DNA of 64,000 bases from Siphonodentalium dalli (taxonomy: Eukaryota; Mollusca; Scaphopoda; Gadilida; Siphonodentaliidae), in assembly GCA_032622095.1 (NCBI GenBank), contig CP136065.1:248867474-248931473 (forward strand), written 5' to 3'. The notes below the pieces were generated by a model, which worked only from the letters and a program-made list of their open reading frames with translations, was not told where the DNA came from and did not search any database. Made by a program: the position numbers and the translations under genes. Below are positions 1 to 64,000 of this stretch, piece after piece (position 1 is the first letter of the stretch; each line of letters starts with the position of its first letter).

Positions 1-9
1 CTTCCCGGG

Positions 10-170
10 TACAATAATTCCCTAATTAATCGACAACTTAACCACAGCAGAATTATGGGTAACTTTTCAGGATTTAGTCGGAAATATGGCATGTTGCCAT
101 TCATCGGAAAGCTCTCAACCCATAATTCTGCTGTGGTTAAGGAGTCGATTAATTAGGGCATTACTCTATA
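10..170. mobile_element. Family A palindromic MITE, copy 1 (one arm shortened)
   Basis: Left arm matches the family (cgacaacttaaccacagcag, then the gaattatgggtaac block). The right arm lacks the internal ~60 bases beginning gagagctttccgatg and resumes at cccataattctgctg. The outer end reads ggcattactctata. The copy is an internally deleted foldback element. Confidence 0.85.
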
Positions 171-372
171 TACTGTACTACTACAAGCAGAAGTTTGAAA
201 CTTTATTTGCCAACCTTTTATAGTTTATGCTGACTCAATTAGTTTTGTCAGGTATTTGAACCTCATAATAAATTTGAAATTACTTCAAAACCAATTGAGC
301 CAAAGCAAAATCTAAAATCTTAACGAGTGTGGAAATTACATAAAATTAAAGGCATGAAATTGTGTAATCATG
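171..372 (+). repeat. Segment duplicated at 2336-2533 (first copy)
   Basis: Near-identical to 2336-2533. The match resumes at about 1010-1240 versus 2556-2800. The first copy is interrupted by a family B element and a family A element, while the second copy runs almost directly from one matching block to the next. No coding sign. Confidence 0.8.
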
Positions 373-376
373 CTGC

Positions 377-856
377 ACAAATTTGAGTTTAGTGTGCATG
401 TCATTTGCAGAATGATGTCCCCAGAGGGTGAATTTAGTGACGCTATCCCACATAGCAGGCTACCATCACCAGATTCACCCTCTTGGGACCTCATTCTGCA
501 TGGCCTCGTCTGCTATGGGAGACATAGACTCACCAAATGGTGAATATTGTGATGTACACCCATTGGGAACCTCGATTATGCAATGTGTCGTCTGCCAATT
601 TGGGGATATAGAGAAACTAAACTAAAGAAGAAATATAATCTAAGTTTCTACAAAAATTTTATAATAAAGAAACTTTCCAGAGAAGATGAGGCCTAAGAAG
701 AATGAGGTCCCCAGGGTGAAATTAGTGATGCTAGCCCGATATGCAGCGTCAGTTGATTTTATGTGAAGTTTTGAAAAACTATGCGGGATGGCGTCACTAA
801 ATTCACCTGCTGGGAACCTCATTCTGCAAATGACAGGCACCTTAATCTCAGGCCTG
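377..856. mobile_element. Family B hAT-like composite element, copy 1
   Basis: Begins with a degenerate terminus (caaatttgagtttagtg...catttgcag) and ends with its complement (ctgcaaatgacaggcacc...). It contains two hairpin modules of the gcagaatgaggtcccc type, joined by a middle segment with the 'cctcgattatgcaatgtgt' motif. A roughly 40-base insertion containing gttgattttatgtgaagt splits the second hairpin; similar sequence occurs at about 39746. No clean 8-bp duplication is visible. Confidence 0.7.
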
Positions 857-867
857 AACAGAGTATG

Positions 868-1003
868 TACACAGTAATGCTCTAAGTAATCTCGGTGAGA
901 GCTTTCCAATGAATGGCAACAAGCCATATTTCCGACTAAATCCTGAAAAGTTACCCATAATTCTGCTGTGGTTAAGGAGTCGATTACTTAGAGCATTACT
1001 GTA
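868..1003. mobile_element. Family A MITE, copy 2 (left arm mostly deleted)
   Basis: Starts acagtaatgctctaagtaat, jumps to gagagctttccaatg and keeps a complete right arm ending gagcattactgta. Only about 25 bases of the left arm remain. Confidence 0.85.
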
Positions 1004-1239
1004 CCCTGAATGGAACAGCTGATTCACTGTTGTGGACAATTCATTAAAATTTTGACTGACTTTGATTTTATGAGTTTCAAGTCCTTACAAAGCCAATCAT
1101 AAAATCTGAAAAGTTAGCAAGTAAAATTTAAAGACTGCCAAGGTTAAAGTTCACTGATCAAAGTATTCTTTGACAAAAGGGACTGTCTCAAAATGAACAT
1201 AAGATACTACAGATAACAAAGGTTGAGACATAATATCAT

Positions 1240-1932
1240 TAATACTATCTGCCCCATTGATTTTCACAAAATGCTATATTACAATATATAAGATGATGTT
1301 TGTGTCTTAATTTAAAGATACAGGCGGCCTTGGTGGTGGGTATGCTGTTAAAATATTCACCTCTGTCAAAAACCGCCACAAACAGAAAGAATAGTAAAAT
1401 ATAGACAGACTTTGTTCTTATACCAATCAGAAATATGGCATAAACAGCATGTTATTGTCAAATGTTTTGCCTTTGTTAACAAAAGCAAAAAACGTTACAG
1501 AACCTGGCTTTTGTTTAGATCCGGATATGGTAAACATAAGGAGCGTTATGTGTTACGGTTTTCCTGATATGGAAATAATAAAGAGCGTTTATATCATTTG
1601 TGTGTGATTAACCAATAGAATTGCGCTGTGTTATGTAAACATAAGCAAAACTTCTGTAATACGATCAGGCTCTTGTTTACGTACACCATCGTACGTCTTG
1701 ACGACAATATACTATTTACGCGCTGATTATGTTTGGGCACATGAACAAAACTATATATATTTTAATATTCCTTCTGTTGATGGCGATTTGAACAAATATG
1801 AATATTTCTGCAACGAACGCCGCCCGTGCCTTTAAATATATACTCTTAACATAATAAAAAAAAATGAATTTCATTAAATAAAATAATATACATCCTGATT
1901 CATATAACACATGACATTATATCAGCCCTGTG
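1240..1932. other. Unassigned AT-rich stretch
   Basis: No credible ORF, tandem repeat or hairpin element recognised. Confidence 0.5.
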
Positions 1933-1940
1933 GATGCAAG

Positions 1941-2194
1941 CAAGCCTTGAAATAGTGTGTCTGTCATTTGCAGAATGAGGTCCCCAGAGGGTGAATTTAG
2001 TGATGCTACCCCGCATAGCGGGCTAGCATCACCAAATTCACCCTCTGGTGACCTCATTCTGCTTACACCTGAGCAGAATGAGGTTCCCAGAGGGTGAATT
2101 TAGTGATGCTAGCCCGCTATGCGGGGTAGCATCACTAAATTCACCCTCTGGGGACCTCATTCTGCAAATGACAGACACACTATTACAAGGCTTG
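1941..2194. mobile_element. Family B hAT-like MITE, copy 2
   Basis: Termini are caagccttgaaatag and ctatta-caaggcttg, a near-perfect inverted pair. The flanks gatgcaag (1933-1940) and gatgcaaa (2195-2202) are an 8-bp duplication with one mismatch. The interior is two successive hairpins of the gcagaatgaggtcccc module around gatgctagcccgc. Eight-bp duplications and CA-starting ends are typical of the hAT superfamily. There is no transposase, so it is non-autonomous. Confidence 0.88.
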
Positions 2195-2274
2195 GATGCA
2201 AACTGAGATTTTGCATGCGGGGGTCGTCAAAGGTAAGCCCATGCAGGCCTAAGTTTTTGTATCAAATAATTCCC

Positions 2275-2334
2275 GGGCTCCCAGGGTTACTGATGGGTGT
2301 ATACGGGCTCCCAGGGTTACTGATGGGTGTATAG
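2275..2334 (+). repeat. 30-bp tandem duplication
   Basis: Two copies of gggctcccagggttactgat followed by gggtgtata. Confidence 0.85.
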
Positions 2335-2335
2335 A

Positions 2336-2800
2336 GTACTACTACAGGGAGTAGTTTGAAACTTTACTTGCCAACCTTTTATATTTTATGCTGACTCAAT
2401 TAGTTTTGTCAGGTATTTGAACCTCGTAATAAATTTTGAAATTACTTCAAAACCAATTGAGCCAAAGCAAAATCTAAAATCTTAACGAGTGTGGAAATTG
2501 CATGAAATTAAAGGCATGAAATTGTGTAATGATGGAATATAGCTCAACTCCCATATATAGAACAGCTGATTCACTGTCGTTGACAATTCATTAAAATTTG
2601 AAAAAAATTATTTTATGAGGTTCAACATCCTTACAAAACCAAGCATAAAATCTGAAATGTTGGCAAGTTCACTGATCAAAGTTACAAATTCTACTGAGAT
2701 ATAAAAGATTCTTTGACATGGGGGGGGGGGGGGGGCAGTCTCAAAATGAACAGGAGATATTACAGATAATATTATACAGATTGAGACATACTAGTAAACT
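2336..2800 (+). repeat. Second copy of the 171-1240 segment
   Basis: Shares 'tttgaaacttt..gccaacc' and the gaacagctgattcactgt block with the first copy. It lacks the MITE insertions of that copy, so it approximates the pre-insertion state. A 16-base G run lies inside at 2720-2735. Confidence 0.8.
2720..2735 (+). repeat. Poly-G tract (16 G)
   Basis: Uninterrupted run of 16 G replacing the 'aaaggga' of the duplicate segment near 1188. Confidence 0.95.
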
Positions 2801-3037
2801 TTGATTAGTGCACTGGCACAGGATCGTTTATGCTGCACCAGCAGTGCAGTAGAACTTGAGTTTATTGACATCAGCAATTCAACCAGAGTACAAGGAACCT
2901 TAGATATATAAGATATGAACAGACTGTGTAACTGACGAGGGTGACGATTGACATTATAACCATGAGTGCATTGAATGCTGACATAAGGATTACTACTCCT
3001 TTATTCCAAGGTAACCCAGCAAGTGACCAGTTACATG

Positions 3038-3254
3038 TACAGTAATGCCCTAAATAATCGACTCCTTAACCACAGCAGAATTATGGGTAACTTTCCAGGA
3101 TTTAGTCAGAAATATCGCTTGTTGCCATTCATCAGAAAGCTCTCATTGAGAGCTTTCCGTTGAATGGCAACAAGCCATATTTCCGACTAAATCCTGAAAA
3201 ATTACCAATAATTCTGTTGTGGTTAAGGAGTCGATTATTTAGGGCATTACTGTA
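3038..3254. mobile_element. Family A MITE, copy 3 (full length)
   Basis: Complete palindrome starting TA-cagtaatgccctaaataat and ending ggcattactg-TA. The two ~105-bp arms are near-perfect inverted copies meeting at agctctcattgagagct. TA flanks on both sides fit a Tc1/mariner-type target duplication. No transposase is present. Confidence 0.92.
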
Positions 3255-3579
3255 TATATAATTACTCTGGATACAGGACTCGTCTGTACTAACTACTGGA
3301 AGTCATGGACACTCTTGTGAAACCTTGTCTGACACTGAAGTATCAAACCATCAATAAATAATGTGGTATGCTGATCATGCATCTACCATGTACATGCTGT
3401 AAAGCTGAAAGCTGTTGATGTTTTCCATTTTCTTATTGTATGGAAATCAATATGACATGACAGTATTTTAATAGTTACTATCAAAAGAAAACAGTTCTCT
3501 GGTGGACAAGAGTAACATCTTTTAAAAGTGTATTGGCTTATATTGTGTGGATCAATACAATTAATGTAAAGTTATGTGG

Positions 3580-4110
3580 ATAAGCCTGGATATAGTATGT
3601 CTGATATTTGCAGAATGAGGTCCCCAGGACATTAGGCTAGCATCACCAAATTCACCCTCTGGGGACCTCATTCTGCTTAGGCCTCATCTTCTGGGAAGTA
3701 TCTATAGTCTCAAATTAAAATTGTTGTGAAATTAGTGATGCTATCCCGCAGTGGGCTAGCATCACCAAATTCACCCTCTGTGGACCTCATTCTGCTTAGG
3801 CCTCATCTTCTGGGATGTAGCTATAGTCTCAAATTAAAATTGTTGTGAATTTAGTGATGCTATCCCGCAGTGGGCTAGCATCACCAAATTCACCCTCTGG
3901 GGACCTCATTCTGCTTAGGCCTCATCTTCTGGGATGTAGCTATAGTCTCAAATTAACATTGTTTTTAGTTATATTTTCCCTTGCATAATCGAGGTGAACA
4001 TCACCAACTTCAACTGGGGAACTTCAATCTGATACTAGGTCTCCCATAGCAGCTGAGGCCTGATCAGAATGATGTCCCCATGGGTGTATTTGGTGATGCT
4101 AGCCCACTAT
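3580..4110. mobile_element. Family B composite element, copy 3, with internal tandem repeats
   Basis: Starts at a degenerate terminus (agcctggatatagtatgtctg). It contains three successive ~120-bp units, each running from gtgaa(a/t)ttagtgatgcta through gcctcatcttctgggatgta. It then has the family middle segment (aacttcaactggggaac) and a last hairpin start at gcagaatg-like 4071. Unit-level expansion inside a MITE is visible at 3720-3960. Confidence 0.75.
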
Positions 4111-4277
4111 GCGTTTGCAGTATGTTTATCACCCAATTATTTGTCCCAAATAAAGTAGTAAATATTTACATCTGTGCGTAATTCATACACTGTGGTCTCT
4201 GAAATGGTAAAGTCAATGTGGTTGGAAATTGGAAACATGGAATGTTCTACAATCTTAGTTGATTGGTACATTCTGCC

Positions 4278-4355
4278 ATTGGAGGTAGTGTTTGGATATT
4301 AATCAATTGATTTTATATTGGAGGTAGTGTTTGGATATTAATCAATTGATTTTAT
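4278..4355 (+). repeat. 39-bp tandem duplication
   Basis: The unit ttggaggtagtgtttggata plus ttaatcaattgattttat occurs twice head to tail. Confidence 0.85.
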
Positions 4356-4382
4356 TCACTGAAATGAGTCCACAATATGACT

Positions 4383-4590
4383 TTAAAGGGGTCCAAGGCA
4401 CTCAAAGTGGATAAATGTGCAAAAAATATTGATGTCTGCAAAAACATCACCTGCACTGAGATGAATATGTCGAAATAAATGAACTTTGTTCTTATATTCA
4501 TTATTGATAGTACTCCAATGATATTTCACGTGTTGAACCATTGTAATGTAAGCAAAACTGTTACAGTGATTTGTCAATAATTTTGATTAA
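4383..4590. mobile_element. Possible TTAA-type element M (one end)
   Basis: Begins TTAAAGGGGTCCAAGGCACT. Related ends occur at about 37703 (ttaaagggacccaaggc) and, inverted, at 24511-24534 (ggccttgagtccctttaa). The other end is not resolved, so the right boundary is a guess. Confidence 0.45.
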
Positions 4591-4614
4591 ACTTAAGTAT
4601 CTTATTGGGACTAT

Positions 4615-4835
4615 TACAGTAATGCTCTAATTAATCGACCTCTTAACCACAGCAGAATTATGGGTAACTTTTCAGGATAAATTTAGTCGGAAATATGGCT
4701 TGTTGCCATTCTTCCAAAAGCTCTCGGGAAGAGCTTTCCGATGAATGGCAACAAGCCATATTTCCGACTAAATCCTGAAAAGTTACCCATAATTCTGCTG
4801 TGGTTAAAGAGTTGATTACTTAGAGCATTACTGTA
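4615..4835. mobile_element. Family A MITE, copy 4 (full length)
   Basis: Full palindrome between TA dinucleotides, starting cagtaatgctctaattaatc. The left arm has a few extra bases (aggataaatttagtcgg) compared with other copies; the same extra bases occur in the copy at 36676. Confidence 0.92.
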
Positions 4836-4988
4836 CATGTAGTATCGAATATAACTCCAAGAAATATATTAAATTAACTACAGTTAACTACAGCAAAATC
4901 ATTAATTAACTAAAGCATTCAGTGGAATATATAAATGTGCATGCAATTAAAACCAAGTCCCAAAGGATGTTTAACAGGTTATCATGCT

Positions 4989-5388
4989 TTAACCCTTTAC
5001 CCAACAAACCGGCCAAAAACGGCCAAATAAAGCTGCAACAGCCTAAATTATCTTGGGTCTGTCTCAATAAAACCATACAAATATGGATATCATTGGAACC
5101 GGCTCATTGACCACATTGTGATGGTTACAGTTATGCCCTGTGCCAATGCATTCTCTTATATATGCGAGTCGACCATAGGTCGCCTCGCATATATAAGAGA
5201 ATGCATTGGCCTAAAAAAAATCTTTTTTTAACACTTTTTACCATTTTTTCTTACATTCTTTAACAATTTTATAATTTTTAATGTGTTAAGCCAATGCATT
5301 CTCTTATATATGCGAGGCGACCTATGGTCGACTCGCATATATAAGAGAATGCATTGGCACAGGGCCCTTCTGTTGGGTAAAGGGTTAA
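4989..5388 (-). mobile_element. Family C TTAA-type (piggyBac-like) MITE, copy 1
   Basis: Bounded by TTAA-CCCTTTACCCAACA and TGTTGGGTAAAGGG-TTAA. It contains two 67-bp hairpin cassettes (5143-5209 and 5291-5357; each begins ccaatgcattctcttatata and ends with its complement) in opposite internal order, joined by an AT-rich linker with ttaacaattttataatt. TTAA flanks and ends starting CCC are the piggyBac signature. No transposase. It is inverted relative to the copy at 5845. Confidence 0.93.
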
Positions 5389-5844
5389 AGGCATTTTATT
5401 TTTTATTACTTGGTTTACGGATTCCCCCAATCCCAAAAAGTTGGGGTTTTTTTTATTGCCGCCGATGGCTATATATTAATGCGGACACATAAAAAATAAG
5501 CAATGTTTATGGTACACTTCATATCTAGTAAGTAAATACACAAGGAACACAACTACCAGATTTTCCAATTTATAAGTTGGAAGATCACTGGCCACATGGC
5601 AAATGTTGATCTTGGTAATAATTTTGTTAATCTATCGGTCTCATTTCCCCATGCAATATTTTGACAAACTTTATACCTATTTTTTTAATATTTTTTTCAT
5701 CCCACATCTTTGAGTCACAAAAATCCATAAACCAAGTAATAAAAACTTTAATTCTTTATCAAGTATCAAGTAAGAACAGTTTTTGGGCAAAAAAAGAAGA
5801 TTTGTCACCCTTAATTCTCAACCAAGAATGACACATATCTGGAC
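5389..5844. other. Spacer between two inverted family C copies
   Basis: The outer parts of the spacer are themselves inverted repeats: 'attacttggtttacgga' near 5406-5421 against 'tccataaaccaagtaat' near 5725-5742. The inverted relationship therefore continues beyond the MITEs. No coding sign. Confidence 0.7.
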
Positions 5845-6244
5845 TTAACCCTTTACCCAACAGAAGGGCCCTGTGCCAATGCATTCTCTTATATATGCGA
5901 GTCGACCATAGGTCGCCTCGCATATATAAGAGAATGCATTGGCTTAACACATTAAAAATTATAAAATTGTTAAAGAATGTAAGAAAAAATGGTAAAAAGT
6001 GTTAAAAAAAGTTTTTTTTTAGGCCAATGCATTCTCTTATATATGCGAGGTGACCTATGGTCGACTCGCATATATAAGAGAATGCATTGGCACAGGGCAT
6101 AACTGTAACTATCACAATGTGGTCAAGGAGCCGGTTCCAATGATATCCATATTTGTATGGTTTTATTGAGACAGACCGAAGATATTTTAGGCTGTTGAAG
6201 CTTTATTTGGCCGGTTTTGGCCGGTTTGTTGGGTAAAGGGTTAA
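5845..6244 (+). mobile_element. Family C TTAA-type MITE, copy 2
   Basis: TTAA-CCCTTTACCCAACAGAA at the left, ending ttgttgggtaaaggg-TTAA. Two hairpin cassettes are separated by the linker ttaacacattaaaaattata. The subterminal right part (gaccgaagatattttaggct) matches the other copies with only scattered differences, which suggests recent spread. Confidence 0.93.
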
Positions 6245-6390
6245 TCTCGTACCGTCTAAAAATATTATAATATCAAAATCTCATCAAATAATGATAACTG
6301 GGGGTCGTCTTCTGCTCATTTTGTTGGGTTAAGGGTTAAAACAAGGGATTGTCATTCCTATCTCAAACATGCTACAAATCTCCATGTCTC

Positions 6391-6777
6391 CAGGGGCGCC
6401 GGAATCATCCAAGGGGAGGGGGGGGCAGAGCCTACAAAAAGGGCACTTTTCCGCAAAAAAGGGCATTTTCTCCGCAAACTCGGGAAAATAACCATAAATT
6501 CATTGTTGAAAAAATCCCTATTTTAATGGTATTTGTCGGTTTTTATGGTCGTTTTGTGATAAAATTGACAAAAAATTAATATTCCTTATGAAATTGGTGG
6601 TATTTGGACCAAAAAAGTCACATTTTGCTATAAAAACACGAGATTAAACACACAAAAAGCATTTTCTTCTCCAGAAAAAGGGCAAGTCCTGCCCCCGCTC
6701 GCCCCCCTTGGTCAAGGGCAGGGGGGTCAGCTGCCCCCTCTGCCCCCTCTGCCCCCCCCCCTCTTCCGGCGCCCCTG
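6391..6777. mobile_element. hAT-like non-autonomous element, GC-rich ends
   Basis: Termini CAGGGGCGCCGGAA and TTCCGGCGCCCCTG are perfect inverted repeats. They are flanked by a perfect 8-bp duplication catgtctc (6383-6390 and 6778-6785). Subterminal G/C-rich tracts (aaggggaggggggggcagag; gccccctctgcccc) frame an AT-rich core. The duplication size and CAGGG ends place it with hAT elements. No transposase. Confidence 0.93.
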
Positions 6778-6785
6778 CATGTCTC

Positions 6786-7149
6786 TATCAAGCATATAAT
6801 ACAACATTTATAGTATCCTCATGATTCTGCCTATGAGCATGAATATATAATTAGTATATGATGCCATGAATCTTTGCTATGGTAACGCTCGTAGAAATCA
6901 TATTCCACCAGTACAAAACCTGGGAACTTTTATAAAGTTGAAAATATAACACAGGGAATATATTTCTTAATGATTATCTGTTCCTTGATAGTGTACTTCA
7001 CAAAATGTGAAGGTCCCAACTCGAAATTGCAAGCTTTTCTGTGACTTTTGAGAACCGATATCGCAATTAACATTAAATTAATTACCCTGGAAAAATTGTA
7101 AGAAACGCAAAGCAAAATCGCTCACAAAGTCACTTAAATTGTGAAATTG
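6786..7149. other. Unassigned stretch
   Basis: No repeat, hairpin or credible ORF recognised. Confidence 0.4.
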
Positions 7150-7374
7150 TTAAATTGTGTGAATTTTTTTGAATTTTTTTTGGGTTGAATTGTTTTTGGG
7201 TATGCTTAAGCATGCTATAGCGAATTTAAAAACAAACTGGATAAGTCCTTAGGGGCATGTTATAACTCAAAACTATCACCAAGTATTCATAGTAATAATT
7301 TTGATGCCCATGAAAAACGTAAGATTCCCTGGCACTAAACCTACAAAATATAAGCCTGGCACTGAAAGAGTTAA
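7150..7374. mobile_element. Family E-related TTAA element fragment
   Basis: Ends ggcactgaaagagttaa like other family E termini. The interior ('aagcatgctatagcga', 'gcatgttataactcaaaact', 'acgtaagattccctggcact') matches 10140-10310 inside the E element. The left boundary is placed at a TTAA. Confidence 0.6.
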
Positions 7375-7832
7375 TACAGCTGATTTCATGTTGTCAGGAA
7401 ACATGAACTGAACAAGATCTGAATTACAATAAATTCATCATTGACACACATTGATGTGTGCATGACTTATAACTGAGATAATTACAAGCATAATGACAAA
7501 CCTTTTAATAGGGAGTCCTTTCAATCCACACATATTGGCTGTTAACATGTTATGAAATAAAATAATATGCAACTGGCATCCACCTGTTAAGATGTGAGAG
7601 AAGGCATATGTGCTGAGTACTAATGGAATCACAGGATAAGTGGATCCATGAAGGTTACATGTATACAACAGAAATCATTAGGATGTCATGGCCAGCACAG
7701 CTCACAAAACTGGGAAGAGAGCACATGTTTCATGTGGATGCCACAATGTACTCTCAATGTACTGCAAGAGATCAAGGACCTGGCTTGAAGCCAGTTACAT
7801 TTTGTATATCAGGGTCATGGCTTGAAGCCAGT
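7375..7832. other. Unassigned stretch with a short duplication
   Basis: The motif ggcttgaagccagttaca occurs at 7782-7799 and again at 7820-7836, where family A copy 5 begins within it. Nothing else recognised. Confidence 0.5.
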
Positions 7833-8048
7833 TACAGTAATGCTCTAATTAATCGACCTCTTAACCACAGCAGAATTATGGGTAACTTTTCAGGATTTAG
7901 TCAGAAATATGGCTTGTTGCCATTCATCGGAAAGCTCTCACGAGAGCTTTCCGATGAATGGCAACAAGCCATATTTCCGACTAAATCCTGAAAAGTTACC
8001 CATAATTCTGCTGTGGTTAAGAGGTCGATTAATTAGAGCATTACTGTA
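7833..8048. mobile_element. Family A MITE, copy 5 (reference-like)
   Basis: Full palindrome between TA dinucleotides. The arms meet at agctctcacgagagct. This copy is close to consensus and served as the reference for comparing copy 13. Confidence 0.93.
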
Positions 8049-8771
8049 TATCAGGGTCACTATCCTCTCATAGACTTTGATGCTGTTAACCCTTCAATGA
8101 CTGGAGCTTCCTGAAATTTTGCGAAAACCCTGTGTCAAAGAATTTCTTTTATATATACGAGTCTCCCATATGGAGCCTCGCACCATATAATAGAATATAT
8201 TGGCCTAACAATATTTACCTTGACCTTGTAAGCCAGTGCATTCTCATATATATGAATTCTTTATTTTTACTTGAGTTACAGCCATTTTTCGACTTAGAAT
8301 TTGCCAGGTTTCATAACATTTTGGTTTCTGACTGATAACCATAGTTTGCATTATTAAGAAGCCCTTTTCACAACTTAATTTCACCTGATTTAATAACAAC
8401 CATTATAAGTTAACTAACATGCGTATTTAGCCATGCCCAGCAATGCTCTTGTCACCTCTGTTTACGAAAACCCTGTGCCAATGTATTCTCTTTTATATGC
8501 AAGTCTCCCATAAGGAGACTCACATATATAAGAGAATACATTGGCCTAACAATATTTACCTTGGCCTTGTAAACCAGTGCATTCTCTTATATATATGAGT
8601 ATACCTATGGGAGACTCATATATATAAGAGATTATTATCCATCCCTTAACTAACACCGTTTCCGATTGGGCAAAAGCCGCCACGTGATAGTCCTGGAAAA
8701 AGTAATATTGGACGCCCGAATGTCATATTGGACTCCCAAGTGTGCAATATGACTTTTTTATCGGGACTCTG

Positions 8772-8779
8772 TGACGTCA
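8772..8779. promoter_or_regulatory. CRE-like palindrome TGACGTCA
   Basis: Perfect CREB/ATF consensus. Similar sites occur at 12828-12835 and 44236-44243. No adjacent gene is visible, so any function is unsupported. Confidence 0.3.
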
Positions 8780-9023
8780 CGAATTAACTTTTGCGAAATG
8801 AATCGGTGAAAGTGTGATGCGCGCGCAACACTGGTGAATTAGCAGACGTTTCACTTCCGCATTGAGTTTTGTTTTTCATTTCCGTGTTTACTGTTCCAAA
8901 TTATGCTTTCTGATGATCAATACAGGCTTTAATAGAGAATTAAGTGCCGACAAATACCAAAAGTAACCACTAAAGTTGTATTCCCAAAATTTGGATAAAC
9001 ATACAGATGGATAATAAAAATGT

Positions 9024-9191
9024 CATTATACAATGTTGTGTACATTATGAGTTTTTCTTGTACTCGTCCAGGTTGTGGTGAAAAGTCATATTGGACTCGA
9101 CACTGCATGCGTGTCTCGTCCAATATGACTTTTCACCACAACCTGGACTCGTACAAGAAAAACACATACTGTACACAACATTGTATAATAA
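9024..9191. repeat. Imperfect palindrome (~168 bp)
   Basis: The left arm (attatacaatgttgtgtac ... gtggtgaaaagtcatattgg) is the complement of the right arm (ccaatatgacttttcacc ... gtacacaacattgtataat). Centre near ctgcatgcgtg. Confidence 0.88.
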
Positions 9192-9259
9192 CTTTATAAT
9201 ACGCACTGGCACATGATGTTAATGCTTCACCAACTCAGCTCCCATCATGAAAGGATTAA

Positions 9260-9432
9260 AAGATTAAAGGATTAAAGCACCAGGTTTTACAAGATTCTTG
9301 TAAATTCAGGAAAAAGCTCATTATACAATTTTTGACATAATCAGAATTAAATGATCACTGAATTAATATAATCATGTTTATAGCAGTTTATAGTGATAAG
9401 TTTCTCTAATAAATGCTGGATGTACATCAGAG
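9260..9432. other. Unassigned short gap
   Basis: AT-rich. The word aggattaaa is repeated at the start; nothing else seen. Confidence 0.4.
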
Positions 9433-9627
9433 TACAGTAATGCTCTAATTAATCGACCTCTTAAACACAGCAGAATTATGGGTAACTTTTCAGGATTTAG
9501 TCGGAAATATGGCTTGTGGCGAGAGCTTTCCGATGAATGGCAACAAGCCATATTTCCGACTAAATCCTGAAAAGTTACCCATAATTCTGCTGTGGTTAAG
9601 AGGTCGATTAATTAGAGCATTACTGTA
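9433..9627. mobile_element. Family A MITE, copy 6 (small central deletion)
   Basis: TA-flanked palindrome. The centre is missing part of the left arm (gcttgtggcgagagctttcc), which removes the usual ttgccattcatcgg. Confidence 0.9.
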
Positions 9628-10035
9628 TTTGGCAATAAATTCCAATATATGAATGACTACAAAGAGGCCCATGACATTACCGGTAACTTCTTTCAATTGT
9701 TTTACTCTGGGTCGCATATGTCACACGCATAAGTTCAGTGATAATTTAACCCTTTTATGACGGGAGCTGCACTGGTGCAGCATTAAATATCCTGTGCATT
9801 CTCTTATAAATAAGAGTCTCCCACAGGGAGCCTCGTATATATAAGAGAATTCACTGGCCTACACGGTCAAGGTAAATATTGGAAGGCCAATGTATTCTCT
9901 TATATGTGAGACTCCTTATAGGAGACTTGCATATTAAAGAGAATACATTGGTACAGGGTTTTAGTAAACAGAGGTGACAAGAGCATCGCTGGCCATGGCT
10001 AAATATGCCTGTTAGTTAACGTATAATGGTTGTTA

Positions 10036-10504
10036 TTAACCCTTTCAGTGCCAGGGGCCGATCTCATCGACCCTAATTTACGGTCTGTAAAATCGGCCCT
10101 AAAAAAAAAAAACAACATTTTGTTTTTTGTTTATATTTTTTTTGGGTTGAAATTTGTTTGGGTAAGCTTATGCATGCTATAGCGACTTTAAAAACAAACT
10201 GGATAAAACCTTAGGGGCATGTTATAACTCAAAACTACCACCAAATATTCATAGTAATAATTTTGATGCCCATGAAAAACGTAAGATTCCCTGGCACTAA
10301 ACCTACAAAATAAGTCTGTTAAAGAATATAAGAAAATATTATTAAAATTGTAAAAAATAATAACAAATGATGAAAAATTTATAGGCCAATGCATTCTCTT
10401 ATATATGCGAGGCGACCAATGGTCGACTCGCATATATAAGAGAATGCATTGGCACAGGGTATATGGGTTGATACAAAAATCGGACCTGGCACTGATAGGG
10501 TTAA
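10036..10504. mobile_element. Family E TTAA-type MITE, copy 1, carrying a family C hairpin cassette
   Basis: Bounded by TTAACCCTTTCAGTGCCAGG and CCTGGCACTGATAGGGTTAA. The target sequence ataatggttgttaTTAAatc is uninterrupted (inverted) at about 8386-8412, proving the TTAA duplication. A 67-bp cassette identical in type to family C lies at 10384-10450. Confidence 0.93.
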
Positions 10505-10697
10505 ATCAGATGAAATTGAGTTGTGAAAGGGGCCATAACTCATGAATAAAAAAATTGGACAAAATCCATATTTGAACTTGGCCTGTATTTTTGGCTGAGA
10601 CACACATATACCAAATTTGGTTCTTAATAATGCAAACTATGCTTATCAGTCAGAAACCAAAATGTTATGAAACGAATTCTAAGTTGAAAAATGGCTG

Positions 10698-10900
10698 TAC
10701 AGTAATGCCCAAAGTAATCGACCTCTTAACCAAAGCAGAATTATGGGTAACTTTTCAGGATTTAGTCGGAAATATGGCTTGTTACCATTCATCGGAAAGG
10801 TCTCGCCGAGAGCTTTCCGATGAATGGCAACAAGCCATCCTGAAAAGTTACCCATAATTCTGCTTTGGTTAAGAGGTCGATTACTTAGGGCGTTTCTGTA
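10698..10900. mobile_element. Family A MITE, copy 7 (empty site present in window)
   Basis: Inserted in gaaaaatggctg-TA-actca. The uninterrupted target gaaaaatggctgTAactcaa is found inverted at about 8268-8290. The duplication is exactly TA. The right arm lacks part of the atttccgactaa block. Confidence 0.95.
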
Positions 10901-10959
10901 ACTCATGTAAAAATAATAGAGAATTCTAGGAGCCAAAGCATTTTGTAATGAAATACTTA

Positions 10960-11345
10960 GAAAATTTGAGAGTACTTTTAATTAATTTGAGAGTACTTTT
11001 AATTAAATTTGAGAGTACTTTTAATTAATTTGAGACTTTTAATTAATTTGAGAGTACTTTTAATTAATTTGAGACTTTTAATTAATTTGAGAGTACTTTT
11101 AATTAATTTGAGACTTTTAATTAATTTGAGAGTACTTTTAATTAATTTGAGAGTACTTTTAATTAATTTGAGAGTACTTTTAATTAATTTAAGAGTACTT
11201 TTAATTAATTTAAGAGTACTTTTAATTAATTTAAGAGTAATTTTAATTACGTTTTAATTTGAGAGTACTTTTAATTACGTTTTAATTACGTTTTAATTTG
11301 AGAGTACTTTTAATTAAATTTGAGAGTACTTTTAATTAAATTTTG
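10960..11345 (+). repeat. ~20-bp AT-rich tandem array, left block
   Basis: Units of aatttgagagtacttttaat, with a shorter form lacking 'agtac' (aatttgagacttttaatt) alternating at 11020-11120. Toward the right, acgttttaatt is added. The frame open across it is a by-product of a 21-base period with no stop. Confidence 0.95.
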
Positions 11346-13106
11346 TACCAAGACAACCCCTGGGACATAACGTTCAATCCAGGAAAACAGACAATTTCTA
11401 GTTCGCGGGGGCGCTCGATCACCACACATATCAGCGCCCTTGTTGACTACACCAAGATTTACCCGACACATACATAGGAGGATAATTGGGAAGTAAACAG
11501 AACGATTTTGGGATTAGCGAGACCAGATACTTCGCCAGGGAAAGCTACTGAAACCTAACGCAGCGCGATGGATAGGGAGAAGAGTCTAAAGAGCACACAA
11601 AAAAACTACTCCGCTTGGTTAACCTAGGAACGCCCCAATTGACGCACCATGAAATGCGAACCGAGCCGGAATAATACCGTTCCTGTATTTGAATGCGGAT
11701 AAATCGAGTCCCGAAACACAGTTCTAACCGACCACCAAGATGTGACCAACGACTCTCGTGGCGCTAAGAAGACAGCTAGGATCTCCAGCCAGAAACATGG
11801 ATAGGAATACAAGGTAAACATTACAATCTTGTATTTCTAACAACGCTACCCCAATGTGCCGACGAAGAAGCGAAGCAGACGACAGGAAGATGAACTCAAC
11901 CGGAACTCAACCGAGCAGAAGAAGAGCAGACACGCCCAGTCTGAGTAAACTCATACCTAAATATTCATTACAACATTGAATATTAGGTCTGACGGATATA
12001 AACATCGCTATCTCATTTCCAAGTCCTCGGGATTCCGTAATCTGATTGATTGCGTAAATTATTTTCCGTCCAATGAAACCGTATGGGTTAATAAACAAGT
12101 GTTAGTGGGCGGAGACTCCCATAATGTCACCTCTAAATATAGTAACAGAGCGGAATTTCGTCGGTAACTCTCCGATCGAAAGCGATGCTTGCAAATACAA
12201 CAGAGACAGAAAAAATGGCTTCGAAATTATATATTCGGTACGATTCGGATTAATTTGAAGGATGTGCTAGACCTGATAGATAGGCCTGCGCATGGTACCA
12301 ACTTGGCCTCCCATAAATATAAATAGAACTCACTCATGTCCGTGTATTTGATTTACTTTATTGTAACATGGTTTGCAAATCAAATTATTTGTCGTAAAAA
12401 AGTCATCTGAAAGTTAAACACCGAGGAAATGACTTAATTTTATGCTTTTAAATAGTTCTAAAGCATCATTTTTGATGACGACCTTATTTTTTGCTCTCGG
12501 ATGCAGCTTTCCGGTTGATGCAGCGAGTTCATCTCCCAAAAAAGAATAGTCGCACACACGACAAATATTATCTTCTGTAAGTTTATGTCGCGACACAGGC
12601 CATTGTTATTGCGAAGCACACAGAAGTTGGAATCACTGACTGTTATGCTATTTTTTTTAGATTTTTTTGGAGTTCTAGGTATATAGTATTGACAATACTA
12701 TATACCTAGAACTCCAAAAAAATCTAAAAAAATAGCATAACAGTCAGTGATTCCAACTTCTGTGGCGAAGCACAACAAATAACATGTGGGGACACCTGTC
12801 AATCATCGATGTATTTTTAAAAATCCGTGACGTCATTTTGGGGAAGCTCTTCGCTGAATAGAAATGGTTTTGGCGACATTAATAGCTCCAGACTCTAGAT
12901 TTCAAATAGAGTCGACGTTCATCCAGACTGAGACACGCCCAACCTACGAGGACGGAAGAAGACCCTAAACCGAGCAGACGACAGGAAGATAAACTCAACT
13001 AGGAGGAACCCAGATGCCGATGATTGAACATTATTGACTTTGTTATAATTAAATAATCAAACCGTTCTGATAGTCTTAAAGAGTTATATGTACCCGTATT
13101 GGCACA
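11346..13106. other. 1.76-kb unique segment between two related arrays
   Basis: Higher in GC than its surroundings. It contains two related blocks (gcagacgacaggaagatgaa at 11875 and gcagacgacaggaagataaa at 12975), a CRE-like site at 12828-12835 and a hAT-like palindrome at 12619. No long ORF is convincing. It may be the body of an element whose ends are the arrays. Confidence 0.5.
12619..12764. mobile_element. hAT-like hairpin MITE with perfect 8-bp duplication
   Basis: A 146-bp almost perfect palindrome from CACAGAAGTTGG to CCAACTTCTGTG. The arms differ by one base in a T/A run, with a single unpaired base at the centre (gtattg-a-caatac). It is flanked by gcgaagca at 12611-12618 and 12765-12772. 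The duplication size and CA...TG ends fit hAT. Confidence 0.94.
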
Positions 13107-13318
13107 ATTTGAGAGTACTTTTAATTACGTTTTAATTACTCTTTAATTATGTTTTAATTTGAGAGTACTTTTAATTAAATTTGAGAGTACTTTTAATTAC
13201 GTTTTAATTACGTTTTAATTTGAGAATACTTTTAATTACGTTTTAATTTGAGAGTACTTTTAATTACGTTTTAATTACGTTTTAATTTGAGAGTACTTTT
13301 AATTACGTTTTTTTAGTT
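13107..13318 (+). repeat. ~20-bp AT-rich tandem array, right block
   Basis: Same orientation as the array at 10960. Units of aatttgagagtacttttaat are joined by acgttttaattacgttttaa, the form already appearing at the right end of the left block. Confidence 0.93.
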
Positions 13319-13620
13319 TTGATTATAGTTTATTTTTGTAGAAAGTTGAAATAAAACATTTCTTACTATAGCATCTATTTGAATGGGGCCAGTGAATAAA
13401 ATTGATATACCGATAGGCTGAACTGCTGATGGCAAAGCCGTCAAATAATATATAATCTAAAATCATACCTGTCCATTAGTAATAATCCAGGATCTGCATA
13501 AATCATGTTAAGAATTTAGAAGTAGGCTATGGATTTAATACAGGTGAAACTTGATCCTTGCGATTGTCTACCTTGACTGATATCACAGTGTGCTGGATGG
13601 TAAAATATATAGAGTCGCCT

Positions 13621-13712
13621 TCTGCACATTCTTTGACCCCTTGCACACATTCTTTGACCCCCTGCACACACCTCTACACATTCTTTGACCCCTTGCACAC
13701 ACCTCTACATAT
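13621..13712 (+). repeat. Short tandem repeat (cacattctttgacccc type)
   Basis: Three copies of acacattctttgaccccttg with variable cacctctac spacers. Confidence 0.85.
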
Positions 13713-13771
13713 TTTCCACAGTAAAATTGAATAGATTAACACTTTGATAAATTTAATACAAGCAGATGGCC

Positions 13772-13868
13772 GATATATGGCTACAGTTATTTTATTCCAG
13801 ATGCATGGCTACAGTTATTTTATTCCAGATGCATGGCTACAGTTGTTTTATTCCAATTGATGCATGCA
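13772..13868 (+). repeat. 28-bp tandem repeat x3
   Basis: Unit atggctacagttattttatt ccagatgc, three copies. Each junction contains tgcatg. Confidence 0.9.
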
Positions 13869-14039
13869 CTAAGTTGAACTTATTACATGCAGCTGAAAAT
13901 CCCTAAAAATTCATCCAAAAGCCTCTGATAATCATCTGTTTATATGATGTGAGAATCCCTACAGATGAAGAATCCACCATTCCATTGTGCATGTATACTT
14001 TTATAACTGATTCCATTCAGCAGTGAATTCAGGGTTTTA

Positions 14040-14772
14040 CCATTTCTATTCTAATGCATCATTGATGAGCAGTTATCACATAGGAAATGTTCACATAATA
14101 AGTTTAACCCTCTCGATACTAAAGCATCATTGCATCATTGATGAGTAGTTATCCCTTAGGATATGTTCAGATAATAAGTTTAACCCTCTCGATACTAAAG
14201 CATCATTGATGAGTATACATATAGTTATCACATAGGAAATGTTCAGTTATAAGTTTAAACCTTTCTATACTAAAGCATCATTGATGAGTAGTTATCACAT
14301 AGGAAATGTTCAGATAATAAGTTTAACCCTTTCTATACTAAAACATCATTGATGAGTAGTTATCACATAGGAAATGTTCAGATAATAAGTTTAACCCTTT
14401 CTATACTAAAACATCATTGATGAGTAGTTATCCCTTAGGAAATGTTCAGATAATAAGTTTAAACCCCTCGATACTAAAGCATCATTGATGAGCAGTTATC
14501 ACATAGGAAATGTTCACATAATAAGTTTAACCCTCTCGATACTAAAGCATCATTGATGAGTAGTTATCCCTTAGGATATGTTCAGATAATAAGTTTAACC
14601 CTTTCTATACTAAAACATCATTGATGAGTAGTTATCCCATATGAAATGTTCAGATAATAAGTTTAACCCTTTCTATACTAAAACATCATTGATGAGTAGT
14701 TATCACAGGATAAATGTTCACATAATAAGTTCAACAATAGGCTGTTTGTTGAACTTATTATGTGAACATTTC
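14040..14772 (+). repeat. 68-bp satellite, array 1
   Basis: About ten units running ttaaccctttctatactaaa, catcattgatgagtagttat, c(acat/cctt)aggaaatgttca, gataataag. Every unit contains TTAACCCT(T/C)TC, like the ends of the TTAA MITEs. The last unit is followed by an inverted copy, giving a perfect hairpin at 14711-14772 (aaatgttcacataataagtt and its complement). The opposite-orientation array is at 33180-35787. Confidence 0.95.
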
Positions 14773-15437
14773 CCTCCAATGAATAAGACTTATTGTACTT
14801 GTATTATCTCGTGAAAACCCCCCTGGATGAATATTATATTACCTGTACATCACTGCAAATCAATAATAGACCATTCCAATGGACACTTTTCAACTGACTG
14901 AGATAATCCATTTGGTATAAAAAGGATTAAGATCTTTTAACTTTGAGATATCCTGATATCTGCACCAGGAAGTTTGTGTATATATTATACATATGCTGTA
15001 ACAGTCTCATTCTTTTGTTTGTATCTTCTCTTTGTTGTTTGTTGTTTGTTCTTTTTTGATCAGAGAATAAACATTATAGATATATATAAGTGAAATTACC
15101 CAAACCCAATTCAAAGAAAAAAAGCTACGTAGGTTTGAATGTAGAATTGCCGCAATAACCCATAACAGTGCAGGCGGGATGGCTGCAAATCTGGTAGCTG
15201 GAAACATGCCAAGCCAGGTAGGGATTTACAATGCCAAGCTAAAAGGCGAAAAAAAATGATGACATCATTGAAAGTGTATCCTTTCCTCACCTCTGACCTC
15301 CTGATACAATACACACTGGCAATGGTGAATATGTGGCATTCCTAATGCTAGGAGAGAAAATACAAGATGTTAGATATCACTGGATAAAAAAGTCAGGCCA
15401 ATTCCATTACTGAAGACGAATGTCTTTCCATTGTCCT
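14773..15437. other. Unassigned stretch
   Basis: No repeat, element or credible ORF seen. Confidence 0.4.
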
Positions 15438-15636
15438 CGCTTAGTATAAGCTTAGTATTTGCTTAGTCTTTGCTTTATAGTGTTTGCTTAGTATTTGTTT
15501 TGTATTGCTTAGTATTTGCTTACTATTCACTTAGTATTTGCTTAGTCTTCGCTTACTAATTGTTAGTATTTCCTTAGTCTTTGCTTAGTATTTGCTTAGT
15601 CTGCTTAGTCTTCGCTTAGTATTTGCTTGAGAAAAA
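15438..15636 (+). repeat. Irregular 10-11-bp tandem repeat (tttgcttagta)
   Basis: About 16 copies of gcttagt(a/c)tt with variable tg/tc linkers. Confidence 0.9.
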
Positions 15637-15724
15637 CCACGAAGCAAATGAAGAGAGATTGCACCAATCAGTGATAACCTTAGCATTCAAATACTACCTT
15701 AGTGCCCTCTTAGTCTTCAATATA

Positions 15725-15891
15725 TACAGTAATGCCCTAAATAATCGACTCCTTAACTACAGCAGAATTATGGGTAATTTTTCAGGATTTAGTCGAAAAT
15801 ATGGCAACAAGCCATATTTCCGACTAAATCCTGAAAAATTACCCATAATACTGCTGTAGTTAAGGAGTCGATTACTTAGGGCATTACTGTA
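15725..15891. mobile_element. Family A MITE, copy 8 (central deletion)
   Basis: TA-flanked. The arms are joined at aaatatggcaacaagccata, lacking the agctctc centre. The inner mutation taactacagcag is matched by its complement in the other arm, so this is a distinct subfamily or was corrected between arms. Confidence 0.92.
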
Positions 15892-16030
15892 AATGAGCTT
15901 AATTAGTATTTTGATGCTTAACATTCTAATGGTTAGCTAAGCATTCAAATACTAAGCTTTCCCTTCTACATGAAAGCTTAGGAATTTTGCTGTATAAATC
16001 TGCAGAAAAATGTCCTTTACAACAATAAAT

Positions 16031-16440
16031 ATTTTACACCCTTTCAAGTCTGAGTCAAACCACATAGCAGGCTAGCATCACTAAATTCAGCCTCTGGGAA
16101 ACCTCATTCTGCTTAGGCCTCATCTTCTCTGGAAAGTTTCTTTATTATCAGATTTCTATAGAAACTTCTCCACTTAGATTATATTTCTTTTTTAGTTAAG
16201 TTTTTCTATATCCCCAAATTGGCAGACGACACATTGCATAATCGAGGTTCCCAATGGGTTTACATCACAATATTCACCATTTGGGAACCTCAATCTGAGC
16301 CTATGTCTCCCATAGCAGATGAGGCCATGCAGAATGAGGTCCCCAGAGGGTGAATTTAGTGATACTAGTCCACATTACATGATAGCATCACTAATTTCAC
16401 CCTCTGGGGACCTCATTCTGCAAATGATAGACACACCAAA
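16031..16440. mobile_element. Family B composite element, copy 4
   Basis: Ends caagtctgagt and actcagacttg are inverted. The first hairpin is truncated (starts cacatagcaggctagcatca), followed by the middle segment (cattgcataatcgaggttcc) and one complete hairpin. No convincing 8-bp duplication. Confidence 0.75.
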
Positions 16441-16479
16441 CTCAGACTTGCCTGGTTTATGAAAATTTGGGTTAAAACA

Positions 16480-16985
16480 AAATTAGAGGTGTGACTGTTC
16501 CAATGGGACTAATGATAAATGTAGGAATAAAAGCTTGGACAAAATTATGCATGTTGCAAAACAATTTCTAAGTCAAAAAAGGGGGATAACTCCACCAATA
16601 AATGTCGGACAGACGTCATAATCGCAGGTGCACAGGTTCCCATGGTACTAAATATCTGTGCCAAGTTTTTAAAAAATTGACCTAAAAATGTAGGAATAAT
16701 AGCTCGGACAAAATTATGCACGTTGCAAAACAATTTCTAAGTCGAAAAAGGGGGGATAACTCCACCAAAAAATGTCCGACAGACGTCATAATCGCAGGTG
16801 CACAGGTTCCCATGGTGGTTGATGTCTATGCCAAGTTTCACGGAAACTTGATCGAAAAACGACTGAGAGAAACTCCAGACAAATTTGTGTCCACGGACGG
16901 ACGGACGGACAGACGGACGGACAAGCTGATTCCAGTTCCCCCCAGTTCCCCCCTAACTTCGTTGCGGGGATTATAATAATGGGGG
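16480..16985 (+). repeat. Dispersed repeat family F, two tandem units plus GGAC tail
   Basis: Two ~177-bp units each contain acaaaattatgcacgttgca, gggggataactccacca and cagacgtcataatcgcaggt. The second is followed by a (ggac)n tract at 16894-16922 and ccccctaacttcgttgcggg. The type resembles dispersed repeats I associate with bivalves. Confidence 0.75.
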
Positions 16986-17134
16986 AATAAAGAGACTCGG
17001 CTATCAAGTATTTTTTATCAGCAGCATAAACAGAAACCAAACATTCAACAAAGTGTTTACAGTATTCAGGAGAAAGTTGGAGGGGTTCTTAAACCAGGCA
17101 ATTAAATTGATGTTACCTTTAATGATAATCCCTG

Positions 17135-17410
17135 AAGAAACATATTGGGCTAGCATAACTAAATTCACCCTCTGGGACATCATTCTGCTTAGGCCTCATC
17201 TTCTGGGAAGTATCTATGTACAGTCTTAAATTAACATGGTTTTAGTTACTTTTTCCTTCTGTTCAGTTTCTAAATCCCCTAATTTGCAGAAGATAAACTG
17301 CATAATCGAGGTGACCAATGGGTCAACGTCACCAACTTCAACTGGGGAACTTCAATCTCATCCTAGGTCTCCCATAGCAGGCCTAAGCAGAATGAGGTCC
17401 CCAGAAAGCT
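17135..17410. mobile_element. Family B fragment, copy 5
   Basis: Half hairpin (gggctagcataactaaattc), the middle segment (gcataatcgaggtgaccaat) and the start of a second hairpin cut off at gaggtccccagaaagc. Both ends are truncated. Confidence 0.75.
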
Positions 17411-18251
17411 TGTATTTTGAGTTTCTTATTGCAAATAAACCCCAACAGACACTAACAGAAAACAGACACCATGAAATGCGTAACTGAAAATTGACAATTT
17501 AAGGTGGTATCACAATCAGTTTTTTTTCTTCAAATTTGTAAAAGTAAAGTTGCTAACACTTGTAACTAGGAACTACGTACTATTAAAAAGTTTAAACCAA
17601 GACATCAATTGTGAGCTATATGCAGACTATCAAACGAAATCATGTTACATAAAAGTGGGTGATACACATTTGAGAAGAACTTATTTTTTTAACTAAAATT
17701 ATTTCAAATTTGAGTCGATCCCTTATAAAAATTGTTGTAATTTAAACATAATATTGTGATCTTATGCACATTTTGCTTAATCAAGCCTAAATAAAAGATA
17801 TTTGTTTCTGCTAATGGACTGAAAACTATAGGGTCCGTATGTAGGTAAAACTTTTTTTCTTCCAACTATCTGCAACTACAACTATACCTATTATTTCAAC
17901 AAATATAATGCCCACCTCCCGATTTAAAACCCCAAGCACCAACAAGTGTAAGACACTATCAAGTCATCAACACATTCACAAACATTTTTGTCTTTATTTA
18001 GAATAATCCAGTTGTAAGATGAAGTAGGGACATACATGTAGTCACATGGAAAAATTGAAGTCATATCACACACATTACATGGTATTATTGGACTTGTCAC
18101 TCCATTTCCCACAAATCAGATTCAATTTTCAAACAAGACCAACGTCATTTAATTCTCATTAACTTCAATGACCATGACCCCATGTTAAAGAGTTTATATA
18201 TGATGCACAACAGTCAACAGTCTTTTACTCCTCAAAAAGCCATTTGTGATG
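17411..18251. other. Unassigned AT-rich stretch
   Basis: No repeats or credible coding frames recognised. Confidence 0.4.
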
Positions 18252-18696
18252 TACAGAAATGCTCTAAGTAATCAACTCTTTAACGACAGCAGAATTATGG
18301 GTAACTATTCAGGATTTAGTCGGAAATATGGCTTGTTGCCATTCATCGGAAAGCTCTCCCCGACAGCAGAATTATGGGTAACTTTTCAGGTTTAGTCGGA
18401 AATATGGCTTGTTGCCATTCATCGGAAAGCTCTCCCCGACAGCATAATTATGGGTAACTTTTCAGGTTTAGTCGGAAATATGGCTTGTTGCCATTCATCG
18501 GAAAGCTCTCCCCGACAGCATAATTATGGGTAACTTTTCAGGTTTAGTCGGAAATATGGCTTGTTGCCATTCACTGGAAAGCTCTCCCCGAGAGCTTTCC
18601 GATGAATGGCAACAAGCCATATTTCCAACTAAATCCTGAAAAGTTACCCATAATTCTGCTGTCGTTAAGGAGTCGATTATTTAGGGCATTACTGTA
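18252..18696. mobile_element. Family A MITE, copy 9, with one arm expanded to four tandem units
   Basis: TA-flanked. The left arm segment gacagcagaattatgggtaa ... cattcatcggaaagctctcc is present four times head to tail (18288-18590, ~74-bp unit), while the right arm is single. Units 2-4 share ttttcaggtttagtcgg, lacking the 'at' of the first unit. Confidence 0.95.
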
Positions 18697-18717
18697 CTTA
18701 GAATTTTAGGATCTGAA

Positions 18718-19049
18718 CAAGCCTGAGTTTAGTGTGTCTGTCATTTGCAGAATGAGGTCCTCAGAGGGTGAATTTAGTGACAATATCCCGTATAGTGGGC
18801 TAGCATCACTAAATTCACCCTCTGGGGACCACATTCTGCTTAGACCTCATCTTCTCTGGAAAGTTTCTGTATTATAAAATTTCTACAGAAACTTCTTCAC
18901 ATAGATTCTATTTGCAGTTGAGACCATGCAGAATGAGGTCCCAAGAGGATGAATTTGGTGATGCTAGCCTGCTATGCGGGATAGTGTCACTAAATTCACC
19001 CTCTGGGGACCTCATTCTGCAAATGACAGACACGCTAAACTCAGGATTG
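18718..19049. mobile_element. Family B hAT-like element, copy 6
   Basis: Termini caagcctgagtttag and ctaaactcaggattg. The flanks gatctgaa and gttccgaa agree at six of eight bases, compatible with an old 8-bp duplication. Two hairpins flank a middle with agtttctgtattataaaatt. Confidence 0.8.
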
Positions 19050-19379
19050 GTTCCGAATCACAATAAAATGTGTAGACTGGGCGGTTCACAAGGATCGGTC
19101 ACGTTAGCGAAAAATAAAGGTTTTTATTTATAAGTCTGAGTGTAAATCACTTGAAACTCTTGCCACCTTAATGATATGGATTAATCGTTTAGTCATGCCA
19201 TGTCAACCTCTCATATAACTACAATGGCTGACAAAGAGTCTGGAATTGAATGGATTCATTCTTATCATGCATAACATAAATATCAATGAAGTTATATGGA
19301 GAGACAAAGCTTTAATGGTTGCCTTTTGTTATTAGTTTGGTGCCAGCTTGATAGCATATTGTATTGCAATATCACCCTT

Positions 19380-20480
19380 TGGAGACATGTATATATAATC
19401 CTGGCATATGACACATGTACTAACACTGAGTTAATATGATATCATGCATGATAACTTATGTATCTCGTGTCATAGTTAAACTCGTAAATGGCACATGTAC
19501 TAACACTGAGTTAAAGGGGTACTGTACGCCAATTTCAATAAATTCCCGGTAACAATTGCGATCTAATATCAATATTATATTTTAAAATAACGTATTTGAG
19601 TCGACGATGTCTACTGAAAACGTTCCGGTTAACAGGCTACCACAAAAGTAAAATTGAATTATTTAATATAAAATCATTTATGGCTGGAGTCATAAAATGG
19701 AGAATTATGCCAGTACGAGTTACCGTTCTTGAAATCTCACATGTTGGGTGTCTTTTATCGACGGCCGTTTACGACGAACATTATTGAGTTGCGAACAAAA
19801 CATGTTACATGCAAAAGGTTTTTAAGTCCCGCTATAACCAATTTGGAAAAAAAAGAGAAGAAACAAGATTCATAAAGCGTCAAGTATTTTTATAGGGGGT
19901 GAGATTGTTCGATGGAAGAGATTGCAGGCATCAATTGAACTTCCGGTTCATCATGCAAGCTGCGTCTTCTCCGGTGAAGGTCAAAAACATGGCGCGTAGT
20001 TTGAAATCGTAATATTTTTATTTCCAAGATCAATATTTTCGTCGCTAAATTAGGTTTATACGAAACTCATATAACACGAACACAATCTAACTTGAAAGTT
20101 ATGTCAATGGGAGTAAATAAAAAAAATTGCCTATCTCTGTGTACAGTACCCCTTTAATATAATATGAAGCATGATAACTTATGTATCTTGTGTACCATCT
20201 CACAACGACAATTTCGCTATCTGAAATCCAACTTTCAGAAAGTTGATACCTGAATGTCCAAGCATGTTAAACTGGCTGATGATACTATCACCAAATATTG
20301 AGACCAAATAATAATATGTCTGAATTGGCATTTTTACTCATGTATAAAACTCATGAAAATCTGTAATATCAAATGAGTATACTGTAACCAAAAATATGAA
20401 TAAATTTAATATTAAAAAAAAAAACTTGTATATCTCACATCATAGTCGAACTCGTATATGGGACATAAAATCTTTCTTTT
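19380..20480 (+). repeat. Degenerate ~75-bp tandem repeat flanking element J
   Basis: Units contain gatatcatgcatgataactt, atgtatctcgtgtcatagtt and actcgtaaatggcacatgta. They occur before 19511, right after 20157 (agcatgataacttatgtatc) and again near 20428-20463 (tatctcacatcatagtcgaa). Confidence 0.75.
19511..20157. mobile_element. Family J TTAA-type element (647 bp)
   Basis: Bounded by TTAAAGGGGTACTGTAC and GTACAGTACCCCTTTAA, perfect 17-bp inverted ends including the TTAA. It is inserted in a short tandem repeat whose uninterrupted unit (acactgagTTAAtatgatat) is at about 19427-19446, so the TTAA duplication is demonstrated. A 63-codon frame at 19596 has no recognisable domain. Confidence 0.93.
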
Positions 20481-21614
20481 TTGTAAATAGTCGAACATTC
20501 TCACAATATATGTTATTCAAAGTTCAACTTTAAAATGGCATATGATTTTTAAGACTCAAATTAGACCTACAGTAATTCCTCGATTTTATCAAATTTTGAG
20601 AATCAAAACAAGTTAAAGACATACTCAAGTCAATTCTGATCTAAAAAGAATAAAACATTGATGAAGCAAATTAATATGAGGTCGTGTTTGGTGACATTAG
20701 TCGAGTTAACAGAATCTAAAACTTACCTTGTGTATTGAGCAGAAAGGTTACTCATATCTCCAGAATTATCAGATTTCAAGTCAGGTAATGATTAAACTGC
20801 ATGGAGTATCAAGAGTTGCTTGGAAGATATTAAATCAACTTTTTATTAGAATCAATTGTCTGCTACATGTATATCAATAAAATCACAGGAGCAGCAAATA
20901 ACAGGTTTGTCAGAGCACTACAATAAATCACTTGAAGCAATAGTGTGAGAAGAAACAGGCTGAACGATTAAACAAACTTCCGGCTATCACTTCACTCCTC
21001 TTATGATTAATAAGTTCCATGTTAGGAATCGCATATCAACTTATATTCATACAATTAAATCAGGAATACTACATTAAAACTAACAACTATTTACATGTAT
21101 TGATCAATCCTCAAGAATTAATAGAGCTTCCTTTTAAAGAACTTCAACAGATCTACACCAACCAGAACTAATAGTTAGAAACGCGTTGGTAAAAATCCTA
21201 AAGCGAATGAAAAAGACAGGGAACATGTTCTGTTAATCGTAACAAGATTCGTCATATATGGTGCAATAAATAATGTGCGATGCTATCGCAAATTGATTAG
21301 CTGTAAATGAAACAACACTATCCGAGTCCCATTATAGGAAGAATAACTAATGGCCAAAACATAGTGTACCAGCAATATGTCAGAACTCTACTATCGGCTT
21401 AACACGAAGAACAGCTGACAGTTTATGCATAACAGATCAATTGAGGTAGGTACTGGGTAGTGTTTTGTATGGGATGTTCATTCTATCTTTGACAGGAGAT
21501 GCCCTATGTATCAGTGGCCGCAATGAAAGGATAATGCACATCACTCATAAGATCAATAGTATCTTATTTTGGAAAGCTGGCATGATGTTTGTAGCAGCCC
21601 TAACATTCCTATGG
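20481..21614. other. Unassigned stretch
   Basis: AT-rich, no recognised repeat or credible gene. Confidence 0.4.
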
Positions 21615-21831
21615 TACAGTAATGCCCTAAATAATCAACTCCTTAACCACAGCAGAATTATGGGTAACTTTTCAGGATTTAGTCGGAAATATGGCTTGTT
21701 GCCATTCATCGGAAAGCTCTCACTGAGAGCTTTTCGATGAATGACAACAAGCCATATTTCCAACCAAATCCTGAAAAGTTACCCATAATTCAGCTGTGGT
21801 TAAGGAGTCAATTATTTAGGGCATTACTGTA
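21615..21831. mobile_element. Family A MITE, copy 10 (full length)
   Basis: TA-flanked full palindrome. The right arm has several private changes (cattcgatgaatgacaac-like; aattcagctgtgg). Confidence 0.92.
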
Positions 21832-22241
21832 TCTCCTGTGGTGCTAGTTACTTATATAGCAAGCCTCTCTCCCATTATATTATCCCCCACCAAGTAAGAT
21901 CCATATAAGGAATAATTTACTCTACCATGATTGGGACCCCCTCCGAGATATGACCATGCTGACATTGAACCTGGAGGAAGGACCCCTACTGTGCCATAGG
22001 AGATAAAAAACCTATTAAATACACAAACAGCTATGAGACAGGCATGTTGAAGTATATTGTAATTACTATCAAGGAAGCGGAAATTATTCATATATAATGA
22101 GTGACTAGATGATGTGTTTTGGGAGCAGGGATGTGGCTAGATGGTCTCAGTTTGGAGGGTGTCCACCTTGAAATTGAAATTTCTAACTGCACCCCTCCCC
22201 TGAACCACACCAAACTCCCACGTTTGTGAAATTTATTAGCA

Positions 22242-22269
22242 CCCCCCCCCCCCCCCCCCCCCCCCCCCC
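22242..22269 (+). repeat. Poly-C tract (28 C)
   Basis: Uninterrupted run of 28 C following atttattagca. Likely length-variable and i-motif/G4 capable. Confidence 0.95.
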
Positions 22270-22454
22270 AACTGATGTCCATTTAACACCAAAATGATTT
22301 CCAAAAGTAGACCAATACGCTGCTGTTGGTCTTAAAAAAAACACAACAAATTACCCATTTATTGGTTGGAAAATCAAAGAATGAGAACAATTTCAACCTA
22401 TATGTGATGTTAAATTTCAAACTCAACTCATGTTGTGTCAGACATGAACTATCC

Positions 22455-23258
22455 ATCTGTCCCCACCCCATATTAAATTATTAACCTGTTAACCTGAAGG
22501 TTTACAGAAGACATCTGTCCCCACCCCATATTAAATTATTAACCTGTTAACCTGAAGGTTTACAGAAGACATCTGTCCCCACCCCATATTAAATTATTAA
22601 ATTTGATTTTAAGGTAACCTGTTAACCTGAAGGTTTACAGAAGACATCTGTCCCCACCCCATATTAAATTATTAAATTTGATTTTAAGGTAACCTGTTAA
22701 CCTGAAGGTTTACAGAAGACATCTGTCCCCACCCCATATTAAATTATTAACCTGTTAACCTGGAGGTTTACAGAAGACATCTGTCCCCACCCCATATTAA
22801 ATTATTAAATTTCATTTTAAGATAACCTGTTATCCTGAAGGTTTACAGAAGACATCTGTCCCCACCCCATATTAAATTATTAACATGTTAACCTGGAGGT
22901 TTACAGAAGACATCTGTCCCCACCCCATATTAAATTATTAAATTTGATTTTAAGGTAACCTGTTATCCTGAAGGTTTACAGAAGACATCTGTCCCCACCC
23001 CATATTAAATTATTAACCTGTTAACCTGGAGGTTTACAGAAGACATCTGTCCCCACCCCATATTAAATTATTAAATTTGATTTTAAGGTAACCTGTTATC
23101 CTGAAGGTTTACAGAAGACATCTGTCCCCACCCCATATTAAATTATTAACCTGTTAACCTGGAGGTTTACAGAAGACATCTGTCCCCACCCCATATTAAA
23201 TTATTAAATTTCATTTTAAGATAACCTGTTAACCTGAAGGTTTACAGAAGACATCTCC
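22455..23258 (+). repeat. Satellite with alternating 58- and 75-bp units
   Basis: Units run ctgtccccaccccatattaa ... gaaggtttacagaagacat. A long form carries an extra 17 bases (aatttgattttaaggta). The order is short, short, long, long, then strict short/long alternation to the end, giving a 133-bp higher-order unit. Confidence 0.93.
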
Positions 23259-23554
23259 AACTCAAATTAATTATTTTTTAATATATTATCGATATTAAAT
23301 GATTGTTGTATTGCCGGGTATTTATTGAAATTGGCGTACATTCTCGCTTTAAAACTCTTCAACACCTTTTGACATATGTTTTGATGAGTTTTGCATATAA
23401 CTGAACTGTTTTGTAATTAGTACTTCAAAACACGTCACCAGGTGTCCACCGACATTTAATATTGAGGGGTAAAGAGTTTAAACCTATCTACTCACCCTAT
23501 TTGTTTCTGACTAGTAACCCACAACATTCACTTTTTTTTTGGCCTAACGACATA
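23259..23554. other. Unassigned gap
   Basis: AT-rich, nothing recognised. Confidence 0.4.
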
Positions 23555-24160
23555 AACTGATATAAAATCATGAGTATAGGTACTTGTTAACCCTTTACCC
23601 AACAAACCGGCCAAAAACGCCCAAATAAAGCTGCAACAGCCTAAATTATCTTGGGTCTGTCTCAATAAAACCATACAAATATGGATATCATTGGAACCGG
23701 CTCCTTGACCACATTGTGATAGTTACAGTTATGCCCTGTGCCAATGCATTCTCTTATATATGCGAGTCGACCATAGGTCGCCTCGCATATATATATAAGA
23801 GAATGCATTGGCCTAAAAAAAAACTTTTAACACTTTTTACCATTTTTTCTTACATTCTTTAACAATTTTATAATTTTTAATGTGTTAAGCCAATGCATTC
23901 TCTTATATATGCGAGGCGACCTATGGTCGACTCGCATATATAAGAGAATGCATTGGCACAGGGCCGTTCTGTTGGGTAAAGGGTTAACAGATATAAAATC
24001 ATGAGTATACGTACTTATTAACAGATATAAAATTATGAGTATACGTACTTATTAACAGATATAAAATTATGAGTATACGTACTTATTAACAGATATAAAA
24101 TTATGAGTATACGTACTATTTAACAGATATAAAATTATGAGTATACGTACTATTTAGTTC
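23555..24160 (+). repeat. 36-bp tandem repeat split by family C copy 3
   Basis: Unit ttaacagatataaaattatg agtatacgtacttatt. One unit start precedes the MITE at 23556-23586 and five follow it. Confidence 0.92.
23587..23987 (-). mobile_element. Family C TTAA-type MITE, copy 3
   Basis: Inserted exactly at the TTAA of the 36-bp repeat: gtacttg-TTAA...TTAA-cagatataaa, against uninterrupted gtacttaTTAAcagatataa in the array. Two 67-bp-type cassettes; the first has two extra 'at' pairs (gcatatatatataagag). Confidence 0.95.
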
Positions 24161-24304
24161 ATATTTATACTCTTCATGAGGAGATCTAAATTATCTTGCT
24201 ATACATGTAGTCTCAGGGAACCAAATACACAGAAGGGTAATATGGGTTACAGTGTATGTCCCACCCCTTTCAAAACCAGTTTCTCAATGCAACGCAAATA
24301 TAGA

Positions 24305-24392
24305 GCCCATGCAATGCTTTGGCCAGGGCTAAGGGTCATGCAATGCTTTGGCCAGGGCTAAGGGTCATGCAATGCTTTGTCAGGGCTAAGGG
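24305..24392 (+). repeat. 27-29-bp tandem repeat x3
   Basis: Unit catgcaatgctttggccagg gctaagggt, three copies, ending at the TTAA of the next mini-element. Confidence 0.9.
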
Positions 24393-24472
24393 TTAACACA
24401 TTGAGTGCCGGCTCCCATACAAATACATGCAAAAAGTACGAAATAACCCGTAGTTGGCACTCAACGTGTTAA
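24393..24472. mobile_element. 80-bp TTAA-flanked mini-element
   Basis: Bounded by TTAACACATTGAGTGCC and GGCACTCAACGTGTTAA (one mismatch). Interior of under 50 bases. Confidence 0.8.
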
Positions 24473-24530
24473 TTTATTTTACAGACTTAATAATTTTTCA
24501 CATGAACTCACTTCATGGCCTTGAGTCCCT

Positions 24531-24698
24531 TTAACCCTTTCAGTGCCAAGTCCGATTTTTGTATCAACCCATATTTCTTGATCATTTTTCAAATTTATTG
24601 ATCATCAATGTATCACATTATTATAATCAATAAATTTGAAAAATGATCCAGGAAATATGGGTTGATACAAAAATCGGACTTGGCACTGAAAGGGTTAA
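24531..24698. mobile_element. Family E TTAA-type MITE, copy 2 (168 bp, long inverted ends)
   Basis: TTAACCCTTTCAGTGCCAAG to CTTGGCACTGAAAGGGTTAA. The arms are complementary for about 75 bp each (aaatatgggttgatacaaaa). Its left TTAA is also the end of an M-type terminus (ggccttgagtccctttaa). A central piece (catcaatgtatcacattatt) also occurs at 39843. Confidence 0.93.
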
Positions 24699-25150
24699 GG
24701 GCCTCCTGTATGTACAGTGCAGCACGGCATATTGTCAACTACAGATCCCTCTACATGAAATATTAGCCATAAGCAACAGACCAGTATTTTGTGACAAATA
24801 TAACTTTGAGGTAGAAGAAGTCATGATACAGTAATGACCTAAATAATTGACTCCTTAACCACAGCAGGATATAGTCGGAAATATGGCTTGTTGCCATTCA
24901 TCAGAAAGCTCTCACTAAATCCTGAAAAGTTATCCATAATTCTGCTGTGGTTAAGGAGTCGATTATTTAGGGCATTACTGTACATCTAATATTAGCCATA
25001 AGCAACAGTCCCTTTTAGGGCCTCCTGGGTGTACAGTGCAGCACGGCATATCGTCAACTACAGATCTGCTACATGTAATATTAGCCATAAGCAACAGACC
25101 AGTATTTTGTGACCAATATAACTTTGCGGTATAAGAAGTCATGATATATA
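24699..25150 (+). repeat. ~130-bp tandem duplication split by family A copy 11
   Basis: The block gggcctcctg..gtgtacagtgcag through gcaacagaccagtattttgt to agaagtcatgata occurs at 24699-24828 and 25018-25147. The second copy has no MITE. Confidence 0.88.
24827..24982. mobile_element. Family A MITE, copy 11 (both arms shortened)
   Basis: Inserted after agaagtcatga-TA. The paralogous block at 25135-25150 reads agaagtcatgatatataa without the insertion. The left arm lacks the gaattatgggtaac block and the right arm lacks the gagctttccgatg block. Confidence 0.92.
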
Positions 25151-25197
25151 AAACTAAATAAATATTGTCAAAATGTGAAGGTTTGTTCACCTGATAC

Positions 25198-25447
25198 CAA
25201 GCCTTGAAATAGTGTCTGTCATTTGCAGAATGAGGTCCCCAGAGGGTGAATTTAGTGATGCTATCCCGCACAGTGGGCTGGCATCACCAAATTCACCCTC
25301 TGGGAACCTCATTCTGCTGAGGTGTAAGCAGAATGAGGTCCCCAGAGGGTGAATTTGGTGATGCTAGCCCACTATGCGGGGTAGCATCACTAAATTCACC
25401 CTCTGGGGACCTCATTCTGCAAATGACAGACACTATTTCAAGGCTTG
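25198..25447. mobile_element. Family B hAT-like MITE, copy 7 (type copy)
   Basis: 250-bp element with ends caagccttgaaatagtg and cactatttcaaggcttg. It is flanked by a perfect 8-bp duplication cctgatac (25190-25197; 25448-25455). Two back-to-back hairpins of the gcagaatgaggtcccc module. This copy fixes the family boundaries. Confidence 0.95.
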
Positions 25448-25574
25448 CCTGATACTTGTATCATTTAAAATGTTAGCATTAAATCTTAGGGTGACAATTC
25501 TGATATTATAAAGGATTCATGACCCCACTTCAATAATGCTATAAGAAAGTGATCATTAAACGACCCCCAACACC

Positions 25575-26615
25575 TGCAAGCTTGGAAATATTGGGTATGA
25601 CATTTGCAGAATGAGGTCCCCAAAAGGATGAATTTAGTGATGCTACCCCACACAGTGAGCTAGCATCACTAAATTCACCCTCTGGGGACCTCATTCTGCT
25701 TACACCTCAGCAGAATGAGGTCCCCAAAAGGGTGAATTTAGTGATGCTACCCCACAGTGAGCTAGCATCACTAAATTCACCCTCTGGGGACTTCATTCTG
25801 CTTACACCTCAGCAGAATGAGGTTCCCAGAGGGTGAATTTAGTGATGCTACCCCACACAGTGAGCTAGCATCACTAAATTCATCTCTAAATTCTGCTTAG
25901 GCCTCATCTTCTGTGAAGTATCTATAGTCTCAAATTATGAAATTAACATTGTTCAGTTACTTTTTCTCTTCTGGGAAGTTTCTATATCCCCTAATTTGCA
26001 GAAGATAAAACTAATAATCGACTTGACTAATGGAGAACATCCCCAACATCAACTGGGGAACTTCAATCTGATCCTACATCTCCCATAGCAGTTAACCCTT
26101 TACCCAACAGAACGGCCCTGTGCCAATGCATTCTCTTATATATGCGAGTCGACCATAGGTCGCCTCGCATATATAAGAGAATGAATTGGCTTAACACATT
26201 AAAAATTATAAAATTGTTAAAGAATGTAAGAAAAAATGGTAAAAAGTGTTTTTTTAGGCCAATGCATTCTCTTATATATGCGAGGCGACCTATGGTCGAC
26301 TCGCATATATAAGAGAATGCATTGGCACAGGGCATAACTGTAACTATCACAATGTGGTCAAGGAGCCGGTTCCAATGATATCCATATTTGTATGATTCTA
26401 TTGAGACAGACCGAAGATATTTTAGGCTGTTGAAGCTTTATTTGGCCGGTTTTGGCCGGTTTGTTGGGTAAAGGGTTAAGGCCTAAGCATAACGAGGTCC
26501 CCAGAGGGTGATTTTTTTTTATGCTAGCCCAATGTGCAGGATAGCGTCACTAAATTCACCCTCTGGGCACCTCATTCTGCACATGTCAGACACCTGTCTA
26601 GACTCTGATTCACAC
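25575..26615. mobile_element. Family B composite element, copy 8, with triplicated hairpin and nested MITE
   Basis: Left end caagcttggaaatattggg. Three tandem hairpins (about 25606-25700, 25710-25803, 25811-25890), the middle segment with aacatcaactggggaactt, then a family C insertion at 26092-26479 and a final hairpin to gcacatgtcagacacc. The right terminus is degraded. Confidence 0.8.
26092..26479 (+). mobile_element. Family C TTAA-type MITE, copy 4 (nested in family B)
   Basis: TTAA-CCCTTTACCCAACAGAAC to ttgttgggtaaaggg-TTAA. It splits the family B motif cccatagcag/ggcctaagca, which is continuous at about 17380-17395. Both cassettes are present; the linker is shortened. Confidence 0.94.
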
Positions 26616-27598
26616 CAATGTTTTAATTGCCATTATCACAAATAAGATCTAATTTCAGATTATGTCATCACAAAAGTTCATCAAGTACCTAACAAGTACA
26701 TTAACAAGTCAATAAAATCCTATTTCTTTTATCTTCGATATGAAAGAAAAGTCATTGTTTGCTGATGTGAAACATGTCAAATCAATTGGGAGCAAGGCTC
26801 CAAATAACTGGCCGTCACTGACAATTGTCAAACTCCAAATTCGAATTTTTCTAGGTTGTCAGGCTCTGCTTTGAAACTGTTTGACATTATGACAGGTTGA
26901 AATGTTGACATAATTTTAATGTGATGTGATATTTTGCAAAATAAATTGATATAGTGTGCTGTTAAATGAAATTTATTCTATTGGAGAGTAGTTTTTAATT
27001 ATTTGTTTTTGCAAAATCTGGGTTTTTCAGATGTTTGAATATTAGAACTTGGATGTCTACAAATATTGGAATTGGAAAATTTATGGATCGAGTTTTTCCA
27101 CCCGGTCGAGTTATAACATACTGTCCTGTGTTCCATACAGTCATATGTTCATGATGAAAAGCACTACCCTTACATGGTACTAGTAACAGCACCGGGATCA
27201 GAGCAATTGAAAATTTCTATAACCTTCAAATTGAGCGTGAAGTTGGCAAGCAAGTTCGATGTTGTGGCCAGGATGGGCAGATTTGCATTATTTATAGTAA
27301 AAAAAAGTGAAGAAGAGGAACATAATTGGGGGATAATACATCATTATTAGTTTCACTTGACATTATTACCTCATTTTGAAATGTCATGTTTGGTGCCTGA
27401 CAATAAGTTCCCCTATTTGGTTATATTATAAAGTGAGAAGTGGACTGTTATCAGGAAGAAATAACAATTAATGGCTGAAATTAATTTTATAACCCAACAT
27501 CACCCTTCTGTGATCCAACAATTATGGAACCTTCCATCATTCTCCACCCACATTTAGATAAAAGTTTAAACTTTCTATCTCCTGAAATCGGAAACCCC
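26616..27598. other. Unassigned AT-rich stretch
   Basis: No repeat family or credible gene recognised. Confidence 0.4.
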
Positions 27599-27998
27599 TT
27601 AACCCTTTACCCAACAGAACGGCCCTGTGCCAATGCATTCTCTTATATATGCGAGTCGACCATAGGTCGCCTCGCATATATAAGAGAATGCATTGGCTTA
27701 ACACATTAAAAATTATAAAATTGTTAAAGAATGTAAGAAAAAATGGTAAAAAGTGTTAAAAAAAGATTTTTTTTAGGCCAATGCATTCTCTTATATATGC
27801 GAGGCGACATATGGTCGACTCGCATATATAAGAGAATGCATTGGCACAGGGCATAACTGTAACTATCACAATGTGGTCAAGGAGCCGGTTCCAATGATAT
27901 CCATATTTGTATGGTTCTATTGAGACAGACCGAAGATATTTTAGGCTGTTGCAGCTTTATTTGGCCGGTTTTGGCTGTTTTGTTGGGTAAAGGGTTAA
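27599..27998 (+). mobile_element. Family C TTAA-type MITE, copy 5
   Basis: Full-length, 400 bp. Its right TTAA is also the start of the first 42-bp satellite unit (ttaaagtaatgttttgcaca). The left flank is not satellite. Confidence 0.94.
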
Positions 27999-30147
27999 AG
28001 TAATGTTTTGCACATATCTGTCAGCAGTTCTCCATCTTAAAGTAATGTTTTGCACATATCTGTCAGCAGTTCTCCATCTTAAAGTAATGTTTTGCACATA
28101 TCTGTCGGCAGTTCTCCATCTTAAAGTAGTGTTTCGCACATATCTGTCAGCAGTTCTCCATCTTAAAGTAATGTTTTGCACATATCTGTCGGCAGTTCTC
28201 CATTTTAAAGTAATGTTTTGCACATATCTGTCGGCAGTTCTCCATCTTAAAGTAATGTTTTGCACATATCTGTCGGCAGTTCTCCATCTTAAAGTAATGT
28301 TTTGCACATATCTGTCAAGCAGTTATCCATCTTAAAGTAATGTTTTGCACATAACTGTCAGCAGTTCTCCATCTTAAAGTAATGTTTTGCACATATCTGT
28401 CAGCAGTTCTCCATCTTAAAGTAATGTTTTGCACATAAATGTCAGCAGTTCTCCATCTTAAAGTAATCTTTTGCACATATCTGTCGGCAGTTCTCCATCT
28501 TAAAGTAATGTTTTGCACATATCTGTCGGCAGTTCTCCATCTTAAAGTAATGTTTTGCACATATCTGTCAGCAGTTCTCCATCTTAAAGTAATGTTTTGC
28601 ACATAAATGTCAGCAGTTCTCCATCTTAAAGTAATGTTTTGCACATATCTGTCGGCAGTTCTCCATCTTAAAGTAATGTTTTGCACATATCTGTCGGCAG
28701 TTCTCCATCTTAAAGTAATGTTTTGCACATATCTGTCAGCAGTTCTCCATCTTAAAGTAATGTTTTGCACATAACTGTCAGCAGTTCTCCATCTTAAAGT
28801 AATGTTTTGCACATATCTGTCAGCAGTTCTCCATCTTAAAGTAATGTTTTGCACATAAATGTCAGCAGTTCTCCATCTTAAAGTAATGTTTTGCACATAT
28901 CTGTCGGCAGTTCTCCATCTTAAAGTAATGTTTTGCACATATCTGTCAGCAGTTCTCCATCTTAAAGTAATGTTTTGCACATATCTGTCAGCAGTTCTCC
29001 ATCTTAAAGTAATGTTTTGCACATATCTGTCAGCAGTTCTCCATCTTAAAGTAATGTTTTGCACATATCTGTCAGCAGTTCTCCATCTTAAAGTAATGTT
29101 TTGCACATATCTGTCGGCAGTTCTCCATCTTAAAGTAATGTTTTGCACATATCTGTCAGCAGTTCTCCATCTTAAAGTAATGTTTTGCACATATCTGTCG
29201 GCAGTTCTCCATCTTAAAGTAATGTTTTGCACATATCTGTCAGCAGTTCTCCATCTTAAAGTAATGTTTTGCACATATCTGTCAGCAGTTCTCCATCTTA
29301 AAGTAATGTTTTGCACATATCTGTCAGCAGTTCTTCATCTTAAAGTAATGTTTTGCACATATCTGTCAGCAGTTCTCCATCTTAAAGTAATGTTTTGCAC
29401 ATATCTGTCGGCAGTTCTCCATCTTAAAGTAATGTTTTGCACATATCTGTCAGCAGTTCTCCATCTTAAAGTAATGTTTTGCACATATCTGTCGGCAGTT
29501 CTCCATCTTAAAGTAATGTTTTGCACATATCTGTCAGCAGTTCTCCATCTTAAAGTAATGTTTTGCACATATCTGTCAGCAGTTCTCCATCTTAAAGTAA
29601 TGTTTTGCACATATCTGTCAGCAGTTCTCCATCTTAAAGTAATGTTTTGCACATATCTGTCAGCAGTTCTCCATCTTAAAGTAATGTTTTGCACATATCT
29701 GTCAGCAGTTCTCCATCTTAAAGTAATGTTTTGCACATATCTGTCAGAAGTTCTCCATCTTAAAGTAATGTTTTGCACATATCTGTCGCAGTTCTCCATC
29801 TTAAAGTAATGTTTTGCACATATCTGTCGGCAGTTCTCCATCTTAAAGTAATGTTTTGCACATATCTGTCAGCAGTTCTCCATCTTAAAGTAATGTTTTG
29901 CACATATCTGTCAGCAGTTCTCCATCTTAAAGTAATGTTTTGCACATATCTGTCAGCAGTTCTCCATCTTAAAGTAATGTTTTGCACATATCTGTCAGCA
30001 GTTCTCCATCTTAAAGTAATGTTTTGCACATATCTGTCAGCAGTTCTCCATCTTAAAGTAATGTTTTGCACATATCTGTCAGCAGTTCTCCATCTTAAAG
30101 TAATGTTTTGCACATATCTGTCAGCAGTTCTCCATCTTAAAGTAATG
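27995..30147 (+). repeat. 42-bp satellite array (about 51 units)
   Basis: Unit gcagttctccatcttaaagt aatgttttgcacatatctgt c(a/g). Highly homogeneous: most variation is one A/G site plus ataactgt and ataaatgt variants, whose order repeats with a ten-unit (420-bp) period between 28351 and 28860. Because 42 is a multiple of three and the unit lacks stops, long frames appear on both strands. An extra base near 28316 and a missing base near 29788 break them. Not judged coding. Confidence 0.96.
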
Positions 30148-30213
30148 TAAAATTGGACTTGGCACTGAAAGGGTTAATGCTGCACTAGTGCAGCGCCCAT
30201 CATGAAAGAGTTA
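30148..30213. mobile_element. TTAA-type end fragments at the right edge of the 42-bp array
   Basis: 'aaattggacttggcactgaaagggttaa'-type family E terminus (30149-30176) directly follows the last satellite unit. Then a D-like piece ends catcatgaaagagttaa at 30213. Confidence 0.8.
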
Positions 30214-30219
30214 ATGCAG

Positions 30220-30487
30220 TTAACCCTTCCATGACTGGAGCTTCCTGAAATTTTGCGAAAACCCTGTGCCAACGCATTCTCTTACATGTATATACATGTA
30301 TGTGAAGCTCCCAATATGGCAATAAGAGAATACATTGGCCCAACATTATTTGCCTTGAACTTGTAAGACAGTGTATTCTCTTATATTTGAGAGGCTCCCT
30401 ATGAGATACTGGCATATATAAGATAATTCACTGGCACAAGATCTTTATTACTGCTGCACCAGCTCAGTACCTGTCATGAAAGGGATA
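30220..30487 (+). mobile_element. Family D TTAA-type element, copy 3
   Basis: TTAACCCTTCCATGACTGGA at the left and a degenerate tgtcatgaaagggataaa at the right. Two eroded hairpin cassettes (30272-30340, 30368-30432). Confidence 0.75.
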
Positions 30488-30524
30488 AAGCAATTAACTG
30501 TTTAATTGTATATACAGCAGTAGG

Positions 30525-30870
30525 GTCCAGCCTAGAGGGTGACTTGGGAGATATCATCTCCCTAAAATGTGCTAATTCTTCCTATTTTTTCCACAGGGAG
30601 AAGTGACTTCTCTCTCATATGCAAGTATGCATTTGTCCCAACAGCATATGCAAAGTATATTTACTGATTATAATAGTGTTCTTACTCACTATATTGGTTT
30701 TATAAATGGGTTCTTGAGATGCGTAATACCTACTGGATCATTGAATCGATTGAAGGGTGATGTTGGGTGTGTAAATTGAACTTTAGCCATTGTTACTTCT
30801 CCCTGACAACAGTCCACTTCTCCCTAACAACCAAACTGGGAGAAGTGACTTCTCCCTATATAAAACCTCT
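30525..30870. repeat. Dispersed repeat family G, copy 1
   Basis: Left part gtccagcctagagggtgact ... gatatcatctccct and right part gggagaagtgacttctccct ... cctctaggctggtct are inverted. The same modules recur at 39474-39590. Confidence 0.7.
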
Positions 30871-31089
30871 AGGCTGGTCTGATAAAGCTTTATTGAAGAT
30901 GTCATTAAGTTCATGCAGCCCATGGATAGGTATGTCAATCCTTAGATGATTTATATTTGTCTCATATATATAATAAACCCTCAGGAAAGACAACAGTTAA
31001 TGAGAAAGAAATAGATTCTGATTGATTTTTTTGTCTTTTGATCATAAGTCGGGTACAACCTCGAGATGAGATCATGAGATGCAATATTG

Positions 31090-31203
31090 TTTAACTCTTT
31101 CTGTACTAAACACTCATTGATGAGTAGTTCCCTCAGGAAATATTCAGATAATAAGTTGAACTCTTTCTATGTTAAATACTCCATGACGAGTACCCCCCCC
31201 TAG
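31090..31203 (+). repeat. Two diverged 68-bp satellite units (isolated)
   Basis: tttctgtactaaacactcat tgatgagtagttccctcagg and a second, more eroded unit. Outlying members of the arrays at 14040 and 33180. Confidence 0.8.
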
Positions 31204-31499
31204 GGAAATATTCTTCATTGTTTTAACTCTTTTCACTCAACCAAAAATAAATTATTTATAGATTAACGACTACAAATTCACCTGATTGATAAATATTTAA
31301 TCTGAAATTAAAGACAACAAGGTAACAAGTTCGTCTTCATTTGAATACAATTATACATAGTCATTCATACAGCAACACTTCAAATTTTCATTTGACAGAA
31401 TGTTGGCAAAAGCGCATTTTGGACCAGTTTGATGCATTATTATCTGTTTTATTTGTTTGATACCCATTGATAGCAGTCTACGATCTCTAAACCTATACG

Positions 31500-31815
31500 A
31501 GGGTGTCACCCCCTACTGAATCCTGAATACCAGATAACAGAGGGGGGATGAATCCTGCATACCAGTTAAGAAAATATAGATTATATACTTAGTAATTTCA
31601 TACTAATATCATAGTGTTCACATATTTTCTGTAGTACTATCCATAATTTCAACATATCAAAAGATATTAGACTGAATTACATAAAAATATGTCATTTGGG
31701 TTGGAAAATAATCAATTTTTTTTTTATTTTGTGCTATATTTGTGCATACCAGCTGTTTTGTTGTATCCCGAATACCAGTTAACAGAGGGGTATGAATCCT
31801 GTATACCACCTGGAA
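31500..31815 (+). repeat. Dispersed members of the 31-bp 'gaataccactt' family
   Basis: Pieces tcctgaataccagataacag at 31523 and cccgaataccagttaacaga at 31768 resemble the 31-bp unit arrayed at 59650-63057. The first follows agggtgtcacccc, as the array at 53195 does. Confidence 0.75.
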
Positions 31816-32095
31816 ATGGCTTGAATCTGGCTCTTATACTCATTTTGTCCAGTTATTATTCGCCATGGTATGGCATGCAAAATAGAATTCAGTGGATCAA
31901 CCGAGATCTATATCTTCAGTACACGTGCACCTTTTTACGATATACCGTAGGATTATAAGCTTTTCTGTCTACCCTGTAATCTGACACAAATCATATAATG
32001 TTTTCTTGGTAGATGATTGCAATATTGCATAACAATACTTATTCATAGACATTATCTTAACAAAGACTGTCACCATCACTGCAGTTCATATAATA

Positions 32096-32160
32096 TGATA
32101 ACTCAGTGGGTCCTATATAAAGGGATATAATATGATAACTCAGTGGGTCCTATAAGGGAT
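32096..32160 (+). repeat. ~40-bp duplication
   Basis: aatatgataactcagtgggt cctata occurs twice. Confidence 0.85.
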
Positions 32161-32514
32161 ATCATATGAATTTTTTTAACAAGTGAATAGGAAATATAAA
32201 CCTATCATTAAGCAAGTAGTGTAATTGATCTGAGATAAGTAACGGATCACTGCACCACTGCATAGATAAGATGAGACAAATGGATATGCATTTTTTTTTT
32301 CAAGGATGAAATCTTTCTGCATATCAAGGGACACTATAATAAGATGGTGGTGGTGGATTGTCTGGGGCAAGATTTGAAGTTTTAGTTTTAAAATTTGCAC
32401 AGCTTTAAATATCTTTGACCATTTGGCACTCATTTATTTATTTTGTTTATTGATTTTTAAATGATACCCCACAACAAATCCTGTGTTCAAACAGACAACG
32501 ATTCCCCACATTAA

Positions 32515-32592
32515 ATGTTTGAACTCATTAAATCCTATGTTTAAACTCATCAAATCCTGTGTTCAAACTCATCAAATCCCGTGTTCAAATCG
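32515..32592 (+). repeat. ~22-bp tandem repeat x4
   Basis: Unit aactcatcaaatcctgtgtt c(a)a with small changes. Confidence 0.85.
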
Positions 32593-32642
32593 ACATCTGG
32601 AGTCTGTAAAAAAACAAAACTTCTAAGTTCACCATCTAGCCC

Positions 32643-33041
32643 TTAACCCTTTACCCAACAGAACGGCCCTGTGCCAATGCATTCTCTTATATATGCGAGT
32701 CGACCATACGTCGCCTCGCATATATAAGAGAATGCATTGGCTTAACACATTAAAAATTATAAAATTGTTAAAGAATGTAAGAAATTTTTTTTTAAAGTGT
32801 TAAAAAAAGATTTTTTTAGGCCAATGCATTCTCTTATATATGCGAGGCGACCTATGGTCGACTCGCATATATAAGAGAATGCATTGGCACAGGGTATAAC
32901 TGTAACTATCACAATGTGGCCAAGGAGCCGGTTCCAATGATACCCATATTTGTATGGTTCTATTGAGACAGACCGAAGATATTTTAGGCTGTTGAAGCTT
33001 TATTTGGCCGGTTTTGGCCGGTTTGTTTGGTAAAGGGTTAA
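32643..33041 (+). mobile_element. Family C TTAA-type MITE, copy 6
   Basis: TTAA-CCCTTTACCCAACAGAAC to ttgtttggtaaaggg-TTAA (one change in the right end). Both cassettes are present; the linker has a run of t replacing the usual aaaaatgg. Confidence 0.94.
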
Positions 33042-33179
33042 ATGGATTCTCCAATTCAGTTATATAAGTAGACATTGGAACAGTCTAATTTTAATTTGGA
33101 GGGGTGTTCAGGTAATAACAGCAGACGACAGACAGACAAACAGATAATATAAGAGCAGTAGGAATCATATTTATTGGTG

Positions 33180-35787
33180 AGGAAATATTCAGATAATAAG
33201 TTCAACCTTTTGACCTCTGAACATTTCCTAAGAGATAACTACTCACCAATGTGTGTTTAGTATAGAAAGGGTTAAACTTATTATCTGAACATTTCCTAAG
33301 AGAACTACTCATCAATGAGTATTCAGTATAGAAAGGGTTAAAGTTTTTATGTGAACATTTCCTATGGGATAAATACTCATCAATGAGTGTTTAGCAAAGA
33401 AAGGTTTAATCTTATTATCTGAACAATTCATATGGGATAACTACTCACCTATGATCCTTTGGTACAGAAAGGGTTAAAACATATTAACTGAACATTTCCT
33501 AAGAGATAACTACTCATCAATGAGTGTTTAGTATAGAAAGGGTTAAAACTTATTATCTGAACATTTCCTAAGAGAGAACTACTCGCCAATGTGTGTTTAG
33601 TATAAGTAGAAAGGGTTAAAACTTATTATCTGAACATTTCCTAAGAGAACTACTCACCAATGTGTGTTTAGTATAGAAAGGGTTAAACTTATTATCTGAA
33701 CATTTCCTAAGAGAACTACTCACCAATGTGTGTTTAGTATAGAAAGGGTTAAACTTATTATCTGAAAATTTCCTAGGGGGACTACTCACCAATGTGTGTT
33801 TAGTATAGAAAGGGTTAAACTTATCTGAACATTTCCAATGGGATAACTACTCATCAATGTGTGTTTAGTATAGAAAGGATTAAACTTATTATCTGAACAT
33901 TTCCTAAGAGAACTGCTCATCAATGTGTGTTTAGTATAGAAAGGTTTAAACTTATTATCTGAACATTTCCTAAGAGAACTACTCATCAATGTGTGTTTAG
34001 TATAGAAAGGGTCAAAACTTATTATCTGAACATTTCCTATGGGATAACTACTCATCAATGTGTGTTTAGTATAGAAAGGGTCAAAACTTATTATCTGAAC
34101 ATTTCCTATGGGATAACTACTCATCAATGTGTGTTTAGTATAGAAAGGGTGAAACTTATTGTCTGAACAATTAACATGGGATAACTACTCATCAATGATG
34201 CTTAGTATAGAAAGGGTTAAACTTATTATCTGAACTGTTCCTATGAGATAACTACTCACCAATGATGCTTTAGTATAGAAAGGGTTAAAACTTATTATCT
34301 GAACAATTCATATGGGATAACTACTCATCAATGGTGCTTAGTATAGAAAGGGTTGAACTTATTATCTGAACATTTCCTATGAGATAACTACTCACCAATG
34401 ATGCTTTAGTATAGAAAGGGTTAAACTTATTATCTGAACATTTCCTAAGGGAAATACTCATCAATGATGCTTTAGTGTAGAAAGGGTTAAACTTATTATC
34501 TGAACATTTCCTAAGGCAAATACTCATCAATGATGCTTTAGTATAGAAAAGGTTAAACTCAATATCTGAACAATTCATATAAGATAACTACTCATCAATG
34601 ATGCTTAGTATAGAAAGGGTTAAACTTATTATCTAAACATTTCCTATGCGACAACTACTCGTCAATGATGCTTAGTATAGAAAGGGTTGAAGTTATTATC
34701 TGAACATTTCCTAAGGGAAATACCCATCAATGAGTATTTAGCAAATAAAGGGTTGAACGTATTATCTGAACATTTCCTAAGAGATAACTACTCATTAATG
34801 AAGCTTTAGTATAGAAACGGTTAAAACTTATTATCTGAACATTTCCTATGGGATAACTACTCATCAATGATGCTTTAGTGTAGAAAGGGTTAAACTTATT
34901 ATCTGAACATTTCCTATGGGATAACTACTCATCAATATTGCTTTAGTATAGAAAGGGTTAAACGTATTATCTGAACATTTCCTTAAGGATAACTACTCAT
35001 CAATATTGCTTTAGTATAGAAAGGGTTAAACTTATTATCTGAACATTTCCTATGTGTTAACTACTCATCAATGATGCTTAGTATAGAAAGGGTTAAACTT
35101 ATTATCTGAACATTTCCTATGGGATAACTACTCATCAATATTGCTTTAGTATAGAAAGGGTTAAACGTATTATCTGAACATTTCCTTAAGGATAACTACT
35201 CATCAATATTGCTTTAGTATAGAAAGGGTTAAACTTATTATCTGAACATATCCTATGGGTTAACTACTCATCAATGATGCTTAGTATAGCAAGGGTTAAA
35301 CTTATTATCTGAACATTTCCTATGGGATAACTACTCATCAATGATGCTTTAGTATAGAAAGGGTTAAACTTATTATCTGAACATTTCCTATGGGTTAACT
35401 ACTCATCAATGATGCTTAGTATAGCAAGGGTTAAACTTATTATCTAAACATTTCCTAAGAGATAACTACTCATCAATGATGCTTAGTATAGAAAGGGTTA
35501 AACTTATTATCTAAATATTTCCTATGAGATAACTACTCATCAATGATGCGTTAGTATATAAAGGGTTAAACTTATTATCTAAACATTTCCTATGAGATAA
35601 CTACTCATCAATGATGCTTTAGTATAGAAAGGGTTAAACTTATTATCTAAACATTTCCTAAGAGATAACTACTCATCAATGATGCTTAGTATAGAAAGGG
35701 TTAAACTTATTATCTAAACATTTCCTATGAGATAACTACTCATCAATGATGCGTTAGTATATAAAGGGTTAAACTTATTATCTGAAT
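33180..35787 (-). repeat. 68-bp satellite, array 2 (inverted relative to array 1)
   Basis: About 38 units of agtatagaaagggttaaact, tattatctgaacatttccta, tgggataactactcatcaat. Two sub-blocks differ: at 33200-34150 the spacer is gtgtgtttagtatag; from 34190 on it is gatgctttagtatag. The left edge (33180-33240) has an inverted unit start (gaggaaatattcagataata). Each unit contains AAAGGGTTAA. Confidence 0.96.
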
Positions 35788-35799
35788 TAGTCTCAGAAC

Positions 35800-35905
35800 A
35801 CAGAGTACTAGTAATAGTGATAATCGGAAGAACGACTAAGGGCCATAAATCTGATGATTATGGGTAGGATGACTAAGAGCCATAACTCTAGTGATAATCG
35901 GTAAA
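35800..35905 (+). repeat. Degenerate ~40-bp repeat (gataatcgg..aacgacta)
   Basis: Blocks tagtgataatcggaagaac, gattatgggtaggatgacta and tagtgataatcggtaaaacg follow the satellite with interspersed agggccataa. Confidence 0.65.
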
Positions 35906-36003
35906 ACGATTACATGTCATGTTAATCACTTTGATTGGACACTTTTATCTTGGGCTACTAACAGTGAATTCTGATTGGTGCTACTGACATAGAATCCCAA
36001 TGT

Positions 36004-36494
36004 TTGGGGAAAACTGTACTGCCGTGGAAAAACTGTACTGCCGTGGAAAAACTGTACTGCCGTGGAAAAACTGTACTGCCGTGGAAAAACTGTACTGCCG
36101 TGGAAAACTGTACTGCCGTGGAAAAACTGTACTGCCATGGAAAAACTGTACTGCCGTGGAAAAACTGTACTGCCGTGGAAAACTGTACTGCCGTGGAAAA
36201 ACTGTTCTGCCGTGGAAAAACTGTACTGCCGTGGAAAAACTGTACTGCCGTGGAAAAACTGTACTGCCGTGGAAAACTGTACTGCCGTGGAAAAACTGTA
36301 CTGCCGTGGAAAACTGTACTGCCGTGGAAAAACTGTACTGCCGTGGAAAAACTGTACTGCCGTGGAAAAACTGTACTGCCGTGGAAAACTGTACTGCCGT
36401 GGAAAAACTGTACTGCCGTGGAAAAACTGTACTGCCGTGGAAAAACTGTACTGCCGTGGAAAAACTGTACTGCCGTGGAAAACTGTACTGCCGT
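36004..36494 (+). repeat. 18/19-bp satellite (ggaaaaactgtactgccgt)
   Basis: About 26 units alternating irregularly between 19 bases (five A) and 18 bases (four A). The unit has no stop in any forward frame, so all three forward frames and two reverse frames stay open. The array ends in the genomic word gtaagtaattgaccgag. Confidence 0.96.
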
Positions 36495-36675
36495 AAGTAA
36501 TTGACCGAGTAACTGGGGTTAGTGTAGTGATATAGAATTCCGGACACTCCCGGATTAGGAATCGATCACACCGATCGGACGTCATATCCCGATTACCCGG
36601 ATGGAGAAGACCTCACTTCAGAACTCAACCCACAGACACACTGAACAGACGCCACTTTGTTATATATATATATTG

Positions 36676-36864
36676 TGACAGCAGAATTATGGGTAACTTT
36701 TCAGGATAAATTTAGTCGGAAATATGGCTTGTTGCCATTCATCGGAAAGCTCTCCCCGAGAGCTTTCCGATGAATTACAACAAGCCATATTTCCGACTAA
36801 ATCCTGAAAAGTTACCCATAATTCTGCTGTGGTTAAAGGGTCGATTACTTAGGGCGTTACTGTA
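36676..36864. mobile_element. Family A MITE, copy 12 (left end missing)
   Basis: The left arm starts at cagcagaattatggg. The right arm is complete to ggcgttactgta. tatatattgtgacag borders both sides (36661-36681 and 36864-36878), so the flanking sequence is duplicated rather than only TA. Confidence 0.88.
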
Positions 36865-36879
36865 TATATTGTGACAGTG

Positions 36880-37695
36880 TTTGACTGTATAAAGTTGTAT
36901 AACTATAGTGAATAGTCCTTTAATTTAACTATATTATTATGCGTTCCTAATTTCAGAACTTTAAACCATAACTGCACTGTGATTAAATGCGGAAAGAAAC
37001 CCTGGTGATATTCCTTGACTGCTGATACACTGTACATAGCTAACTGCTGATTATCACATATATAAATTTGTTGCGGCCGCAATTGTACTGGAAGTTACCA
37101 TTTCATACCAGTTGATGATTTAATGCATTCTAACCACACAATCCTCTGGTTGTCTTGTGGTTTAGAACTGCGTTTAAAGTCTAACCGAAGTGCGTTCTAA
37201 CTGGGCACTGACACCCCTGTTCAAAGAGTCATTTACTTAGGGCCGTAAAGTAGAAAGTCTATGACAGGTAATCAGACCCACTATTTACATGTGGCTAGTG
37301 GGTCTGCAGTACAGACTCTGTACTCTGTAGGTAATTTTACACTGAAGCTGTATAGCCAACATAAAATCCTACAAGAATACAGGGGGGAATACAAAGAAAG
37401 TGCAGCCCTTTTAATTCAGATTGTTTGGCTTTGCAATCTGCTATGGCAACCTTTGCCATGACCCAGTTAACTTTAGCAAATGGCTTTAGCATTGCTGATT
37501 GATGTAGCCAATTATGAGGGCTGAAAGTGTTGCAGTCATCAGATATCAGATCGATCCTCCGATGTTTGGCATTATGCATTGTAGACACCTCTTTGTTTCC
37601 ACACAATAAGTCTGTACAAATCGACATATTCTGATCTCAGGACTATGACAATGGCATGTAATTACTAGGTTTTAATTGTGTATTGAAGATTATAT
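36880..37695. other. Unassigned stretch
   Basis: No repeat family or credible ORF. A NotI-type gcggccgc word occurs near 37073. Confidence 0.4.
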
Positions 37696-37699
37696 ATTG

Positions 37700-37910
37700 C
37701 TTTAAAGGGACCCAAGGCCCTCAGTGCCCCTCACGGTGGGTAAATGTGCACGACAACTGGAAGCCATTCAAGACTATTTCCAGAGCTTCCATCCTTTTGA
37801 AAGTCGGGATTTTTTTACCCTGTGCCAATGCATTCTCTCATATATGCGAGTCGACCATAGGTCGCCTCGCATATATAAGAGAATGCATTGGCCTAACAAT
37901 TTTTATCATG
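37700..37910. mobile_element. M-type TTAA end followed by a solo family C hairpin cassette
   Basis: ttaaagggacccaaggccct opens the segment, paralleling 4383. A 67-bp cassette (37824-37890; ccaatgcattctctcatata) follows without the CCCTTTACCCAACA termini. Confidence 0.7.
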
Positions 37911-38288
37911 TTTTTTAAATAAATGTTTCTTACAATTTTTAGGACATAAAATAAAAAACATCCATTACCCTGCAGGGAGCCCCACACATATATAGAAGCA
38001 TATAGAAGAGTGTCGTCTGCTCATGTTTGTCTGGGGCTCTGTATGGGTGAAATTTGAAAGCCAAATCCGAGATACATGAACATTGTACTAGTAGCCTTGG
38101 TTGAACTTTGTCAAGAAAGAAAATCTGACATTTGGAAATTTAATCTTGGTCATTTACCTATAGTACCTACCCCTCATGAGTCATGTGGGAACTATGTGGT
38201 CAGTTCACCTTTGCTCTGATAAATTATCGAAATTAGAGGAAGTTCAGAGAAAATTATCCTCTTTGAAAAGAAGTCTGAATTGTCTTAA

Positions 38289-38417
38289 GTACCTGATGAA
38301 AAATACCTGATGAAAAATACCTGAGGAAAAATACCTGATGAAAAATACCTGAGGAAAAATACCTGAGGAAAAATACCTGATGAAAAATACCTGATGAAAA
38401 ATACCTGATGAAAAATG
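38289..38417 (+). repeat. 13-14-bp tandem repeat (acctgatgaaaaat)
   Basis: Nine units, alternating ctgatg and ctgagg forms. Confidence 0.93.
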
Positions 38418-38477
38418 TACAATAACTGAAAATATCAAAGGATTAAATTCTCCTATAATTGCACAGATCATTGTTAA

Positions 38478-38606
38478 CTAGAGGTGTGACTGACCCAATA
38501 GGAACAAGGACACATCCCATAAGAGGACTTGAATTAACTAGCGGTGTGACTGACCAATGGGAACAAGGAACAAGGACACATCGCATAAGAGGACTTAATT
38601 GAATTA
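38478..38606 (+). repeat. ~62-bp tandem duplication
   Basis: aactag(a/c)ggtgtgactgac ... cataagaggactt, two copies. The second has an extra acaagga. Confidence 0.88.
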
Positions 38607-38647
38607 AAAATGGGATAGCCACAGGGATCAGCCTAGCCATTTTACTT

Positions 38648-38940
38648 CCAAGCCTGCAAATAGTGTCTGATATTTGCAGAATGAGGTCCCCAGAGGGTGA
38701 ATTTAGTGATGCAATCCCGCATAGCAGGATAGCATCACCAAATTCACCCTCTGGGGATCTCATTCTGATGAGGCCTCATCTGCTATGGAATACATAGATG
38801 CAGATTGAAGTTCCCAAATGATGAATATTGTGGTGAACACTCATTGGGAACCTCGATTATGCAATGTGTTTCTGTCATTTGGGAATATAGAGAAACTAAA
38901 CTAAAAAAGAAATAGAATCTATGTGAAGAAGTTACTATAA
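38648..38940. mobile_element. Family B element, copy 9 (3' side truncated)
   Basis: Left end caagcctgcaaatagtgtctg, one complete hairpin (38677-38767), the middle segment cattgggaacctcgattatg, and then the sequence loses similarity before the second hairpin. Confidence 0.8.
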
Positions 38941-38949
38941 AAAATTGAT

Positions 38950-39420
38950 AACAAGAGCACGCCGTCGGGGCGTAGCATAATACGCCCGTTTCTCGAGTAG
39001 AGTGGGAAAAGGTTTAATTCATTTGTTTGAAACCTTTGACTTAAGACGAAATAATAACAAAAATAAAATCTAAGTTGAAAAAGGGGCATAACTCAGTCAA
39101 AATCATGCAGACGAAACCCATATTCGAACTTGATCTGTATTTTGGGGTGGTAAACTAATATACCAAATTTGGTTCAGTTCACTTGATTCAATATAAAGTT
39201 ATCATCCGGAAACCACAAATAAGGTCAAATCTAAGTCGAAAAAGGGACATAACTCAGTCAAAATCATGCGGACGAAACCCATATTCGAACTTGATCTGTA
39301 TTTTGGGGTGGTAAACTAATATTCCAAATTTGGTTCAGTTCACTAGATTCAATATAAAGTTATCATCCAGAAACCACAAATCAGGTAAAAAATGAGTAAG
39401 GACAACAATATAATCAGAAA
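38950..39420 (+). repeat. Dispersed repeat family F2, two ~160-bp units
   Basis: Two copies of aactcagtcaaaatcatg(c) ... cgaacttgatctgtattttg ... tatcatcc(g/a)gaaaccaca. Preceded by agagcacgccgtcggggcgt. Similar wording occurs at 10530-10640. Confidence 0.8.
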
Positions 39421-39473
39421 ATATAGATTAAATATGCTTTAGGGACATGTGCATACTGGTACTGGTATATGAG

Positions 39474-39590
39474 AGAGAAGTCACTTCTCCCTAAGACAAA
39501 ATTATGGAGAAGTGACACTATTTAGGGAGAAGATATCTCCCAAGTCGCCCTCTAGGCTGGTCCCTGTCTCCCTCTAGGCTGGTCCTCGGA
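39474..39590 (-). repeat. Dispersed repeat family G, copy 2
   Basis: gagagaagtcacttctccct ... gggagaagatatctcccaag tcgccctctaggctggtcc; reverse orientation of the 30525 copy. Confidence 0.75.
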
Positions 39591-39683
39591 TAGCCGTATT
39601 AGAACAAAATTGCCAGATTCAAAAGATTTGAGGACAGAAATTTAGAGCAATTAACTCAGCAAGTACATGTACATCTCTGATCT

Positions 39684-39728
39684 GAAAATCACAGGTGAAA
39701 ACAGGTGCAAACAGGTGCAAACAGGTGC
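39684..39728 (+). repeat. 10-bp tandem repeat (acaggtgcaa) x4
   Basis: Head-to-tail copies; the first is acaggtgaaa. Confidence 0.9.
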
Positions 39729-40079
39729 AAAGGTTTTTTTTGTGTCAGTTGATTTTATGTGAAGTTTTGAAAAAACAATCATGGCAAGTTGTTCATGCAA
39801 ATAATTTTAAATATGGAACTTCACTATATTCAGCTCTTTCCATCAATGTATCACATTATTATAATCAATAAATTTGAAAAACAAAAAGGAAAAAAAACCT
39901 GTTGAACCTACCTGTACCCAATATTTGCAGAGAGTTCCATTACTAGCTGAATCACAACCAAAAACTATAAACATCCGTTACGAGAATTCACTTATAAGAT
40001 GCTACCTTGGGAAAGGTTCAACTTCAAATGAAAAAATGTTGTTTCAGCTCCAAAATAAATAGTTAGGTAATACCCATTG

Positions 40080-40943
40080 ATGCACCCCATAAACAGACTT
40101 ATTGGTCGAATGGTCGTAATACAATATCAATACTAAAGTATAGATGTTAACACACATGACACAAGTGATCCCTTGTGCCAAATCATAGGCCGTGATGAAA
40201 ACCAATTATTTATTGTTGTCATACAAATTAGAGGGGAAAATCTTGGGGATGTTATAGAAAGAACAATGTCCGGTGACACAATTTTATCTCGGATCTGATC
40301 TCTGCTGGTCGCAGTCGATGAACAATCAATTAGAAACTTGCACATGAAATCAATTGTTATCGGCTTGTTCGATTCAGATCTAGCTATATACATGTATAGT
40401 ACAGGTATATTCTTATATATCAAACAATGTACCTACCACCTGCGATTTTCACCACAATGCTTACAATGCAGGTGGTAATTGTGTAATTTTGTCTCATGTT
40501 GCTCCCCTACAGTCTAGAGGTCAGCATGACCTAACTGTACTGGCATATTCTTTACATTTAATAGAACCATTCTAACGCACAGGTTTTATGTACATTCTTT
40601 AAAAATTACCCATGCTTTGTTGGAAAGGAATGACAGAATTTAAAGGCACATATTGCGCACATATTGTAAAATTTTAGGATGTATTCAAGATTTTTTTAAT
40701 TTACAGTTAAAACAAAAACTTCTTTATAACAAGCAAAATAGTATTTTGTAAAAAATAATAGCTGAGAACCAAGAATACATCGTTAAACTAACTGCTGACT
40801 AATAATGCTGAGTATGCACTATGTACTTCAGATGTTAATTGCATTAACAATGTGTCACTGCCCCATCATCATAAAAAGATATAAAAAATAAAAAATTCAA
40901 GCCAAAGCATGTCACATGAACTACATGCAGAAATTTAGATGTC
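40080..40943. other. Unassigned stretch
   Basis: A 96-codon minus-strand frame at 40133-40423 has no recognisable domain and no repeat support. Nothing else seen. Confidence 0.35.
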
Positions 40944-41060
40944 TACTCTCATGTGCCTAATAATAGTGTCAAAATTCCCAATGATTACTATTATTTAGAG
41001 TGAAATTGTCATCAGCCTATAAAATCCCCATCCATCACTATTATTAGGCACTTGAGAGTA
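40944..41060. mobile_element. Family L hairpin MITE, copy 1 (TA-flanked)
   Basis: tactctcatgtgcctaataa and ttattaggcacttgagagta are inverted ends around a 70-bp core (ccccatccatcactattatt). The TA at each end could be the target duplication. Confidence 0.8.
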
Positions 41061-42248
41061 ACTAAACTAGGTATGGATGAAACCATGGACAATATTTTTG
41101 CCAAAACTAGGAAACAAATTGGGGAACATGAAAAAGAGCAATCATTTTTCTTTGTATAATGTGTATCTGAACATCCCAAAATGTCTTAAAAAACTAATGT
41201 AAAATTTCCTTGCAAAGTTGAAAGGTTAAACTACATTTATACAGTAAGATAGAAATTCCAGATATATACCGGGGATCAAATTAGAACTTTCCATATTGAG
41301 AAATAACAAGGGAAACTATTACCATCCTATCAGTAAGAAAATAATGTGATCAAACTTACAGGTGAGGATAAAAATAATGAAAGGTCGATTAAAATAGAAG
41401 ATATGACATCAATCCATCTGACTAATATATGATAAAAAATCTGAACATTTGCATTTTTTTATTTAAATTACATAAAGCTGATTAGACGAATATTGTCAAT
41501 GGTACTGACACCTGACTGACACACTCAATACAAGGTGAAAACTTCTATTATTTTTTATAATATAACATAATTTTTTCTATAAAAAAAATTTGGAGAAGAT
41601 AACCTCAACACATCTAACTATTAGAGCTTCCTTTTTCCAGTGGTACATATAATATAATAGTGTTTTAATAAAATAAGAAGCTTGAACACTCCATGTGACT
41701 TTAAATAGAATCATTTCAATCAATCATTATACGATAAATGAATAGATGTTCATATCACAATTATTTTTCATCTTATTTTCATCAAAAGTAACCTGGAGTT
41801 GGATTGGGATGAAGATGAGTGTATTGTCCATTATAATCCAAGAAAAGCCCAGAATAACTGCCATTGAATAATTAATATAGAAAAAAATCTTCTCAAGTCA
41901 ACCGAGGTTGACAGCACATTAAGAGCCTACCTCAAGCGATATCTCTGCATCTTGTTAGTATTCAGTGAAGGACAGTAAGCTGCTAACACCCAACTCTGCT
42001 TAATTTGAGAAAACTCAGTATTTATTGAGTGAAAGCTGTCAACAAACAACAATGGTCCGCCCATGACAGAAATCAAACAAATGCTATAGGGTATTACAAT
42101 ATATCAAAACTGACACAGGTGTTCAGTAAATCTCATAATTTAAAGATCAGTAGAGAGTGCCCAAGTTAAATTCACTTGGGATCGTGCAAAAGTGAGTGCA
42201 AGAATATAATATGTCTCAATGTATCGTTACTCTAATGTTTGGCTTTAC
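41061..42248. other. Unassigned AT-rich stretch
   Basis: No repeats or credible genes recognised. Confidence 0.4.
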
Positions 42249-42270
42249 GTCTGTCTGTCTGTCTGTCTGA
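42249..42270 (+). repeat. (ctgt)n microsatellite
   Basis: Five tctg units followed by agcttcttg. Confidence 0.9.
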
Positions 42271-42348
42271 GCTTCTTGTTATATTTATTTCCTCAATAAA
42301 AAAAAGGATACCCCCCCCCCCCGCAGTGCAACTGGGCTACATTAAGGG

Positions 42349-42535
42349 TACTCTCAGGTGCCTAATAATTGTGTCAGCAATTTATTAAATTTGGAGAAAA
42401 TTCCCAACGATCACTATTATTTGGGAGACATAAAGTAAAATTGCCATCACTAATCACTATTTAATATTAATATCAGCCAAAATCCCCACCCATCATTATT
42501 TTAGGCCATCATGATTATTATGCCCCTGAGATTAG
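42349..42535. mobile_element. Family L element, copy 2 (diverged, longer core)
   Basis: Left end tactctcaggtgcctaataa. The right side is degraded (ttaggccatc...cccctgaga). It shares 'ccatcactaatcactattt' and 'aaatccccacccatca' words with copy 1. Confidence 0.65.
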
Positions 42536-42544
42536 TCCTCATTG

Positions 42545-43000
42545 GACCAATTTTTAATTGACCCTCATGGGACTATATTTTATTTAACCATTTAAACATA
42601 TTTTAATAAACACTGATGACACCATATTTTAAGTTTAATTAATCCTCCTAATGGGACCAAATGGGACCCTAATTAACTCTCATGTTACCATATTTTAATT
42701 GACCTTCATGGGACCATATTTCAATTAACCCCCATGGCTCCATATTTGTATTAACCCTCATGGGACCATATTTTAATTAACCCTGATCAGATATGGACCA
42801 TATTTTAATTAACAATCAAGGTACAATTTTAATTAACAATCACGAGACCATATTTTGTTATTAACCCTCATTGGACCATATTTTAATTAACCCTCATGGG
42901 GCTATATTTTATATAACTCTCATGTGACCATATTTTAATTTACCCTCATGGAACCAAACATGTATTTTAAATTTTTAATTAATCCTCATGAGAGGCCATA
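42545..43000 (+). repeat. Degenerate ~27-30-bp tandem repeat
   Basis: About 14 units of aattaaccctcatgggacca tattttaatt with many substitutions and variable length. Confidence 0.88.
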
Positions 43001-43544
43001 TTTTCAAAGTTGATATCAGGATTACATTACCTGAGGCCATTCTTAGATCATAATTATGCCCTCTTAGGGTGTATATTGGGAAGTACATCTGACCCTGTCG
43101 TGGGAGGTGATGGACTAAATGTGATTAGAAACATACTGGGTATTTGCGTACTTGAACTATCATGTACAACGATGATCGAGAGCTTTTGGCCTTTATAGTA
43201 TTATTCTGCATGCTATTTCATAACTCTCTTTCAATAGAAATTAGAACAAATAACAAAGAAAAGATACATCATAACATGCCAGCTGAAAACAATTCAAATG
43301 CGATATAAGAGAACCAAGAAACCAACAGTTTAGTGTATTTTACGCAAAGTGTCAATCATCAAGGTGTTTGTCAACTTTTTGGCAATGGGGCATTGGGTGT
43401 GTAGTTAGGACAAATTCAAATTTTTACCCTTCTGGTTGACATTTTTTGAGAATCACCCTTCACTCACCATCTTAATTGTTGTCGGAATCTCCTTGGCTTC
43501 TTGATACAACAGAGTCAGGAGGAGATACAGTGGTAAGTTCGCCA

Positions 43545-43665
43545 AGGTCCCAGTTAGCCAAAGGTCCCAGTTAGCCAAGGTCCCAGTTGGTCATGGTCCC
43601 AGTTAGCCAAGGTCCCAGTTAGCCCAAGGTCCCAGTTAGCCAAGGTCCCAGTTAGCTGACATTCG
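43545..43665 (+). repeat. 16-bp tandem repeat (ggtcccagttagccaa)
   Basis: Seven copies with single-base variation; one reads gttggtcat. Confidence 0.92.
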
Positions 43666-43823
43666 GTTGACTCTGATTCCAGTAAGTTGGCCAGCTTTTC
43701 ATACTTGTCTATATATTATTATTATTGAAGTAATGTCAATGGTGTCAATGGTGTGTGCATTTATCATTGGATTTTGATAATAATTTCCAACAACTGCGGT
43801 TTTTTCTTGTTCACATTCACAAT

Positions 43824-43957
43824 CAGGGACACCGGAAGCACCAAGGGCAAGGGGGCAACCCAGTCAGGGGGGCACTTTTCGGGTACCCACTGGACACCCT
43901 GGGCAAGGGAAGGGGGCATGTGCCCCCGCATGCTCCCTACTCCGGCGTCCCTACAGG
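43824..43957. mobile_element. Small hAT-like element related to 6391-6777
   Basis: cagggacaccggaag opens and ctccggcgtccctacagg closes. ttcacaat flanks both sides (43816-43823, 43958-43965), a perfect 8-bp duplication. The G/C-rich interior (ggggggcacttttcgggt) resembles the element at 6391. The right terminus has four extra bases relative to the left. Confidence 0.7.
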
Positions 43958-44235
43958 TTCACAATGTGAATTAAAAATTATTCTTACTAGTATTTATCTT
44001 ACCTCATTCAGTCATTGCCATCGATGCATGAAATGAGCTCAAATCATGACAAATAGCCTATGGAAGATACAGATTTTACTATGGATAAGTTAATGTGGCA
44101 ATGGTGCATTTGTGAATTAAGATCATGCGTGCAATACAAGACATACAAATGAAAATATTAAAAGTCAAACAGCATAAACTTCTAAATCAGCTGGCAGACA
44201 CTGTAGTGATGGAAGCACCGTCTATCATTTTCAAG

Positions 44236-44243
44236 TGACGTCA
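44236..44243. promoter_or_regulatory. CRE-like site next to a CCAAT motif
   Basis: gtgacgtcattgg is followed 12 bases later by accaatcagagacgg. It is promoter-like wording in otherwise single-copy sequence, but no gene start is visible beside it. Confidence 0.3.
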
Positions 44244-44445
44244 TTGGTAGTTTAACCAATCAGAGACGGTTCTTGTTTTAATGGGAATTCCTGTTAACCC
44301 CTTCCTGCCAATGATATTCTATAGTGTAATAAGGTAAGCGCATTTCGAAGATCATCTAGCTAATTTTTTTAGCGAAAAATTCAAAATATCCCTGTTTTTT
44401 TTAGATCATATAAATTCGGAAGATTCTAAATCGTATTTTGTGTAT

Positions 44446-44829
44446 TTATGGACCTATATAATTTGGGTAGTCTAACAAACTCGCATTTTCTTCTGATTCA
44501 TACTCATTTTGAAAATCATCGTTTAATGTAAAGGGGTTTGTTAGCAGTTGTTTCATGTTTGGCAGATCTAAGTGATTGACATTTTGTTTCATGTCATATA
44601 TTGCTAGCTTGAAGAGAGCTTCTTCTTCAATATGATTGAAGGGGAAGACTTCTTGAATACAGTGGTAGCAGAACCAAGGTGTGTTGTCTTCATCAAGTTT
44701 TCGTAGATCAGTTTTATTTAGCTTAGAGCATTTCAAATGAATCCACTGGTCACACAGGTCACATCCTAGAGCATCTTGGTTGTTTCTTACAGATTTCTTG
44801 CAGGTTGAGCATGGATACTTTATTGGCAT
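44446..44829 (-). CDS. Orphan PHD-finger ORF of LINE type (127 aa, partial)
   Basis: The 127-residue frame begins MPIKYPCSTCKK. Residues 7-56 form a C4HC3 PHD finger with Zn ligands visible in CSTC, CDLC, IHLKC and CYHC. It is followed by FPFNHIEEEALFKL. PHD fingers of this form (CxxC...WIHLKC...WFCYHC) stand at the N-terminus of many LINE-encoded proteins of marine invertebrates, where they may guide chromatin binding; that role is known only for PHD domains in general. After residue ~80 the sequence is acidic and ends YPNYIGP without reaching endonuclease or RT motifs, so this is probably a stranded N-terminal piece. The start is the only in-frame ATG upstream of the first cysteine. ORF1 lies 2 kb upstream on the same strand. 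A host PHD gene fragment is less likely but not excluded. Confidence 0.65.
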   Translation of the reverse strand: MPIKYPCSTCKKSVRNNQDALGCDLCDQWIHLKCSKLNKTDLRKLDEDNTPWFCYHCIQEVFPFNHIEEEALFKLAIYDMKQNVNHLDLPNMKQLLTNPFTLNDDFQNEYESEENASLLDYPNYIGP

Positions 44830-44988
44830 TTAGTTATTGGTGGGGTGGGGGGTGTGGGGTTGGCTTTGGGTATGGTATAGAGAAAAATAGAAAGGAAGTT
44901 TAAGAGATGGTGCAGTTGGATGAGGTTTCCAACATAAATCAGTGGTTGGCAGTCAATGTAATCACTTTACCAATAAATGTATTGTTGT

Positions 44989-45202
44989 TACAGTAATGTT
45001 CTAATTACTCGACCCCCAACACAGCAGACCCATGGGCAACCCCTCAGGACCCACTCGAAAACATGGCCCGCCACCACTCATCGGGAAGCTCTCGGGAGGG
45101 CTTTCCAATGATTGGCAACAAGCCACATCCCCGACCAAATCCCGAAAAGCCACCCACAACTCGGCCGCGCCTAAGGAGTCGATCAATCAGAGCAATACTG
45201 TA
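44989..45202 (-). mobile_element. Family A MITE, copy 13, with strand-biased T-to-C hypermutation
   Basis: TA-flanked, full length, and clearly family A (cagtaatgttctaatta ... cagagcaatactg). Against copy 5 it has about 30 T-to-C changes on the plus strand, spread over both arms (gtaacttttc to gcaacccctc; gaaaagttaccc to gaaaagccaccc). There are only about two A-to-G, one C-to-T and three G-to-A. Flanks are ordinary AT-rich sequence. Because the element is palindromic, one-sided change implies action on a single strand or RNA: the minus-strand transcript would show A-to-G. Confidence 0.9.
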
Positions 45203-46848
45203 TTTATGGGCCAGTAACGGCCTGATCTTTGTACGATAAATTGATTTGAATGTAAATTATACTTGAATGGAGATATGGTAATAGATACTGAATTTTTGTT
45301 TTTGTTAAATGGAGTTCTTGGAGTCATATATCAGTAGTTAAAACCGCGGTACCATTATGCAATGTTGATATTATATTGGTTTAGTTTTTTATATAGGAAT
45401 ATAGTACCGGTACCGTAATGTGATCTTCAACTGTGTTTATAAAGCTATAGGCTATTTATCCATTTAAGAATATGGTAAACATAGTTTTTAATTGTTTGAA
45501 TATTTATACTTGGGCTGTAGTCAATAGCTGAGTTAGACAAAACTTTAGGGTCAATCTTGAGCCTGGTTATTCTATTTATATTACAGTGGTAGAATGTGAA
45601 GGCTATATCATTTTATATAAAGGGTTATATAATCTCTGGGTCAGGTTAGATCCTGATCATGATTCGTTTTTATATTATTCATTAAGTGTCTTTATCATCT
45701 GAGTTACATGTAAGGGTGGTAGACAATACAGTGGTACAAGTTTGTACATGTATTGCACTGTTTATAATGATTCAAATTAATCATTTTGTTAAATTGTTCT
45801 ACAGAAAGCAGCTTTACAGGAAGCAGCGACGAGTGATTTTCTAAGTTTAATTAATCAGGTTTTAGATTTCTAAGTTTAATTGAAAAGTTTTTATACCTAT
45901 TTTTTATGCAAGACTTAATATACCCAGTATGTATCGAAGGGCACTACCAGATGATGTTCTGGAAGTGTTCTAGGTACATACTAGGTAGATCAGTATTGAG
46001 AATGATTAGATGACGTTCTTGGATTCATGCAGTCATGTGTCAGGTATAATAAAGCATGCAGACAAATAGATAAGACAGACAAATAGGTAAGGGTTATGCA
46101 TTCATAGATAATTAATGTTCATGCAAATAAAATGTTATAACCTGTCATCTTAGTGTCATGCATAAATGTTTTACTAGTTATTCTGGACTACACATACATT
46201 TATAAACAAATAATCATAAAGGTGTAATATGGCATAAAGATAGTATAGATAATTATCATGCAAGGCAACATATATAATATCATAACATTATCATTGGGTT
46301 CATGCAGTTGTAATGTATTTCATGCATTGTGTTAATCTATTCTTCGTGGTGTTGTTGAGGGCATAGTTATTAGAATTATTTACAATGTTTCTGATATACA
46401 ATATATCTTTATACGACTCATATGAATTAAATACTATATTCATGTGAAAAGATGACCTGATACACAGTTAGTTCTGCTGATGAAAGACTGACTGAGTGAG
46501 CAATAAGTCACTCGTGTTTTATGACTTATCTATATTGAAGAAGTGAAGAGCATGCAAGCTACATAAAAGTATACATAATGTATACTACTTACAGATAGAG
46601 AGTATGATTCAGCATTTTATAAGGATAGGGGTTCATGTATAGTCACATGATTTATGTTCTATTCATGCGATAAGAGTACATGCAGAAGTAGCAATAGATA
46701 GCAGTAATATTTTGTTATATATAGCACACCAAGGTAGACAAACATACAATGACAAACAAACATATATACATGGGAACAAACAAGATCATGCAAGAAAATG
46801 CAGGAACATGCAAGAAGACACATGATTGCATGTTGGTTATCCTTGACC
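45203..46848 (-). other. Spacer between LINE ORFs, rich in TGCATG on the minus strand
   Basis: No ORF2, endonuclease or RT motifs were seen in this spacer on the minus strand. Between 46026 and 46812 the plus strand carries eleven catgca words (46026, 46055, 46120, 46157, 46257, 46301, 46321, 46551, 46679, 46787, 46807). These read TGCATG in the sense of the flanking ORFs. Confidence 0.7.
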
Positions 46849-47652
46849 TCAGAGTTTCTCGAGGTCACTGAGTTTCCAAATGAGTGACTTTTTGTCATCG
46901 TGTGTTAATGCAATAATCTTGCCGTCCATAGTCCAAGAGTTTTTAACATTTGGATGTTTGTGGACTTCCTTGAGAAGCTCCATGTTTTTCGCGGTCAGGC
47001 TTTCTGTTATAACAAGTTTAGTGTCATTCCCGAAAAGCTTACAGTTTTTTAAAGCACGTTTCGCCATGAAGAGTTGATGTTTCTGATCATGTCGCGTTAA
47101 TCTGACAATTATCGGTCTAGGCCTTTGTTTACTTTTGTTTTTGTCAAACTTTCCAAGGCGATGAGAGCGGCCTATGTCATTTTTGTCCGTTTCCACATTA
47201 AGCGCTTTTTTAAATATATTCAAAGCTTTCTCATTAGTGTTTTCATCCTTTTCCTCTGGTACACCATGAATCAGAAGGCAGTTACGTCTACTGTATTGCT
47301 CAAGATTGTTCATTTCAAGTTTTAGTTTTGCATTCTCCTCCTTGATTTTGCTCAATTCTTTCTCTACTTTGTCAAGCCTTTCCACAATTGAATTATCAGT
47401 GGATTGATTTACTGATTCGCTCACAGATTTTGCAAACTGTTCATTTCCTATTAGAGCTTTTACAATGGTGCACTTGGTGGTCTCGTTGGAAATTATTTCA
47501 CTGACAATTTTATCTGCCAAATTTTGAACGAGGATTTTTAGAATGTTGTCATCCTTTAATAGAGCTTGTGTGATAGTCTTTCGTAGTTCAGACTCACTTT
47601 GAGTGGGATCTGGCTTTGTCGCACTGGATGACGTTCTTCTACTGGAAGGCAT
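46849..47652 (-). CDS. LINE ORF1-like protein (267 aa, intact frame)
   Basis: This is a nucleic-acid-binding protein of a non-LTR retrotransposon, expected to coat element RNA in a cytoplasmic particle. The start is the first ATG (MPSSRRTSSSATKP), a basic/serine-rich head. Residues ~30-85 are helical (ALLKDDNILKILVQNLADKI). Residues ~88-118 are a charged coiled coil (RLDKVEKELSKIKEENAKL). The L1-ORF1-like RRM region begins LEQYSRRNCLLIHGVPEE and continues IGRSHRLGKF ... RPIIVRLTRHDQKH ... ITESLTAKNMELLKEV. The C-terminus carries NSWTMDGKIIALTHDDKKSL. The length fits compact ORF1 proteins. The frame is uninterrupted, unlike every other retroelement piece here, implying a young copy. No ORF2 follows on this strand. 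Clade assignment (CR1/L2-like versus Tx1-like) is not decided. Confidence 0.85.
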   Translation of the reverse strand: MPSSRRTSSSATKPDPTQSESELRKTITQALLKDDNILKILVQNLADKIVSEIISNETTKCTIVKALIGNEQFAKSVSESVNQSTDNSIVERLDKVEKELSKIKEENAKLKLEMNNLEQYSRRNCLLIHGVPEEKDENTNEKALNIFKKALNVETDKNDIGRSHRLGKFDKNKSKQRPRPIIVRLTRHDQKHQLFMAKRALKNCKLFGNDTKLVITESLTAKNMELLKEVHKHPNVKNSWTMDGKIIALTHDDKKSLIWKLSDLEKL

Positions 47653-47906
47653 AATTATTTTGAAAGAAATTCAGTTCAATTCAAAAACAACTTCCCTATC
47701 TTCGTGGTATAACAACAGTTGAATCAGTTAATCGATAATTTTACAGGTTTATTGGGTTTTTAAAGTTTTACGGTCTATCAAATATATGCAGGTGGTTCAT
47801 ATTGGAAGATTACGAATACTTGTCTCCGTCTAGATCTTTCAGTAATTCATATTTTTGTGATGTTTTGACTGCCAAATTTTTCCGTTTTTTCACATCGTAA
47901 ATACAG
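47653..47906. other. Junction between oppositely oriented LINE pieces
   Basis: On the minus strand this is the 5' leader of ORF1; on the plus strand it immediately precedes the ORF2 tail. No tandem repeat or terminal signal is recognised. Confidence 0.5.
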
Positions 47907-49045
47907 ATGGATTTCTATTGTTGCTACTTCGAACTCTTACTTTCACCGCGGGGATATTCATTAAGGCTTACTCTGAAGGAAAAAATTGATACTGGCGAAT
48001 TACTGGAATCGAATGGATGTGCCCTTAATAGATATAAAAGCAAAACTATCAATCAATTATGGATAGATGTTCTAGATGCATGGAAAATATTCAACTTAAA
48101 GATGGCTCCAAAAACGCACAGTGATGTGCTCTCATCGACGATAATTGTAAATAACGATATTTTCCAAATAAACAAACACGCAATTAATGACAGATCTTTG
48201 ACCCTTCGTGGCATATATTTTGTGAACGATCTTATGTGTGATAATAACAAGTTAATGTCCTATGACGAAGCAAAGCGGATATATGACATTAAAACAGATT
48301 TTTTTTACATACAACGGTATAATCTCTTCAATAAAAAAATACCTAACTAAAATGGAAAACTCTAGTAGCTATCAACAAAATAACAACGATCGACTGAACA
48401 ATCCAATGCTACCGTATCAGATCGAACACTTACTCAAATCCAATTCGAATTATATCTACAATTGCATTCAAGACCCCAAAATGAACATGAACCTCGTCTC
48501 AAAATGGGAGGAGAAACTAAGTATGCACCGTGAATTAGACTGGTGGTCAGACGTTTTTAAAACTCCCTTTGTTCAGTTTTGTGACATAAAATATGTATGG
48601 TTCCAATGTCGGATAAACAATAGAATATTAGGGACTAACAATATACTAGAGAAAATGGGTCGATCTGACAATGATACATGTTCCTTTTGTAAAATCGAAA
48701 AAGAGACCATTAGCCATCTTATGTTTCAATGTCACATTATTGCTTCGCTGTGGAACGAGATTCGTGTATGGATATTAGAAATTAGAAATTAATTCAAACA
48801 CTATTTTATTTGGCAAAGCTGATACTGAGCAAATTGATCCACTCCTCCAAACGATATTGGTCATAACTAAGTATAATATATACCGATCAAAGATGAGATC
48901 TGAATTACCAAAATTGCAAAATATCCAAGCAGAAATACGAATGTACGCAAAAACCGAAAGATGGATTTTTTACAGCAAATGTAGATATACAGAGTTCGAA
49001 TCTCGGTGGGATAAATGGAAAGATCTTTTACACTATTACAGTTAA
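47907..49045 (+). pseudogene. Tx1/L1-like LINE ORF2 C-terminal fragment, two frameshifts
   Basis: Three overlapping plus-strand frames read as one protein tail. 47907-48350 contains INQLWIDVLDAWKIF and LRGIYFVNDLM, ending IQRYNLFNKKIPN. 48262-48792 continues after an A-run shift (near 48331-48338) with WWSDVFKTPFVQFCDIKYVW, then a CCHC-type knuckle CSFCKIEKETISHLMFQC. From 48791 a further shift gives ITKYNIYRSKMRSELP ... ERWIFYSKC, ending LLHYYS. This order (W-rich linker, 'FVNDL', CxxC..H..C, 'IYRSK') is the C-terminus of L1/Tx1-type ORF2 downstream of the RT. RT and endonuclease are absent, so the copy is 5'-truncated and dead. It stands head to head with ORF1 at 46849-47652. Confidence 0.8.
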
Positions 49046-49059
49046 ACAGCACATGCATA

Positions 49060-49733
49060 AATATAGATATTTACATGTATGCTGAAAATGTAGTACATAA
49101 CATTCCACATGTCTGGCATACAAGTAAATATTATTTAGTATTGTAAAAACTGTGTTTAATACGCGAATGCTGACCAGACATGTGTCGTGTTGTGTGACTC
49201 ACCTAATAGTATGCTTACTTATTTAAATCATATAGTGAGTAAAAATAATTGTAAACCACCAATCCACGACGTACATAATCACGTTACGTTAATATGCAAA
49301 ATTTTAAGATTGTAGCTCGATGCTAACACCAATTAATAATCCCTCAATTTTAATATATTGCATTATGTAATTAGCATATATATACCTAACAACATGAGGG
49401 ACTCAGAAAAAATATATAAATAATACATATACCCAATATTTCATTTTCATTTTATTTATTATTATAACTAATGGAAATTTATTATAACTAAATAACACAA
49501 CATTCATAAAACCATTCACTTCACACTCTTTTTGCACCTTTCTACAGTCTCAAAAAAAAAAACGAACGAGACAAAAACTGTTTTATTACAAACATGAACT
49601 GTAATATGCTATTATCATAATGTATTTGTCTTTTTTCAAATAAATTATAGAAAAAAAAGGACAACGAAAGAAAACAAATAGAAACGAATCAACATAACAA
49701 TTCATTGCTCAGCAGGCAATGGGCGCGGCTTCT
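49060..49733. other. Unassigned AT-rich stretch after the LINE tail
   Basis: May include the LINE 3' UTR. No poly-A or simple tail is clearly placed. ccacatgtctggcatac and gaccagacatgtg form a weak inverted pair at 49107 and 49173. Confidence 0.4.
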
Positions 49734-49750
49734 GGGGGGGGGGGGGGGGG
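49734..49750 (+). repeat. Poly-G tract (17 G)
   Basis: Uninterrupted run after gggcgcggcttct. Confidence 0.95.
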
Positions 49751-51575
49751 TCAGTCAATCAAATCATATAAGGATGTATTTTAGAGACAGTAGGGCTCTG
49801 GTTTGGAGGGATGATCCGGTATACAATATATTTGTTCAATTGTATTATATTAAGGATTTCGAATTGAACCGCTAGCTTGGTAGATTCAAAGTATAAATAG
49901 GTGCCGTTGACCCTAAATGGGAACTTAAAAATTATACTATCCCATATGAGCAATAAAGCCTTTGACCTCATCTATACTATATATTTTGAGACTTCGTATA
50001 TATAGATGTGTGTATATATGTGGGTACTTCATAGAATCCAAAACGCGTGTACAGATTGAGCTCAAACTTCCTATGTAAGTGTCAAATCCCACCGACACGA
50101 CCGTGGTCGCGGTTTAGAGAAGCTCAGAGCACCCGTTCTCCAATCTCAAATCACCGCAAAGGCACGGCGTGGGTTAATCAAGTGATTATTTAATGAACGT
50201 TTGTTTTTGACGCATCTCTATAAAGAGCGTCTGTTTCCCATTCAACGTTATTGGTGCAGAGTTATACGGGAACATTGAGTGCTTGCCTATATATGCGGGG
50301 AGATTTATTGGAGCTCTTACAACATCATTGTTATAGCTTCGGTATATACCGAAATCATCCCAGATAATCACGAATATAGCATCAGATTTCTCCCCAGATA
50401 TACCGTTATAAAGCTACTGGAATCTGCCAATCTACTGGAAATTCCAGGGAATGCCGATTGAGCTCAAACTTGCTACCTACGGGAAGTGTCATATATATGA
50501 GTGTGTCCTTTATTATAGACTCGAACCGATTGAGCTCAAACTTGCTAAATAAGAAAATAGCCCCCAAGCCGTAAATATCAACAACAACGATATTACTAAA
50601 TACACGTTTTCGGCAATGTGAGAGTTTTCGGGGAGCCGTGATGCCAACAACAACGACCCGAAGACAGATTTCCCGACGGGAAGCGTTTGTTTTAAATTCA
50701 ATGCAATGTTATCGTAGAGAGATTTCACGAAACAAAGAATGCGTTGTCTGTCGTTCCTAGGAAAGGGGGATTTCTACGGGTAAATTTTTCCGCCAGAAAC
50801 AACAAAATTAATTAAAACAATTTACAATTTAATTAAAACAATTTAAAATTAAAACAAATTAACAATAAAAAAACAATTCAGAAACAAAATATATTAAATT
50901 TAAAAAACATTAAATTCATATTCAAAAATAAAAAACAAAAATAAATAAAAACAAAATAATTACAAAAATGTCATGTTTCTGAAACAAAGCCATGGGTCGA
51001 ATGCCGACAGTGGCGGGCTAACCTGCTAGTATTTCATAAACGGGGACTAATATATGAGCAATAAAGAGCGTCCGTTATCGATATATAAGAACAGTGTACA
51101 CAGGGGTAATCTGACCTGGAGATCGATATCATGGATAGGCGTCTTTGACCGCAGGTGACTTAATTGTAATTATCTTCTCAACACCCACGGATGTTGTAAC
51201 GACTAACTTTCATATCTATTGGACAAATCCGATTTTCCTGCAACAAAAGCTGTAGTAAACATTAAAGTGCATATATGCTTCACTCTAGTGGTTTCCAACA
51301 CCTCTCCATACTTGTACATAACGGCCCACCACACTGGTCAGGGGAGCCCACTTTAACCCAACTGTAATTATATGTCATGTATATCGATCTCTCCTATACT
51401 TGGAGGTAATAAAGATATCTCTTTAACAGCCATTGGCCCCCTTCCATGGCGCATGACGCATGAAGATAACAATAGAGTATATAGACGAGCATCAACCCAA
51501 TTATTGAAAACTCCTCATCAGACCACATCAGTGTCATCATGTCAGGACTTCATCTGTCCCCCTCTTGTCTTAAAC
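49751..51575. other. Region with thrice-repeated 'attgagctcaaactt' motif
   Basis: gattgagctcaaacttcct (50056), gattgagctcaaacttgct (50457) and the same again (50529) are each preceded by a variable leader. aataaagagcgtc(t/c)gtt occurs at 50221 and 51060. 50810-50965 is low-complexity aattaaaacaattt. Possibly a decayed element; no family recognised. Confidence 0.45.
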
Positions 51576-51579
51576 CCCC

Positions 51580-51640
51580 CTCTCTCTCTCTCTCTGTATC
51601 TCTCTCTCTGTCTGTCTCTCTCTCTGTCTCTCTCTCCATC
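51580..51640 (+). repeat. (ct)n/(ctgt) microsatellite
   Basis: Interrupted tctctctctctctctg tract. Confidence 0.92.
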
Positions 51641-52671
51641 CTTCCAACCCTAACTCAAATTCGGCTACATATCTCCGTTTCTCCTTAAAAAAAACAACCC
51701 TTCCCGTCTGACCTATACCTCTCCCTCACTTATTGGGGACGGGGCATGTAACCAAAGAGGGGAAGACTTCATATAAACCATCGGGCTTGTTGTCTCGTCT
51801 CCATACATATTAACTTTTCTATTTTGCATATATTATGTTATTTGTTTGGATTTGGAAATAAAAATATGTTTACACTAATTGTGCCGTAGCCAATTGTAAC
51901 ACGTGCCGAAATTTACAGGTACAACATTATTAGTGACCTCAATGTTTCCGAATTAGTTGATTTACAAAATAATCGCCCATTCAAAATTTCCCATATTCAT
52001 ATGGTCGTGACCTAGTGGATGTTTACTTGGTAAATGTATATTATAGTGCAGGTCGATGTATTTATCATATTTAAATACATTTGATCTTTCTATAGGCTAT
52101 TGAAAATTAAGTGGGTGTAATTACACCAAGTACGTTAATCCAGAGAAGAAAATGAAGGTACATGATTACACAGTAATTTAGACCAAATTCTGAATAGTTT
52201 TGATTTGTATATGTTATCAGATGAACATAATTAAGACACTTAATTTTTAATATTAGTGATTCTCTCTCTGAACCCATGCACACACTTTCATTTCAAAATC
52301 TCAGCGACAATTAACACCCAATCATTCACATATATACATCCCAAATGGCGCTAAAATGAGGCTGGATGGGTCATGCAGGTTACTACTTTTTCAGATTTTC
52401 GCAGCTTTCGACCACGAACCAGATTATTCAATACAAGAGACATTTAGAGCGCAAAATATAAAGACACGAGAGTCGTAAAAACAACGACAGACGACAGCTA
52501 GATAGCAATTTTCATTCACTAAATAGTTATATCAACGTTGAGACGAAAATCATTCACTAAAATGTACTTTTACTTCCATGAACTAGAAATTTAGACAGAA
52601 ACTGTTGTCGAATTTCGCGCGATAGACTGGTCCTTGTCTTTGTTCACGGAAAAGTTGAAAACGTACTAGTA
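51641..52671. other. Unassigned stretch
   Basis: No repeat or credible ORF recognised. Confidence 0.4.
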
Positions 52672-53153
52672 TTAAAGGTACTCAATCCGACCAGAGGGTC
52701 CCCATCTCAACAGATTCCAACAACAACAATCCGATCAGAGGGTCCTATATTACTATTTCTTTGGTGGTAAAAAATATTTGATTCGAGTCGAGGAACCCAT
52801 CAAACAAAGCTCAGAGTTATTAGATATTGATTTTTGAAAATTCTTATGTTCTCGAGATGAGTACTAATAATTACCGTCAATTTCGTTTCCTGCTCGAGAT
52901 TTGTACACCAAAACTCTATTCAAACAGACAAGGATGGATAACTCTAAAATCAAGTGGTAATAATAACGCAATTTTGACTGAGATCTGGGCCAGAAAGTAT
53001 TCCAGATAATGAAAAATAATAGATTTCTAAAATCGATATCTAACAAATCTGAGCTTTGATGGGTGACTTTCTCGACTCGAATCAAATATTTTTGACCCCC
53101 GAAGCCATTGAAATAGTAATTGAGAGGAGTTTTATCGGATTGAGTACCTTTAA
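52672..53153. mobile_element. Family I TTAA-type MITE, copy 1 (482 bp, long inverted arms)
   Basis: Bounded by TTAAAGGTACTCAATCCGA and TCGGATTGAGTACCTTTAA, a perfect inverted pair. The arms stay complementary, with mismatches, for roughly 200 bp (attactatttctttggtggt; aatatttgattcgagtcgag; agatattgatttttgaaaat). TTAA at both ends. Related copies at 63085-64000. Confidence 0.9.
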
Positions 53154-53194
53154 CCTGACCCGTTCTGCTATACAATGAGGGTGTCACCCTCGTC

Positions 53195-53455
53195 CTAAAT
53201 CCTGAATACCAGTTAATGTTAGTGGGTGAATACCGAATACCAGTTAATACCAGTTACCAGTTAATGTTAGTGGGTGAATACCGAATACCAGTTAATGTTA
53301 GTGGGTGAATACCAAATACCAGTTAATACCAGTTACCAGTTAATGTTAGTGGATGAATACCGAATACCAGTTAATGTTAGTGGGTGAATACCGAATACCA
53401 GTTAATGTTAGTGGGTGAATACCGAATACCAGTTAATACCAGTTACCAGTCCACA
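53195..53455 (+). repeat. Tandem array of 'gaataccagttaatgttagt' units
   Basis: About seven units of gggtgaataccgaataccag ttaatgttagt, some with an inserted taccagttaccagt. It follows agggtgtcaccctcgtcct and is related to the 31-bp satellite at 59650. Confidence 0.9.
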
Positions 53456-53699
53456 CTTCGTATACCATCTATTGTCCTGCTATGTTCATCACGTTTCTCA
53501 TTATAGTTATCTTTCAAGCTTAGTTTTTGCGTATAGAGGTTTATACTCAGCAGAATGGTGAGGGGTTTAATTATTCCTTTGAATAATCTACCAAACTATC
53601 TGGTTAAAACAACAATGGTTGTTATAACGGCCGAAATTATTGTCACACGGAAAGGGTATATCAGCCCCGTGGAATTGGGAAAACACAACATTATTAACG

Positions 53700-53710
53700 C
53701 CCCCCCCCCC
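53700..53710 (+). repeat. Poly-C tract (11 C)
   Basis: Uninterrupted run between ttattaacg and ggtatatag. Confidence 0.9.
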
Positions 53711-53939
53711 GGTATATAGTGTTCTACATATTTAGAAAGCTGTTGTCCGCTGGGCATTTTATAAATAGATAATGGGTTTTTTCGGTTATTTTGGGACGCA
53801 TTTAAGTTGTACTGCGACCGAGCCCGGTAAAAGCTGTAGTTGGAATTTCAATTTCGTTTATTTATTGTCGTTGATTTTGGTTTGTGATAAGCTATGCCAA
53901 TTACAAATAGAAGAAATGAAAAATATAATTTGTAAATAA

Positions 53940-54335
53940 CGTATGTCAATTGATATACGTGTTGTCTGAGTGTAGTCTGAGACAACCGAGTCAGCCACCG
54001 GTTCGTTAATTAGGTGCTGATCGGCGTGACAGTTTGCAGTAGGTCCCATATTTGCGGAAATATTTGCGAAAGTCCCGAATTCGCGGAGGTCCCCTAAAAT
54101 GATCGAAATATGTTGATTTTAATGAGGGAACGGGTGCGTATATCTCATTTTGATACGTATGTTAAAGAGGTTAGTCGGATACAGCCGAGTCCGCCACGGT
54201 TCATTAATTGGTGCTGATCGGTGTGACAATTTGCAGTAGGTCCCTATTTGCGGAGATCCCCTAAAATGGTCGAAATATGTTGATTTTAATGAGGGAACGG
54301 GTGCGTATATGTCAATTGATACGTATTTTAAACAA
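53940..54335 (+). repeat. ~180-bp tandem duplication
   Basis: gagtc(a/c)gccac(c)ggttc ... ggtgctgatcgg(c/t)gtgaca ... cagtaggtccc, followed by ttgattttaatgagggaacg, occurs twice. Both end in tatgtcaattgata(ta)cgt-like sequence. Confidence 0.85.
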
Positions 54336-54562
54336 ATAACGACACGGTCATCATAATAGTGGTTTGTTCTATCAATCATATCATCATCATCATCATAATA
54401 TGGAACAAGTCTTGCGACTTTTCGTCCAATAACATTATTTGCAATGTTTGTTTACAAATATATGTATCGTCATTCGATATCTACTGACATGTTAGTCACT
54501 TGAACATATTACTAACTAATTCTTGTCGTCGAACTCGTATTTTATATAATAGAAGAATGAGT

Positions 54563-55075
54563 CTATGTATATATATCGAATGTTGGAGCCTCAACAGCGA
54601 AGTCTGGCAGAGAGTTCCAGCTATTTACCACTCTCTGCGTGAAGAAATATTTTCCTATGGCCTTGTTAACAATGGGCATCTGTAGCTTTTTATTATGTCC
54701 TCTTGTTCTTCCTGATGAATGTCTTTCTAATAGGTCACATGCATTGGTATTGTAATGACCATTCAACAGTTTATATACCTCGATTATATCTCCTCTAAAT
54801 CTTCGATATTTTAAAGACATCAGATTGAGTCTTATCATTCGGTCTCGGTGGCATAGAGTTTTGATTTGACGAACTAGTTTCGTTGCTTTGCTTTGTATTT
54901 CTCTAACACAATGATTTGATATTTGTGATGTGGGCTCCATGCAGAGTTACAGTATTCGATGATAGGTCTCACCATGCTTATGTAGAGCGATTAGAAAGTG
55001 TCGATATCCAAGTTCGTGAAAGTTCTATTGACTATGCCGATGATTTGAGAAGCTTTATTGTTTTAGGATATTGTA
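54563..55075 (-). pseudogene. LINE reverse-transcriptase C-terminal fragment (degenerate)
   Basis: The minus strand reads NKASQIIGIVNRTF ... SLYISMVRPIIEYCNSAWSP (with one stop) at about 55075-54935. After a frameshift it continues ATKLVRQIKTL ... RLNLMSLKYRRFRGDIIEVY, KLLNG and FFTQRVVNSWNSLPDF to 54563. 'RPxxEYCNSxWSP', 'RRxRGDxIExYKLLNG' and 'FFTxRVVNxWNSLP' are the ordered landmarks of the region downstream of the RT in RTE/CR1/Jockey-like LINEs. The RT core with its catalytic aspartates is missing. The usual final FKxRLDxYW is replaced by FDIYT, so both ends are cut. Confidence 0.85.
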
Positions 55076-55189
55076 TGAAGTCTAATCTGGCCGTGTCAAA
55101 TTGAGTTATAGCGATGGGATATCTCGCTGGACAACACATTTCGGGTTTTCGTGTGGGGTGTGTATTCGGTGGATGTCTTATATGGGTAA

Positions 55190-56508
55190 GGTTCTCTATT
55201 CCGAAGGTTCATTAATCCGAAGGTTCGCTATTCCGAAGGTTCATTATTCCGAATGTTCCCTAGTCCAAAGGTTCATTATTCCGAAGGTTCGCTATTCCGA
55301 AGGTTTTCTATTCTGGGCGTATTTAACCAGAAATGAATCAAAATTTGCACCCCACCACAAAAACCACACGAGGAATGAAAAATACGATTACGCTAGTATT
55401 CATATATATAGTACATTTATACATCCACTTCTAATTCCCAAATTGTCCTAGATATCGTATCAGTTTATATCGTTCATTATGGAAAGTTAAAAACACGATG
55501 ACTGAAATAAACTACATGTAAGAGATATAGTTTTTCCGAACTGGCAATCTGTATTTGAAAAAAAAAACATCAACAATCAAGGCCCACTTAATTTTCGAAC
55601 CCCCAGATCACATATATAAAATATATGCCACTATATATACCATTTGAAATATGAAGCTCTCTAACACTGTATTATCAGCTTATCCGGTGTAATAAACTGT
55701 GAACATGTTGTTTTTGTTGAGTTAACGCATGGTTCACGACTTGTTTCTGTGCTTAAGGTTCAACTGGTTTTGTTGCGCAAAGTAAAGTGTATTATTTTCA
55801 ATGGAGGGGGTAACTCTATATTTTAAAGATAATGTTATTCCCCTTCAATTGAAAATACATTAGGTTGAATTCCGTTGCATTCTGAGAGCCATGACATATA
55901 ACGGGGGAATCTTTTTATGATTTAAGATGTTTTCTATTTCTCTAGGGGCATCTTCTGATACAGACGTTTGGAATGGTGATGAACTATATATAGTGTTTTA
56001 ATCATATTTTATAGCACAGACAGATTGTGTTTAAAACCTGATATCAAGGCACTATAAAAATAGCCGATGACTCGAAAATTAAGTGGGCCTTACAATTCAA
56101 TACAAATTCACAATTGCAGTTAGGTTCAACTCATACCCGTCTATTCAACGACATTCTGCTTCGCAGTATTCATTAAGAGTTATAGTCCCGCTGTTTTAAT
56201 CCCGCCTTTAGCTGGCGTATTGTTGCCTGTAAGATTATTGAGATATAACGCCATACGCGATGACATTAAACGTGAATATGTATTGGAAAATAACGTCATA
56301 CGTAATGACACAGACATTAAATCTCAAGGAAACCCGCGAAAAAATAAAAAATAACATTTATTGATTCAATGTTTTAAGTTATTTCCTTCACAAAAAAAGA
56401 GTCTTCGTGATAAAGAACCCTCTCAATACTTGAATATAGAATTAACCTTTTAAAAAAAAATCTTCGGAATACAGAACCTTCGGAATAGCGAACCTTCGGA
56501 TTTGAATA
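55190..56508. mobile_element. Probable non-autonomous element with TTCCGAAGGTTC inverted subterminal repeats
   Basis: The left side has about eight ~15-bp units (attccgaaggttcgctattc). The right side (56459-56506) has their complement (cggaatagcgaaccttcgga). Further inside, aattttcgaacccc after ggcccactt (55571) faces ctcgaaaattaagtgggcc (56070). The nested inverted repeats suggest a ~1.3-kb element. No target duplication identified. Confidence 0.65.
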
Positions 56509-57172
56509 TTTTATGGCGGGAACACAATTTTTGATCCGCATTTAGGAGCTTTCTGGTTTGGTGAATGAGAAAACTGCAGTAATAAGCCGTAGCTTTTGTA
56601 ATAATTTGAAGGAATAGTTGTTTTAACGGAATTCTGAGGTGGTGCATTCATGTAACCAATATATATTTTATATTATAATTTATATTTATGGCTAATAATA
56701 TGATATTGAGGGCGTTGCCATTTCTGACTATGTTTTTTTTTTACCAAAATGGTGTGTTTGTTGGATTAAACTATGTATCAATGAGCTCAATGTTCGATGG
56801 GGATTTCAAAGATGGCCATCAAGATGGCAGCTTATTCCCGAAAATAGTAATTCGTAATTTTCACAAAATTCCCATAAATGACCCTCGGTATATTGGATAT
56901 GACGCTACTTTGAAGTATGTGCCCAATGCGATATTTACCAATTAATTCATCCTTGCGAAACAAATATATAAAGGCACCAAATCGTAGCAATCTCGGTTGT
57001 AGCCACACAACTAACGACTGAATTAGGTTCATATTAAACACCCGAGTGTCACTCAAATTGATATCCTATTTACCGAGTACATTGTCACAGCCTCTTATAG
57101 ATATCGTGTCATTTCCTCTCTGATTGGTCTGTCGTAAATGTATATTTTTTCTACTTTTTTCGATATATGTAT
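56509..57172. other. Unassigned stretch
   Basis: An 85-codon plus frame at 56688-56945 has a hydrophobic start but no recognisable domain. Judged not supported as a gene. Confidence 0.35.
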
Positions 57173-57290
57173 CTAATGTTTTTCAAATTCTTTTACAGTG
57201 TCTGCATTAAATACATCTGGTGGCAGGTCATTCCAGGTGTTTACAATTCTGAAAGGGAGGGTGTTGACTCTCTGTTTGCCATTGTGTGAT
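57173..57290 (-). pseudogene. LINE C-terminal scrap
   Basis: The minus-strand frame ending at 57173 reads HNGKQRVNTLPFRIVNTWND, LPPDVFNADTVKEFEKH, stop. 'FRIVNTWNDLP' followed by a short 'NADTVKEF' tail is the extreme C-terminus of CR1/RTE-like LINE proteins. Upstream the frame hits a stop near 57305. It is too diverged from the 54563 fragment to be the same copy. Confidence 0.7.
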
Positions 57291-57531
57291 TGGTGGTAGA
57301 TTGTCTAGTTATGTCATCTTCCATGTTTCCTCTTATCTCGTTGGGATTAGTTTTGTGAATTATTTTTGCCATTGGCAAATTTGGCAAGTGGCAGTGCGAA
57401 CACTGAATATAATATACTAATTGAATATAATACAACGTTACACAGTTATATATACAAGATCCAACGTAATAACAATGGCGCGTAATGTGACTGCTGATAT
57501 AAAAATGGCGCGCAATATAATATCTAGTAAG

Positions 57532-57837
57532 TTATAACCATTTGGCCATAAAGTCAGCATCTTTGTTGATGCCCAGATACAGGCTCCCGAATGCGTCTAT
57601 CATTTGTTGCTCTTTGATTATGCGGTCCTCACGCACGGGCAGACCACCACACAATACCTGTAGACGAATGTCTTTAACTGAATGGTCAGGTAAGTTGAAG
57701 TGGCGGGCATATGGTAATCCCACATCATGTTTCCTGATATCATGTCGATGGCCATTAACTCTAATGCTCAGAGAATTGCCAGTCTCACCAATATAATGCA
57801 TGTCGGGGCAACGAACACATGTCATGTAGTATATCAC
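57532..57837 (-). pseudogene. Penelope-like element: GIY-YIG endonuclease domain
   Basis: Reads YYMTCVRCPDMHYIGETGNS, then RVNGHRHDIRKH, ARHFNLPDHSVKDIRL and LPVREDRIIKEQQMIDAF. This matches the GIY-YIG nuclease of Penelope-like retroelements: a GIY-equivalent 'IYYMTC', the intact YIG, the conserved Arg in RxNGHR and the catalytic Glu in the EDRIIKEQ helix. In these elements it nicks target DNA to prime reverse transcription. It lies just downstream of the RT tail (57947-58633) in another frame; a tga interrupts the joining stretch (RVRRPG then stop). C-terminal end LGINKDADFMAKWL. The domain itself looks undamaged. Confidence 0.88.
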
Positions 57838-57946
57838 CCCGGCCGACGTACACGAATGTTTTCCTTTTGGTGTGAATCGCTTCCCCCATCCTTAGTAGGC
57901 CTATATATACATGACATCATTGGAGATGAGTTTGCACAAGCCACAC

Positions 57947-58633
57947 CTATAGGCCTATATGACATGGAAATGTCTCACTGTCACGTCCATTCACGGTGTC
58001 ATCGGTGAGTCGGCTCGACACAAGCTTATTTCGGATGTTCGGGGGCTGTCGCATGGCAAGAACTGGCCTCTCGGGGAACACATCACTGAGATAGTCATCT
58101 TCAGCCAACACATTCTGCAGATCAGCCGCGATTCCAGGCAATTTGTTTAATTCCGGATGGTAAGTTACTACCAATGGAACACGATCCGATTCGTCTTTTG
58201 AGGAACTCTCCATCAATTCACTCCGCTCTTTCGACCGCGCCTTGTCGATCTGTTTGTCGATTACCTTCTTATCGTATCCAAGGCCCCGAAACGCCGCCGA
58301 TAGCTGAGAAAGTTGGTTGTCGCGAACATCACTATCTGAATTGATCCGATTATATCGCAAACTTTGACTAAATATCACGGATCGTTTACAATGATCCGGG
58401 TGGAAACTTTCGGAGTTGAGATATGTATATCGGTCTGTAGGTTTTCTGTAAACAGTCGTAGATAGAGTGTCTCCACATCTCTTGACGGTGACATCGAGAC
58501 AATTTACAGATGAATCAGAGTACTCCATTTTAAGTTGAATTGAAGGCACGCACTTGTTGAAATCACGCAGAAACTCCTCCAGCTCTTGAACTCCTTGGTC
58601 AGGATTCATACCCCCCCCCCCCCGTTTTTTCAT
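57947..58633 (-). pseudogene. Penelope-like element: RT thumb/linker, 5'-truncated
   Basis: After a start created in repeat sequence (MKKRGGGG from a C-run), the frame reads VQELEEFLRDFNKCVPSIQL, CLDVTVKRCGDTLSTTVYRK, PTDRYTYLNSESFHPDHCKR, SVIFSQSLRYNRINS. This is the conserved stretch following the RT active site in Penelope-like elements ('FLDV', 'YxKPTDRxxYL', 'HPxHxxxSI'). The catalytic YxDD motif should lie just upstream but is lost at the poly-C junction (58611-58623), so the element is 5'-truncated. The frame ends ETFPCHIGL. The next residues (VACANSSPMMS) continue the expected Cys-containing linker in another frame toward the GIY-YIG domain. Confidence 0.88.
58611..58623 (+). repeat. 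Poly-C tract (13 C) at the Penelope truncation point
   Basis: Run of 13 C directly abutting the truncated RT frame, followed by gttttttcatatatatc. Confidence 0.9.
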
Positions 58634-58639
58634 ATATAT

Positions 58640-59649
58640 CTATATATGAAGAAAGATTAAAACAATTATAATATATAGTAACAAAATAATTATATATTTT
58701 CCTACTATATAAAACTTAAATTGGATCATAGAATGAACATGGTATCAGTTGTCCTGAAATAACTAGATATGCTCCATTCTGTAATTATCAAATCGAGGCA
58801 GATCGATGCATTATATGTTCAATGTCCAATGCATTTTGCTATTAATGATCCAAAGGCAGGTATAATCAAAACCTTTTGTCTTACTGATTAGAACATCAGG
58901 GTAGAATACTCTGTCTATAAATTTGCACCCATTGGCTATCAAAATAGGGGTGGTCTAATACATGCAGATGTACAAAATATACATTTTCTATTCCACATTT
59001 AAATTATATAAACACTGAAGATAGAACAATCAGATTGGCGGACGCCATGGGTTTTATGCAAGTAATTGTTAATTGTAATCGCTAGTAATCATTGAAGCAA
59101 TTTGAATCAAAATTTTAGTTGCAAATTAGCAAAGTCATCTAAGACCTGCAGGTATAATTATGTACGGAGATATATATCATATCCGCTTCACGGTTAACAG
59201 ATAAATAACTTTAAATCTGCATCATATATATCACTGCTCATCACTGAGAGATTTTGATACATTAATCAGCATTAAGGGTGGTGCCTAAATATTCCAAGTG
59301 TCAGTATACAAATGTTGGGAGTTATTTCATGTTAAAAAGCAGCTATAAATGAAAAAATCATGGAAAAAGGTAGGGATTGGTCCTCAATTTGCTGGAAACA
59401 AATTAGTTTTCTTGCACTTATAGGGTGCGGGGTGGGTTCCCCGTTGTGTGGATTTTGTTCTACGGATGTTCTTACAGATCCCCCCCTGTATAGTGATGCC
59501 CATATGCAAAATGATTGGTGTGTGAAGGCATGTGACGGGAAAAACAATATAGCGCCCGATTAACAAAACGAGACCTGGAAAAGGGTTAACATGTCAAAAA
59601 GGCCCACTCTAGCCGTCAAATACCAAATTGGTCGCCACCGAAATCGAGT
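58640..59649. other. Unassigned stretch
   Basis: Short frames at 59332-59566 overlap on both strands and show no domain. No repeat recognised. Confidence 0.4.
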
Positions 59650-62600
59650 ACCACCCACTTTTCGCTTGAATCCTGAATACCACTTACAGGGGTATGAATC
59701 CCGAACACCACTTAAAACAGGGGTATGAATCCCGAATACCACTTAAAACGGGGGTATGAATCCCGAATACCACTTAAAGCATGCAGGGATATGAATCCTG
59801 AATACCACTTAAAACGGGGGTATGATCGAATCCCGAATACCACTTAAAACAGGGGTATGAAACTATGAATCCTGAATACCACTTAAAACAGGGGCATGAA
59901 TCCCGAATACCACTTAAAACAGGGGCATGAATCCTGAATACCACTTAAAACATGGGTATGAATCCTGAATACCACTCAAAACAGGGGTGTGTATCCTGAA
60001 TACCACTTAAAACAGGGGTATGAATCCTGAATACAACTTAAAACAGGGGCATGAATCCTGAATACCACTCAAAACAGGGGTATGTATCCTGAATACCACT
60101 TAAAACATGGGCATGAATCCCGAATACCACTCAAAACAGGGGTATGTATCCTGAATACCACTTAAAACAGGGGTATGAATCCTGAATACCACTCAAAACA
60201 GGGGTATGTATCCTGAATACCACTTAAAACATGGGCATGAATCCCGAATACCACTCAAAACAGGGGTATGTATCCTGAATACCACTTAAAACGGGGGTAT
60301 GCATCCTGAATACCACTTAAAACAGGGGTATGTATCCTGAATACCACTTAAAACAGGGGTATGAATCCTGAATACCACTCAAAACATGCAGGGGTATGAA
60401 TCCTGAATACTACTTAAAACATGGGCATGAATCCCGAATACCACTTAAAACAGGGGTATGAATCCTGAATACCACTTAAAACAGGGGTATGAATCCTGAA
60501 TACTACTTAAAACATGGGCATGAATCCCGAATACCACTTAAAACATGGGTATGAATCATGAATACCACTTAAAACAGGGGTATCATCCCGAATACCACTT
60601 AAACCGGGGTATGAATCCCGAATACCACTTAAAACAGGGGTATGAATCCTGAATACCACTTAAAACATGGGTATGAATCCTGAATACCACTTAAAACAGG
60701 GGCATGAATCCTGAATACCACTTAAAACAGGGGTATCATCCCGAATACCACTTAAACCGGGGTATGAATCCCGAATACCACTTAAAACAGGGGTATGAAT
60801 CCTGAATACCACTTAAAACATGGGTATGAATCCCGAATACCACTTAAAACAGGGGTATGAATCCTGAATACCACTTAAAACATGGGTATGAATCGTGAAT
60901 ACCACTTAAAACAGGGGTATCATCCCGAATACCACTTAAACCGGGGTATGAATCCCGAATACCACTTAAAACAGGGGTATGAATCCTGAATACCACTTAA
61001 AACATGGGTATGAATCCTGAATACCACTTAAAACATGCAGTGGTATGAATCCCGAATATACCACTTAAAAAGGGGGTAGAATCCCGAATACCACTTAAAA
61101 CAGGGGTATGAATCCTGAATACTACTTAAAACATGGGCATGAATCCCGAATACCACTTAAAACATGGGTATGAATCATGAATACCACTTAAAACAGGGGT
61201 ATCATCCCGAATACCACTTAAACCGGGGTATGAATCCCGAATACCACTTAAAACAGGGGTATGAATCCTGAATACCACTTAAAACAGGGGTATGAATCCT
61301 GAATACCACTTAAACGGGGGTATGAATCCTGAATATACCACTTAAAAAGGGGGGTAGAATCCCGAATACCACTTAAAACAGGGGTATGAATCCTGAATAC
61401 CACTTAAACGGGGGTATGAATCCTGAATACAACTTAAAACGGGGGTATGAATCCCGAATACCACTTAAAACAGGGGTATGAATCCTGAATACAACTTAAA
61501 ACGGGGGTATGAATCCCGAATACCACTTAAAACATGGTATGAATCCTGAATACCACTTAAAACAGAGGTGTGAATCATGAATAGCTATTAAATCAGGGGT
61601 ATGAATCCTGAATACCACTTAAACAGGGGTATGAATCCAGAATACCACCCAAAACAGGGGTATGAATCCCGAATACCACTTAAAACATGCAGGGGTTTGA
61701 ATCATGAATAGCTATTAAATCAGGGGTATGAATCCCGAATACCACTTAAAACAGGGGTATGAATCCCGAATACCACTCAAAATAGGGGTATGAATCCCGA
61801 ATACCACTCAAAATAGGGGTGTGAATCATGAATACCTATTAAATCAGGGGTATGAATCCCGAATACTACTTAAAACATGGGTATGAATCCCGAATACCAC
61901 TTAAAACAGGGGTATGAATCATGAATACCACTTAAAACAGGGGTATGAATCCTGAATACCACTTCAAACATGGGTATGAATCCTGAATACCACTTAAAAC
62001 ATGCAGGGGTATGAATCCTGAATACCACTTAAAACATGCAGGGGTATGAATCCTGATTACCACTTCAAACGGGGGCTTGAATCCCGAATACAACTTAAAA
62101 CAGGGGTATGAATCCTGAATACCACTTAAAACAGGGGTATGAATCCTGAATACCACTTAAAACATGCAGGGGTATGAATCCTGAATACCACTTAAAACAT
62201 GCAGTGGTATGAATCCTGAATACCACTTCAAACGGGGGCTTGAATCCCGAATACAACTTAAAACAGGGGTATGAATCCTGAATACCGCTTAAAACAGGGG
62301 TATGAATCCCGAATACCACTTAAAACAGGGGTATGAATCCCGAATACAACTTAAAACAGGGGTATGAATCCTGAATACCACTTAAAACAGGGGTATGAAT
62401 CCTGAATACCACTTAAAACAGGGGTATGAATCCTGAATACCACTTAAAACAGGGGTATGAATCCTGAATACCACTTAAAACAGGGGCATGAATCCTGAAT
62501 ACAACTTAAAACAGGGGTATGAATCATGAATACCACTAAAAACAGGGGTATGAATCCCGAATACCACTTAAAACAGGGGTATGAATCCTGAATACCACTC

Positions 62601-63057
62601 AAAAACAGGGGTATGAATCCCGAATACCACTCAAAACAGGGGTATGAGTCATGAATACCACTCAAAACAGGGGTATGAATCCCGAACAACACTCAAAACA
62701 GGGGTATGAATCCTGAATACCACTTAAAACAGGGGTATGAATCCTGAATACCACTTAAAACAGGGGTATGAATCCTGAATACCACTTAAAACAGGGGCAT
62801 GAATCCCGAATACAACTTAAAACAGGGGTATGAATCATGAATACCACTAAAAACAGGGGTATGAATCCCGAATACCACTTAAAACAGGGGTATGAATCCT
62901 GAATACCACTTAAAACAGAGGTATGAATCCTGAATACCACTTAAAACAGGGGTATGAATCCCGAATACCACTTAAAACAGGGGTATGAATCCTGAATACC
63001 ACTTAAAACAGGGGTATGAATCCCGAATACCACTTAAAACAGGGGTATGAATCATGA
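59650..63057 (+). repeat. 31-bp satellite array (about 110 units)
   Basis: Unit aatcctgaataccacttaaa acaggggtatg. Variants (cccgaat, catgggtatg, ctcaaaac, catgcagggg, ccggggtatg) recur in order. For example, ggggtatcatcccgaatacc followed by cttaaaccggggtatg occurs at about 60577, 60729, 60916 and 61197, marking higher-order repeats. Short minus-strand frames inside it are by-products. Confidence 0.96.
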
Positions 63058-63084
63058 ATATCCGGTTATTTAACCGCGGTTTTC

Positions 63085-63552
63085 TTTGGATTCCGGTGTA
63101 AACAATATTTGATTCGAGTCGAGGAAAGCTCATGCAGAGTGATCAGATATCGATTTTTGAAAATTTTCTTTCCCGATATATGTAATTATTGGCGGCTTGG
63201 CAAATATTCGTCAAGCCGACGGTCTCAGACCAAATTGCGGATGGATAAAGATGGACAACTCTAAAATCAAGCGGCCAAATTTCGTTGAACAAAATGTTGA
63301 TAAATAACGCGTTTTACAGCATTTTGGGCACTTTTATATTATAGTTGACTCAACTTGACTGTGGTTATATAGCATTATTTTTTGGGGGCAATTAATCGAT
63401 TATGATAACTGAATCGGCATTTCAAAAAAAGAATTGTTGTTGGTGGAATCTGATATTGGGACCATCGCATCGGATTGAGTACCTTTACCAAATATTTAGT
63501 CTGTTATAGTTGCATTGGGGACCATGCATCGAATCTGATTGAGTATCTTTAA
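63085..63552. mobile_element. Family I element, copy 2 (left end lost in the satellite junction)
   Basis: aatatttgattcgagtcgag, agatatcgatttttgaaaat and caagccgacggtctcagacc match family I arms. The right end reads atctgattgagtatct-TTAA, with an internal second end cggattgagtacctttacc at 63472. Confidence 0.75.
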
Positions 63553-64000
63553 AGATGCATTATCCGAATTAACGTTCCCAAATTACTATTTCTTTGGCTT
63601 CGGGGGTAAAAAATATTTGATTCGAGTCGATAAACCAACCCATCAAAGTTCAGACATATCAGATATCGATTTTTGAAATTTGTTATTTCTCGAGATGTGC
63701 AATTATTTGTGGCCCAGAAAACAGTCGTCAAACCGACGGTCTCGGACAAAATTGTGGATGAAGATGGTTAACTCTAAAATCAAGTGATAATACGGCCAAA
63801 TTTCATGATACTGAAGTGATAATACGGTCATATTTCATTGAACAAAATGTTGATAAATAACACGTTTTGGGGAAATTTGATACCATAGTTGACAGTGGTT
63901 AGCATTATTGTGTTGCAATTAATCGACTCTGATAACTAAGGCGTATTTTGAAGAAATATTGTTGTTAATTGTTGTTGTTGTTGTTGTTGTATATTGATGA
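63549..64000. mobile_element. Family I element, copy 3 (continues past the window)
   Basis: TTAAagatgcattatccgaa opens it, using the same TTAA that closes copy 2. attactatttctttggcttc and agatatcgatttttgaaatt follow. A (ttg)n run lies at 63960-63990 near the window edge. Confidence 0.75.

What the first reader, a model, noticed from the sequence alone, without database searches (positions are those of the whole stretch)
44989..45202. A palindromic MITE that looks like an RNA-edited copy returned to the genome
Compared with copy 5, copy 13 has about 30 T-to-C changes on the plus strand in both arms, but only about two A-to-G, and ordinary flanks. Other copies show few, unbiased changes. In a palindrome, ordinary DNA mutation should hit both strands alike. 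A-to-I editing of a minus-strand hairpin transcript would change A to G in both arms, read as T-to-C on plus. The flanking LINE ORFs (46849-47652 and 44446-44829) are also minus-sense, so the MITE may have ridden in a LINE transcript, been edited by an ADAR and been reverse-transcribed. The base pattern is seen; the mechanism is inferred.
Basis: partly seen in the sequence, partly recalled or inferred. Interest (0 to 1): 0.88.

Follow-up and report, generated by a model that had tools for sequence, protein, structure and literature searches.

The report
RNA-edited hairpins copied into the genome
A small palindromic jumping element inside a copy-and-paste element (a LINE) carries about thirty changes of one kind on one strand, as if its RNA hairpin had been edited A-to-I and then written back into DNA, and the same scar recurs at other sites in this genome.

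Summary
Against a consensus of unedited copies, window 44989-45202 has 31 T>C but 2 A>G. It is not alone: 13 insertion contexts carry such hairpins (two seen in one arm only), and a pattern scan found 28 heavily changed arms among 53,913. For ADAR editing of LINE RNA plus reverse transcription: in all 6 contexts whose LINE sense is known, the change reads A>G on the sense strand; edited fraction by RNA 5' neighbour is U .65, A .61, C .46, G .22; flanks lack the bias; the underlying palindromes are of at least four MITE subtypes; two edited copies sit at different TA sites of one LINE family, each site empty in the other; an unrelated palindrome near a third copy shows 13:0 in the same direction; A_deamin genes are present. 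Against: no unedited parent was found at the two sites tested, host sense is unknown in 7 contexts, and there are no RNA data. A new variant of a known kind: RNA hyperediting made heritable.

The parts
44989..45202 (.). Family A palindromic MITE with one-sided T>C on + (A>G on the LINE sense strand, -); TA at both ends
   Evidence: fold of the - strand -129.5 kcal/mol against -193.8 for an unedited copy and -64.5 for the + strand
44460..46739 (-). LINE copy that carries the MITE, as far as it is shared with other g1 copies within locus L002 (the right limit is the end of that locus)
   Evidence: L002 1011-3290 matches L005 1012-3291 at 98.5%; full-length g1 copies carry EEP and RVT_1 on -
44446..44829 (-). 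PHD-finger ORF of the LINE, downstream of the MITE in sense
   Evidence: Pfam PF00628 4.4e-8; 95% identical ORF in the L013 host
46849..47670 (-). ORF upstream of the MITE in sense, ORF1-like by eye (coiled coil, SRRNCLLIHGVPE motif, recalled); same LINE is inferred
   Evidence: Pfam only Lge1 below its cut-off
7831..8050 (.). Unedited family A copy used for comparison
3038..3256 (.). Unedited family A copy
4614..4835 (.). Unedited family A copy
9433..9628 (.). Unedited family A copy with internal deletion
10698..10900 (.). Unedited family A copy with internal deletion
21615..21832 (.). Unedited family A copy
36678..36866 (.). Unedited family A copy, 5' part missing
24531..24698 (.). Relative (with deletion) of the unrelated palindrome that is edited in L048:4083-4297
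   Evidence: T>C 9, A>G 0 towards the L048 copy; alignment

Best explanation
A perfectly palindromic MITE jumped (TA target) into the spacer upstream of ORF2 of an active LINE. The LINE transcript folded the insert into a hairpin of about 108 base pairs; an ADAR-type adenosine deaminase changed about half of its adenosines to inosine. The LINE reverse transcriptase read inosine as G, so a new genomic LINE copy carried A>G on its sense strand (T>C on the other), and that copy was multiplied by further retrotransposition. The window copy is one of 12 nearly full-length copies of one such LINE lineage. The same event happened independently in other LINEs. Shown here: the substitution pattern, its confinement to the hairpin, strand, neighbour preference, different MITE backgrounds, empty sites, multicopy LINE hosts, presence of the deaminase domain. 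Inferred: the enzyme, the RNA stage, and that inosine was reverse-transcribed.
For: (1) Pattern: in the 20 edited copies compared, T>C 27-34 and A>G 0-3. In the 20 fetched blind by a 5'-arm pattern, the 15 with an intact 3' arm, which the pattern did not condition on, show there T>C 10-24 and A>G 1-2. Within the elements, 471 C.A against 15 G.T mismatched pairs over 14 group consensuses; nine unedited copies 17 against 8. (2) Strand: RT or endonuclease lies on the strand on which the change reads A>G in g1, g2, g4, g5, L019, and g3 lies in the g4 LINE family: 6 of 6 contexts with known sense. (3) ADAR neighbour preference: RNA 5' neighbour U 156/241, A 184/300, C 86/187, G 40/179; by site, G 0.21 (13 sites) against 0.59 (50 sites), p = 3e-4. 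(4) Flanks unbiased: L013 to g1 fixed differences T>C 8, A>G 16; within 200 columns of the g4 and g3 sites T>C 1 and 3, C>T 4 and 4. (5) Different backgrounds and reciprocal empty TA sites of g3 and g4. (6) Among six g4 copies the hairpin has 11 C/T of 18 variable columns (218 columns), the flank 22 C/T and 21 A/G of 92 (2686 columns), so T>C differs between sister copies in the hairpin only. (7) A second, unrelated palindrome in L048 shows C.A 13, G.T 0. (8) A_deamin (PF02137) matches at four places, all 13 over the cut-off.
Against: No unedited parent at the same LINE site: all 12 g1 junction matches are edited (11 strings printed, the twelfth is L009), and all 7 full-length g4 matches are the known edited ones (40 of 852 candidates scored). 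13 of the 20 g4-junction pattern hits were not read. Host sense is unknown for g6, g7, L016, L054, L055, L056, L067; 2.5 kb beside g6 and g7 gave no RT or endonuclease. L019's RVT_1 is just under its cut-off (29.2 against 29.6 bits), though tblastn supports it. In L048 three short palindromes between the edited ones show C.A 0, 0, 1 and one long hairpin is balanced 6:5. A downstream-A preference like that of invertebrate ADARs is in the data but not significant by site (p = 0.12). A_deamin also occurs in deaminases that are not ADARs (recalled). No RNA evidence.
Confidence: 0.88

Rival explanations
1. Shared ancestry: one old C-rich, non-palindromic MITE variant spread by DNA transposition into several LINEs; no editing at each site.
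For: Edited sites overlap strongly between contexts (19-27 shared of 27-34 in pairs of the first ten groups). g6, g7, L055, L067 share one background and g1, L013, g5a, L016 another, so within each of these two sets one edited ancestor is not excluded.
Against: At least four palindromic backgrounds carry the change; g4's background is that of unedited copies 7831 and 9433. Orientation agrees with LINE sense in 6 of 6 contexts, expected 1 in 64 if random. Overlap of sites is also what one enzyme acting on one hairpin gives, and it follows the 5' neighbour. g4 sister copies still differ by T>C in the hairpin only.
Confidence: 0.07
2. Deamination of deoxyadenosine in the cDNA strand of the RNA:DNA hybrid during target-primed reverse transcription, or another strand-asymmetric DNA process such as transcription-coupled mutation.
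For: ADARs can edit the DNA strand of hybrids in model substrates (passage of PMC12925331).
Against: Hybrid editing would change A>G in the first cDNA strand, that is T>C on the LINE sense strand, the opposite of what is seen in 6 of 6; and it would not stop at the hairpin edge, as the change does.
Confidence: 0.03
3. APOBEC-type or RIP-type C>T hypermutation of a C-rich ancestor, polarity reversed.
For: C/T differences are the same letters if polarity is ignored.
Against: The family is a palindrome and unedited copies pair T with A; the edited copies keep the A partner opposite C, so the change was T>C. C>T is 0-4 in the 20 copies.
Confidence: 0.01
4. Artefact: assembly or alignment error.
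For: None found.
Against: Copies on all nine contigs agree, ungapped over most of the length.
Confidence: 0.01

Closest known systems
Hyperediting of the palindromic Harbinger repeat in Xenopus tropicalis RNA (Porath et al. 2017, PMC5625713; passages and a figure legend seen)
   Same: Palindromic DNA element of about 200 bp; 65 of 77 adenosines edited in one 221-bp repeat; G depleted upstream of edited A; A preferred downstream in invertebrates and amphibians
   Different: There the change is in RNA only; here it is in genomic DNA and inherited
[quoted passage not shown] 1994; seen only as described in PMC12925331, passage)
   Same: A-to-G changes after reverse transcription of edited RNA, including an inverted repeat with nearly half of the A changed
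   Different: Retroviruses under study, not LINEs; no recurrent genomic record in a host genome
APOBEC-edited retrotransposon copies in genomes (G-to-A clusters; Zaranek et al. 2010, PMC2873906; passages seen)
   Same: Deaminase scars fixed in retroelement copies
   Different: Other base change, acts on cDNA, not tied to hairpins. That paper saw no excess of A-to-G clusters in its high-quality DNA traces (human, Xenopus; Figure 5C legend)
[quoted passage not shown] only the reference entry seen)
   Same: Links editing enzymes and retroelements
   Different: Content not seen; from recall it treats ADAR editing of transcripts, not re-insertion of edited RNA

Membership tests
ADAR A-to-I hyperediting scar | Clusters of A>G only, on the transcribed strand | tested here: met
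   6 of 6 contexts with known LINE sense; 471 C.A against 15 G.T pairs
ADAR A-to-I hyperediting scar | Confined to double-stranded RNA | tested here: met
   Flanks unbiased; of 212 hairpins scanned, the 18 one-sided rows are 13 family A copies, one unrelated palindrome and 4 overlapping rows in an AT-rich array; 2 of the 15 whole edited family A copies in those stretches were not flagged
ADAR A-to-I hyperediting scar | 5' neighbour G disfavoured | tested here: met
   (p = 3e-4 by site)
ADAR A-to-I hyperediting scar | Invertebrate ADARs: A preferred downstream | tested here: inconclusive
   A .59, C .52, G .53, U .42; A against U p = 0.12 by site
ADAR A-to-I hyperediting scar | Deaminase encoded by the genome | tested here: met
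   PF02137, 13 matches at four places, all over cut-off; the domain is not exclusive to ADARs (recalled)
ADAR A-to-I hyperediting scar | Inosine in the RNA of these elements | not testable with these tools
   no RNA data
MITE with TA target site | Short, non-coding, inverted repeats, TA duplicated at insertion | tested here: met
   217-bp palindrome; g3 and g4 sites each empty with one TA in the other LINE copy. The superfamily was not tested
LINE (non-LTR retrotransposon) as host | Endonuclease and reverse transcriptase ORFs, multicopy | tested here: met
   RVT_1 and/or EEP in g1, g2, g4, g5, L019 (L019 just under cut-off); shared flanks in g1-g5. The clade was not determined
APOBEC or RIP hypermutation | C>T or G>A clusters | tested here: not met
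   C>T 0-4, G>A 0-5 in 20 edited copies

The most novel reading that the evidence does not exclude
Editing is a licence, not only a scar: a perfect hairpin in LINE RNA blocks the LINE (stalled reverse transcription, dicing or dsRNA sensing), and only versions that the deaminase has softened to G.U pairs multiply. LINE lineages thus inherit RNA edits and pass through repeated rounds of them, so the genome keeps a fossil record of ancient A-to-I editing in the germ line. Consistent: every LINE-borne copy read at the g1 and g4 sites is edited (12 of 12; 7 of 7), the edited sense strand still folds but at -129.5 instead of -193.8 kcal/mol, and g4 sisters carry different numbers of edits.
Probability: 0.35. 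Interest if true: 0.93.

Novelty: new variant of a known kind. Interest (0 to 1): 0.85.

Why it matters
A-to-I editing is treated as a change of RNA that dies with the RNA. Here its pattern is written into DNA at 13 insertion contexts, multiplied by LINEs. A palindrome is an ideal recorder, because the unedited arm shows what each base was, with no outgroup needed. That makes three questions testable from genomes alone: how often edited RNA is reverse-transcribed in the germ line, what the neighbour preference of ancient ADARs was, and whether editing helps retrotransposons to tolerate inserts.

Tried and rejected
One C-rich MITE subfamily: rejected as the general account by different backgrounds and orientation. 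Hybrid-DNA editing, APOBEC and RIP: rejected by polarity and hairpin restriction. The one-sided signal at window 10945-11342 is an AT-rich array with as many other mismatches, not editing. The g1 flank counts (T>C 143, A>G 102) mixed in non-homologous ends of some loci; redone with six copies and L013, without T>C excess. A mixed control pattern (A43G with T45C and T51C) was not empty: 2 matches, both with six T>C besides the one A>G, probably one more edited pair; not fetched. Hosts of g6 and g7 were looked for in 2.5 kb each, without RT or endonuclease. A genome-wide count of the second palindrome was not obtained. Print: nine searches of the paper library listed no paper on genomic LINE copies bearing ADAR scars, by title and start of abstract; of nine papers only passages were seen.

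Full report
What is there. Against eight other window copies it has 27-32 T>C on the + strand and 2-8 A>G. Against a consensus of nine unedited copies, built from both orientations, it has 31 T>C, 2 A>G, 2 C>T, 4 G>A and 8 transversions; the unedited copies have 0-1 T>C and 0-2 A>G. An unedited copy folds into an uninterrupted hairpin (-193.8 kcal/mol); the - strand of the window copy still does with G.U pairs (-129.5), the + strand hardly (-64.5). That is the signature of A>G on the - strand in both arms.

It is a copy of a copy. A search of the genome with the element plus flanks gave 12 places at 97-100% over all 291 bases, one at 91% (L013) and two truncated ones. Their flanks agree for up to 3.3 kb at 96-99%. 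The shared element is a LINE on the - strand, with PHD-finger, endonuclease and reverse transcriptase ORFs. L013 is the same LINE insertion on a diverged lineage (RT piece 95% identical) and shares 26 of the T>C sites. So the changes are older than that split, and the lineage went on being copied with the altered hairpin.

It recurs. The same search also returned copies of 83-86% that match only in the MITE. They too are one-sided, and they sit in other hosts: g2 (L017, L022, L029, L057, L063), g3 (L018, L021), g4 (L020, L023, L024, L026-L028, L058), g5 (three hairpins in one LINE copy, L046), L016, L019. As these were found with a C-rich query, I scanned with a pattern that fixes three T>C in the 5' arm and leaves the 3' arm free. 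It matches 28 of the 53,913 arms of the open pattern; the reversed control gives 0. Seven of the 28 were held; 20 of the other 21 were fetched (C6:53017815 was not). In the 15 with an intact 3' arm, that arm shows T>C 10-24 and A>G 1-2; the other five have lost it. New contexts: g6 (five copies), g7 (eight, three of them without the intact 3' arm), and L054, L055, L056, L067. L067 has 49 T>C and 1 A>G. L054 and L056 are seen in the 5' arm only, and L056 is the weakest (10 unconditioned T>C, 3 A>G). That makes 13 contexts.

Strand. The palindrome can lie either way round, so the C strand marks the direction of the process. In g1, g2, g4 and L019 the C strand is + and the LINE reads -; in g5 the change reads A>G on + and the LINE reads +. 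g3 lies in the same LINE family as g4. So A>G is on the LINE sense strand in 6 of 6 contexts; L019 rests on an RVT_1 match just under cut-off plus tblastn matches. For the other 7 the host sense is unknown; 2.5 kb beside g6 and g7 showed no LINE enzyme.

Independence. Because A stays opposite each new C, each element shows its own earlier state. Read that way, the palindromes beneath the edits differ: g3 is the consensus; g4 has T12, C26, T27 like unedited copies 7831 and 9433; g2 has G17, T28; g1, L013, g5a and L016 share T12, A33; g6, g7, L055 and L067 share G17, T22, C26, A27, T54 (A14 where readable). The last two types were not seen unedited among my nine copies, and within each of these two sets a common edited ancestor is not excluded. 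g3 and g4 occupy different TA sites of one LINE family, and each LINE copy has the other's site empty.

Chemistry. Over 14 group consensuses there are 471 C.A pairs and 15 G.T; nine unedited copies have 17 and 8. The edited fraction by RNA 5' neighbour is U 156/241, A 184/300, C 86/187, G 40/179. Cells are not independent; by site, 13 sites after G average 0.21 and 50 others 0.59 (p = 3e-4). Downstream A is highest and U lowest, in the direction reported for invertebrate ADARs (Porath et al. 2017, passages), but not significantly (p = 0.12). A_deamin genes are present at four places.

Limits of the bias. Fixed differences between L013 and six g1 copies outside the MITE are T>C 8, A>G 16. Near the g3 and g4 sites T>C does not exceed C>T. 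Among six g4 copies, 11 of 18 variable hairpin columns are C/T, while the flank has 22 C/T and 21 A/G of 92: sister copies differ in how many T>C they carry, as further or separate rounds of editing would give. In g1 there is no such excess.

Not only family A. A scan of hairpins in the window and L031-L050 (212 rows, some overlapping) flagged 18 rows: 13 family A copies, four overlapping rows of an AT-rich array, and an unrelated 215-bp palindrome at L048:4083-4297 with C.A 13, G.T 0, the same direction as the edited family A copy 1.7 kb away. A third hairpin there, L048:6318-6571, shows 9:1, but three short palindromes show 0, 0, 1 and one long one 6:5. The remaining 194 rows are nearly balanced, 742 to 651.

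What is missing. No unedited parent was seen at the g1 junction (12 matches, all edited) or among full-length matches of the g4 site (7, all known edited, 40 of 852 candidates scored). Thirteen g4-junction pattern hits were not read. Either parents are lost, or perfect hairpins do not multiply, which is the licence idea of the novel case.

Known ground. RNA hyperediting of palindromic repeats, A-to-G hypermutated retroviruses and C-to-U scars in retrotransposons are known, from passages seen. Nine library searches listed no report of ADAR scars in genomic LINE copies by title and abstract start; subscription papers are not in that library. I therefore call it a new variant of a known kind.

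Noticed in passing
L046:8174-8391, 8872-9089, 9560-9758: Three edited family A hairpins about 690-700 bases apart inside one LINE copy, all A>G on +, with different edit sets; perhaps a tandem repeat of a LINE spacer unit.
   Followed up: partly
L048:4083-4297 (relative at window 24531-24698): A second, unrelated palindromic element with one-sided T>C beside an edited family A copy.
   Followed up: partly
L067 (G000:C9:4319953-4320212): The most heavily changed copy: 49 T>C, 1 A>G; host unknown.
   Followed up: no
G000:C1:2168851 and C1:4856604: Two arms with six T>C and one A>G found by the mixed control pattern; probably a further edited context.
   Followed up: no
g1, g2, g4, g5, L019 hosts: The inserts lie upstream of the endonuclease-RT ORF, not inside it: only inserts that spare ORF2 would be copied on.
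   Followed up: partly
window 10945-11342: AT-rich direct repeat array that mimics a one-sided hairpin in automatic scans.
   Followed up: yes
window 44446-44829 and L031:8990-9454: PHD-finger ORF within the LINE.
   Followed up: no
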